Source: Spirulina subsalsa FACHB-351
GTDB taxonomy: Bacteria; Cyanobacteriota; Cyanobacteriia; Cyanobacteriales; Spirulinaceae
Assembly: GCF_026130165.1 (NCBI RefSeq)
Contig: NZ_JAIHOM010000047.1
Coordinates: 1 to 36,257, forward strand
Direction: 5' to 3'
Length of the DNA: 36,257 nt
The position numbers were made by a program, and so were the translations under genes. This document shows positions 1-36,257 of this stretch, one piece after another (within the stretch, counting starts at the first letter, position 1; every line of letters starts with the position of its first letter). Under the pieces are notes generated by a model that had not been told where the DNA came from, did not search any database, and worked only from the letters and a program-made list of their open reading frames with translations.

Positions 1-46
1 CTATACGTATAGTATGGGTGGTAGGGTGTATGCATAGATGGCCCTA
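1..46. repeat. Left telomere half-site (protelomerase target)
   Basis: Positions 1-18 hold the centre and right arm of a 24-bp perfect palindrome whose core is TATACGTATA. Its symmetry axis falls between bases 6 and 7. The same axis falls between 36255 and 36256 at the other end, so the unique sequence is bases 7-36255 and the outermost 6 and 2 bases are read-through of the hairpin or of the rejoined form. Bases 1-8 equal bases 36250-36257. Compared with the right end, three blocks match symmetrically about the axis: offsets 1-14, 20-29 (GTGTATGCAT at 26-35) and 34-40 (GGCCCTA at 40-46). Protelomerase sites of N15-type phages are such interrupted palindromes. Confidence 0.88.
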
Positions 47-162
47 GTAAGGACGGTGGCATAGTGTGGCGCAGGGCTTGCTATGTATGTATGCATTACC
101 ATAGGGCTTGACGTGCATACATAGGTGGTCTATAAAGGTTGTTAGGGTTTACTATGTATGCA
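26..162. repeat. Telomere-associated TGTATGCAT motif array, left
   Basis: Four copies of a motif around TGTATGCAT occur here: GTGTATGCAT at 26-35, TGTATGCAT at 88-96 (inside a longer TATG-repeat run from 82), the reverse form TGCATACATAG at 114-124, and CTATGTATGCA at 152-162. The last two are exact reverse complements of each other. Four related copies sit near the right end. The copy at 114-124 lies in the promoter spacer of the protelomerase gene, and the copy at 152-162 lies just before its ribosome binding site. They are probably binding sites of the protelomerase or of a telomere-linked regulator; which protein binds is inference. Confidence 0.7.
108..136 (+). promoter_or_regulatory. 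Protelomerase promoter with motif in the spacer
   Basis: There is a -35 box TTGACG at 108-113, a 17-bp spacer and a -10 box TATAAA at 131-136, close to the sigma-70 consensus with ideal spacing. The spacer carries the telomere motif TGCATACATAG at 114-124, and its inverted copy follows at 152-162, so a protein bound to these copies would block initiation. The layout suggests negative control of the protelomerase gene by a telomere-binding protein. Confidence 0.75.
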
Positions 163-178
163 TCAAGAGGGCAGGGCC

Positions 179-1744
179 ATGAGCGGAGAAACACGCAAGA
201 AGGTTCACCTGGGCGAGCTGATCGAGTGGATGCTCGAGGAGATCCGCAATATCGACGCCGACGAGTCGCTGGAGCGGAAGGAGAAGACGAAGAAGACAGC
301 ACGGCTGGCGAAGCGCTTCAAAACGCAGCTGCACGACGATGGCCGGCGGAAGGACGAGGATAAGATCGCGGTGAGCACCTATCGCCGCTACATGACCGAG
401 GCGCGCAAGGCGGTGACCGCCCAGAACTGGCGGCATCACAGCCTCGACCAGCAGATCGAGCGGCTGGCCAAGCGCTACCCGAAGTATGCCGATCGGCTGG
501 AGCGGCTGGGCACGCTGGCCACTATCAGCGAGATCCGCCTGGCGCACCGGGAGCTGCTCGACCGGATCCGCGACGATGACCAGGCGTATGAGGATATCCG
601 GGCGATGAAGCTCGACCACGAGATCATGCGCCACCTGACGCTGTCGTCAGCCCAGAAAGCCGAGCTGGCCGAGAGCGCGACGGACACGCTCGAGGAGCGT
701 GCGGTCAACACGGTGGAGATCAACTACCACTGGCTGATGGACCAGGTCTACACGCTGCTGACCAACCGCGAGCGCGTGATCGACGGCGAGTATCGGCCCT
801 TCTACAGCCACCTGGCGCTGGGGCTGGCGCTGGCCACCGGCCGGCGCTCGATCGAGGTGCTCAAGACCGGCCGGATCAAGAAAGTGGACCGCCACCAGGT
901 GGAGTTTTCCGGGCAGGCGAAGAAGCGCGGCGGGGTGGACTACAGCCAGGCCTATCACATTTACACCCTGGTCGACGCCGACCTGGTGGTCGAGGCCTGG
1001 AACGAGCTGCGCTCGCTGCCCGAGGTGGTCGAGCTGCAGGGCATGGACAATACCGAGATCAACCGGCGCACGGCCAAGACGCTGAACACGCTGGCAAAGC
1101 GGGTCTTCGATGACGAGGAGCGGGTGTTCAAGGACAGCCGAGCGATCTGGGCGCGGCTGGTGTTCGAGATGCACTTCTCACGCGACAAGCGCTGGAAGAA
1201 AGTCACCGAGGACGTGTTCTGGCGTGAAATGTTGGGCCACGAGGACATGGATACCCAGCGCAGCTACCGGGCCTTCAAGATCGATTACAGCGAGGGACCG
1301 GCGAGCGCGGAGCGCGAGCCGGCCGGCGGTCACGCCAGCCGCCTCGAGGCGCTGCGCGCCCTGGACGGCGCCGAGGAGCTGCAGGCCAGCCAGGCCATGG
1401 CGCGGGTGCATAACTGGGTGAAGGAGCAGGTCGAGCAGGAGCCCGAGGCGAAGATCACGCAGTCGCTGATCAGCCGCGAGCTGGGCACGTACCGGCCGAC
1501 GATCAAGGCATACCTGGAGCTGGCGGGCGAGGCCCTGGAGACGCCCAACGTGGCGCTGGCCAGGGTGGCCGCGCCGGTACCGGAAGAGGTCGCGCGGCCG
1601 AAGATCCGGGTGGGCGCCCGCGAGCTGGGCGGGCGCTGGGTCGGGGTGGCCTCGGTCAACGGCGTCGAGGTGGCGCGCGTCGATGACATGCCGAGCCGAG
1701 AGGAGGCCATGCGGGCAGCCTACACCGCGGCCGGCGGGCGCTGA
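179..1744 (+). CDS. Protelomerase (telomere resolvase)
   Basis: This enzyme cuts and rejoins the palindromic telomere site so that replicated DNA is resolved into linear copies with hairpin ends. The protein has 521 residues. The tyrosine-recombinase-like catalytic set is visible: Arg in TGRR (residues 220-223), Lys in QAKKRG (248-249), Arg in DSRAIWAR (321), His in LGHEDMD (354) and the nucleophile Tyr in QRSYRAF (363). Arg-Lys and His-Tyr spacings of about 25 and 9 match TelK/TelN. A C-terminal helical segment (about 424-451, KITQSLISRELG) looks like a helix-turn-helix. The start at 179 is chosen because AAGAGGG at 165-171 is well placed. An upstream ATG at 158 falls inside the telomere motif and lacks a good ribosome binding site. 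It is shorter than TelN (631 residues), like the protelomerases of marine relatives. Confidence 0.93.
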   Translation: MSGETRKKVHLGELIEWMLEEIRNIDADESLERKEKTKKTARLAKRFKTQLHDDGRRKDEDKIAVSTYRRYMTEARKAVTAQNWRHHSLDQQIERLAKRYPKYADRLERLGTLATISEIRLAHRELLDRIRDDDQAYEDIRAMKLDHEIMRHLTLSSAQKAELAESATDTLEERAVNTVEINYHWLMDQVYTLLTNRERVIDGEYRPFYSHLALGLALATGRRSIEVLKTGRIKKVDRHQVEFSGQAKKRGGVDYSQAYHIYTLVDADLVVEAWNELRSLPEVVELQGMDNTEINRRTAKTLNTLAKRVFDDEERVFKDSRAIWARLVFEMHFSRDKRWKKVTEDVFWREMLGHEDMDTQRSYRAFKIDYSEGPASAEREPAGGHASRLEALRALDGAEELQASQAMARVHNWVKEQVEQEPEAKITQSLISRELGTYRPTIKAYLELAGEALETPNVALARVAAPVPEEVARPKIRVGARELGGRWVGVASVNGVEVARVDDMPSREEAMRAAYTAAGGR

Positions 1745-1992
1745 TAGAGGCGCACCGACAGGCAGGTCATGCAGTCCAGGGGCTGGCGCGAAAGCGCCGG
1801 CCCCTTTCGTTGTGCGGCCACCAGGGCCTGGCAGATCTCGCGGGCCTGCTGGACGTGCTCCTGGACGTCCAGGGCGGCGGTCTGCAGCGTGGCGCTGTCG
1901 ACGTCCTGGCAGCTGGCCAGCAGCTGGAGAAGCGAGTCGGCGCGGGCCAGCCGGGTTTCGAGTTGATCTTGCTGTTCTTGGATTGGGCTCAT
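1720..1992 (-). CDS. Small coiled-coil protein downstream of repA
   Basis: This 90-residue protein is unrecognised. The N-terminal half is rich in Gln, Leu and Ala with heptad-like spacing (QEQQDQLETRLARADSLLQL), so a coiled coil or helical bundle is likely. The ATG at 1992 follows a GGGGG-rich ribosome binding site. A GTG two codons upstream is possible but lies inside that site. The gene starts about 30 bases after the repA stop, so it is probably the last gene of the repA transcript. Its 3' end overlaps the protelomerase 3' end by 25 bases on the other strand, tail to tail. It could be a replication accessory or copy-control protein, but only position supports that. Confidence 0.6.
   Translation of the reverse strand: MSPIQEQQDQLETRLARADSLLQLLASCQDVDSATLQTAALDVQEHVQQAREICQALVAAQRKGPALSRQPLDCMTCLSVRLYQRPPAAV
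1778..1808 (+). terminator. Probable terminator after the protelomerase gene
   Basis: A 12-bp stem (1778-1789 with 1794-1805, one G-T mismatch) closed by a GAAA loop lies 34 bases after the protelomerase stop. The tail is short (TTTCG), so it may be weak. It lies inside the oppositely oriented small gene. Confidence 0.45.
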
Positions 1993-2023
1993 GGGCACCC
2001 CCTGCGTTGCTGTTACTGTACGA

Positions 2024-5000
2024 TTATACAGTATTCCTAGGAGGCGTTTCCGGCAAGCCCGACGAGCCCTGGCCGTGCCGGCCGAGTGCCTTGGCGATCC
2101 GCTGGCTGCAGTAGTCGAGCGTCCAGGCCAGCAGGTCCGGGGCCATGCGGCCGTCGATCACGTCACGCTTGATCCCGGGAGCCAGCCACCGCATCACGTC
2201 CCGCAGCGGCGTGGCCAGACTGAGGGGCTTCGAAGCGGCGCAGGCGGCGGCGTAGAGTCTCTCGCTCTCCGCAAGGGAGGGATACTTTTCATCCGCTGCT
2301 GCTACCCCACCATGCAAAGTGTCACTCTGGCCGCAGGCCGCGTCGTTGCTGGCTTCGCGGGGAGTGTCGCGCTCGGGGGCGGGCATCGGCGTGTGGGTGC
2401 TGGCGGCTTCGTGAGTGGTCAGGCTGTGGACGCCTCGAGCGGCGCGCAGGCGCACGTAGTGCATGACCTCTTCCCATGACTCCTCGCTGATCGAGAGCCA
2501 GTTGGTGCCGCCGGACTTGCGCTTGTGCACGGTGAGGCCCAGGCGATCCATGATCGACTTGACGAACGTGGTGGCACACTTCGGGGCGGCCTTGGGATTG
2601 ACGTAGCGCCCGATGCGCAGGGCGTTGTAGAGCTCGATGGCGGCCTGGTCGGCGAGCAGGGTATCGCGTACCTGGCGGCACTGCTCGACGGTGAACTCGC
2701 CCTCGCCGGTCAGCGGGTCGACGCCGAGGATCTCGAACACCTGGCCCAGCAGCTGGCGCGTGGGGCGTTTCCAGCGGTGGCGGGTCAGGGTGACGCGGGC
2801 GCGCTGTTGGGCCTTGTCGTAGGCGTCGGCCTGCTCGTCGGTGGCCTGCAGCAGCTCCAGGGCGGTGACGTGGCGGATGCCCTGGTCGTCGTAGAAGTCG
2901 ACATCGTCGTCGGTGATCTGCTCGACGCAGAGCTGGTGCTCGATGTGATGGCGGTCGATCTCGGCCTGTTCGGCCTCGGACTTGAGTTCCTGACGGCTGA
3001 GGCGGGCGAAGCGGTCTTCGTCGGGGGTCTCGACGCTGTAGAGGATCTCGAGGCGGCGCTGGCGCACCAGGGCGCCGCCTTCCTTGCGATTGGCCCGGCT
3101 GGCTTCGACCTGGTCGTCGTTGGTGGCCAGGCGGTGTACCTGGTAGCCGTCGGCGATGAGCATGAGCAGCAGGTGGTTGGCGAAGTCGTTACGGGCGTGA
3201 TTCTCGCCGGTGGCGCAGGAGAGGTACATCACGTCATAGACCGACTTCGTGCGGCGCAGCAGGATCTCGTCGCTGGTCTCTTCGAAGTCGCACGCCAGCT
3301 CGTCGGCGGCGATCAGGCCGCGCCAGAGGGCCTCGCGGTCGGTCTCGCGCATGACGCGGGAAATCCCTATGCCCAGCACGTAGTGGCGAGCGGTGCGATC
3401 GCGCCGCAGCATCTGGATGGCGTCGGAAGGGCTGACCGTTTGACCGCTGAAGATGCCGAAATGACGAGTGAAGTGCGGGGTGGTGATCGACACGCCGCTC
3501 GAGATCGCCGGGGAGTAGATCAGCACGTCCCAGCGGGGGGCCTCGTCGTTGGGGCGGTCGAGGAAGCGCTCGGCGTCGGGATCGGCCTTGCTTTCCTTGT
3601 GGACCAGCAGCACGCGCGCCTCGGGGCGGTACTTGTGAATCATGACGGCCAGCTTCTTGGCTGACTCGGCGCTGTCGTTGGCGACAAGGACGCGCTCGCC
3701 GGCGATCGCCGCTTCGAGGGCCTGCTGCCAGACCGATTCATGGTCGCTGTGGTCGACGCGCACGTGATCGTTGGCGGCGTCTACCTCGAGGATATGGATC
3801 GGCTCGCCGGGGCGGGCCATCTCGCACAGCTCGATCAGGCTGTCGTTGGCGTCGGCGTCGCACAGCAGCACCTGGCGGGCCGACTGGATGGCTTCGACCA
3901 GCCCATCCATGACGCGGGTGGGCTGATCGACCGGCCCGGTGGCGATGTGGCGCAGCACCTGGCTGGCCTCGTCGATGCAGAGCGTATCGACGGTGGTAAA
4001 CCAGGAGCGGCCGTCGCCGTTGGCGAACTTGGGATGGGTGATGCTGTTAACGCAGCAAGCCAGGTGGCTGACCCAGGGCATCTCGGCGGCCAGCACGTTG
4101 CGATAGTGCTGGGTGTTGAGGCGATACGCGGCATCGCCCACCAGGGAGACGCGGTGGGCGATGTAGGCGGCTTTCGGGGCGGCCTGCATGAGCGGCCTGA
4201 TCAGGTTCTCGGTTTTGCCCGATCCCATCGGCGCGCGAACGATGACCATGCCGTCGAGCGATTGCACCAGGTGCTGGACGTGCTCGGGCAGCAGCACGTT
4301 ACCGTGCTCGGCGCGGATCCCGGCCACCTTGTGGTGCTGGACGTTGGGGCGAGCCAGTGCCTCGGCGGTGAAGCTGCGCAGGCCTGCGGCGCTCTCGAGC
4401 TTCTTGCGGCCGAGCCAGCAGACCCGCGACAGCAGGCGGTGGCGGTTGCAGGGCAGGCCCTCGGGGATGGTGCTGCAAACGATGCGGTAGACGTCGCGGC
4501 CGGTGTACCTGGTCGGGGCCAGCTGCATGCCGGCGTTGACCGCGCGAAGGGCCTCTTCCATGACGTTCATCTGCCCCGCGGCCGCGACGCGCTGCAGGCA
4601 GTAGTCGAAGAAACCGTTCTCCACCTCGACCTTGCTCGAGCGTGCGCGCAGGGCCTTGGCGGTGGCCTCGAGGCCAAACAGGCAGTGCAGATCGTTGAAG
4701 TCGGTCGGACCCTTGCCGGTAGCCCTGGCCGCAGCGATCGCCTCGGGATCGAGTAGCTCTTCCCAGCGCGGCATGACGCTGCGCAGCTCCAGCTCGCGTT
4801 TGATCTCCAGGGCGCGCTGCTGGCCGGCGTTGCCGGCGAGCAGCTTCCAGCAGTCGTTGTCGGCGGCGTTGATCGGGCGCAGGTCGGGCTGCACGCGCCG
4901 GTAGCTGCGCAGCACCTTGACCAGGTTGTCGGCGTTCATGGCCACGATCACGGCGCAGCTGTCGCCCTTGATGGCCGTCTCGGCCAACCAGGTGCTGGCA

Positions 5001-5842
5001 GCGGTAGCGAAGCCCTCGGCACTATAGACGCGCTTGGCATCCAGGCTGCCAATGATGCAGTGCGCCCCGTCGAACTGGCCGGGCCGCGCGGCGATGGTGT
5101 ACTTCTTGTACTCAGAGTAGAGGCGCTGCAGGCCGCGGTAGTCACCGTCGATGCCCTGCAGGGCGAAGGCCACGAACTCGCCGTGGCGATCGCGCATGCG
5201 CTTCATCGTTACGACCTCAACGATGCTGCCGATCTGTTTGGCCTCGAGGTAGGGCTCGCTGCCGTCGGCGTCGCCGAGCAGCTCGACGGTATCCCATTTG
5301 CCCGGGGCGAACTCGAAACGCTGGGCGCCGCGGCCATGCCATGCCAGCTCGTAGGCGTTGTGTTCGGCCTGCCGGCGGGCCTCGGCTTCGCGCTCCTGCC
5401 GTTCGGCTTTCGCCACGCGCGCGGCGCGCTCCGCGCGCCGCTTCTCCTGCTCGGCCAGCCAGCGGCGGTGCTTGTCGTCGTTGAGCTGCCCGCCGTCGCG
5501 GCGGTAGAGATCGAGCAGGGCGTCATAGCCTGACCAGGTCGCGGTGTAGCCGCCCTGGGCCTTGCTATGGAAGTTGAGGTGCGGGAACTCGATGCCGTTG
5601 CGGGCACGCTTGAGCGAGCCGAACACCGCGACCTTGTGGCGGTGGCCCTTGGCGAGGGTGGGGATCTTGCCGCGGTACTTCTTGTCGTCGAGCCTGACGT
5701 GAGGGGCGAGTGCCGGCCAGTCGATCTGGACCTCGGCCGCGACGGCGCTGATCTCGGTGTGACAGTAGTCGAGCAGCGCGTGAGGGTCGCTGTTGAAGCG
5801 TTCTGCGTAGTAGGCCGCGAGGCCCTGGCGTTGTGTCGTCAT
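2024..5842 (-). CDS. repA: RepA replication protein (primase-helicase)
   Basis: This 1272-residue multidomain replication initiator resembles N15 RepA in size and layout. In N15 the protein has primase, helicase and origin-binding roles, and the origin lies inside the gene. Numbered from an upstream in-frame ATG at 5899, a TOPRIM-like region spans about 290-405 (EGFATAASTW, AADNDCWKLL, GPTDFNDLH). An SF2-like helicase core follows with Walker A MGSGKT at 558-563, Walker B DEAS at 643-646, DAD at 681-683, SSGVSI at 800-805 and QMLRRDR at 829-835. A charged coiled-coil linker lies near 145-180. I chose the ATG at 5842 (MTTQRQ) because the upstream ATG lies inside the iteron cluster. The gene reads away from that cluster, which probably controls it. 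No clear iterons were seen within the gene. Confidence 0.92.
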   Translation of the reverse strand: MTTQRQGLAAYYAERFNSDPHALLDYCHTEISAVAAEVQIDWPALAPHVRLDDKKYRGKIPTLAKGHRHKVAVFGSLKRARNGIEFPHLNFHSKAQGGYTATWSGYDALLDLYRRDGGQLNDDKHRRWLAEQEKRRAERAARVAKAERQEREAEARRQAEHNAYELAWHGRGAQRFEFAPGKWDTVELLGDADGSEPYLEAKQIGSIVEVVTMKRMRDRHGEFVAFALQGIDGDYRGLQRLYSEYKKYTIAARPGQFDGAHCIIGSLDAKRVYSAEGFATAASTWLAETAIKGDSCAVIVAMNADNLVKVLRSYRRVQPDLRPINAADNDCWKLLAGNAGQQRALEIKRELELRSVMPRWEELLDPEAIAAARATGKGPTDFNDLHCLFGLEATAKALRARSSKVEVENGFFDYCLQRVAAAGQMNVMEEALRAVNAGMQLAPTRYTGRDVYRIVCSTIPEGLPCNRHRLLSRVCWLGRKKLESAAGLRSFTAEALARPNVQHHKVAGIRAEHGNVLLPEHVQHLVQSLDGMVIVRAPMGSGKTENLIRPLMQAAPKAAYIAHRVSLVGDAAYRLNTQHYRNVLAAEMPWVSHLACCVNSITHPKFANGDGRSWFTTVDTLCIDEASQVLRHIATGPVDQPTRVMDGLVEAIQSARQVLLCDADANDSLIELCEMARPGEPIHILEVDAANDHVRVDHSDHESVWQQALEAAIAGERVLVANDSAESAKKLAVMIHKYRPEARVLLVHKESKADPDAERFLDRPNDEAPRWDVLIYSPAISSGVSITTPHFTRHFGIFSGQTVSPSDAIQMLRRDRTARHYVLGIGISRVMRETDREALWRGLIAADELACDFEETSDEILLRRTKSVYDVMYLSCATGENHARNDFANHLLLMLIADGYQVHRLATNDDQVEASRANRKEGGALVRQRRLEILYSVETPDEDRFARLSRQELKSEAEQAEIDRHHIEHQLCVEQITDDDVDFYDDQGIRHVTALELLQATDEQADAYDKAQQRARVTLTRHRWKRPTRQLLGQVFEILGVDPLTGEGEFTVEQCRQVRDTLLADQAAIELYNALRIGRYVNPKAAPKCATTFVKSIMDRLGLTVHKRKSGGTNWLSISEESWEEVMHYVRLRAARGVHSLTTHEAASTHTPMPAPERDTPREASNDAACGQSDTLHGGVAAADEKYPSLAESERLYAAACAASKPLSLATPLRDVMRWLAPGIKRDVIDGRMAPDLLAWTLDYCSQRIAKALGRHGQGSSGLPETPPRNTV

Positions 5843-5872
5843 CGTGCGTCCGTGACCCAGGCACATAATGCA

Positions 5873-5904
5873 CAAAAGTGCAAATGTACAAATGTACAAA
5901 TGTG
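5873..5904 (-). repeat. Iteron cluster A in the repA leader
   Basis: Four head-to-tail 8-bp units occur in perfect register: CAAAAGTG at 5873, CAAATGTA at 5881, CAAATGTA at 5889 and CAAATGTG at 5897. On the repA strand this reads TTGTAC (a possible -35) followed by TACATTTGCAC and a possible -10 CATTAT at 5865-5870, so the units overlap any repA promoter. The parA leader (35876-35903) is nearly the same. It is probably an operator and/or centromere site bound by the RHH-type ParB or RepA. Confidence 0.75.
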
Positions 5905-6060
5905 GGCAAAACGTTGAACGCTACGGGATCACGCCATATACTGGTGGAACTTGTGGCTTGCTTCACTGGCCTGCCCGCTAAACAGACCTTTGAAATCAAC
6001 AGCTTGCCTCAAGATTGTCCGCTGTACCCAATATGTGAGATGGCTGATCTCGCAACATTC

Positions 6061-6096
6061 CAACGCCCGGGCCGCTAATCCCGGGCGTTGTTCTAT
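6061..6096. terminator. Strong hairpin, likely terminator
   Basis: CAACGCCCGGG at 6061-6071 pairs perfectly with 6080-6090 across an 8-base loop and is followed on the plus strand by TTCT. The T-tract is short in both directions. It sits between the convergent end of the repressor transcript and the start of the repA transcript, so insulation of the two units is the likely role. A structural element of a small RNA is an alternative. Confidence 0.5.
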
Positions 6097-6205
6097 CTGC
6101 CCTTCCTAAACTTCCCGATCCTAACGCATAGCGGCGTGCGTAGCGAGCTTGCTCACTATGCTACGCCAAAATCTTACGATCCGTAAAACTTCTTTCTGCC
6201 GTTTC

Positions 6206-6856
6206 TCATACTCCCTGCGTGAGGTCTATCACCATGCCCACCACGACGCCTAGCACCTGGGCGCCTTCGGGCAGGTCGCGCATGGGGTATTGGGTGTTGC
6301 GAGGCCGCAGGAAATGGTCGCGGCCGTCGGTGGCGAGCTGCCGGAAAAGTGGCGGCCCGCCGGCCTTGTCGCCGACCAGGACGTACTCGCCCGGCTGCGC
6401 CTTGCGCCTGGGCTCGATGATGATCGCCCCGCCCCGCGAGAAGCTGAGCCCCTCGAGGGCCTGCATGGAATCGTCCTGCAGCACCATGGCAAAGGCGCGA
6501 TCGCTGACTTCCATCGGTGGCAGGATCCAGCGCGCGGGCCGCTTCTCGCCTACGTCCTTGTGGATGCTGAAGTCGAGTTCAGGCCGCTTCCATTCGACGA
6601 CAGGAATCAGGCGCCGGGACACGCTGGGCGCCATCGTTCCCTGGTCGCCGCGCTCGGCATCCATGACCAGCTGGTCGATGGTTGTGCCCAGCGCGCGGGC
6701 GATCAAAGCGGCGGTGGTGACGTTAGGGACGAGCTTGTCTTGCTCGATTCGAGAGAGGTGGCCCGTTTGCAGGTTTCCGCCGACCAGGTCACAAACCTGC
6801 TGGAGCGTCATCTGCTGGGCGTGGCGCAAGCGCCTGATAGCGTGTCCGATTTTCAT
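6206..6856 (-). CDS. CI-like prophage repressor (XRE HTH + S24-type domain)
   Basis: This 216-residue repressor is expected to bind operators between itself and the rightward early operon. Residues 1-65 form an XRE helix-turn-helix (MTLQQVCDLVGGNLQTGHLSR, then IEQDKLVPNV). Residues 85-212 form a LexA/CI C-terminal fold with the nucleophile Ser at 130 (LQDDSMQAL). Where relatives carry the catalytic Lys (FKQL), this protein has Arg172 in LFRQLATDG. The segment where the cleavage site normally lies (RRLIPVVEWKRPEL, 81-94) lacks Ala-Gly. So the fold is kept but autocleavage may be lost, and induction may need an antirepressor. Start: ATG at 6856 with GGAAA upstream. It is divergent from the gene at 6998. 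Confidence 0.88.
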   Translation of the reverse strand: MKIGHAIRRLRHAQQMTLQQVCDLVGGNLQTGHLSRIEQDKLVPNVTTAALIARALGTTIDQLVMDAERGDQGTMAPSVSRRLIPVVEWKRPELDFSIHKDVGEKRPARWILPPMEVSDRAFAMVLQDDSMQALEGLSFSRGGAIIIEPRRKAQPGEYVLVGDKAGGPPLFRQLATDGRDHFLRPRNTQYPMRDLPEGAQVLGVVVGMVIDLTQGV

Positions 6857-6997
6857 CTTCTAATTTTCCGGCGTCGCTCTACATAAAAGCAAAGTGCGAT
6901 ATGCAGAGCTATTGCGCTTGATTCTGCAAATAAGCAGAATGTGGGCATGCCCACACGAAGGCATGAGAAAACTAAAACCATAAAAGGTAGGCTTGTA
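6857..6997. promoter_or_regulatory. Divergent early promoter/operator region
   Basis: This 141-bp gap between the repressor and the rightward early genes holds two perfect inverted repeats side by side: ATTCTGC at 6921-6927 with GCAGAAT at 6934-6940 (a 20-bp, 434-like operator shape), and the 14-bp palindrome GTGGGCATGCCCAC at 6941-6954. A partial copy ATGCAGAG lies at 6901-6908. A possible rightward promoter is TTGCGC (6912-6917), 17 bp, CAGAAT (6935-6940), which would be covered by the first repeat. The ribosome binding site for the next gene is AGGTAGG near 6985. Box assignments are tentative; the inverted repeats are exact. Confidence 0.65.
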
Positions 6998-7609
6998 ATG
7001 AAAACGGTACGCACGGAAGACCAGGCGATCATCGCCGCCACCCGCGACTGGTTCGAGAACAGCAGCGAGTCGATTGAATCATTCTCGACCACCCACCTGA
7101 TTCCCGCCCTGGAAGATGCCGGCCTCGCTGACGTCGATCATGAATCGGTCGAGCGCAGCGCCTCGGCGTATACCCGCTGGCGGCGAGCGGCATCCATGAA
7201 GGTCGGCCGCATCATTCGCGGCGACCAGCCCTTCCCCCTCTCCTGGAAGTGGATCTGGATCGGCTGCCTTCCCCCGGTCTACCAGCTCGAGGTGAAACGC
7301 GAGCTGATGGCGATGGCCGGATCCCTCTATGTGCCCATTCCCAATTTCACCCATGCCGGCGACCAGCCGACGCGCGCCCAGGCGCAGCTGCACCGCCTGG
7401 CAAAGGAGTTCGGCGAGCTGCTCGAGCACGCCAAACCCAGCCATAACGGCTACTACGACCTGAACGACGACCCGCGCCAGGTGGATCGGATGATGAAAGA
7501 GGCCGTCGACCTGGTCGAGGTGGTGCTCTCCGAGGTGGCAGCAGTCAGCCGCGGTACCGGGCGCCCGCTGCCGCGCTTCAAGATGATCGCGTTTCGGGTG
7601 GAGGGTTGA
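6998..7609 (+). CDS. Early regulatory protein at the cro/cII position
   Basis: This 203-residue protein is the first gene of the rightward early operon. I do not recognise a definite family. The middle (PFPLSWKWIWIGCLPPVYQLEVKREL, then MAMAGSLYVPIPN, about 85-125) is reminiscent of phage CII/CP76-type regulators, which also sit opposite a repressor, and the C-terminal half is helical. The first 70 residues may hold a DNA-binding helix pair. Start ATG at 6998 with AGGTAGG upstream; an earlier in-frame ATG at 6941 lies inside the operator palindrome and is unlikely. It would be directly repressed by the CI-like protein. The function is inferred from position and weak resemblance only. Confidence 0.55.
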   Translation: MKTVRTEDQAIIAATRDWFENSSESIESFSTTHLIPALEDAGLADVDHESVERSASAYTRWRRAASMKVGRIIRGDQPFPLSWKWIWIGCLPPVYQLEVKRELMAMAGSLYVPIPNFTHAGDQPTRAQAQLHRLAKEFGELLEHAKPSHNGYYDLNDDPRQVDRMMKEAVDLVEVVLSEVAAVSRGTGRPLPRFKMIAFRVEG

Positions 7610-7612
7610 GGC

Positions 7613-8308
7613 ATGCCGCAGATGAACTTCGATCTGGAAGATGGACAAGGCCCGGTCAGCTTCGTGCTTTCCAAGGCTGATGGCGATCGCTTCATGGCGT
7701 TCATGGAGGAATGCACCGACGCCATCAAGCGCCGGGACCAACTGACCGAGGAGCTGGAATCCGCCCAGGACTACGCCGAAGACCGCGTCAGAGTGCTGGA
7801 CCTGGTGCGCGAGAAGCTGGGGGTGCCGAGCGAGCCACACCAGGGCATGGACGAGCGAATCCTGGAAGCCCTCGACGCGCTGGTCTCGAATCGCCCCGCC
7901 CCTGGTCGCGTCGTCGAGCCACCACCCTGGTACGTCACCGAAGACAAGCCATGGTTTGCCTACTGCCCAGAACAAGGCCTCATGGCCTTCGAAACTGAGG
8001 CCGAGGCCATTCGGCAAGGTCAGGAGTTCATCGCCGACCATCTCGACGAGTGCTGGAACGAGGAAGCCGATCAGGTGTTTGTCGGCCGCGCCACTCAGAT
8101 CAGCACCCAGGTGGACCTCGTCAACCGACCTGACGACAGCGAGCTCGATGAGGATGGCTTCGATGCTGAGGGGCGCAGCTGGAATGAAGACTGGGCCTAC
8201 ATCTGCAATTACCGCCTTCAGCCGGTTGTGAGCGATGCCGCCAAGGCGTGGGCAGCGGCTTCTTCGACCGCCTGCGATGACCAGTTCGCGCCGGACCCGG
8301 AGGGCTGA
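7613..8308 (+). CDS. Hypothetical acidic early protein
   Basis: This 231-residue protein is unrecognised. The N-terminal third contains a charged helical stretch (DAIKRRDQLTEELESAQDYAEDRVRVL, about 36-62) likely to form a coiled coil. The rest is acidic with many aromatic residues (PPPWYVTEDKPWFAYCPEQG, about 103-122). No membrane segment or signal peptide is seen. It begins three bases after the previous stop with GGAGGG upstream and ends two bases before the next start, so it is co-transcribed in the early operon. Proteins of this style are common accessory genes of gammaproteobacterial phages. Confidence 0.65.
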   Translation: MPQMNFDLEDGQGPVSFVLSKADGDRFMAFMEECTDAIKRRDQLTEELESAQDYAEDRVRVLDLVREKLGVPSEPHQGMDERILEALDALVSNRPAPGRVVEPPPWYVTEDKPWFAYCPEQGLMAFETEAEAIRQGQEFIADHLDECWNEEADQVFVGRATQISTQVDLVNRPDDSELDEDGFDAEGRSWNEDWAYICNYRLQPVVSDAAKAWAAASSTACDDQFAPDPEG

Positions 8309-8310
8309 TC

Positions 8311-8676
8311 ATGAGCGAGCCAGTTTCCCATCTGCGCGCCGAGGGCAAGCCCGGCGTTTCAGCCTGTGGCAAGCAGGTTGACGACTTCCTGCTCGGCGAC
8401 AGCGCCGAGGGTATCGAGTGCAAACAGTGCCATCGCACCCAGTATTTCCTGAAGGTGGCAGCCGTCGAGATCGAGCAGTTCCTGGCTGGCAGCTGCCGAT
8501 GCGCCTCGGAAGTCGCCGACGACTTTGGTCTGGATGAAGACCAGGTCGCCAAGATCATGAGCGACGCCGGGCATGAACGCTGCGAGACCTGCGGCTGGTG
8601 GTGCACGGATGACGAGATCGACGTCGTCGACGACGAGTACGTTTGCACCGACTGCCGTGAAGGCGGGGAGGAGTGA
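8311..8676 (+). CDS. Small zinc-finger protein with HTH-like core
   Basis: This 121-residue protein has two cysteine clusters: Cys19, Cys37 and Cys40 (GIECKQCHRTQYF), and Cys91, Cys94, Cys98, Cys112 and Cys115 (CETCGWWC and CTDC), the second of which could bind zinc. Between them, CASEVADDFGLDEDQVAKIM (about 64-83) has the spacing of a helix-turn-helix. I do not recognise the family. The combination suggests nucleic acid or RNA polymerase binding, but no function can be assigned. It is tightly coupled to its neighbours (2-base gaps). Confidence 0.6.
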   Translation: MSEPVSHLRAEGKPGVSACGKQVDDFLLGDSAEGIECKQCHRTQYFLKVAAVEIEQFLAGSCRCASEVADDFGLDEDQVAKIMSDAGHERCETCGWWCTDDEIDVVDDEYVCTDCREGGEE

Positions 8677-8678
8677 CC

Positions 8679-8936
8679 ATGGCGGCCCCTGATTCCGTCC
8701 GCACCTACTTCAACGCCGGTGACACGGCCACCCTGACGCGCGTCAGCCAGGCATACGAGCATCTGACCGGGGGGCGCGGGTTGGCAGGCGTGCCCGAAGC
8801 GTCACTGTTCGCGCTCCTGGTCGAGTTGCGGCACATCCATAGCAGCCAAGGTGCTGCCGGCGATCATCGTCGCGCCCAGGAGCTGCTGCAGGACTTCCTG
8901 TCGCACACCAAGGCCAAGCAGGAGGTGCCACGGTGA
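8679..8936 (+). CDS. Hypothetical small early protein
   Basis: This 85-residue, mostly helical protein (LTRVSQAYEHL, then ASLFALLVELRHIHSS, AQELLQDFLSHTKAK) is unrecognised. The ATG at 8679 follows GGGGAGGAG at an ideal distance; a GTG at 8673 overlapping the previous gene is possible but less good. It overlaps the GTG of the next small gene by three bases, which suggests translational coupling. Confidence 0.55.
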   Translation: MAAPDSVRTYFNAGDTATLTRVSQAYEHLTGGRGLAGVPEASLFALLVELRHIHSSQGAAGDHRRAQELLQDFLSHTKAKQEVPR

Positions 8937-9013
8937 CCATCGTCAGAGACGCCCTGCTCGCCAGCCTGTGGCTGGCCGGTTTCATCATCGCTACCGGGGA
9001 GTGGCTGCTGTGA
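8933..9013 (+). CDS. Very small membrane peptide (26 residues)
   Basis: A GTG start at 8933 sits just after AGGAGGTG, an excellent ribosome binding site, and overlaps the previous stop. The reading frame of 26 residues ends at 9013, where its TGA overlaps the GTG of the TraR-like gene. The sequence is hydrophobic in the middle (LLASLWLAGFIIATGEWLL), compatible with one membrane helix. Coupling on both sides supports real translation. It may be a functional peptide or only a coupling device for the next gene. Confidence 0.5.
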   Translation: MTIVRDALLASLWLAGFIIATGEWLL

Positions 9014-9240
9014 GTGATGAGGCTGATTACGCTGGCGAGGCCCGCATCCGTGACGAAGAGGCGCTGGCAGCTCGACTCGAGCGCGAGCGCCTCGCCCGAG
9101 AAAGCCAGGTCGGTACCGCAGAGTGCATCGACTGCGAAGACGAGATCCCGCTGCGCCGCCGCCAGGCGTTGCCCTGGGTGCGTCGTTGCGTGACGTGCCA
9201 GCAGCTTGCCGACCTGTTCGATGGTCCGCTTCGTCGATGA
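9010..9240 (+). CDS. TraR/DksA-type zinc-finger protein
   Basis: This 76-residue protein is in the TraR/DksA family, whose members bind in the secondary channel of RNA polymerase and change promoter behaviour without ppGpp. The N-terminus MSDEAD matches the start of F-plasmid TraR, whose acidic tip reaches the active site. A charged helix follows (10-33) and then a C4 zinc finger with Cys39, Cys42, Cys60 and Cys63 (CIDCEDEIP, CVTCQQ). Length fits TraR rather than full DksA. The GTG start at 9010 overlaps the previous stop and gives exactly this N-terminus. In this early operon it may redirect host transcription during lytic growth; that role is inference. Confidence 0.85.
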   Translation: MSDEADYAGEARIRDEEALAARLERERLARESQVGTAECIDCEDEIPLRRRQALPWVRRCVTCQQLADLFDGPLRR

Positions 9241-9250
9241 GGAGGTCGCC

Positions 9251-9886
9251 GTGCTTGGTGCCCAGGATCTGGCGTTCATGCGCCGCACCGTGGTCTATGC
9301 CCACGCTACGCCGTCGCCCCGCCGAGTCAGCGAGGGTGACATGCCGGCACGCTACGACGAGAGCTTCCACGGCGATCGCCTGCCGCCGGCAGGCCCTCGC
9401 CGCTGGGCTGCCGAGATGAAGCGCGCCTCGACCAGGCTGGTGGCCAGCCAGACCCGGCCGAAGCCGAAAAGCTCGCTGCCGCTGCCGCCCTGGGCATTCG
9501 AGGATTCCAAGGTGGTGGCGGCGATTCGCACCCTGCCCGCCGACTATCAGCACTGGCTGCGCTACGCCTACGCCGATTCCCGCGAATGGAGCGACGAGCA
9601 GGGCGTCACCGTGGCCCTGTGGCAGCGATTCGCGCCCACCCTGGGCAACGCCCGCCCCAAGACGCTGAAGGCCTGCCAGGGCCTCGCTCACCTCGCTGCG
9701 CAGTGCCACAAGAGCCGGAAGAACAGCGGGAAGGTTCTGGTCGAGCCGGCCCGGCTCCAAGAGCTGCTGCAGATCACCCGCGCCAACTGGGACAAGCACT
9801 GGGGGCCGCGCTGGCACGCCATGCACGGCATTCTGAATCAACTGGACCGCGAGGCGCTCGAGGCGCTGTGGAGGGTGACGAAGTGA
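9251..9886 (+). CDS. Putative late-gene antiterminator (Q-like)
   Basis: This 211-residue basic protein is similar in style to phage proteins often annotated as antitermination protein Q: a proline-rich linker (SSLPLPPWAFEDSKVVAAIRTLP, about 75-97), an aromatic segment (DYQHWLRYAYADSREWSDEQGVTVALWQRF, about 98-127), a helical middle, then ITRANWDKHWGPRWHAMHGILNQLDREALEAL near the C-terminus. It is one of the last genes before two terminators and the lysis genes, as Q is. I chose the GTG at 9251 because GGAGG lies at 9241-9245; an ATG at 9221 inside the previous gene is an alternative. Family assignment is from resemblance and position. Confidence 0.5.
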   Translation: MLGAQDLAFMRRTVVYAHATPSPRRVSEGDMPARYDESFHGDRLPPAGPRRWAAEMKRASTRLVASQTRPKPKSSLPLPPWAFEDSKVVAAIRTLPADYQHWLRYAYADSREWSDEQGVTVALWQRFAPTLGNARPKTLKACQGLAHLAAQCHKSRKNSGKVLVEPARLQELLQITRANWDKHWGPRWHAMHGILNQLDREALEALWRVTK

Positions 9887-10209
9887 CCGATCTAAAAAGC
9901 CTGACCGATGACGACCTGCATGAAATGATTACTGAGGCCAGGGCAGAACAGCGTCGCCGGAAAGAAGAGAAGAAGCTGCCGGTGTTCCTGGTCGATGGCT
10001 GTTATTACAAGAGTCTGAGAGAAGCGGTAGAAGAACATTATCAAGACGTTTTGAGCCTGAAGAACAAGAGCGATGAGGATCTGGTTAAGTATTTGGGCAA
10101 GTACCTAACCGATGGAGTCGATCGCACCCGCTTCGCTTTTAAAATCGAGTTTTGGAGCGAGAGCGAATATAACGCCAGGCCAGATCATGTTTGGGGGCCG
10201 CTGAATTGA
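9883..10209 (+). CDS. Hypothetical protein of lower GC content
   Basis: This 108-residue protein is unrecognised. The N-terminus is a charged helix (DDDLHEMITEARAEQRRRKEEKK, about 9-31), followed by a mixed region with many Lys and Tyr. GTG at 9883 overlaps the previous TGA. The DNA is clearly richer in A and T than its neighbours (for example 9995-10170), which suggests a later arrival in this genome. It is coupled to the next gene by a TTGA overlap. Confidence 0.55.
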   Translation: MTDLKSLTDDDLHEMITEARAEQRRRKEEKKLPVFLVDGCYYKSLREAVEEHYQDVLSLKNKSDEDLVKYLGKYLTDGVDRTRFAFKIEFWSESEYNARPDHVWGPLN

Positions 10210-10505
10210 TCCCCGACTGCATCCACTGCCAGCACCCGCCGGAGCGCCGCGAGCACGATGGCCGAGTGATGTTCATCTGCCCGGTGTGCAACAGCCGCGG
10301 CGAGGCGGCGACCTGCGAGATCTGGGCGGCGGCGACGTGGCGCGAGGTGAACCGCGAATTGCCGCTGCATACCTGCGGCCACCGGCCACGCTTCAAGGCA
10401 CGCGAGGGGAAGTGGTGGGCCTGCTGCACCGGCTGCCAGCACATGACCGGCGGTTTCATGTCGCTGCAGGGTGCCGTTGCTGGCTGGATGCGATCGTTAC
10501 GTTAG
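10206..10505 (+). CDS. Lar-like double zinc-ribbon protein
   Basis: This 99-residue protein has repeated CxxC pairs: CIHC, CPVC, and later CGH and CTGC. It looks like two tandem zinc ribbons, each ending in a Trp-containing helix (WAAATWREVNR and GAVAGWMRSLR). The pattern resembles phage restriction-alleviation (Lar) proteins, in which a zinc ribbon is followed by an AIAAWN-type helix. The TTG start at 10206 overlaps the previous stop and follows a GGGGG ribosome binding site. It is the last gene of the early operon. Function is uncertain. Confidence 0.55.
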   Translation: MIPDCIHCQHPPERREHDGRVMFICPVCNSRGEAATCEIWAAATWREVNRELPLHTCGHRPRFKAREGKWWACCTGCQHMTGGFMSLQGAVAGWMRSLR

Positions 10506-10508
10506 TGA

Positions 10509-10548
10509 CAAACGTACAAACCAACATTTGCACTTATTGACAAAAGTA
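10509..10548. repeat. Iteron cluster B after the early operon
   Basis: Units are CAAACGTA at 10509, a degenerate CAAACCAA at 10517, an inverted AACATTTG at 10523-10530 followed by CACTTATTG, and a direct CAAAAGTA at 10541. They belong to the same 8-bp family as clusters A and F. The cluster starts four bases after the stop codon of the zinc-ribbon gene and lies before the double terminator. Confidence 0.7.
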
Positions 10549-10591
10549 CGGATCCGAGGGATGATTCTGCCAAACTACCCAAGTTGCGTAG

Positions 10592-10618
10592 AAAGCCCGC
10601 CACCAGAGCGGGCTTTTT
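10592..10618 (+). terminator. Early operon terminator 1
   Basis: AAAGCCCGC at 10592-10600 pairs exactly with GCGGGCTTT at 10608-10616, and the stem runs into a T5 tract. It is a standard intrinsic terminator at the end of the early operon. Confidence 0.88.
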
Positions 10619-10638
10619 CGTGCCCGCTACAAGCCATT

Positions 10639-10660
10639 GCCCGCCTCGGCGGGCTTTTTT
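10639..10660 (+). terminator. Early operon terminator 2
   Basis: GCCCGC at 10639-10644, loop CTCG, GCGGGC at 10649-10654, then six T. It is the second terminator within 70 bases and directly precedes the lysis genes. A tandem pair here fits a point that must be crossed by antitermination for late expression. Confidence 0.88.
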
Positions 10661-10701
10661 ATTCCCATCTGTACGCAGGGCCGCCTAAGAGGTGAGCCAC
10701 C

Positions 10702-11052
10702 ATGCCAAAACACGAGAAGCGCGCCATGCCCGAGAAATACATGGATCTCTGGCAATCGGCTATCGCTGCCTTCCAGCTCTACTGGCCAAACATCTTCATG
10801 GCCAGCCTGGCGTTCATCATCGCGCTGCTGCGGGGCATCTACACCGGAGCCAAATGGAAACGGAGCTGCCTCGAGGGCTCCATCATCTTCTTCTTTGCGA
10901 TCGCCTTCGGCCCGGCAGCGGCTACGGCAGGCATTCCAGTCGAGTACGCGACCGCCGGAATGGCGGTCGTGGCGTTTCTGGGGATCGACTTTTCGCGCGA
11001 CCGCCTGACCAGGGCGGTCGATCGGTTTCTCAACAAGTGGCAGGCCAAGTGA
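10702..11052 (+). CDS. Phage holin
   Basis: This 116-residue membrane protein should release the endolysin by making holes in the inner membrane. Three hydrophobic segments are visible: about 30-45 (NIFMASLAFIIALLRG), 59-77 (GSIIFFFAIAFGPAAATAG) and 82-95 (ATAGMAVVAFLGID). A positively charged tail follows (RDRLTRAVDRFLNKWQAK). The layout fits the lambda-type holin superfamily with three segments. Start ATG at 10702 with AGAGGTG upstream; Met9 is an alternative and could give a dual-start holin/antiholin. Its stop overlaps the endolysin start. Confidence 0.85.
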   Translation: MPKHEKRAMPEKYMDLWQSAIAAFQLYWPNIFMASLAFIIALLRGIYTGAKWKRSCLEGSIIFFFAIAFGPAAATAGIPVEYATAGMAVVAFLGIDFSRDRLTRAVDRFLNKWQAK

Positions 11053-11669
11053 TGGATATCGACGACCTGAAACGCCGGCTTATCGCTGAGGTGATCGAGC
11101 GCGAAGGCGGCTATGTGAACCACCCCGCCGATCGCGGCGGCCCGACCTGCTGGGGTATCACCCTGGCAGTGGCCCGCGAGAACGGTTACCAGGGCGACAT
11201 GCGTGCCCTGCCCCGCTCCTTCGCTGCGAAGATCTACGCCAACCGCTACTGGCACCCGCTGAAGCTCGACGACGTCGCGCCTCGGCATGCTGGCCTCGCG
11301 GCCGTGCTGTTCGACTTCGGCGTCAACAGCGGCCCTGTTCGGGCTGCTCGTAAGTTGCAGATCCAGCTGAACGTGCTCAACAACCGCGGCCAGCTTTACG
11401 AAGACCTGGAGCCGGATGGGGCATTCGGGCCGGCCACCCTGCGCGCCTTCAATGGATTTGTGAAAGCTCGTGGAAATCAAGGATTGGACGTTTTAGCGCA
11501 GACCATCAATGCCGAGCGCATCGTATTCTGCCGGCGGCTGGCCGAACGCGACGAGAGCCAGGAGGCGTTTACCTATGGATGGTTCAGGCGCGTGGTCGAG
11601 CTGCTCTCTCATGTGCTGCACCAGAAACCGGTGCCGCGCGAATGGATCGATGAAGTCGCTATTAAGTGA
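11052..11669 (+). CDS. Endolysin, glycoside hydrolase 108-type muramidase
   Basis: This 205-residue peptidoglycan hydrolase degrades the cell wall at lysis. The N-terminal domain has the family signature with catalytic Glu18 in EREGGYVNHPADRGGPTCWGIT. The C-terminal part (about 95-185, VLFDFGVNSGP, DGAFGPATLRAFN) fits the peptidoglycan-binding domain usually found with GH108. No signal peptide is present, so export depends on the holin. The ATG overlaps the holin TGA. Confidence 0.93.
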   Translation: MDIDDLKRRLIAEVIEREGGYVNHPADRGGPTCWGITLAVARENGYQGDMRALPRSFAAKIYANRYWHPLKLDDVAPRHAGLAAVLFDFGVNSGPVRAARKLQIQLNVLNNRGQLYEDLEPDGAFGPATLRAFNGFVKARGNQGLDVLAQTINAERIVFCRRLAERDESQEAFTYGWFRRVVELLSHVLHQKPVPREWIDEVAIK

Positions 11670-11683
11670 CAAGGGGTATTGCT

Positions 11684-12241
11684 GTGAATGCTATCGCCAT
11701 CGCGTTGGGCCTCGCCCAAGCAACAGGCATGACCGAAAAGCTTGGCGATTTGATTGCCGGGAAGAACGGCGCAGCCGTTGCCGACCGCGTCGTCGACGTG
11801 GCCAAGCTCGTCACCGGCATGCGTGATGGCCGCGCTGCTCTCGAGGAGGTGCAGGCCGACCAGGGGAATCGAATTCTCCTTGAGGAAGCCCTGGTCGAGC
11901 GGGAAACCGAATTGTTGCGGCTGGCGAATGAAGACCGGGCGAATGCCCGCGATTATTCGCTCGCCCTGGTGCACGCCGAGCATTCCAGCTGGCTTGCTCG
12001 AAACTTCGTTTTCCTGATGTCAGGGATTCTGCTTCTTTTTGCGATTGCCTACTCGACCGCGGTGACGTTCATTCCTTTGACGCCGCAGGGCGAGCGCTAT
12101 GCCGACCTAGTGATCAATGTCGTGATCGTCGGCGGGATCGTCGGCGGCGTGCTGCGCTTCTTCCTTGGTGGTGGCAAGCAGCAGGGCGGCCACCAGCTGG
12201 GCGACAAGCGGCTGCGAGACTTCGGCGACTACGGCAAGTAG
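11684..12241 (+). CDS. 3TM-type holin-like membrane protein
   Basis: This 185-residue protein has a hydrophobic N-terminus (AIAIALGLAQATGM), a charged helical middle rich in Glu and Arg (about 50-105), and two strong membrane helices near the C-terminus (NFVFLMSGILLLFAIAYSTAVTFI and LVINVVIVGGIVGGVLRFFLG). It fits the GTA/3TM holin family, often encoded beside endolysins. The GTG at 11684 follows AAGGGG; a GTG at 11666 overlapping the endolysin stop is an alternative. With the first holin it makes a holin-endolysin-holin order. It could be an antiholin or a second holin. Confidence 0.75.
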   Translation: MNAIAIALGLAQATGMTEKLGDLIAGKNGAAVADRVVDVAKLVTGMRDGRAALEEVQADQGNRILLEEALVERETELLRLANEDRANARDYSLALVHAEHSSWLARNFVFLMSGILLLFAIAYSTAVTFIPLTPQGERYADLVINVVIVGGIVGGVLRFFLGGGKQQGGHQLGDKRLRDFGDYGK

Positions 12242-12587
12242 CTGCCCGCCCCGCCCTGGTAGCGCCCTGCAGGAAAGGCCTGCGCGGCCGTCGAGGGGCG
12301 CTCGCAGGGGCGCCCCGATCCTGCCCGCGGGTTTAGGTACTCCCCCGCCCTCGGGCCGTCACGGGTTGGAAACGCGCGGAATTCGTGCGTTTTTGGGTTT
12401 CGATTTCAAGTCCTTACTTCCTTTCTGGAAGGGACCGGCGGCGGTGGCCTCGCCACCCCGCCGACCCAGCAACCATGCACATTTGAACAAACGTACCAAT
12501 GTACAAACGTCCTTTTGCAAGAAAGGACGTTTCTACATTTGCACGTCTGCACGCCGGGCCGCCTGGTCCTTTCTCCTGGAGCTCCCG
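12242..12587. other. Non-coding region, likely cos/packaging site
   Basis: No gene is seen in these 346 bases before terS. Positions about 12290-12420 are GC-rich with GGGGCGC/GCGCCCC inverted elements (near 12295-12324), then GGTACTCCC, then an AT-richer stretch with CGTTTTTGGG. Similar arrangements precede terminase genes in many cos phages. If the telomere is rejoined, cos in this gap reproduces the N15 gene order. The cut position cannot be read from the sequence. An iteron cluster occupies 12478-12549. Confidence 0.5.
12478..12549. repeat. Iteron cluster C upstream of terS
   Basis: This is the largest cluster. One inverted unit CACATTTG (12478) is followed by three direct units in register (CAAACGTA 12488, CCAATGTA 12496, CAAACGTC 12504) and three inverted units in register (GACGTTTC 12526, TACATTTG 12534, CACGTCTG 12542). 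At its centre 12505-12515 and 12522-12532 form an 11-bp perfect inverted repeat (AAACGTCCTTT and its complement) around TGCAAG. It could serve the partition system or terminase binding. The shared unit with the parA and repA leaders favours the former. Confidence 0.75.
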
Positions 12588-13163
12588 ATGGGCGAGATCG
12601 TCAGCAAGAAGATGTTCGCCAAAATGGTGGGCAAGTCTGATCGCTGGATCGGGAAGTGGATCGACGAAGGCATGCCGGTCGCGGGCGGTGGCGGGAAGGG
12701 CCGAGTGCTCGAGATCGACACCGAGGACGCCATCGACTGGCTGATCCGCCGCGAGGTGCGACGCCAGTTCGGTGACGAAGACGACGAAGACGAGGATGGC
12801 GTCGGCTCGGCGAGTTCCGAGGATCGCATGCTGAAGAAGGCGCGCCGGGAAAAGCTGCAAATCGAAATTGACACTGCCCGCCGCCGGCTGGTCCCGGTCG
12901 ATGCCGTCGAAGCGATCATGATGCGCTTCGCATCGATCTTCGCGACGCAGATCGACGCGATCGCCAGCCGCGTGGCCTCAGACATGGCCACTATCGATGA
13001 TCCTGCCGAAGCCCGACACCGACTGCTCATCGAAACCCGACGAGTGCGCGCCGCTACCGCTGACGGAATTGTTGCGGCAGCACGCCAGCTCGGTGAAGAG
13101 GTTGATTCGCTCGACCTTGCTGATGGCGAAGATGGTGACGGCGCCGCCGCCGAGGACGGCTGA
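12588..13163 (+). CDS. terS: Terminase small subunit (Nu1-type)
   Basis: This 191-residue protein should recognise cos and recruit the large terminase. The N-terminus is a MerR-like winged-helix with KKMFAKMVGKSDRWIGKWIDEGMPV followed by the EDAIDWLIRREV helix, as in lambda Nu1. An acidic linker (GDEDDEDEDG) and a long helical region for oligomerisation and gpA binding follow. Start ATG at 12588 with GGAG upstream. The 3' end overlaps terL. Confidence 0.87.
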   Translation: MGEIVSKKMFAKMVGKSDRWIGKWIDEGMPVAGGGGKGRVLEIDTEDAIDWLIRREVRRQFGDEDDEDEDGVGSASSEDRMLKKARREKLQIEIDTARRRLVPVDAVEAIMMRFASIFATQIDAIASRVASDMATIDDPAEARHRLLIETRRVRAATADGIVAAARQLGEEVDSLDLADGEDGDGAAAEDG

Positions 13164-15129
13164 CGAGTGGGCGCGCGAGAACCGCATCATGCCGTCGACG
13201 TCGCCGATCCCCGGCCCGTTCGACCCTGATACCAACCCCTACATGCGCCCGGTCGCCTGGGCGTTCGCCCAGCCCTGCTATAACCGCGTCACCTTCGTGA
13301 TGGGTACGCAAATGGGCAAGAGCGTCACGATGGAGAACATCGCCGGCCACCGGCTCGACGAGGATCCTACGCCGATCATGTACGTGACCCCGACTCGCCC
13401 GCTGATCGTGTCGACGGTCGAGCCCAAGTTCATGGACATGTTCCGCGAATGCGGCTCGCTGCTGGCCAAGTACGACTGGCGGCGTTCGTCGATCACCACC
13501 AAGTGGATCGGCGGTATCAAGTTTCGCTTTGCCTGGGCGGGCTCGGCCACCGAGCTGGCCGCCGACTCGGCGGGCCTGGTGCTGGTCGACGAGGTCGACC
13601 GCATCGTCAACACCAGCGAGGGCGACACCACCGAGGTGATCGAAGCGCGCGGCGACGCCTACGTCGACAGCAAGATCGGTTACACCGCGACGCCGACGCA
13701 CGGCAAGGTCGAGAAGCGCCGCGACGATCGCACCGGCCTCGAACACTGGCAGACGGCCAAGGCTGCCGCCCTGGGCTCGGCCGTATGGCGGCTGTGGCAG
13801 AGCGGCACGCGCCACGAGTGGGCCGTGCCGTGCCCCGAGTGCCTGGAGTACTTCGTACCCTGGTCGGGGCTGCTGTGGTGGCCGGGGCAGGGCACCGAGA
13901 AGGAATGCACGCCAGACGAGGCGGCGCGAACCGCGCGCCTGTGCTGCCCAAATCACGGCTGCATGATCGAGGACAAGTGGCGCCCCTGGATGAACCGCCG
14001 CGGCGTGCCGGTGGCCCCGGGCCAATCGGTGACCCCGGCCCAGCGCATGGGCGACCAGGTGCACGCCGGCGAGGTGGTCGGTACCGCCGACACTGAAGGC
14101 TCGACGCATTACTCGATATGGGTCTCGGGGCTGTGCTCGTTCGCGGCCAAGAAGACCTATGGATTCCTGGCCAAGAAGCTGCTGGCCGCGCAGATCTCGG
14201 GCGACCCCGGCAAGCTGCTTGCAGTGCACAACACCGGCTTTGGCGAGGTGTATTCCGAAACCGGCGACGTGCCGAGCTGGGAAGAGATCAAGATGCTGCA
14301 GTGGCCCTACGCGCTCGGCGAGCTGGTTCTCGAGCCGATCAAGATCTATGGCACGGTCGACGTGCAGAAAAACCGCCTGGTCTACGTCACCCGGGCGTGG
14401 TTTCTGGGCATGGGTTCGGCCTTGCTTGAGCATGGCGAGCTGTGGGGGCCGACCGATCAAGACGAGGTATGGGACCAGCTCGGCGAGCTGCTCGGTACCG
14501 AGTACGGCGGCCGTGGCATCGACCTGCTCGGTATCGATATTGGGTACCGCGACGACCAGGTCTATCAGTTCATCAATGCCCACAAGTCGCAGGCGATCGC
14601 CCTGCGCGGCCGAGACAAGCTGGATAAGCCGTTCAAGCTCGAGCGAGTCGAGCAGGACCGCAAGGGCAAGACCCGTAAACGTGGCGACGCGCGCTGGGCG
14701 TTCGACAGCCCGCTCGCCAAGCGCTGGGTTCACTCGCGCATCGTCCGCGCCCAGCAGACCGATGCCGGCCGCCGGCCGGGCTGGTGGCTGTTGCCGATCG
14801 GTGTCAACGACGACTACTGCAAGCAGCTCGTCGGCGAGGAGTGGGTCGAGAGCGAGGGCCGCTTCAAGCAAGTGGGCGAAAACCACTACCTCGACTGTGA
14901 AGCGATGCAGTACGTGCTCGCCCTGCGCGACAAGCTGCATCGCAAGCGCAAGGGCGCCCTGACCCGCGACGAACTCGCGCGGAAAGTCGACCCCAAGGCC
15001 ACACCGCCCGAGGAGGTCGCGCCGGATCCCGAGCCGTCACCGCCAGCCAGCGCCCCCGATAACGAACCCACCCCACCGCAAGCGCCGGCCAAGAAGGCCC
15101 GCTTCAAGGTGAAACGACGTAGGCGATAA
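13123..15129 (+). CDS. terL: Terminase large subunit (gpA family)
   Basis: This 668-residue packaging ATPase-nuclease is of the lambda gpA type. The ATPase domain has the Walker A-like motif GTQMGKS (61-67) and Walker B LVLVDEVD (152-159). A zinc-ribbon-like Cys set (CPECLE, CCPNHGC) lies in the middle. The nuclease domain contains GTVDVQKN and LLGIDIGYRDD. The C-terminus is Pro-rich and ends in KRRRR. The start is uncertain: ATG 13123, ATG 13132 and GTG 13093 are all in frame, and similarity to the gpA N-terminus (helix before the TADEWA motif) could favour the GTG. It overlaps terS by about 40 bases. Confidence 0.93.
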   Translation: MAKMVTAPPPRTADEWARENRIMPSTSPIPGPFDPDTNPYMRPVAWAFAQPCYNRVTFVMGTQMGKSVTMENIAGHRLDEDPTPIMYVTPTRPLIVSTVEPKFMDMFRECGSLLAKYDWRRSSITTKWIGGIKFRFAWAGSATELAADSAGLVLVDEVDRIVNTSEGDTTEVIEARGDAYVDSKIGYTATPTHGKVEKRRDDRTGLEHWQTAKAAALGSAVWRLWQSGTRHEWAVPCPECLEYFVPWSGLLWWPGQGTEKECTPDEAARTARLCCPNHGCMIEDKWRPWMNRRGVPVAPGQSVTPAQRMGDQVHAGEVVGTADTEGSTHYSIWVSGLCSFAAKKTYGFLAKKLLAAQISGDPGKLLAVHNTGFGEVYSETGDVPSWEEIKMLQWPYALGELVLEPIKIYGTVDVQKNRLVYVTRAWFLGMGSALLEHGELWGPTDQDEVWDQLGELLGTEYGGRGIDLLGIDIGYRDDQVYQFINAHKSQAIALRGRDKLDKPFKLERVEQDRKGKTRKRGDARWAFDSPLAKRWVHSRIVRAQQTDAGRRPGWWLLPIGVNDDYCKQLVGEEWVESEGRFKQVGENHYLDCEAMQYVLALRDKLHRKRKGALTRDELARKVDPKATPPEEVAPDPEPSPPASAPDNEPTPPQAPAKKARFKVKRRRR

Positions 15130-15131
15130 CC

Positions 15132-15665
15132 ATGCGACCACCTCAGATCCGCGCCGGGGATAGCGTTTCCTGGCGCGTTCGCCTGCCCGGCTATCCGGCC
15201 GAGTCGGGTTGGCAGCTGCACTACGCGCTGCGCGGCCCCCAGGGCATCGACATCGAGGCCCTGGAAGGCGAGGGCGGCGACTACCTGGTCGAGGTGGTGG
15301 CCGCCGACAGCAGCGAGTGGCAGGCGGGCCTGTATCGCTGGGTGGCCTACGTGGTCGGCCCTGCCGGCCAGCGCCTGACCAAGGCCACCGGCGACCTGCA
15401 TATCCACCCGGATCTCCTCGCCCTGGACGGCCCCGAGGACATGCGCAGCCACGCGCGGCGCATGCTCGATCTGATCGAGGCAGCGCTGGAGAAGCGCATC
15501 CCGAAGGACCAGCAGAGCTACGAGATCGACGGCCAGCGCCTCGACCGGATCCCGATCGAGCGCCTCGAGGCGCTGCGCATCCGGTACCGGCGGGAGGTGG
15601 CCCAGGAGAGCCGGCGGGGCAATGGCCCGTTTGGCCGCACCGTTAAATGGAGCTACCCCGCATGA
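15132..15665 (+). CDS. Putative head-tail connector with N-terminal beta domain
   Basis: This 177-residue protein lies between terL and the portal, where lambda has gpW. Residues 1-95 look beta-rich (GDSVSWRVRLPGYP, then GWQLHYALRG, YLVEVVAADSSEWQAGLYRWVAYVVG), like an Ig-type fold. The C-terminal part (about 105-165) is helical and gpW-like: MLDLIEAALEKRIPKDQQSYEIDGQRLDRIPIERLEAL, RIRYRREVAQE. It may be a gpW-type connector fused to a beta domain. The ATG at 15132 follows the terL stop by two bases, and the stop overlaps the portal ATG. Confidence 0.65.
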   Translation: MRPPQIRAGDSVSWRVRLPGYPAESGWQLHYALRGPQGIDIEALEGEGGDYLVEVVAADSSEWQAGLYRWVAYVVGPAGQRLTKATGDLHIHPDLLALDGPEDMRSHARRMLDLIEAALEKRIPKDQQSYEIDGQRLDRIPIERLEALRIRYRREVAQESRRGNGPFGRTVKWSYPA

Positions 15666-17167
15666 GACGAGAGAAGCCGAGCCTGCTGCAGCGCGCCCTC
15701 AACGTCGCGTGGTACGCGACCGTCGGCATGAAGCGCAGCTTCTCCGCGGCCCGGCGATCGCGTCTCACCCAGGGCTGGTCGACCCGGACCAGTGCCGGCG
15801 ACGCCAACCAGGTGATTTACCGCGACCACGAGACGTTGCGCCAACGCTCGCGCGAGCAGTCGATCAACAGCCCGTACATCAAGCGCTATCACCGGCTGCT
15901 GAAACAGAACGTCATCGGCCCGAAGGGCATCCAGCTGCAGAGTAAGGCCGAGCTGGACGATGGCAAGTCGGATCGCCGCGCCCGGCACATCATCGAGCAT
16001 GGTTGGAAGCGCTGGGGGCGAAAGGGCACCTGCGACGTGACCGGGCGCTACTCCTGGGTGACGTTCCTGCAGCTGTGGCTTGAGACCCTGGCCCGCGACG
16101 GCGAGGTGATGGTGCGCCTGGTGCGCAACTTCCCCAACCGCTACGGCTTCGCCGTGCAGATTCTTGAGTGCGACCGGCTCGACCTGAACTACAACGACCT
16201 GCTGCCCAACGGGCACCGGGTGCGCATGGGCGTGGAGCTCGACGACTGGGAGCGCCCGCTCGCCTACTACCTGCTGCGCGACCACCCGGGTGACGTGCAG
16301 CAGCGGCAACCGGCCCGCGGCCGGCATGAGCGCATCCCGGCCAGCGAGCTGCTGCACACCTTCGAGCCCTGGCGCCCGCACCAGTCCCGCGGATTCACCT
16401 GGGCGCATGCGGCGATGCTCGAGCTCTACCACCTGGACGAGTACCGCAAGGCCGAGATGCTGGCCGCCGAGCACGGCGCCAAGCTGACCGGCTTCTTCGA
16501 GCAGGACGCCGAATGGCTGGAGCCGCCGGACGAGGACGAGCAGGACGCCGAGATCGAGGAGGAGATCGAGGCCGGCACGGCCAAGATTCTGCCCTACGGC
16601 GTGAAGTTCACGCCCTACAAGAGCGACCACCCCAGCTCGAACTTCGGGCCGTTCCTCAAGCAGGGGCTGCGCGGTACCGCCGCCGGCCTGGGGCCGAGCT
16701 ACAACCGCCTGGCTCATGACCTGGAGGGCGTCAGCTTCTCGAGCCTGCGCTCGGGCGAGCTGGACGAGCGCGATTACTACAAGTGCCTGCAGCAGTTCGT
16801 GATCAGCGAGCTGCTCGAGTTCGTGTTCGAGGCCTGGCTGGAGATGGCCATGCTGACCGGCGCGGTGAGCCTGTCGTTTTCGCGCATTGAGCAGTACCAG
16901 AGCGTGCACTGGCAGCCGCGCGGCTGGGACTGGGTAGACCCAGCGAAGGACAGCAAGGCGGCCAGCGAGTCGATCAAGAACCGCACCAAGACCCGCAGTT
17001 ACTACATTCGCCAGGCCGGCGACGACCCCGAGGAAGTGTTCGAGGAGCTGGCCCGCGAGGAGGAGGAGCTGCGCGAAAAAGGCCTGCTGCCCCCAGTGGG
17101 CGAGGGCTCCACCGACAACCCCACGGATCCAGACGATGACGAAGACGAAACGCGCGACGCCGCCTGA
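15662..17167 (+). CDS. Portal protein (lambda gpB family)
   Basis: This 501-residue protein should form the dodecameric portal through which DNA enters the head. Typical family features are visible: an N-terminal WSTRTSAGDANQVIYRDHETLRQRSREQSINSPYIKRY segment, FLQLWLETLARDGEVMVRLVRN, RIPASELLHTFEPWRPHQSRGFTW and DLEGVSFSSLRSGELDERD. The C-terminus is acidic. ATG 15662 overlaps the previous stop (ATGA) with GGAG upstream; ATG 15647 is the alternative. The 3' end overlaps the protease-capsid gene by 32 bases. Confidence 0.93.
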   Translation: MRREKPSLLQRALNVAWYATVGMKRSFSAARRSRLTQGWSTRTSAGDANQVIYRDHETLRQRSREQSINSPYIKRYHRLLKQNVIGPKGIQLQSKAELDDGKSDRRARHIIEHGWKRWGRKGTCDVTGRYSWVTFLQLWLETLARDGEVMVRLVRNFPNRYGFAVQILECDRLDLNYNDLLPNGHRVRMGVELDDWERPLAYYLLRDHPGDVQQRQPARGRHERIPASELLHTFEPWRPHQSRGFTWAHAAMLELYHLDEYRKAEMLAAEHGAKLTGFFEQDAEWLEPPDEDEQDAEIEEEIEAGTAKILPYGVKFTPYKSDHPSSNFGPFLKQGLRGTAAGLGPSYNRLAHDLEGVSFSSLRSGELDERDYYKCLQQFVISELLEFVFEAWLEMAMLTGAVSLSFSRIEQYQSVHWQPRGWDWVDPAKDSKAASESIKNRTKTRSYYIRQAGDDPEEVFEELAREEEELREKGLLPPVGEGSTDNPTDPDDDEDETRDAA

Positions 17168-19094
17168 CCAGGTGGTGCGCACGATCCAGAGCGCCCCGAT
17201 GGCTCGGGCCTTGACCGTGGTCGAGGACAGCATCGACCTCGAAAAGCGCACGGTCGAGGTCGCCGTCTCCAGCGAGTACCCGTTCCGGCGGTGGTTCGGC
17301 ATGGAGATCCTCGACCACTCCCCGCAGGCCGTCGACCTGACCCGACTGAAGAACGGCGCCCCGCTGCTCGACCAGCATGGCCGACAGATCGGGGTGGTCG
17401 AGGACGCCTGGATCGATGGCGACCGCAAGCTGCGCGCCAAGGTGCGCTTCTCGCGGGGCGAGTATGCCGAGGAGATCTGGCAGGACGTAGTCGACGGCAT
17501 TCGCCGCAACATCTCCTGCGGTTACCTGATCCACGAAATGGTGCTCGAGAGCGAGCGCGATGGTGTGGACACCTACCGCGTTACCAAGTGGGAGCCCTAC
17601 GAGGTTTCTTCCGTTTCCATCCCGGTTGACCCGACCGTCGGCGTCGGCCGTTCGCTAGACCAGCAGCAGCACACCATCACCGTAAAGGAAAGACGCATGG
17701 ATCCTAAGCAGCAGAACACCCAAGGCGCCGACGACCAGACTCCCGGCACCACTACCACCGTCGTCAGCGGCGGCGAGCAGCAGCGCGGCATGACCACGCC
17801 GGCCGCGCCGCGCGACGATATCCTGGCCCAGGAGCGTCAGCGCGTGGCGGACATCACCGCCATGGGCGATCGCTTCAACCAGCGCAGCCTTGCAACCGAC
17901 GCCATCCAGAAGGGTTACAGCGTCGACCAGGTGCGCGCCATGATCCTGGAGCGCATCAACCCGCAGTCGGCCCCGGCCGGCGCTGGCCAGGGTGGCGACC
18001 TGCCCAAGTTCGGCCAGCAGCGCAACGTGACCACCGAGGGCCTCGGCGTCACCGAGCAGGAAGCCCAGCAGTACTCGCTGATGCGCGCGCTCAACGCCGC
18101 CGCCACCAATGACTGGAGCAAGGCCGGCTTCGAGCGCGAGCTGTCGATCGCCACCGCCGACGCCCTGGGCAAGGAGGCTCGCGGCTTCTTCGTGCCTCAC
18201 GACATGCTGATGCGCGCGATGATCCACCACCCCAGCGCTTCCATGCGCCGCGGCCTCGAGGTCGGTACCGCCGGCAAGGGCGGCGAGCTGGTGGCCACCG
18301 ACCTGCGCATCGATCAGTTCATCGACATCCTGCGCAACAAGACGGTGATCGCCCAGCTGGGCGCGCGGATGCTCTCCGGCCTCGAGGGCGACCTCGACCT
18401 GCCGAAGAAGGTCAGCGGCTCGAACTTCTACTGGCTCGGCGAGAAAGAGGACGTGAACCTCTCCGACTTCGACCTGGCGACCCTGCCGATGAAGCCGAAG
18501 ACCATCGCCGGCGGTATCCCGGTCACCCGCAAGCTGCGCAAGCAGGCCGCGCTGTCGGTCGAGGCGCTGATCGTGGACGACCTGATCAGCGGTATCGGCG
18601 TGGCCATCGACCTGGCGATGCTGCTGGGTACCGGTACCGACAACCAGCCGCTGGGCCTGCTCAACCAGACCGGCCTGGGCGCGATCGAGTACGACGCCCA
18701 GGGCATCGCCTGGGGCAAGGTGGTCGATATGGTCACCAAGGTGGCGACCTACAACGCCGACCAGGGCGCGCTGGCGTACCTGACCGGCGTGGTGGAGCGC
18801 GGCGCCGCCCAGCAGACCGAGAAGTTTTCCGGTACCGGCAAGACGATCTGGGGCGACGACAACCGCGTCAACGGCTACCGCGCCGAGGCCACCAACCAGA
18901 TGCCCAACGATACCTGGGTGTTCGGTGACTGGAGCCAGATCGTCATCGGCATGTGGGGCGTGCTGGATCTCAAGCCGGATCCCTACGCCCTGGCCGGCCA
19001 GGATGGCTTGATCGTTCGCGTGTTCCAGGACGTCGACGCCAACACCCGCCGCCCCGAGTCGTTCTGCGTAGCGTCCAAGGCGACCGCCGGCTAA
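17136..19094 (+). CDS. Prohead protease-major capsid protein fusion
   Basis: This 652-residue polypeptide combines an HK97-type S78 prohead protease (about 20-185) with an HK97-fold major capsid protein (about 330-650). The protease His81 (LLDQHGRQIG) and Ser127 (RRNISCGYLI) are present. A scaffold-like Gln/Thr-rich and helical linker covers about 190-330. The capsid part contains PMKPKTIAGGIPVTRKLRKQ and AIDLAMLLGTGTDNQPLGLLN. An internal ATG at 17697 (residue 188, MDPKQQ) has AAAGGAAAG just upstream and could give a separate capsid precursor of 465 residues. Fusion of the two is known in some phages. Followed by a terminator. Confidence 0.93.
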   Translation: MTKTKRATPPDQVVRTIQSAPMARALTVVEDSIDLEKRTVEVAVSSEYPFRRWFGMEILDHSPQAVDLTRLKNGAPLLDQHGRQIGVVEDAWIDGDRKLRAKVRFSRGEYAEEIWQDVVDGIRRNISCGYLIHEMVLESERDGVDTYRVTKWEPYEVSSVSIPVDPTVGVGRSLDQQQHTITVKERRMDPKQQNTQGADDQTPGTTTTVVSGGEQQRGMTTPAAPRDDILAQERQRVADITAMGDRFNQRSLATDAIQKGYSVDQVRAMILERINPQSAPAGAGQGGDLPKFGQQRNVTTEGLGVTEQEAQQYSLMRALNAAATNDWSKAGFERELSIATADALGKEARGFFVPHDMLMRAMIHHPSASMRRGLEVGTAGKGGELVATDLRIDQFIDILRNKTVIAQLGARMLSGLEGDLDLPKKVSGSNFYWLGEKEDVNLSDFDLATLPMKPKTIAGGIPVTRKLRKQAALSVEALIVDDLISGIGVAIDLAMLLGTGTDNQPLGLLNQTGLGAIEYDAQGIAWGKVVDMVTKVATYNADQGALAYLTGVVERGAAQQTEKFSGTGKTIWGDDNRVNGYRAEATNQMPNDTWVFGDWSQIVIGMWGVLDLKPDPYALAGQDGLIVRVFQDVDANTRRPESFCVASKATAG

Positions 19095-19117
19095 CAGCTA
19101 CCCAAGCGGGCAGGTTT

Positions 19118-19141
19118 GAGGGGCTCCGGCCCCTCTTTTTT
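19118..19141 (+). terminator. Terminator after the capsid gene
   Basis: GAGGGGC at 19118-19124, loop TCCG, GCCCCTC at 19129-19135, then six T. Inside the late operon it probably reduces, but does not end, transcription, giving more capsid than tail mRNA. Confidence 0.85.
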
Positions 19142-19167
19142 CTCCCCATTACCGAACAGGTATTCCC

Positions 19168-19410
19168 ATGGCTCAGCAAGAGATCGACCAGGTCGAGGTT
19201 ATCGCCAGCGACGATTTCCGCTCCCGCGGAGAGCTGGTCAAGAAAGACAGCCCCTTCAAGTGCACTAAGGGCACCGCCAAACAGCTGGTGGCCACCGGCA
19301 AGGCGCGCTGGCCGGAAAAGGAAGCGAAGCCCGACGACGAAGGCGACGGCAAGAAAGCCCCGGCCGCCAACGCGAAGAAAGAGCCAGCGAAAGAGCCGGC
19401 TAAGTCATGA
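19168..19410 (+). CDS. Small Lys/Ala-tailed structural-region protein
   Basis: This 80-residue protein is unrecognised. The N-terminal half is compact (VEVIASDDFRSRGELVKKDSPFKCTKGTAKQLVATGKARW) and the C-terminal 30 residues are a low-complexity Lys, Ala, Pro and Glu tail. The body plus basic tail plan recurs in the small protein before the tail sheath (25276). It overlaps the next gene by ATGA. A minor head or connector role is inferred from position. Confidence 0.6.
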   Translation: MAQQEIDQVEVIASDDFRSRGELVKKDSPFKCTKGTAKQLVATGKARWPEKEAKPDDEGDGKKAPAANAKKEPAKEPAKS

Positions 19411-19766
19411 TCGGCGCCGACGACCTGGATGACTTCTTCGACCCGGACGAGTTCGGCTGCGAGGTGCGCCTGGTCGTCGGCGACGACGTGATCGAGATTC
19501 GCGGCATGCGCCGCCCGGCACCCCAGCCGACCGACCTGCGCCAGGGCAACCGCTCGCAGGGTGGCGTGCGGGCCAAGCCGGGCGAGCGGGTGCTGCAGAT
19601 CGCGGCGCATGACCTGCCGGCCGACTGGCCGGAGCGGCGCGTCGAGATCGCCGAGGAGCACTTCACCGCGGTGGAGGTGCTGCCGATCGGGCGGGTGCGG
19701 GTGGGCCTGGTCCTGGTGCCCTACAGCGAGAGGACGACCGAGCATGCAGGGTGGCTTCGAGATTAG
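19407..19766 (+). CDS. Head-tail joining protein (gpFII/Phage_attach-like)
   Basis: This 119-residue protein follows the capsid region. The pattern of an N-terminal DDLDDFFDPDEFG segment, followed by beta strands (EVRLVVGDDVIEIRGM, ERVLQIAAHDLP, EHFTAVEVLPI, RVRVGLVLVPY), fits phage head-tail attachment proteins of the lambda gpFII type. It overlaps the previous stop and the gpZ-like start. The family call rests on pattern and position. Confidence 0.65.
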   Translation: MIGADDLDDFFDPDEFGCEVRLVVGDDVIEIRGMRRPAPQPTDLRQGNRSQGGVRAKPGERVLQIAAHDLPADWPERRVEIAEEHFTAVEVLPIGRVRVGLVLVPYSERTTEHAGWLRD

Positions 19767-20274
19767 CCTGCGCATGCGCGAGGCCCAGAACCGTATGCCC
19801 GAGCTGATCGAGGCCACGGCCAAGCAGCTCGAGCTAGCGGTGGGGCGCGCCCTGCGCAAGACCGGCCAATGGCTGCGCACCCACTCGGTGCGCGAGCTGG
19901 GCCGCGAGCTGGGCATCACCCAGGCGCCGCTGCGGCAGCGCTTCAAGCTCTATCCGCGCGTCGAAGATGGCCAGGTGAAGGTGTGGGTCGGCCTGCGGCC
20001 GATCTCGGTGCACTACCTGGGCAGCCCGGCGCAGACCGTGACCGGCGTGCGTGTCGGCCGGCAGAGCTACGACGGCGCCTTCGTCAACCCGATGCGCAGC
20101 CGGCACATGCTGGTGTGGCGCCGCAAGGGCCGCGAGCGGCTGCCGATCGAGCGCGTGACCCAGGAGATCGCCGAGCTGGGCGAGGCCGTGGTGCAGCGCT
20201 GGGAGACGCGGGTGGAGGCCCGCTTCATCGAACTGTTCGAGCAAGAGGTGCGCTATGTCCTTTCGTCCGCTTGA
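19744..20274 (+). CDS. Minor tail protein (gpZ-like)
   Basis: This 176-residue basic protein has a long N-terminal helix (LIEATAKQLELAVGRALRKTGQWLRTHSVRELGRELGIT, about 22-60) and a beta region, RFKLYPRVEDGQVKVWVGLRPISVHYLG, as in lambda gpZ, a tail-completion protein. ATG at 19744 with AGAGGA upstream overlaps the previous gene by 23 bases. It probably works at the head-tail interface. Confidence 0.75.
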   Translation: MQGGFEISLRMREAQNRMPELIEATAKQLELAVGRALRKTGQWLRTHSVRELGRELGITQAPLRQRFKLYPRVEDGQVKVWVGLRPISVHYLGSPAQTVTGVRVGRQSYDGAFVNPMRSRHMLVWRRKGRERLPIERVTQEIAELGEAVVQRWETRVEARFIELFEQEVRYVLSSA

Positions 20275-20800
20275 GCAGCCGTCGGACCTGTTCGACGCGA
20301 TCCGCGCGGTGCTCCTGGAGCGCATCCGAGACATCCACGTCGGCAACTACGACGACTTCGGCGCGGACGAGGCCGGCCGCGTCGGTACCGGCGGCGAGAT
20401 CCTGATCGAGTTCGAGCGCACCACGCCCGGCGAGCGGGCGCCCGATGGCCGCTACGGCTACGAGTATGCGATCACGCTGCACTGCGTCGTGGGCCGCCAC
20501 CGGCACCGCGCCGCCCTGGAAGCGGTGAACTTGGCGGCGGTGGTGCAGCGCGTGGCAACCGATGCGCTGTGGGGCCTGCCGGTGGATCAGATCAAGCGCC
20601 CCGAGCAGCTGCGCGCCGAGCCCAGCTTCTACAAGCAGGGCGCGAACGGCTATGACGCCTGGGGCGTGAGCTTCAACCAGCGCATCACCCTCGGCCCGAA
20701 CCTGGCCGAGGAAGATCCGCAGGTGGGTACCGGCCCGGGCGCGCTGGTGAGCTGGGCCGCCTCGGACGATGAAGCCGACTACGAGACGCCGAACCCATGA
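20255..20800 (+). CDS. Probable tail terminator/completion protein
   Basis: This 181-residue protein is not firmly recognised. It lies between the gpZ-like gene and the tail spike. Its plan of an N-terminal DLFDAIRAVLLERI helix, a GGEILIEFERTTPGERAPDGRYGYEYAITLHCVVGRHRHRAALEAVNLAAVV core and an ISFNQ-like end resembles tail terminator proteins of contractile-tailed phages (gpU or Mu gp37 types). It overlaps the previous gene by 20 bases and the next start by ATGA. Confidence 0.55.
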   Translation: MSFRPLEQPSDLFDAIRAVLLERIRDIHVGNYDDFGADEAGRVGTGGEILIEFERTTPGERAPDGRYGYEYAITLHCVVGRHRHRAALEAVNLAAVVQRVATDALWGLPVDQIKRPEQLRAEPSFYKQGANGYDAWGVSFNQRITLGPNLAEEDPQVGTGPGALVSWAASDDEADYETPNP

Positions 20801-21531
20801 GAGACCTGATCGACGCGCTGATCCGTGAGGCCCTCGCGCCCTACCTGGAGCGTATCGCGCACCTCGAGGACGAGATCGAGGATCTGCACCGGCGTGCCCG
20901 CAACCAGGGCCGCCGGGGCGTGGTGGTGGCCGTCGATCACGCCAAGGGCCTGTGCAAGGTCAAGCACGGCGGCAACACCACGCCGTGGATCCGCTGGGCC
21001 TGCGCTGCTGCCGGCGAGGTGAGCGAGTGGCGCCCGCCTTCGGTGGGCGAGGGCTGCGAGCTGATCAACCACGGCGGCGGCGACGACAGCGGTCAGACCA
21101 TCGCCGTGCCGGGCATCCCGACCGCCGCTTACCCGCCGCCGGGCAGCAGCGCAACGCTGCACCGCGTGCGCTACAAGGACGGCGCCACCGCCGAGTACGA
21201 CTTCGCCAGCCACGTGAACAAATGGACGAATGGACAAACGTCCATCGAGAGCGGCCAGGACTACATCGAGCTGTCGAGCGCGGGCTCGACGCTGCGGCTG
21301 GATAGCAGCGGCATCTCGCTGGACGGCCAGCAGATCGACCTGACCGGCGCCGGCATCGGCTTGATCGGCCCTACCGTCAACGAGGGCGGGATCTCGATCA
21401 CCGGCGGCGCGGGCATGCAGTCGTCGGGCGATATCACCACCGAAGCCGACGTCAAGGCCGGCAGCGTGAGCCTAACCGACCACCGTCACCGCGAGAACGG
21501 ACAGGGCAGCCTGACCGACGCACCGGAGTAA
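20797..21531 (+). CDS. V: Baseplate spike protein (P2 gpV-like)
   Basis: This 244-residue protein forms the central membrane-piercing spike. An N-terminal coiled coil (about 8-35) is followed by an OB-fold domain (RRGVVVAVDHAKGLCKVKHGG to SGQTIAVPGIPTAAYPPP) and a beta-helix with repeated STLRLDSSGISLDGQQIDLTG-type turns. The tip has His229-x-His231 (DHRHRE), as in iron-binding spike apices. Residues 141-149 are encoded by the in-gene iteron cluster D. It starts the P2-order tail block. Confidence 0.92.
   Translation: MRDLIDALIREALAPYLERIAHLEDEIEDLHRRARNQGRRGVVVAVDHAKGLCKVKHGGNTTPWIRWACAAAGEVSEWRPPSVGEGCELINHGGGDDSGQTIAVPGIPTAAYPPPGSSATLHRVRYKDGATAEYDFASHVNKWTNGQTSIESGQDYIELSSAGSTLRLDSSGISLDGQQIDLTGAGIGLIGPTVNEGGISITGGAGMQSSGDITTEADVKAGSVSLTDHRHRENGQGSLTDAPE
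21219..21242 (+). repeat. Iteron cluster D inside the spike gene
   Basis: Three 8-bp units in perfect register, CAAATGGA at 21219, CGAATGGA at 21227 and CAAACGTC at 21235, lie within coding sequence. The surrounding DNA is much richer in GC. TGGAC at 21231-21235 and GTCCA at 21240-21244 also form a small palindrome. The units match cluster C most closely. Confidence 0.6.
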
Positions 21532-21535
21532 CCCC

Positions 21536-21868
21536 ATGATCGGCATGGACCGAGAAACCGGCCGCACCATCGACGGCTGGGCGCAGTTCGTCTCGCGCGC
21601 GACGCAGGTACTGACCACGCCGGTCGGCGGGCGTGAGCACCGCCGCCGCTTCGGCTGCCGGGTGCCCGAGCTGCTGGGCCGGCTGACCAGCGACGAGGTG
21701 CTGATCCTGGCCCAGAGTCGCGGCATCGCGGCCTTTTACGAGCCGCTCAACGGCTTGTCCGATTTCACCCCCACGCGCTGCCTCGCCCGCCGCCACGCCA
21801 CCGGCCTACGCCTGGTGTTCGAGGGCCGCTGGGTGGGCCGGCGCGTGTCGTTCGAGGTAGACGTCTGA
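21536..21868 (+). CDS. W: Baseplate wedge protein (P2 gpW/gp25-like)
   Basis: This 110-residue protein is of the gp25/gpW family, the small wedge component that connects baseplate and sheath. RATQVLTTPVGGREHRRRFGCRVPELLG (about 22-49) is the diagnostic segment. Start ATG at 21536 with GGAG upstream; the stop overlaps the gpJ start. Confidence 0.92.
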   Translation: MIGMDRETGRTIDGWAQFVSRATQVLTTPVGGREHRRRFGCRVPELLGRLTSDEVLILAQSRGIAAFYEPLNGLSDFTPTRCLARRHATGLRLVFEGRWVGRRVSFEVDV

Positions 21869-22860
21869 TGCTGATACCCGGCCAGAACAAGCTCGCCGAG
21901 CCCGAGATCGTCGCGGTACCGCGCTTCGAGACGCTGCTCGAGCAGTTCAAGCAGGCGGCGATCGGCTACATCGCCGAGGGCGACCCGGCCATGGCGGCCC
22001 GGGTGGCCGAGACGCTGGAGAACGAGGCCGAGGTGTTCACCAAGCTGCTGGAGGCGGCCACGGTGATGCTGCAGGCCGAGCGGCGCCACAAGAACGAGCA
22101 GATCAAGCAGATGCTCGCCTGGTGGGCCAAGGGCTCGAACCTCGACGCCAAGGTCGCCGACCTGGGCCTCGAGCGGCAGACGATCGACCCGGGCGACCCG
22201 AACGCCTTCCCCCCGGTACCGCCGGAGATGGAGAGCGACGAGCGCCTGCAGCTGCGCTACTACCTGGCACCGCATGCGCCGGCCGCCGGCTCACGGCTGC
22301 ACTACCGTACCGAGGCGCTGACGCTTTCCGGCCGCGCCCGGGTGCTGGTGGAGACACCCGCCCCGGGCGAGGTGGTGGTGCGCTACTTGTTCGAGGAGGA
22401 CGAGTGGCCCGCCAAGATCAAGGACGCCCAGGCCCGGCGCACCGCGCCCGGTCAGGTCGAGGTGCGGATGCTCTCGCGCGAGACCGCCGACGGCACGCCC
22501 AGCGCCGAGCTGCTCGACGCGGCGCGGGCGCACTTCGCGCGCAACGACGTGCGCCCGGAGACCGACGAGGTGATCCTCGATGCGGCCGAGATCGTGCCCT
22601 ACAAGATCCGCGCGAAAGCGTACATTCACCCCGGCCCTGACAGCGTGCTGACCGAGGAAGACGCCATCGCGCGCTTACAGGCCTACGCCGACCAGCAGCA
22701 CGCCCTGGAGGGCGAGGTCGACCCGAGCTGGGTCTATCACTACCTGCACGAAGCCGGTGCGGTGCGTATCGATCTGCTCGAGCCGCTCGAGCCGGTCAGC
22801 GCCGAGTGGTACCAGGCGCCCTGGTGTGAAGCGATCGAGCTGGAGGTGGTGACGCAATGA
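21868..22860 (+). CDS. J: Baseplate assembly protein J
   Basis: This 330-residue protein matches the P2 gpJ/Mu gp47 family of baseplate wedge proteins. Family features are AWWAKGSNLDAKVADLGLERQTI, ERLQLRYYLAPHAPAAGSRLHYRTEALT and later VQVRMLSR-type and NDVRPETDEVIL segments. ATG 21868 overlaps the gpW stop, and the 3' end overlaps the gpI gene by ATGA. Confidence 0.93.
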   Translation: MLIPGQNKLAEPEIVAVPRFETLLEQFKQAAIGYIAEGDPAMAARVAETLENEAEVFTKLLEAATVMLQAERRHKNEQIKQMLAWWAKGSNLDAKVADLGLERQTIDPGDPNAFPPVPPEMESDERLQLRYYLAPHAPAAGSRLHYRTEALTLSGRARVLVETPAPGEVVVRYLFEEDEWPAKIKDAQARRTAPGQVEVRMLSRETADGTPSAELLDAARAHFARNDVRPETDEVILDAAEIVPYKIRAKAYIHPGPDSVLTEEDAIARLQAYADQQHALEGEVDPSWVYHYLHEAGAVRIDLLEPLEPVSAEWYQAPWCEAIELEVVTQ

Positions 22861-23492
22861 GCGAGATCCGCGAGCACTACAGCCTGCTGCCGGAGAACGC
22901 CAGCCGCACCGAGCGCGCCTTCGAGCGCGCCTTCGGCGACCTGCTCGAGGCGATCGACGCGCCGTTTCCCGAGCTTCTCGACCCGCAGCGCACGCCGGCC
23001 GCCTTTCTGCCGTACCTGGCGGCCGATCGCGGCGTGCACGAGTGGAGCGCGACGGCGCCGGACAGCGAGAAGCGCGCCACGATCGCCGCGGCCTGGCCGA
23101 CCAAGCGCCTGGCCGGTACCCGGCGCGCCCTGCAGATGGCGGTGCGCTCGCTGGGCCTCGAGCCCGAGGTGATCGCCTGGCACCGGCTCAACCCCAAGGG
23201 CGACCCGTACACCCTGCACGTGGTGGCGGTGAACCGTAACCCGCTGGATGCCGACACCCAGGAGCGCCTGCAGCGCCGCCTGGAGGCGGCCAAGGCCGAG
23301 CGTGACGTGCTGACCCTGGAGATCGTCGGGGAGACGCGCGGCTGGGCCTACATCGGAGCCGTGACCTATGACGGCGACGTGACCTACGTCTACCCCTACG
23401 CCGCGGAAGACACCGAGGTGACCGGGCCGTTCTTCATCGGCCTGGGCCTCGACGTGGTGGATGACGCCACCGTCTACCCGCTGCCCCAGTGA
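22857..23492 (+). CDS. I: Tail protein I (baseplate)
   Basis: This 211-residue P2 gpI family baseplate protein has the start LLPENASRTERAFERAFGDLLEAIDAPFPELLDPQRTPAAFLPYLAADRGVHEWS, typical of the family, followed by KRLAGTRRALQMAVRSLGLEPEVIAWH. The C-terminal part is beta-rich (YIGAVTYDGDVTYVYPY). It overlaps gpJ by four bases. Confidence 0.92.
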   Translation: MSEIREHYSLLPENASRTERAFERAFGDLLEAIDAPFPELLDPQRTPAAFLPYLAADRGVHEWSATAPDSEKRATIAAAWPTKRLAGTRRALQMAVRSLGLEPEVIAWHRLNPKGDPYTLHVVAVNRNPLDADTQERLQRRLEAAKAERDVLTLEIVGETRGWAYIGAVTYDGDVTYVYPYAAEDTEVTGPFFIGLGLDVVDDATVYPLPQ

Positions 23493-23503
23493 CAGGAGCC
23501 CCC

Positions 23504-24604
23504 ATGGCCCAGTTCTATACCCTGTTGACCCAAACGGGCCAGGCCAAGATGGCCAACGCCATCGCCCTCGGTCAGCTCATCGAGATCACCCACCTGGCGG
23601 TAGGCGACGGTGGTGGCAGCATGCCCACGCCCGACAGTAACCGCACGACGCTGGTCAACGAAGTGCGCCGCGCCCAGATCAACCGGGTGGCGGTGGACGA
23701 GGAGAACCCCAGCTGGTTGATCGTCGAGCAGGTGCTGCCGCCAGACGTCGGTGGCTGGACGATCCGCGAGGTGGGCATCTTCGACGCCGACGGCGACCTG
23801 ATCGGATACGGCAACTATCCGGCCACGTATAAACCGACGCTGGACGAAGGCAGCGGCAGAACCCAGACGATCCGAATGGTGCTGGAGGTGTCGCATACCT
23901 CGAACATCACCCTGCGCGTCGATCCCTCGGTGGTGCTGGCGACACGCAAGTATGCCGATGACGCCATCGCGGGCCATGCTGGGAGTCGTAACCACCCGGC
24001 CGGCACGACGACGGCACAAGGCATGCTGCAGCTCGCCACCAGCGAGGAAGCGCGCGGTGGAACAAGAACCGATCGCGCCGTTCATCCCGCCGGCCTGAAA
24101 TCACACGTTGATCAGCGTGCAGCCGGACAGCAGCAAGTCGATGCCGGCGAAGAAGACAATATCTTCGTTACTCCGAAGGCATTAAAGCAATGGAACAAAC
24201 CGGCAACTGAGGACATTTCGGGCCTAGTGAAACTGGCTACTGCGTTGGCGGCTCAGCAAATGGAAGATGAAGAGGCCGTCTTGACGCCAAAGACTTTGGC
24301 CGAAGCCTTCAAAGGGGGGAATCAATCAGTAGGTGGTGGCAGTGGGTACTACCGCTTGCCAGGTGGGTTGGTGCTGCAGTGGGGGTTAATTGGATCGGGT
24401 AGCTCAGGCACAACATCATTTCCCATCGAATTCCCGAATGAATGCTTGCATGTGTTTACCACAGAAGATAACGGCTCAGGGAATCACCACCACCACCCTA
24501 CCTACAACTTGGCCACAAATCAGTTCCAGTGGCGGTGCGGGAATAACCAAGGGGTCAATTCTGCAGGTGGCTCTGGTGCCCGCTTTTTTGCCATCGGTTA
24601 TTGA
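23504..24604 (+). CDS. H: Tail fibre protein (P2 gpH-like)
   Basis: This 366-residue receptor-binding fibre has an N-terminal attachment domain (about 1-150: YTLLTQTGQAKMANAIALGQLIEITHLAVGDGGG, EVRRAQINRV, VGGWTIREVGIFDADGDLIGYGNYP) as in P2 gpH. Repeated ATSEEARGGTRTDRAVHPAGLKSHV and KLATALAAQQMEDEEAVLTPKTLAEAF segments form the shaft. The C-terminal domain (about 283-366, YYRLPGGLVLQWGLIGSG to ARFFAIGY) fits the gp53-like receptor-binding tip. ATG 23504 follows AGGAG. GC content falls from about 24150 onward, which suggests a swapped tip. Confidence 0.9.
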   Translation: MAQFYTLLTQTGQAKMANAIALGQLIEITHLAVGDGGGSMPTPDSNRTTLVNEVRRAQINRVAVDEENPSWLIVEQVLPPDVGGWTIREVGIFDADGDLIGYGNYPATYKPTLDEGSGRTQTIRMVLEVSHTSNITLRVDPSVVLATRKYADDAIAGHAGSRNHPAGTTTAQGMLQLATSEEARGGTRTDRAVHPAGLKSHVDQRAAGQQQVDAGEEDNIFVTPKALKQWNKPATEDISGLVKLATALAAQQMEDEEAVLTPKTLAEAFKGGNQSVGGGSGYYRLPGGLVLQWGLIGSGSSGTTSFPIEFPNECLHVFTTEDNGSGNHHHHPTYNLATNQFQWRCGNNQGVNSAGGSGARFFAIGY

Positions 24605-24612
24605 GGTGATAA

Positions 24613-25209
24613 ATGTTCTATAGTCCGACGACAAACAGTTTCTACCCGCCAGCGTTAAAGCCGGAGTATGTGGCCGCGAACCGATGGCCCGCTGACGCTA
24701 CACAAGTCAGCGATGATGTGTTTGCCGAGTATGGCCGAGGCCAGCCCCCCGAAGGCATGCAGCGCGGTGCCGACGAAAACGGCCGCCCGACCTGGGTGCC
24801 GATTCCGCCGCCGGACCTCGAAACGCTGGCAGCCCGCCAGCGCCAGGAGATCGACGCCGAGCGCGACAAGGCCTTTGCCGCTGGCCTGCCCTACGAGATC
24901 GCCGGGCATGACGACGTGGTGCAGACCCGGCCCCAGGATCAGATCAACCTGCTCGGCCTGTCGGCCAAAGCGCAGCGCCTGCTCACGGCCGGCGACACCG
25001 AGACGACCTTCACCTTTCGCGGCCTGAGCAACGTCAACCGCACTCTGACGGCCGAGCAGATGGACGCCCTGGCACTCGATGCCCTGGCGCACATCGAGGG
25101 CATCTACGGCCGCTCCTGGCTGCGCAAGGATGCGATCGACGCCGCCCTCGAGGACGAGGCGCTCGACGACGACGCCAAGCGCGCGGCGATCGAGGCCGTG
25201 ACCTGGTAG
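24613..25209 (+). CDS. Tail fibre assembly protein
   Basis: This 198-residue probable fibre chaperone is the analogue of P2 gpG. The N-terminal FYSPTTNSFYPPALKPEYVAANRWPADATQVSDDVFAEY is typical of the family. The C-terminal half (about 75-198, PYEIAGHDDVVQTRPQDQINLLGLSAKAQRLL) is the DUF4376-like domain often fused to it. The first 80 bases share the lower GC content of the fibre tip. It starts eight bases after the fibre stop. Confidence 0.87.
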   Translation: MFYSPTTNSFYPPALKPEYVAANRWPADATQVSDDVFAEYGRGQPPEGMQRGADENGRPTWVPIPPPDLETLAARQRQEIDAERDKAFAAGLPYEIAGHDDVVQTRPQDQINLLGLSAKAQRLLTAGDTETTFTFRGLSNVNRTLTAEQMDALALDALAHIEGIYGRSWLRKDAIDAALEDEALDDDAKRAAIEAVTW

Positions 25210-25237
25210 CCGCCCGGCCCGCCTGACTGAATCACCC

Positions 25238-25259
25238 ACCGCCGCCTGGCGGTTTTTTT
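25238..25259 (+). terminator. Terminator after the fibre assembly gene
   Basis: ACCGCC at 25238-25243, loop GCCT, GGCGGT at 25248-25253, then a T6-7 tract. It separates the baseplate-fibre block from the sheath-tube block. Confidence 0.85.
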
Positions 25260-25275
25260 GTGCCTGGAGAACGCA

Positions 25276-25458
25276 ATGGCTCAACCCCGCAAGACCTACG
25301 TGGTCCTGGTTCCGTTCCCGTATCGCGGGCACTGGACCGTCAAGGACCAGAAGCTCGACCTGCTGCCGTGTGAGGCCGCGCAGCTGCTGCGCGCCGGCCG
25401 GCTCGGCGACCCATCCACCCAGGCGGCCAAGAAAACCGCCGAGAAGAAGGCTGACTGA
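25276..25458 (+). CDS. Small protein before the tail sheath
   Basis: This 60-residue protein is unrecognised. It has a short beta-like start (KTYVVLVPFPYRGHWTVKDQKLDLLPCEAAQLLRAGRLG) and a Lys/Ala-rich tail (AAKKTAEKKAD), the same general plan as the small protein at 19168, though with no clear sequence identity. It sits two bases before the sheath gene start. Small genes of this type commonly precede sheath genes in P2-like tails. Confidence 0.6.
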   Translation: MAQPRKTYVVLVPFPYRGHWTVKDQKLDLLPCEAAQLLRAGRLGDPSTQAAKKTAEKKAD

Positions 25459-25460
25459 TC

Positions 25461-26630
25461 ATGCCCGAGATTCCTAACTTCGAGCACAACGGCATCTCGA
25501 TCGAGACGAAGCGGCCACCGGAGCCCATGGGGCCGCTCGGCGAGAACGTCGTCGGCCTGGTGGTGACCGCCCCGGACCGCGACACCGATCGCATCGCGCT
25601 CAACGTGCCGTTTCGCATCGCCAACCAGGGCGACGCCCAGCTGCTGGATAGCACCGGCGACGAGCTGGGCACCGGCTGGCATGCGGTGAGCGAGCTGCTC
25701 AAGAAGGCCGGCGTGCCGGTCTACGTGATCGTGGTGGAGGAAGGCGCCACCGACGAGGAGACCAAGGCCAACGTGATCGGCGGCATCGATCCCGAATCGG
25801 GCCAGCCCAAGGGCATCGCCTCGCTGGCCGGCTGCCGCGAAGCGCCGACGATCATCGCCGCGCCCGGCTTCTCGCATGAGCTGGCCGTCGCCCAGGAGCT
25901 GGCGACCATGGCCCGCCGGCTGATGTGCCGCGTGGTGCTGGACTGCGACGACGTCTCGATCGACGACGCCATCGAGTACAGCGAGAGCCTGGGCGGCGAG
26001 GGCACCGGCTTTCGCCGTTGCTACCTGGCGTACCAGATGGCCGAGATCTACTCCCGCGCGGCCCGGGGCAACATCTTCGTGGCGCCCTCGGTGCATGCCG
26101 TCGGTGCGCTCGCGGCGGTCAAGCCGTGGGAGTCGCCCGGCAACCAGGGCGTGCTGATCCAGGGCGTGTCGCGCCACGTCGACTACAACATCCTGGACAA
26201 GAGCACCAACGGCGATCTGCTCAACCGCTGGGGGATCAGCTACTACGCGCGCACTTCGATGGGCGGTTTCTCGCTGATCGGCAACCGCGGCGTGACCGGC
26301 GAGTTCATCTCGCACGTGGGTCTCGAGGACGCGATCTGCCGCAAGCTGGTCTCGGCCAGCCAGCGCGCCATGGCCAAGAACCTGACAAAGAGCTTCATGG
26401 AGCAGGAGGTGCGCAAGGTCGACGCCTTCATCCAGGACCAAGTGGCCGCGGAGATCATTCCGGGCGGGCGTGTCTACCTTCACCCCACGCTCAACACCGT
26501 GGAGCGCTACAAGAACGGCAGCTGGTACATCGTCATCGAGTACGGCCGCTACTCCCCCAATGAGCACATGATCTTCCACGTCAACGCTGTGGATTCGATC
26601 GTGGAAGAGTTCCTGCAGGAGGTGCTCTAA
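25461..26630 (+). CDS. FI: Tail sheath protein (P2 gpFI-like)
   Basis: This 389-residue contractile sheath subunit carries family features: NVVGLVVTAPDRD near the start, IIAAPGFSHELAVAQELATMARRLMCRVVLDC, FVAPSVHAVGALAAV and the C-terminal IPGGRVYLHPTLNTVERYKNGSWYIVIEYGRYSPNEHMIFH. It is followed immediately by the tail tube gene. It shows that the virion is a myovirus. Confidence 0.95.
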   Translation: MPEIPNFEHNGISIETKRPPEPMGPLGENVVGLVVTAPDRDTDRIALNVPFRIANQGDAQLLDSTGDELGTGWHAVSELLKKAGVPVYVIVVEEGATDEETKANVIGGIDPESGQPKGIASLAGCREAPTIIAAPGFSHELAVAQELATMARRLMCRVVLDCDDVSIDDAIEYSESLGGEGTGFRRCYLAYQMAEIYSRAARGNIFVAPSVHAVGALAAVKPWESPGNQGVLIQGVSRHVDYNILDKSTNGDLLNRWGISYYARTSMGGFSLIGNRGVTGEFISHVGLEDAICRKLVSASQRAMAKNLTKSFMEQEVRKVDAFIQDQVAAEIIPGGRVYLHPTLNTVERYKNGSWYIVIEYGRYSPNEHMIFHVNAVDSIVEEFLQEVL

Positions 26631-27137
26631 ATGGCAACTGAACGCAAGCGGATGATGCTCGCGGGCAGCCTCAACGGCTGGCCGCTGATGCACCAGCTCG
26701 AGGAGTTCACCCCGGTGAACATCGAGAAGGAGATGGAAGCGGCCCAGGGCGGCCGCTTCGCGCCCGAGCAGATGATGGTCGGCCTGCGGCAGCTCGAATG
26801 CTCGGTGACGCTGAGCGGCGCCGGCTACGAGCTGATCATCGCCCAGGGCATCGGCCAGGGCGATACCGTCGAGCTCGACGTGCGCGAGTCGCAGGAAGAT
26901 CTTGAGGGCAACACCTTCGCGGTGTGGCACCAGGTGGGCGGCGAGGTGACCAAGGTCGACCGCCCCAGCGCCAAGATGAAGGAGAAGCCCTCGGTCACGC
27001 TGACGATCGCCCCGGTGCGCTCGCGCATGCTGGAGAACGGCATCACTCTGCACAACATCAACCTGCGCACCCAGGTGATCGACCTGGGCAGCGGCGACAT
27101 CATGGAGCGCCACCGCCGCAACGTCCTGATGCCCTGA
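26631..27137 (+). CDS. FII: Tail tube protein (P2 gpFII-like)
   Basis: This 168-residue major tail tube subunit starts at the base after the sheath stop. Family features are FTPVNIEKEMEAAQGGRFAPEQMMVGLRQLECSVTLSG and the C-terminal LENGITLHNINLRTQVIDLGSGDIMERHRRNVLMP. The gene ends before a terminator. Confidence 0.94.
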   Translation: MATERKRMMLAGSLNGWPLMHQLEEFTPVNIEKEMEAAQGGRFAPEQMMVGLRQLECSVTLSGAGYELIIAQGIGQGDTVELDVRESQEDLEGNTFAVWHQVGGEVTKVDRPSAKMKEKPSVTLTIAPVRSRMLENGITLHNINLRTQVIDLGSGDIMERHRRNVLMP

Positions 27138-27158
27138 CCGGCCGTAAGAGCCGACCCG

Positions 27159-27190
27159 CGCCGCCCTGCACCTCGCTGGGCGGCGTTTTT
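27159..27190 (+). terminator. Terminator after the tail tube gene
   Basis: CGCCGCCC at 27159-27166 pairs with GGGCGGCG at 27178-27185 and is followed by five T. It follows the two most abundant tail proteins, as expected for setting their dose above the next genes. Confidence 0.83.
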
Positions 27191-27216
27191 CATGCCTGCA
27201 CCCCGAGGATTACCCC

Positions 27217-27843
27217 ATGTGGAAACCCGCACCGCACCCACTGCGCTGGCCGCTGACTGTGGCTGACGAGACCCTGACCGCCCTGCCGCTGCGTCCGATC
27301 CTGCACGGCGAGCACGCCGACCTGATCGCGCGGATGGAAGCCCACAAGGCCGAGCAGGCCGCCCAGGGCAAGCCGCTGGACGACGACGAGTACGACAACC
27401 AGGTGTTTCTCGCCCTGGCGGTGCTGACCACCGGCCTGGACGAAAAGACGCTGCTGAAGCTCAAGCGCCCCGACTTCAACGGCCTGGCCCAGCGCGTGTT
27501 CGAACTTGTCAGCGCCAAGTCGACGGCGTTCATGGATGCCGACATGCAGGCCCGGGCCAGCGACCCGGATGCCCCGCCGCTGTTGGTGCCGATCAAGTGC
27601 AGTGACGGCATTACGCGCGACGCGATCACGCTCGAGGTGCCCGACCTCGAGGCCACCCAGCTGATGCGCAAGTACACCGATCGCCGCCAGCGCGCCGAGT
27701 TCATCACCGCCAAGTGCACCGGGCTGATGGTGCAGGATCTCGCCCAGCTCACCGCGCCGGACTGGAACACCCTGCAGGCGAGGCTGAACGATTTTTTGAA
27801 CATGACGGGCGACTTCTTTCGCCTCGGGACATCGACGTCCTGA
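27217..27843 (+). CDS. E: Tail assembly chaperone (P2 gpE-like)
   Basis: This 208-residue chaperone binds the tape measure protein during tail assembly. The order tube-E-T is as in P2. The segment DAITLEVPDLEATQLMRKYTDRRQRAEFITAKCTGL (about 133-168) is the gpE-like core. A T TTT TTG heptamer at 27792-27798 lies 14 codons before the stop in this frame. ATG at 27217 follows CGAGGATTACCCC. Confidence 0.87.
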   Translation: MWKPAPHPLRWPLTVADETLTALPLRPILHGEHADLIARMEAHKAEQAAQGKPLDDDEYDNQVFLALAVLTTGLDEKTLLKLKRPDFNGLAQRVFELVSAKSTAFMDADMQARASDPDAPPLLVPIKCSDGITRDAITLEVPDLEATQLMRKYTDRRQRAEFITAKCTGLMVQDLAQLTAPDWNTLQARLNDFLNMTGDFFRLGTSTS

Positions 27844-27959
27844 CGGACGTGATCCCGCTCGTCTACCAAGTGGGCGAGCGGGATCTCCTGAAGTGGCCCG
27901 TTGACAAGGCACTGCGCCGCTACGAGCTGGCGATGAAGCGGCTGAAGGCCGGACACTAG
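27217..27959 (+). CDS. Frameshift tail assembly protein (E+E'-like)
   Basis: If ribosomes slip back one base at T TTT TTG (27792-27798), translation leaves the E frame after residue 194 and continues for 53 residues (starting EHDGRLLSPRDIDVLTDVIPLVYQVGERD) to 27959, giving 247 residues. P2 makes its E+E' protein by a -1 shift at the same type of heptamer. The downstream frame is open, -1 relative to E, and its end abuts the tape measure gene, all as expected. A downstream pseudoknot was not established. Confidence 0.83.
27792..27798 (+). promoter_or_regulatory. -1 frameshift slippery heptamer
   Basis: T TTT TTG in the zero frame of the E-like gene (GAT TTT TTG codons). This heptamer type drives -1 frameshifting in the P2 E/E' genes. 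Confidence 0.83.
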
Positions 27960-27967
27960 GAGCCGTC

Positions 27968-30718
27968 ATGGCGAGCAGATACAGCGTTACCCTGGCCGCC
28001 GAAGACGGCTACAGCGCCGCGTTCCGGTCCTTCGCCGATGCCAGCCGGAACATGGAAGAGCAGATTCGCGGCAACCAGGCGGAGCTGCGCAACCTGAACC
28101 GGGTGGCCCGGGAGATGAGCGGCTACCAGGGCCTGCAGAACGACCTGCAGGCCACGGGTACCGCCCTGGACGAGGCGCGCGAGAAACAGGCGCGCCTGGC
28201 CCGGGAGATGCGCCAGGCCGAGGAGCCGAGCAAGCGGCTGCAGCGCGAGTACGACCGCGCCACGGCCACGGTCTCGACGCTCTCGGCCGAGCATCGCGCC
28301 CAGACAAATGAGCTGAACCGGCTGGAGGGCTCGCTGCAGAGCGCCGGGGTGGATCTCTCGCGCTTTGCCGATGAGCAGCGCCGGATCGAGGACGCGACCC
28401 GCTCGACCAACGCGGTGCTGGACGACCAGCGCTCGCGCATGCAGGCGGTCAGCGACGCCCAGGCCCGGGTGACGGCCGCCGAGGGCCGCATCGCCGACAA
28501 CCGCGCCGAGCGCTCCCGGCTGCGCGGCGAGATCGCCGAGACCATCGCCCTGGGCTACATCGCCAGCCGGCCGCTGAACAGCGCGATGAACCTGCAAACC
28601 GCCATGGCCGACGTGGCCAAGGTGATCGACTTCGAGGAAGGCGAGCGCGAGCGCTACGCCAACGCCAACCTGCGGCTGGCCAGCGATCGGCTGATCGCTT
28701 CCTCGGGCATGGGCGCGACGGATATCGCCGCGATTCAGTACGCCGCGGGGCAGTCGGGCATCTTCAACGACGTTTCCGGCGACGAGCGCTTCCAGGGTGT
28801 GATGGACTTCACCCGGCAGGCCGCGATCATGGCCGCCGCCTTCGACATCGATGCCGGCCAGGCCGGCTCGTCGATGGTCTCCTGGCGTATGGGCATGGGG
28901 CTGGACGGCGACCAGGTCGCCCAGCTGGCCGACGCGACCAACTTCCTGGGCAATAGCTTCAACACCACGGCGGCGGATCTCGCCGAGATGCTGACCCGCC
29001 AGGGCGCCCTGGCGGTGAACGCTGGCATGACGCCGGAGCAAGCCGCCGCCCTGGGCGCGGCCTTCCTCAACCCCGGTACCGACGCGCGTGTCGCCGGTAC
29101 CGGCATGAAAAACTTCCTGCTGGCCCTCAACCAGGGCGGCGCCGCTTCCGGCAAACGCCGCGAGGCCTGGGAGGAGCTGGGCTTCGCGCCCGAGGATCTC
29201 GCCCGCAGGATGCAGCAAGACGCCCCGGCAGTGATCCAGGACGTGCTGAAAGCCATTCGCGCGCTGCCCGAGGAAGAGCGCACCGGCGTCAGCGAGGTGC
29301 TGTTCGGGCGTGAGTCGATCTCGGCCATCTCGCCGCTGCTGGCCAACCTGGACGAGGTCGACCGTGCCTTCTCGCTGACCAGCGATCAGGCTCGTTACAC
29401 CGGCTCGATGCTGCGCGAGGCCGAGGGCGTGGCGGACACCAGCCGCACCACCACGAACGTGTTTTTCAGCGAGCTGAGCCGCCTGGTGACGCAGATCGGT
29501 ACCGGCATGCTGCCGGTGCTCGATGCCGTGCTGCCGCCGCTGACCAGCGTGGTCGGCCTGTTGGCCGACTTCACCGAGCAGAACAGCACCCTGGTGGGCG
29601 TGCTCGCCGCCGGTGCGGCCGGCCTGATCGCCATGAAGGCCGCCGTGCTGGGCGTGCGCTATGCCGGCCTGCTGACCGGCCAGGTGTTCAACCAGGGCGC
29701 GCTGATGCGCGCCAGGTTGGACCAGCGCACCGCCCAGACGGCCCTGGTGGCAGATGGGGCGGTGACCCGCCTGAACGGCGCGATTGCCCGCCTGGCGGCC
29801 GTTGGCGGCGCTGCCGGGGCAGGTGGTGGCCGTGGCGGTCGTGGTGGCCGTCGTGGTGCCGGCATGGGCGGTGCCGCTGCCGGCGCAGCCGGTGGGGCTG
29901 CTGCGGCAGGTGCCGCCGGGCGTGGTGGTGCTGCCGCCGCCGGTGGCTGGCGGGGCACCATGGCCGGCATCGGCAACAGCCGGGCCATGCGCTGGGGCGG
30001 CCGGGTGGCCATGCCCCTGGCCCTGATCGGCGGTACCGCTGGCATTGCCCATGCGGCAAGCGACGGCGACGCCGAGACGATCGGCGGTGCGACCGGCAGC
30101 ATGCTGGGCGGCATGGGCGGCTGGATGGGCGGCGCGGCCGGCGGGGCTGCCCTGGGCACGATGATCATGCCTGGGGTGGGTACCGCGGTGGGTGGCGCCG
30201 TGGGCGGCATTGCCGGCGGCATCGCCGGTACCGCTGCCGGGCAGTACGTGGGCGAGAAGGCCGGGGCGCTGTGGCGCTGGGCCTTCGGTGACGACGACCC
30301 AGACGACCAGGCGCACCTCGCAGCCATGCTGCAGCCGGCCGCTGCCGGCAGCAGTAGCAGCGCTGGCGGCGGCGGGATCCTGGGCGGCAGTTCCGGCAGC
30401 TTCACCCAGCAGGTGCGCGACGCGACCCGCGAGGACGTGCTCGAGGAGCTCGACGAGCGCCTGCGCAACCCGCGCGACCAGCTGGGCGAGCCGGGCGAGA
30501 TCGCCGGCACCATCAACCAAACCAACCAGACCGACTCGCGCGTCATCTCGCCGACCTTCGATATCAAGATCGAGGCCAGCGGCAATGCCGAGCGCGACCA
30601 GGAGCTGCTCGATCGGCTGATGGAGCGCCTGCGCAATGAGCTGATGCCGCTGCTCGGCGCCGGTACCAGCGGCATCGACGTGCGGCTCGACGCCTCTCTG
30701 ACCGACAGGAGCGACTGA
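27968..30718 (+). CDS. T: Tail tape measure protein (P2 gpT-like)
   Basis: This 916-residue tape measure sets tail length. The N-terminal 200 residues are a long coiled coil (SRNMEEQIRGNQAELRNLNRVAREM, and ARITAAEGRIADNRAERSRLRGEIAE-like). A conserved TMP core follows (about 210-480, TAMADVAKVIDFEEGERE, GATDIAAIQYAAGQSGIF, GVSEVLFGRES). Membrane-active helices occur near 515-570. A Gly/Ala/Arg low-complexity stretch lies at about 613-661, then glycine-zipper segments (GGMGGWMGGAAGGAALG, GGAVGGIAGGIAGTAAG). ATG 27968 follows GGAG. Confidence 0.93.
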   Translation: MASRYSVTLAAEDGYSAAFRSFADASRNMEEQIRGNQAELRNLNRVAREMSGYQGLQNDLQATGTALDEAREKQARLAREMRQAEEPSKRLQREYDRATATVSTLSAEHRAQTNELNRLEGSLQSAGVDLSRFADEQRRIEDATRSTNAVLDDQRSRMQAVSDAQARVTAAEGRIADNRAERSRLRGEIAETIALGYIASRPLNSAMNLQTAMADVAKVIDFEEGERERYANANLRLASDRLIASSGMGATDIAAIQYAAGQSGIFNDVSGDERFQGVMDFTRQAAIMAAAFDIDAGQAGSSMVSWRMGMGLDGDQVAQLADATNFLGNSFNTTAADLAEMLTRQGALAVNAGMTPEQAAALGAAFLNPGTDARVAGTGMKNFLLALNQGGAASGKRREAWEELGFAPEDLARRMQQDAPAVIQDVLKAIRALPEEERTGVSEVLFGRESISAISPLLANLDEVDRAFSLTSDQARYTGSMLREAEGVADTSRTTTNVFFSELSRLVTQIGTGMLPVLDAVLPPLTSVVGLLADFTEQNSTLVGVLAAGAAGLIAMKAAVLGVRYAGLLTGQVFNQGALMRARLDQRTAQTALVADGAVTRLNGAIARLAAVGGAAGAGGGRGGRGGRRGAGMGGAAAGAAGGAAAAGAAGRGGAAAAGGWRGTMAGIGNSRAMRWGGRVAMPLALIGGTAGIAHAASDGDAETIGGATGSMLGGMGGWMGGAAGGAALGTMIMPGVGTAVGGAVGGIAGGIAGTAAGQYVGEKAGALWRWAFGDDDPDDQAHLAAMLQPAAAGSSSSAGGGGILGGSSGSFTQQVRDATREDVLEELDERLRNPRDQLGEPGEIAGTINQTNQTDSRVISPTFDIKIEASGNAERDQELLDRLMERLRNELMPLLGAGTSGIDVRLDASLTDRSD

Positions 30719-30719
30719 T

Positions 30720-31133
30720 ATGCGGCAGCAGCTGGCCCTGGGCGAGGACTTCGTGTTCTCGCTCGGGCGGGAGTTCCCCTATTCGAGCCTGCAGCGCAAG
30801 AGCGACGGCGGCTGGATCGAGATCGATATCGTCTACGCCAAGCCGGCGAGCCAGAACACCGGCCAGGGCCTGGACGAGATCCGGCTGTCCGGTACCGCGT
30901 TCTATGCGATCGGCATGCAGCGGCTGGACGAGCTGCGCGCCATGCAGGCCGAGCGCCGGCCCTACGTGCTGGTGGATGGTCTCGGCCAGAACCTGGGCCG
31001 CTGGAAGATCATGGCGGTGGAAGAGAACCAGAGCCGGATCATCGACGACGGTACGGCGATGCGAGTGGCCTGGACGGTGCAGCTACAGGAGTTTGTCGAC
31101 CATGCAGCGAGTGGTGAAGACGATAGCGGGTGA
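30720..31133 (+). CDS. U: Tail protein U (P2 gpU-like)
   Basis: This 137-residue P2 gpU family protein is needed for tail completion. Diagnostic parts are FVFSLGREFPYSSLQRKSDGGW, a beta-rich middle, and RRPYVLVDGLGQNLGRWKIMAVEENQSRIIDDGTAMRVAWTVQLQEF. AGGAG lies upstream. It overlaps gpX by 32 bases. Confidence 0.92.
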   Translation: MRQQLALGEDFVFSLGREFPYSSLQRKSDGGWIEIDIVYAKPASQNTGQGLDEIRLSGTAFYAIGMQRLDELRAMQAERRPYVLVDGLGQNLGRWKIMAVEENQSRIIDDGTAMRVAWTVQLQEFVDHAASGEDDSG

Positions 31134-31320
31134 CAGCGTGAACCGCCTGCTGTGGCGCGAGCTGCGCCGCGATGATGACAGCGCCGAGGAGGCGCTGTGG
31201 TCACTGAACCCGGGCCTGGCGGCCTACGGCCCGCTGTTGCCGGCCGGTATCCGGGTGGTGCTGCCCGACCTCGAGCAGCGCCGCCACCAGGCGCAGCGCG
31301 CCGTCACGGCTTGGGACTGA
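31102..31320 (+). CDS. X: Tail protein X (P2 gpX-like, LysM-type)
   Basis: This 72-residue small baseplate-hub protein has a LysM-like fold. VVKTIAGDSVNRLLWRELRRDDDSAEEALWSLNPGLAAYGPLLPAGIRVVLPDL matches the family almost end to end. ATG at 31102 lies inside the end of gpU. Confidence 0.92.
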   Translation: MQRVVKTIAGDSVNRLLWRELRRDDDSAEEALWSLNPGLAAYGPLLPAGIRVVLPDLEQRRHQAQRAVTAWD

Positions 31321-31323
31321 CGC

Positions 31324-32349
31324 ATGCAGATAGGCTACACGCCTCGGGTGCGGGTGACCGGCACGCACGCCGAGCTGATCAACGCCGGTCGGTTGATCGA
31401 TTGGGAGCACGTCGACGCCGCCGGGCTCGAGAGCGATCGCTTGCACCTGACGGTGGACGTGCGCGGCCTGGATGGGCTGCCGCGCGAGGGCGAGCGCCTG
31501 GGGCTCGAGGTGGGCTACGCCGAGACCGGCCTGGTCAACAAGGGCGAGTTCGTGATCTCGCGCACTACCCCTCGGCTGTTCCCCGAGCAGCTGCTGATCG
31601 TGGCCACGGCCGCGCCGTTCAAGGTCAACGACCAGACCGCCTTTCGTGCCCGCCGCTCGGCGAGCTTCGAGGGCACCACCCTGGGCGAGGTATTCCGCAC
31701 CCTGGTGCGCCGGCATGGCTTCTCGCCGCGTGTGGCGCCGGATCTCGACGCCCTGCCGATCGATCACGCCGACCAGGCCGACGAGACCGACATGGGCTTC
31801 CTGACGCGCCTGGCGCGCCGCTTCGATGCGGTGACCAAGCCGGTGGGCGAGCGCTACGTGCTGGCCCGCCGTGGCCAGGTGAGCGCGATCAGCGGCCAGG
31901 CGCTGCCGGTGATCACGCTCTCGGTACCGCCGAACAACCGGCCCGGCGAGATGGCGTTCACCAATGCCAGCGTCGACCGCTCCTCGCGCGTGCGCTTCCA
32001 GGGCGTGCGGGCGGTGTGGTTCAACGGCGAGGAGGGCGTGGAGGCGACGGTCGAGCAGGGCGCGCAGCCGTTCAAGCGGCTGCGCCAGAGCTACACCAAC
32101 AGCGGCGAGGCCCGGGCCGCGGCCGAAGGCGAGATGCGCAAGCTCAAGCGCGAATCGGCGAAGCTGCGCATCGAGTGCCCGGGCAACCCGGCACTTGCCG
32201 CCGAGGGGCTGATCCGGCTCGACGACACCTGGCCCAGCTACATGCAGGGCGAGTGGTCGCTCGACAAGGTGACGGCGCGCGGATCCCGGCGGCATGGGTA
32301 CCGCTGCACGCTCGAGGCGACCTGGCCGGAGGGTAGAGAGAGCGAGTAG
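31324..32349 (+). CDS. D: Tail hub protein D (P2 gpD-like)
   Basis: This 341-residue baseplate hub protein carries the spike and is of the gpD/gp27-like family. It shows DWEHVDAAGLESDRLHLTVDVRGLDGLPREGERLGLEVGY, an RTTPRLFPEQLLIVATAAPF segment and ETDMGFLTRLARRFDAVTKPVGERYVLARRG. It is the last gene of the late operon and is followed by a strong terminator. Confidence 0.93.
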   Translation: MQIGYTPRVRVTGTHAELINAGRLIDWEHVDAAGLESDRLHLTVDVRGLDGLPREGERLGLEVGYAETGLVNKGEFVISRTTPRLFPEQLLIVATAAPFKVNDQTAFRARRSASFEGTTLGEVFRTLVRRHGFSPRVAPDLDALPIDHADQADETDMGFLTRLARRFDAVTKPVGERYVLARRGQVSAISGQALPVITLSVPPNNRPGEMAFTNASVDRSSRVRFQGVRAVWFNGEEGVEATVEQGAQPFKRLRQSYTNSGEARAAAEGEMRKLKRESAKLRIECPGNPALAAEGLIRLDDTWPSYMQGEWSLDKVTARGSRRHGYRCTLEATWPEGRESE

Positions 32350-32364
32350 GCAACACCAAAAGCG

Positions 32365-32399
32365 AAGCCCCCACCGCCTTCGGGCGGTGGGGGCTTTTT
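32365..32399 (+). terminator. Late operon terminator
   Basis: GCCCCCACCGCC at 32367-32378, loop TTCG, GGCGGTGGGGGC at 32383-32394, then five T. A 12-bp stem with an extra-stable UUCG loop closes the late operon. Confidence 0.93.
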
Positions 32400-32415
32400 G
32401 CGTGCGTGGAATGTG

Positions 32416-32445
32416 CCAATGCACAAATGTACATTTGCACGTTAG
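32416..32445. repeat. Iteron cluster E after the late operon
   Basis: Direct units CCAATGCA (32416) and CAAATGTA (32424) meet inverted units TACATTTG (32430-32437) and CACGTTAG (32438-32445). The meeting point makes the 14-bp perfect palindrome CAAATGTACATTTG at 32424-32437. It lies between the late terminator and the 3' end of the next leftward gene. Confidence 0.75.
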
Positions 32446-32831
32446 TTTAGGCGCTCCCATGGCACCGCGCCGGGCAGATCCTCGCCGGGCTCGCTGCGTC
32501 GAATGCGGAGCGGCGAGGAGCGCTCGCCATCCGGCAACGCCTGCCAGCGCTCCACCACCCGAATCGCTGGGCCGTTGCGCGCGAGCCAGATCTCGCCCTG
32601 GTCGTCGTTGTGTAACAGCCAGACGCTGCCCTGGTCTTCGCCCGGGGCGTAGCGGCACGCCATCCAGGTGTGGCCGTCGACGGCGCCGGTCTTCTCGCAC
32701 TGCACGCCCATGCCTACGTCGCGGTGGATCTCCTGGAGCCAGGCCTGATCGCCCTTGGTGGCGATGGCCCAATAGGCAAAAGCGCCGCATGCGACGGCGA
32801 AGCCAATAGCGAGCTTGTTGCTGGTTTTCAT
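32442..32831 (-). CDS. Membrane-anchored or secreted protein, candidate moron
   Basis: This 129-residue protein has an N-terminal signal or anchor segment (KLAIGFAVACGAFAYWAIA, residues 6-24) and a soluble remainder with two Cys (EKTGAVDGHTWMACRYAPGEDQ). The Cys at 15 is in a poor lipobox. GGGGAA precedes the ATG at 32831. The gene stands alone, with a terminator on each side (32365-32399 and 32905-32931), the mark of a moron expressed from its own promoter in the lysogen. A role in changing host envelope properties is possible, but nothing identifies the function. Confidence 0.65.
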   Translation of the reverse strand: MKTSNKLAIGFAVACGAFAYWAIATKGDQAWLQEIHRDVGMGVQCEKTGAVDGHTWMACRYAPGEDQGSVWLLHNDDQGEIWLARNGPAIRVVERWQALPDGERSSPLRIRRSEPGEDLPGAVPWERLN

Positions 32832-32904
32832 GGTGATGTTCCCCTGCGTGATATCGAGGAAAGGCTACCACGGCCGCCACCAGCTGAGATTGTGGGCGCT
32901 GCAA

Positions 32905-32931
32905 CGAAAAGCCCCGCCGGGCGGCGGGGCT
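32905..32931 (-). terminator. Terminator of the leftward par operon
   Basis: AGCCCCGCC at 32910-32918 pairs with GGCGGGGCT at 32923-32931. On the minus strand the stem is followed by TTTTCG (plus-strand CGAAAA at 32905-32910). It lies 19 bases after the last gene of the operon. Confidence 0.78.
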
Positions 32932-32949
32932 GGGTGGGTTAGGGCTATG

Positions 32950-33615
32950 TCAGCGCCTGGGCAGATGGCTAAACTCCGGCAGCTCGAACAGCTCGGGGTA
33001 GTTGCCTTCGATCCAATGGAGAAGCCAATCAAACCCTTCCGGCACCTGGCCCTCACTGTAGGCGACGGCGTAGAGCTCCATGATCGCCAGACAGTCCGAC
33101 AGCTCCATCACGTCGCCACGCCTGTCGCGGTTACGCCTCTCGGCTTCCTGCACCGCCGTCTTGACCTTCGCCCAGTCGGCCCTGCTGATGCCGACGGTAG
33201 AGCGATCATCGTCGATGGTCATGGCGAAGGCCGCGTCGATCTTGTCGAAGATCTCTTTCATGGGGCTGGGCTTCGCCCGCTCTGCCATCACCGGGGCGGC
33301 GTCGCCCGGCGAGTGGCCGTGGTCGGGATACTGGTAAACGGCGAAGTCGTAGTCGTTGGTGCCTGTGGCCCGGTTCATTTTCAGGATCAGCGCCTCGAGC
33401 TGCGCGTAAGGCCGTGGCTGCCCGGTTTCGGAAGACAGGACATAGCTGCCCACTACGGAGCTCTTGCCGATCTCGTCGTCCTTCAGCTCGAAGACGCGCA
33501 GGTACCATTCCCCGATCGTGCCGTGGATCTCGAACTGAACCTCGTCGGCTGCGGCGACCAGGGCCGGCAGATCCTGCACCTGGCGGGGCTTCATGTCGTC
33601 GGTCTGGGTGGTCAT
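32950..33615 (-). CDS. Hypothetical protein, last gene of the par operon
   Basis: This 221-residue protein is unrecognised. The N-terminal half looks beta-rich (VQFEIHGTIGEWYLRVFELKDDE, then GSYVLSSETGQPRPYAQLEALI), and the C-terminal half is helical and acidic. No signal peptide or membrane helix is seen. The ATG at 33615 overlaps the upstream stop (ATGA) with GAGGAG before it, so it is translationally coupled. Confidence 0.65.
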   Translation of the reverse strand: MTTQTDDMKPRQVQDLPALVAAADEVQFEIHGTIGEWYLRVFELKDDEIGKSSVVGSYVLSSETGQPRPYAQLEALILKMNRATGTNDYDFAVYQYPDHGHSPGDAAPVMAERAKPSPMKEIFDKIDAAFAMTIDDDRSTVGISRADWAKVKTAVQEAERRNRDRRGDVMELSDCLAIMELYAVAYSEGQVPEGFDWLLHWIEGNYPELFELPEFSHLPRR

Positions 33616-34016
33616 GGGCTGGGCTCCTCGGCTTCAGGCTCCAGTTTGCGGGCCTCATTTACGCATCGCCGCGCCAGTTCGCCAGGTGAATATGTGCCGT
33701 TCATGAGGTGCGCCGCCACCTCCCGCAGGGCTTTCGCCCGGGCCTGGGCTTCTCGGCTGGCGATCGCCTCCGTCAGATCTCGCGGCGACACGTCGTCGGC
33801 ATCTTCGCCAAAGCCCAGCGCCTTTCGCGCTGCCCGCGACTCGGACATACGCTGATCTGCATGGCCAGCGCACATGCTGTACCGGGAGAGCTCCCGCTTG
33901 GCTGCGTCCAGGCGGTCGAGCAGGGCGAGGATAGTGGCCGGGTTCACTCCCATTGGCTGTTCATGCCGATGGTCACGCTCTGCCCGTTCTCGCAGGCTCT
34001 TCAGATCAATGCTCAT
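33612..34016 (-). CDS. Ea22-like hypothetical protein
   Basis: This 134-residue charged helical protein opens with IDLKSLRERAERDHRHEQPMGVNPATILALLDRLDAAKRELSRY (about 3-46), which resembles Ea22-like phage proteins: LREAAEKA, then a VLALLDxLxAA helix. The rest is Ala, Arg and Glu-rich. GGAG precedes the ATG at 34016. Function of this group is unknown. Confidence 0.55.
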   Translation of the reverse strand: MSIDLKSLRERAERDHRHEQPMGVNPATILALLDRLDAAKRELSRYSMCAGHADQRMSESRAARKALGFGEDADDVSPRDLTEAIASREAQARAKALREVAAHLMNGTYSPGELARRCVNEARKLEPEAEEPSP

Positions 34017-34032
34017 GGTGTTGTTCTCCAGG

Positions 34033-34155
34033 TTAGCGGCGCTTCGGGCGCCGGCGTTTCGGTGATGCCAGGTCGTTGAGGATCTCGAGCAGGGCGACGG
34101 CGATTGCCGCCACCATGCCCAGGGCGTATAGGGCAGCTTTGGCGATGCGCTTCAC
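34033..34155 (-). CDS. Small membrane peptide (40 residues)
   Basis: A GTG start at 34155 overlaps the upstream TGA (GTGA) and follows AAGGGGG. The 40-residue product has one hydrophobic helix (AALYALGMVAAIAVALLEIL) followed by a strongly basic tail (SPKRRRPKRR), so an inner-membrane peptide with a cytoplasmic basic tail is likely. It stops 16 bases before the next gene. Coupling and composition support a real gene. Confidence 0.55.
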   Translation of the reverse strand: MKRIAKAALYALGMVAAIAVALLEILNDLASPKRRRPKRR

Positions 34156-34484
34156 CGTCGGCCCCCTTGTGTCGTGTCGCAGGCGTCATAGGCGTCTTTG
34201 AGATCCTGCCCGGTCAGGGTGATCCAGACCAGGTGCCGCGAGCCGGCGATCGCAAAGGTGTAGAAGCTGCCCAGGGCCTCGCGCTCGAGGCGCTCGATAT
34301 CCAACGGGGTGCGCGGGTGGCCGTCGAGAATCACGGCCGCACGGTGCAGCGGCCAGGCGATCGCAAACGGCGCCAGGGCTTCGCGCAGGGCCGCCTCGCG
34401 GCCCTGGCTGGCCCGCAGCGCGACACGCGCCCGCGCCAGCTCGCCCTGCAGCTCGGCGATACGCTCCTCGGTGTTACTGGCCAT
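34152..34484 (-). CDS. Hypothetical protein with N-terminal coiled coil
   Basis: This 110-residue protein starts with a coiled-coil segment (EERIAELQGELARARVALRASQGREAALREAL, about 6-37). The C-terminal half (LGSFYTFAIAGSRHLVWITLTGQDLKDAYDAC) is mixed. The ATG at 34484 lies just after GGGAGGTG. A GTG six bases earlier is inside that site. It overlaps both neighbours. Function unknown. Confidence 0.6.
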   Translation of the reverse strand: MASNTEERIAELQGELARARVALRASQGREAALREALAPFAIAWPLHRAAVILDGHPRTPLDIERLEREALGSFYTFAIAGSRHLVWITLTGQDLKDAYDACDTTQGGRR

Positions 34485-34692
34485 GGCCACCTCCCTCGGT
34501 CTCGAGCAGCTTGATGGCCTTGCGCAGGATCGTGCCCAGCATCTTGCGGCGGCTGGTGTGCCCTTCCTTGCCCTGGAGATCGATCAGCGCCTCGAGCGCC
34601 TCCTGGGCGGTACCGGCGGGGTTGCGCTCGAGGGTGCAGATCAGCGAGCCCTTGGCGTCGTCGACGCTGGTGCCGTTGAGTCGGTGGCTCAT
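34474..34692 (-). CDS. Hypothetical small protein of the par operon
   Basis: This 72-residue protein is unrecognised, with one mixed N-terminal part and a helical C-terminal part (AQEALEALIDLQGKEGHTSRRKMLGTILRKAIKLLE). ATG at 34692 with GGGGAGG upstream overlaps the TGA of the upstream gene. It is coupled on both sides. Confidence 0.58.
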   Translation of the reverse strand: MSHRLNGTSVDDAKGSLICTLERNPAGTAQEALEALIDLQGKEGHTSRRKMLGTILRKAIKLLETEGGGHGQ

Positions 34693-34844
34693 GCTGCGGC
34701 CTCCCCGATCAAGGCCAGCAGAGCGCGCTGGGCGGCCCCTGTGGCGTGTCTCCGGGCGAACAGCAGCACCTGGAAGCGGTGGGCGGGATTCTTCGCGTCG
34801 CGCAGCGACAGGCGCCGCACTGTGGTAGCATCGTGATGTGACAT
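34689..34844 (-). CDS. Hypothetical 51-residue basic protein
   Basis: The reading frame runs from ATG 34844 to TGA 34689 and overlaps the next ATG by four bases. The product is basic and helical (VRRLSLRDAKNPAHRFQVLLFARRHATGAAQRALLALIGEAA). GAGG and GGAAAG lie upstream. Coupling to the next gene and GC-rich third positions support translation. Function unknown. Confidence 0.5.
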   Translation of the reverse strand: MSHHDATTVRRLSLRDAKNPAHRFQVLLFARRHATGAAQRALLALIGEAAA

Positions 34845-34917
34845 GGCTTTCCATCCTCGGTTTGCTTGTGTCTGCCCTGGTAGCCGGTGGCCGCCGGCTG
34901 CCGGGCTCTCCCCGGGC

Positions 34918-35205
34918 TCAGTCGCCCAGAATCCTCTCGATATCCTTCACCTGGTAGCGGCCCTCGCCGCGCCGGTACTTCTCGAACAGATCCTCGACCG
35001 CTTCATCCAGGAACGTCTTCACCGGCACGTTATCGGCGCTGTTGACACGCATCGACGACAGCTTGCGGTGGATATCGACCGACGTGTCATAGGGCACGCG
35101 CTTTTTCGGCTGGTCGACCTCGGTGATGGCCTTCACGGCTTTCTCGACGTCCGGCCGGCCGGCGGCGCTGCTGCGTCGGGTGGTCAGCTTCTTGCGCTCA
35201 GCCAT
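34918..35205 (-). CDS. parB: Centromere-binding ParB-like protein (ribbon-helix-helix type)
   Basis: This 95-residue protein is encoded directly after parA, with an 8-base overlap. A basic, flexible N-terminus (1-34) is followed by a predicted strand RVPYDTSV (36-43) and two helices, IHRKLSSMRVN (45-55) and VKTFLDEAVEDLFEKYRRG (62-80). This is the plan of ribbon-helix-helix centromere proteins such as ParG and omega, not of the large SopB-type ParB of N15. Such proteins bind short repeats in the par promoter, often autoregulate it, and stimulate the ParA ATPase. The 8-bp iterons of this genome are the obvious candidate targets. Confidence 0.78.
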   Translation of the reverse strand: MAERKKLTTRRSSAAGRPDVEKAVKAITEVDQPKKRVPYDTSVDIHRKLSSMRVNSADNVPVKTFLDEAVEDLFEKYRRGEGRYQVKDIERILGD

Positions 35206-35836
35206 GGTTGAGCATCTCCAGCATTTCGCGGCCCAGGGCTTCGATCTCCTGGCGCGCTTTGTCGGTTTCCGGCAGGTCCATGACGCTGCCGCCTTTGGCG
35301 CAGTCGGCATAGGCGACGCGCTGGGTGGTGTGGGCGTCGAAGATCGGTAGCTCGTACTCGGCGAGCGCCTCGCGAACTTCCCGGCTCAGGTGGGTGTTCT
35401 TGATCACCCGCGACACCACGAACGCCGCCAGCGGCTTGCCGTCGGTCACTTCCTGGCGCGCCTGGATCAGCTCGACCAGGGTGGCGCAGGAGTAGATATC
35501 GAACGGCGACGGCTGGCAGGGGATCAGCACCAGGTCGGCGGCCTTCACGGCCGGCCCGGCCAAGTCTTTGATCTGCGGCGCACCGTCCAGCACCACGTAG
35601 TCATAGCCGCCGGCAACGCGCGGCAGATCCCTGGCCACCTTCGTGCCCATGGAGACGACCGGGAAGTCGTCGTCGCTGTCGCGCGTCTCGCTCCACTCGG
35701 TGGCAGAGCCTTGCGGGTCGAGATCCACCAGCAGCACTTTGAAGCCTTGCTTGTGCAGCCAGCAGGCCACGTTGGTCGCTTGCGTGGTCTTCCCGACGCC
35801 CCCTTTCTGGTTGAGTAATGCGATTACCTTGGTCAT
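35198..35836 (-). CDS. parA: ParA partition ATPase
   Basis: This 212-residue Walker-type partition ATPase moves plasmid copies apart. The deviant Walker A motif KGGVGKTT is at residues 10-17, LLVDLDPQGSA at about 35-45, and YVVLDGAPQIKD (Walker B region) at about 80-91. There is no N-terminal DNA-binding extension, so this is a type Ib ParA, consistent with the small RHH partner. ATG 35836 follows GAGG. It is the first gene of a leftward operon; its leader carries iteron cluster F. Confidence 0.93.
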   Translation of the reverse strand: MTKVIALLNQKGGVGKTTQATNVACWLHKQGFKVLLVDLDPQGSATEWSETRDSDDDFPVVSMGTKVARDLPRVAGGYDYVVLDGAPQIKDLAGPAVKAADLVLIPCQPSPFDIYSCATLVELIQARQEVTDGKPLAAFVVSRVIKNTHLSREVREALAEYELPIFDAHTTQRVAYADCAKGGSVMDLPETDKARQEIEALGREMLEMLNHG

Positions 35837-35884
35837 TGCGCCTCGCGCTCCTCGGTTTATGGGCTTGCAGAACGTACATTAGCA

Positions 35885-35900
35885 CAAAAGTACAAATGTA
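35885..35900 (-). repeat. Iteron cluster F in the parA leader
   Basis: Two direct 8-bp units in register, CAAAAGTA (35885) and CAAATGTA (35893), lie about 50-65 bases upstream of parA. They are flanked by TACAAT on one side and ACGTACATTAG on the other. On the parA strand the order TTGTAC, ATTTGTACTTTTGTGC, then TAATGT is nearly that of the repA leader. It is a likely par promoter/operator; the boxes are only partly like the sigma-70 consensus. Confidence 0.75.
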
Positions 35901-35904
35901 CAAT

Positions 35905-36140
35905 ACCCGCTAACTACGCCTTGCCTGACGCCTGACCGCGCCATGTCCTTACCTAGCGGCCTGCAACCCGCATGGTTGCGGGCTTCTCGCTTGCCCGGCG
36001 CCCTACCTGCTGCCCGGTGTCCTTTCCCTGTATGCCCGCCTTTCGGCCTTTCGCTGGCCATTCTGACGCCATGCCCGCCTTTATCTATTGCCTATCACCT
36101 TTACCGCTTTTCTGATCGCTGGCGACTCAATCATAGCAGG
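35905..36140. other. Non-coding region between the par leader and the right telomere
   Basis: No convincing gene is seen. A small hairpin (CCCGCA at 35967-35972 with TGCGGG at 35977-35982) and a 12-bp direct repeat ATGCCCGCCTTT (36032-36043 and 36071-36082) are the only structures noted. Confidence 0.5.
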
Positions 36141-36145
36141 GCTAC

Positions 36146-36236
36146 CTATGTATGCCCTACGCCATGCATACACTGTGCCCCCTACCTATGCATACATAGT
36201 GCCCCCTACTATATGTAGGGCCGCCCATGCATACAC
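36146..36236. repeat. Telomere-associated motif array, right
   Basis: Four copies related to TGTATGCAT occur: CTATGTATGC at 36146, ATGCATACAC at 36164, the near-palindrome CTATGCATACATAG at 36186-36199, and ATGCATACAC at 36227-36236. GTGCCCCCTAC is repeated directly at 36175-36185 and 36199-36209 (24-bp period), and CCCTAC at 36204-36209 pairs with GTAGGG at 36215-36220. It mirrors the left-end array. Confidence 0.7.
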
Positions 36237-36257
36237 ACTTGCACCCATACTATACGT
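36216..36257. repeat. Right telomere half-site (protelomerase target)
   Basis: The last 14 bases, CCCATACTATACGT, are the left arm and centre of the telomere palindrome, with the axis between 36255 and 36256. Outward symmetry with the left end continues with ATGCATACAC at offset 20-29 and TAGGGCC at 36216-36222 (offset 34-40). Joined to the left end this makes an interrupted palindrome of about 80 bp. Confidence 0.88.

Follow-up and report, generated by a model that had tools for sequence, protein, structure and literature searches.

Results

A linear prophage with a protelomerase gene beside its telomere

The window analysed here, a stretch of 36,257 nucleotides, is the entire contig (C63) of a 5.26-Mb bacterial assembly and is a linear plasmid prophage of the phiHAP-1/VP882 type. 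Both contig ends terminate inside one palindrome, read directly as CACCCATACTATAC/GTATAGTATGGGTG with the stroke at its centre, as expected for a linear prophage with hairpin telomeres. The left half of this core, CTATAC/GTATAGTATGGGTG, occupies 1..20 with the centre between 6 and 7, and the right half, CACCCATACTATAC/GT, occupies 36242..36257, both by direct reading; relatives carry a core of the same type. Eight bases, CTATACGT, are common to positions 1-8 and 36250-36257 and at both places run past the palindrome centre.

Downstream of the left core lies the protelomerase gene (179..1744, + strand; 521 residues), for which Pfam, a PDB match and an AlphaFold2 model delineate a TelK N-terminal domain, a muzzle, a ResT/TelK catalytic domain, a stirrup and a C-terminal beta-beta-beta-alpha domain. 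The four families PF16684, PF20818, PF22853 and PF20849 all score above their cut-offs, and the long inverted repeat for the hairpin ends adjoins the gene, both being characteristic of a TelK/TelN-type protelomerase. The protein matches PDB 2v6e with an E value of 3.3e-66, and TelK is the best solved structure match to the AlphaFold2 model (mean pLDDT 77.8, pTM 0.56), with a Z score of 18.7, an rmsd of 6.5 and 423 residues aligned. Among named phages, Halomonas phage phiHAP-1 and Vibrio phage VP882 (Hapunavirus) are closest, with protelomerases 76.6% and 54.7% identical to that of the window.

Divergent from the protelomerase gene across the telomere is a gene for a ParA-like partition ATPase (35198..35836, - strand; ORF list and Pfam). 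Inspection by eye revealed repeated GTACA/TGTACA words just upstream of it, at 35870-35909; they differ from the boxes described below and are possibly the operator of the partition system itself.

The protelomerase promoter and the bipartite box

Direct reading confirmed the promoter that had been noticed from the sequence alone: a -35 hexamer TTGACG (108..113, + strand), a 17-nt spacer (114-130) and a -10 hexamer TATAAA (131..136, + strand), followed by a likely ribosome-binding site AAGAGGG (165..171, + strand) ahead of the ATG at 179. An automated promoter scan listed nothing, and so missed this promoter, because its -10 criterion requires a T in sixth place. The sequence-only reading had further placed an 11-mer, TGCATACATAG, inside the spacer and an exact inverted copy before the ribosome-binding site. 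Both exact copies are present (114-124, + strand; 152-162, - strand); the longer boxes that contain them, described below, are direct repeats. The same motif had been reported four times at the other end, where one copy is exact (36189-36199) and the others carry one or two mismatches each. Allowing up to two mismatches, the window contains 12 matches to the 11-mer, some of which overlap one another at a single place; shuffled sequences average 2.99, and 0 of 100 shuffles reach 12. The whole 5.26-Mb assembly holds three exact copies, all within the ends of this contig.

Comparison of the upstream regions of relatives showed that the 11-mer is one half of a bipartite box of about 20 bp, TAGGGC-N6-TGTATGCA, whose TAGGGC half had been overlooked. 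A box model trained on 21 relatives, with the window and its near-twin L016 excluded, found 10 matches scoring at least 14.8 in the window, all of them within 15-162 or 36137-36247; the next-best scores were 10.8 (inside the left cluster) and 9.7. Markov resampling of the window (100 resamples) gave a mean of 0.07 and a maximum of 1 match at that threshold, and local resampling of the two end segments gave means of 0.03 and 0.07, compared with five matches observed per end.

Each telomere arm contains two overlapping boxes that face each other, making the box part of the telomere. In the left arm, one box reads away from the hairpin (15..34, + strand, TGGGTGGTAGGGTGTATGCA; score 14.8, or 16.8 in the telomere-only model introduced below) and the other towards it (27..46, - strand, TAGGGCCATCTATGCATACA; score 22.0). 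The right arm has the corresponding boxes reading towards the hairpin (36216..36235, + strand, TAGGGCCGCCCATGCATACA; score 16.4) and away from it (36228..36247, - strand, TGGGTGCAAGTGTGTATGCA; score 17.3). The outer arm motif is thus copied on both sides of the palindrome, as in a tos of the N15 type. Three more boxes lie on the ParA side, at 36137..36156 (+ strand, CAGGGCTACCTATGTATGCC; score 17.8), 36165..36184 (- strand, TAGGGGGCACAGTGTATGCA; score 14.9) and 36189..36208 (- strand, TAGGGGGCACTATGTATGCA; score 16.3).

The remaining three boxes lie on the protelomerase side, all on the + strand. P1 (72..91, CAGGGCTTGCTATGTATGTA; score 19.5) has a + box as its counterpart at +63 to +65 from the telomere centre in 29/32 of the loci compared below. 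P2, a proposed operator (102..121, TAGGGCTTGACGTGCATACA; score 21.1), carries the -35 hexamer at box positions 7-12, where it also lies within P2 of relatives; in the window P2 reads TGCATACA at a place occupied by TGTA in 23/32 loci. P3, likewise a proposed operator (143..162, TAGGGTTTACTATGTATGCA; score 22.2), starts at about the expected transcript start. At these predicted sites, then, the -35 hexamer and some of the spacer lie under P2, and the expected start of transcription lies under P3. We considered P2 and P3 as a single inverted-repeat operator and rejected this, as the two are direct repeats in box register and look inverted only because the TGYATRCA half is nearly palindromic. A second, telomere-only model, built from 171 telomere-arm and ParA-side boxes of other loci and excluding those of the window and L016, scores P1, P2 and P3 at 16.8, 19.5 and 19.9, and its best score elsewhere in the 36 kb is 9.8.

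The box array has a near-fixed geometry in relatives

We compared 49 sequences, the window and 48 loci, near-duplicates included. L015, with 47 residues only, and L019, taken as phiHAP-1, were excluded, L019 serving only as a structure-alignment row; L023 showed stop codons in the frame used and was removed from the protein alignment. A telomere core was recognised upstream of the protelomerase gene in 32 of them (window included); no core was recognised in the other 17, most of which have fewer than 300 bases upstream. As totals of 32 contain near-duplicates, a subset of 16 lineages with less than 85% protelomerase identity was also used. Both L037 and L049, two halves of one inverted contig (IMGVR_UViG_2713897325_000002), are counted in the 32. 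In that contig, a perfect palindrome whose halves measure 186 bp has a protelomerase on either side, an arrangement that is either a replicated telomere junction or the result of an assembly reading round the hairpin.

Relative to the telomere centre, box starts are nearly fixed at about -119, -91, -67, -39, -27, +7, +19, +64, +94 and +135. The five negative positions are filled in 16, 18, 20, 26 and 23 of 27 loci, respectively, and the five positive ones in 26, 29, 29, 30 and 22 of 32. When P2 was sought 25-60 bp upstream of P3, a pair was found in 43/49 sequences (near-duplicates included), spaced 41 bp in 30/43 and 40-42 bp in 38/43; the remaining five spacings are 29, 43, 45, 45 and 58, and 6/49 sequences yielded no pair. 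By eye, the picks made in this way for L018, L032, L044 and L050 look wrong, and a restricted rule gives 39, 41, 40 and 41 for them. This restricted rule allows spacings of 39-43 only and rewards a -10-like hexamer, so that its 32/32 pairs are not independent evidence for either the spacing or the -10. With no preferred spacing imposed, 41 bp is still the commonest distance between two + boxes, found in 8/16 lineages at a score of at least 10 and in 9 at a score of at least 6, followed by 28 bp in 6 lineages.

The position of the promoter itself varies. Measured from the telomere centre, P2 lies at +91 to +96 in 24/32 loci, and at +150 to +173 in the other 8/32 (6/16 lineages), where the promoter is 55-80 bp farther from the telomere. 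In these eight distant-promoter loci the pair spacing is 40-41 bp, for 5/8 also under the less restricted picking, and 7/8 retain their boxes at about +19, +64 and +92. As a box is still present at +92 in those seven, P2 there is an extra box and has not simply shifted, and the retention of the pair at the distant promoter indicates that P2 and P3 are positioned relative to the promoter, with extra boxes filling the longer distance.

Conservation follows the boxes: across 27 distinct segments, the two halves of P3 carry 1.86 and 1.65 bits per column and those of P2 1.79 and 1.52, whereas the -35 and the -10 hold 1.33 and 1.22 and the flanks and gaps 0.28-0.72, figures biased towards the boxes since segments were chosen by box score and among 41-bp pairs only. 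A hexamer with at least 4/6 matches lies at the -10 position in 30/32 loci, a count to which the picking rule contributes, as -10 likeness is itself part of it. A usable -35 is present in 29/32 loci at 3/6 matches or better and in 15/32 at 4/6 or better. The -35 has been lost in the three exceptions, L040, L046 and L051 (TATAGG/TATGGG), in which P2 and a -10-like hexamer persist. Under the 25-60 bp picking, L014 and L041 also fall into this -35-less group. In the -35-less clade the box nearest the gene reaches into the apparent start codon, with no space for a ribosome-binding site.

Promoter boxes co-vary with the telomere arms

To compare promoter boxes with the telomere boxes of the same genome, we used the 16 lineages. 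Arm-to-P2 identity is 0.521 within genomes and 0.469 between them (p 0.004), and arm-to-P3 identity is 0.600 within and 0.492 between (p 5e-5), neither corrected for phylogeny. One locus, L044, has TGTAC in its arms, P2 and P3 alike, and the boxes of VP882 are also TGTAC-form variants.

Some phages with other telomere sequences look similar. N15, phiKO2, PY54, Valp1 and ARM81ld each have their own repeats between telomere and protelomerase gene; upstream copies of the phage's own arm or arm-flank sequence are clearest in ARM81ld, N15 and phiKO2 and weak in PY54. In a matrix in which arms and promoters were swapped among six types of our choosing (window, L044, N15, PY54, Valp1 and ARM81ld, with K242, KpLi5 and P840 left out as near relatives of members), the matched pairing ranks 1 of 720. 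Matched z values are 3.3 for N15 and ARM81ld, 2.9 for phiKO2 and 2.0 for Valp1, and weak for PY54 and L044 (0.9 each) and for the window and L018 (0.8 each). The best match of N15 and phiKO2 lies in the palindrome flank and not in the palindrome itself. Vibrio phage HY01 (L066), a more distant telomere phage, encodes a protelomerase homologue with no recognisable telomere palindrome nearby in its record, the longest perfect palindrome half in 21-29 kb being 7 bases.

We also asked where boxes lie in the rest of the two named relatives. In phiHAP-1, boxes outside the telomere-promoter region score 9.3 at most; in VP882, all 13 matches scoring 9 or more lie inside the telomere region. This argues against an operator for a general phage repressor, and an operator of the phage CI type was rejected on the same confinement to the telomere region.

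Box distances between genomes correlate with protelomerase distances (Mantel r 0.816) and with ParA distances (r 0.754) in the 11/32 loci in which a motif rule recognised ParA; Pfam showed ParA-type ATPases in four loci missed by the rule. The partial correlation is 0.49 for the protelomerase (p 0.08) and -0.12 for ParA (p 0.79), again in 11/32 loci only.

Beyond the stirrup, these protelomerases end in the beta-beta-beta-alpha domain (window 1604-1729, residues 476-517). It has an invariant NG and A, with NGVEVA in most of 15 aligned protelomerases. The window's domain matched no Pfam family, that of L040 reached 20.8 bits against dsrm, under the cut-off of 23, and dsRBD-type chains appeared among the Foldseek matches with insignificant scores only. 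It may act as an additional DNA-reading module for the bipartite box.

Discussion

A model for control of the protelomerase promoter

The sequence-only reading proposed that a protein recognising telomeres, most simply the protelomerase, could shut off its own promoter and link enzyme level to the number of telomeres. Comparison gives good support to the first element, the predicted regulation of this promoter by some protein that reads telomeres, through the operator-like geometry, the pair tied to the promoter and the co-variation of promoter and arm boxes. That the protelomerase is this reader is likely, and we infer that it would bind boxes outside the core palindrome; that binding at P2 and P3 would repress, rather than activate or coat the end, is suggested by the geometry. 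A link between enzyme level and telomere number is a conjecture. Overall, the boxes are real and conserved and probably form an autoregulatory operator array, and we assign a probability of roughly 0.6 to the reading in which the protelomerase binds the boxes and represses its own promoter through P2 and P3 as operators.

On the molecular level, the protelomerase would recognise the box of about 20 bp, which is present twice in each telomere arm, three more times on the ParA side and three times on the protelomerase side. When a fresh genome enters, the near-consensus promoter would fire freely, and the enzyme produced would make the ends and coat them via the boxes. Accumulating enzyme would then occupy P2, at the -35 contact of RNA polymerase, and P3, at the start site, thereby blocking RNA polymerase, and its own synthesis would drop to a maintenance level. 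As operators and telomeres stand in a fixed ratio per genome copy, plain autorepression would hold free enzyme constant while total enzyme tracks genome copy number. In a lysogen of a Klebsiella telomere phage, nine phage proteins were detected, the protelomerase being one of them (PMC12042878, in part), as would suit a gene held at a low, steady level and not silenced.

A protein able to read outer repeats has precedents in the literature. In TelK, the stirrup provides an additional DNA-binding domain at the C-terminus (PMC3558466, in part). A proposal for TelN assigns recognition of the outer repeats to its C-terminal domain CTD1, although TelN lacking CTD1 still protects ends (both from portions of PMC12624138); we infer that CTD1 corresponds to the stirrup. 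For cutting by TelN, a 56-bp telRL is described as enough in the part of PMC3540006 consulted, and extracts of PMC10612081 describe the flanking repeat of the P840 telRL as dispensable and that of PY54 as important for cutting in vivo. Outer repeats may thus not be needed for cutting, and the sufficiency of the 56-bp telRL and the dispensability of the P840 repeat suggest that they perhaps have another role.

Several other explanations have to be weighed against autorepression. The boxes might serve only to assemble a telomere nucleoprotein complex of the N15 tos kind, for protection or pairing of the ends, with the promoter lying inside the array and unregulated. The near-fixed distance of boxes from the telomere centre in 32 loci speaks for such a complex, as do the ParA-side boxes, near which the strict scan lists no promoter, although it also missed that of the protelomerase, and a protective assembly on the N15 outer repeats is proposed in the available portion of PMC12624138. 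Since distances to the telomere vary little more than the spacing of the promoter pair, an end complex with an architectural role only would account for part of the pattern. P2 and P3, however, keep their 40-41 bp at the promoter when it lies 55-80 bp farther from the telomere, and in genomes of the window's type the spacings at the left end (about 45, 29-30 and 41) are unlike those at the right (27-28, 24 and 28), and we consider it unlikely that architecture is the whole explanation. It is somewhat less probable still that protelomerase bound at P2 activates its own promoter, or both activates and represses it. The location of P2 on the -35 would suit an activator, and L040, L046 and L051, with box and -10 retained and the -35 gone, are not predicted by repression alone; on the other side stand the usable -35 in the window and most loci and the position of P3 over the transcript start, which is that of a repressor.

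The boxes might instead be read by a different phage protein, for instance the neighbouring ParA or a ParB-like partner. In the window the telomere separates the ParA gene from that of the protelomerase, Pfam identified ParA-type ATPases in all four relatives examined with it, and the ParA distances do correlate with the box distances. Box distances, however, track the protelomerase somewhat better, if weakly given 11/32 loci and a p of 0.08, and the boxes lie in the telomere arm, near where the protelomerase must bind; a reader of this kind would come as a real surprise. Chance or a shared TATG-rich sequence is very unlikely, to the point of being negligible: the terminal regions are indeed richer in A+T (GC 0.478 and 0.508, compared with 0.662 for the window), but after resampling of the whole window and of the end segments themselves, base composition yields a small fraction of one match where five are seen at each end.

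Beyond autorepression as such, we tentatively raise a bolder idea, to which we give a low probability: with the promoter physically in the telomere complex, the near-rigid array from hairpin to start codon might read the occupancy or resolution of its own end in cis, in several telomere-phage families, and bound enzyme may activate in the -35-less clade. If true, the condition of a bacterial telomere would govern the expression of a gene across families with different telomere sequences. Autorepression itself, if true, would assign a function to telomere-flanking repeats, predict a DNA-binding specificity, the box, that is testable with short oligos, and supply operators with which protelomerase could be tuned in systems that produce linear DNA. 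It bears on how telomere phages set the dose of an enzyme that makes and protects ends, a topic absent from the excerpts of the papers cited here.

Comparison with known systems

The closest likeness is to phiHAP-1 and VP882, which share the telomere core type, the boxes and the promoter pair with the window; their records do not annotate the boxes, that of phiHAP-1 having one repeat_region over the palindrome. In N15, a central palindrome is flanked on both sides by degenerate copies of an outer motif, L1-L3 and R1-R3 (PMC12624138, in part). The N15 telRL/tos with TelN thus resembles the window in that outer copies flank the palindrome, and its repeat also occurs between the telomere flank and the telN start. 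It differs in the motif, and the excerpted text of PMC12624138 treats the N15 repeats as telomere or protection elements and not as operators. In the open-licence literature we found no report of protelomerase autoregulation or promoter control, which is not proof of absence; PMC12802170, PMC10432266 and PMC4488713, as far as their available text goes, concern other circuits of telomere phages.

Among the fold matches to the protelomerase are the SPbeta regulators MrpR/YopR (8a0a, Z 7.2, rmsd 4.7, 165 aligned; 8bpz, Z 7.7, rmsd 4.5, 169 aligned), in which a tyrosine-recombinase fold serves as a regulator, Z values below 8 not being strong evidence of relation. This prophage master regulator is not known to have an end-forming role. 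The Tn3/gamma-delta resolvase, a DNA-cutting serine recombinase, represses its own promoter from res sites that overlap it; there, recombination and operator sites coincide, whereas in the window the putative operators are extra copies of the outer box that lack the cutting core. In iteron plasmids such as P1 and R6K, the repA promoter lies inside the initiator's own site array and further sites elsewhere titrate the protein, a circuit that serves replication initiation, in contrast to end formation in the window. Autoregulatory logic is therefore known from resolvase/res and from iteron-embedded repA promoters, and telRL-flanking repeats are known in N15; what appears to be new is the proposed variant at a protelomerase promoter.
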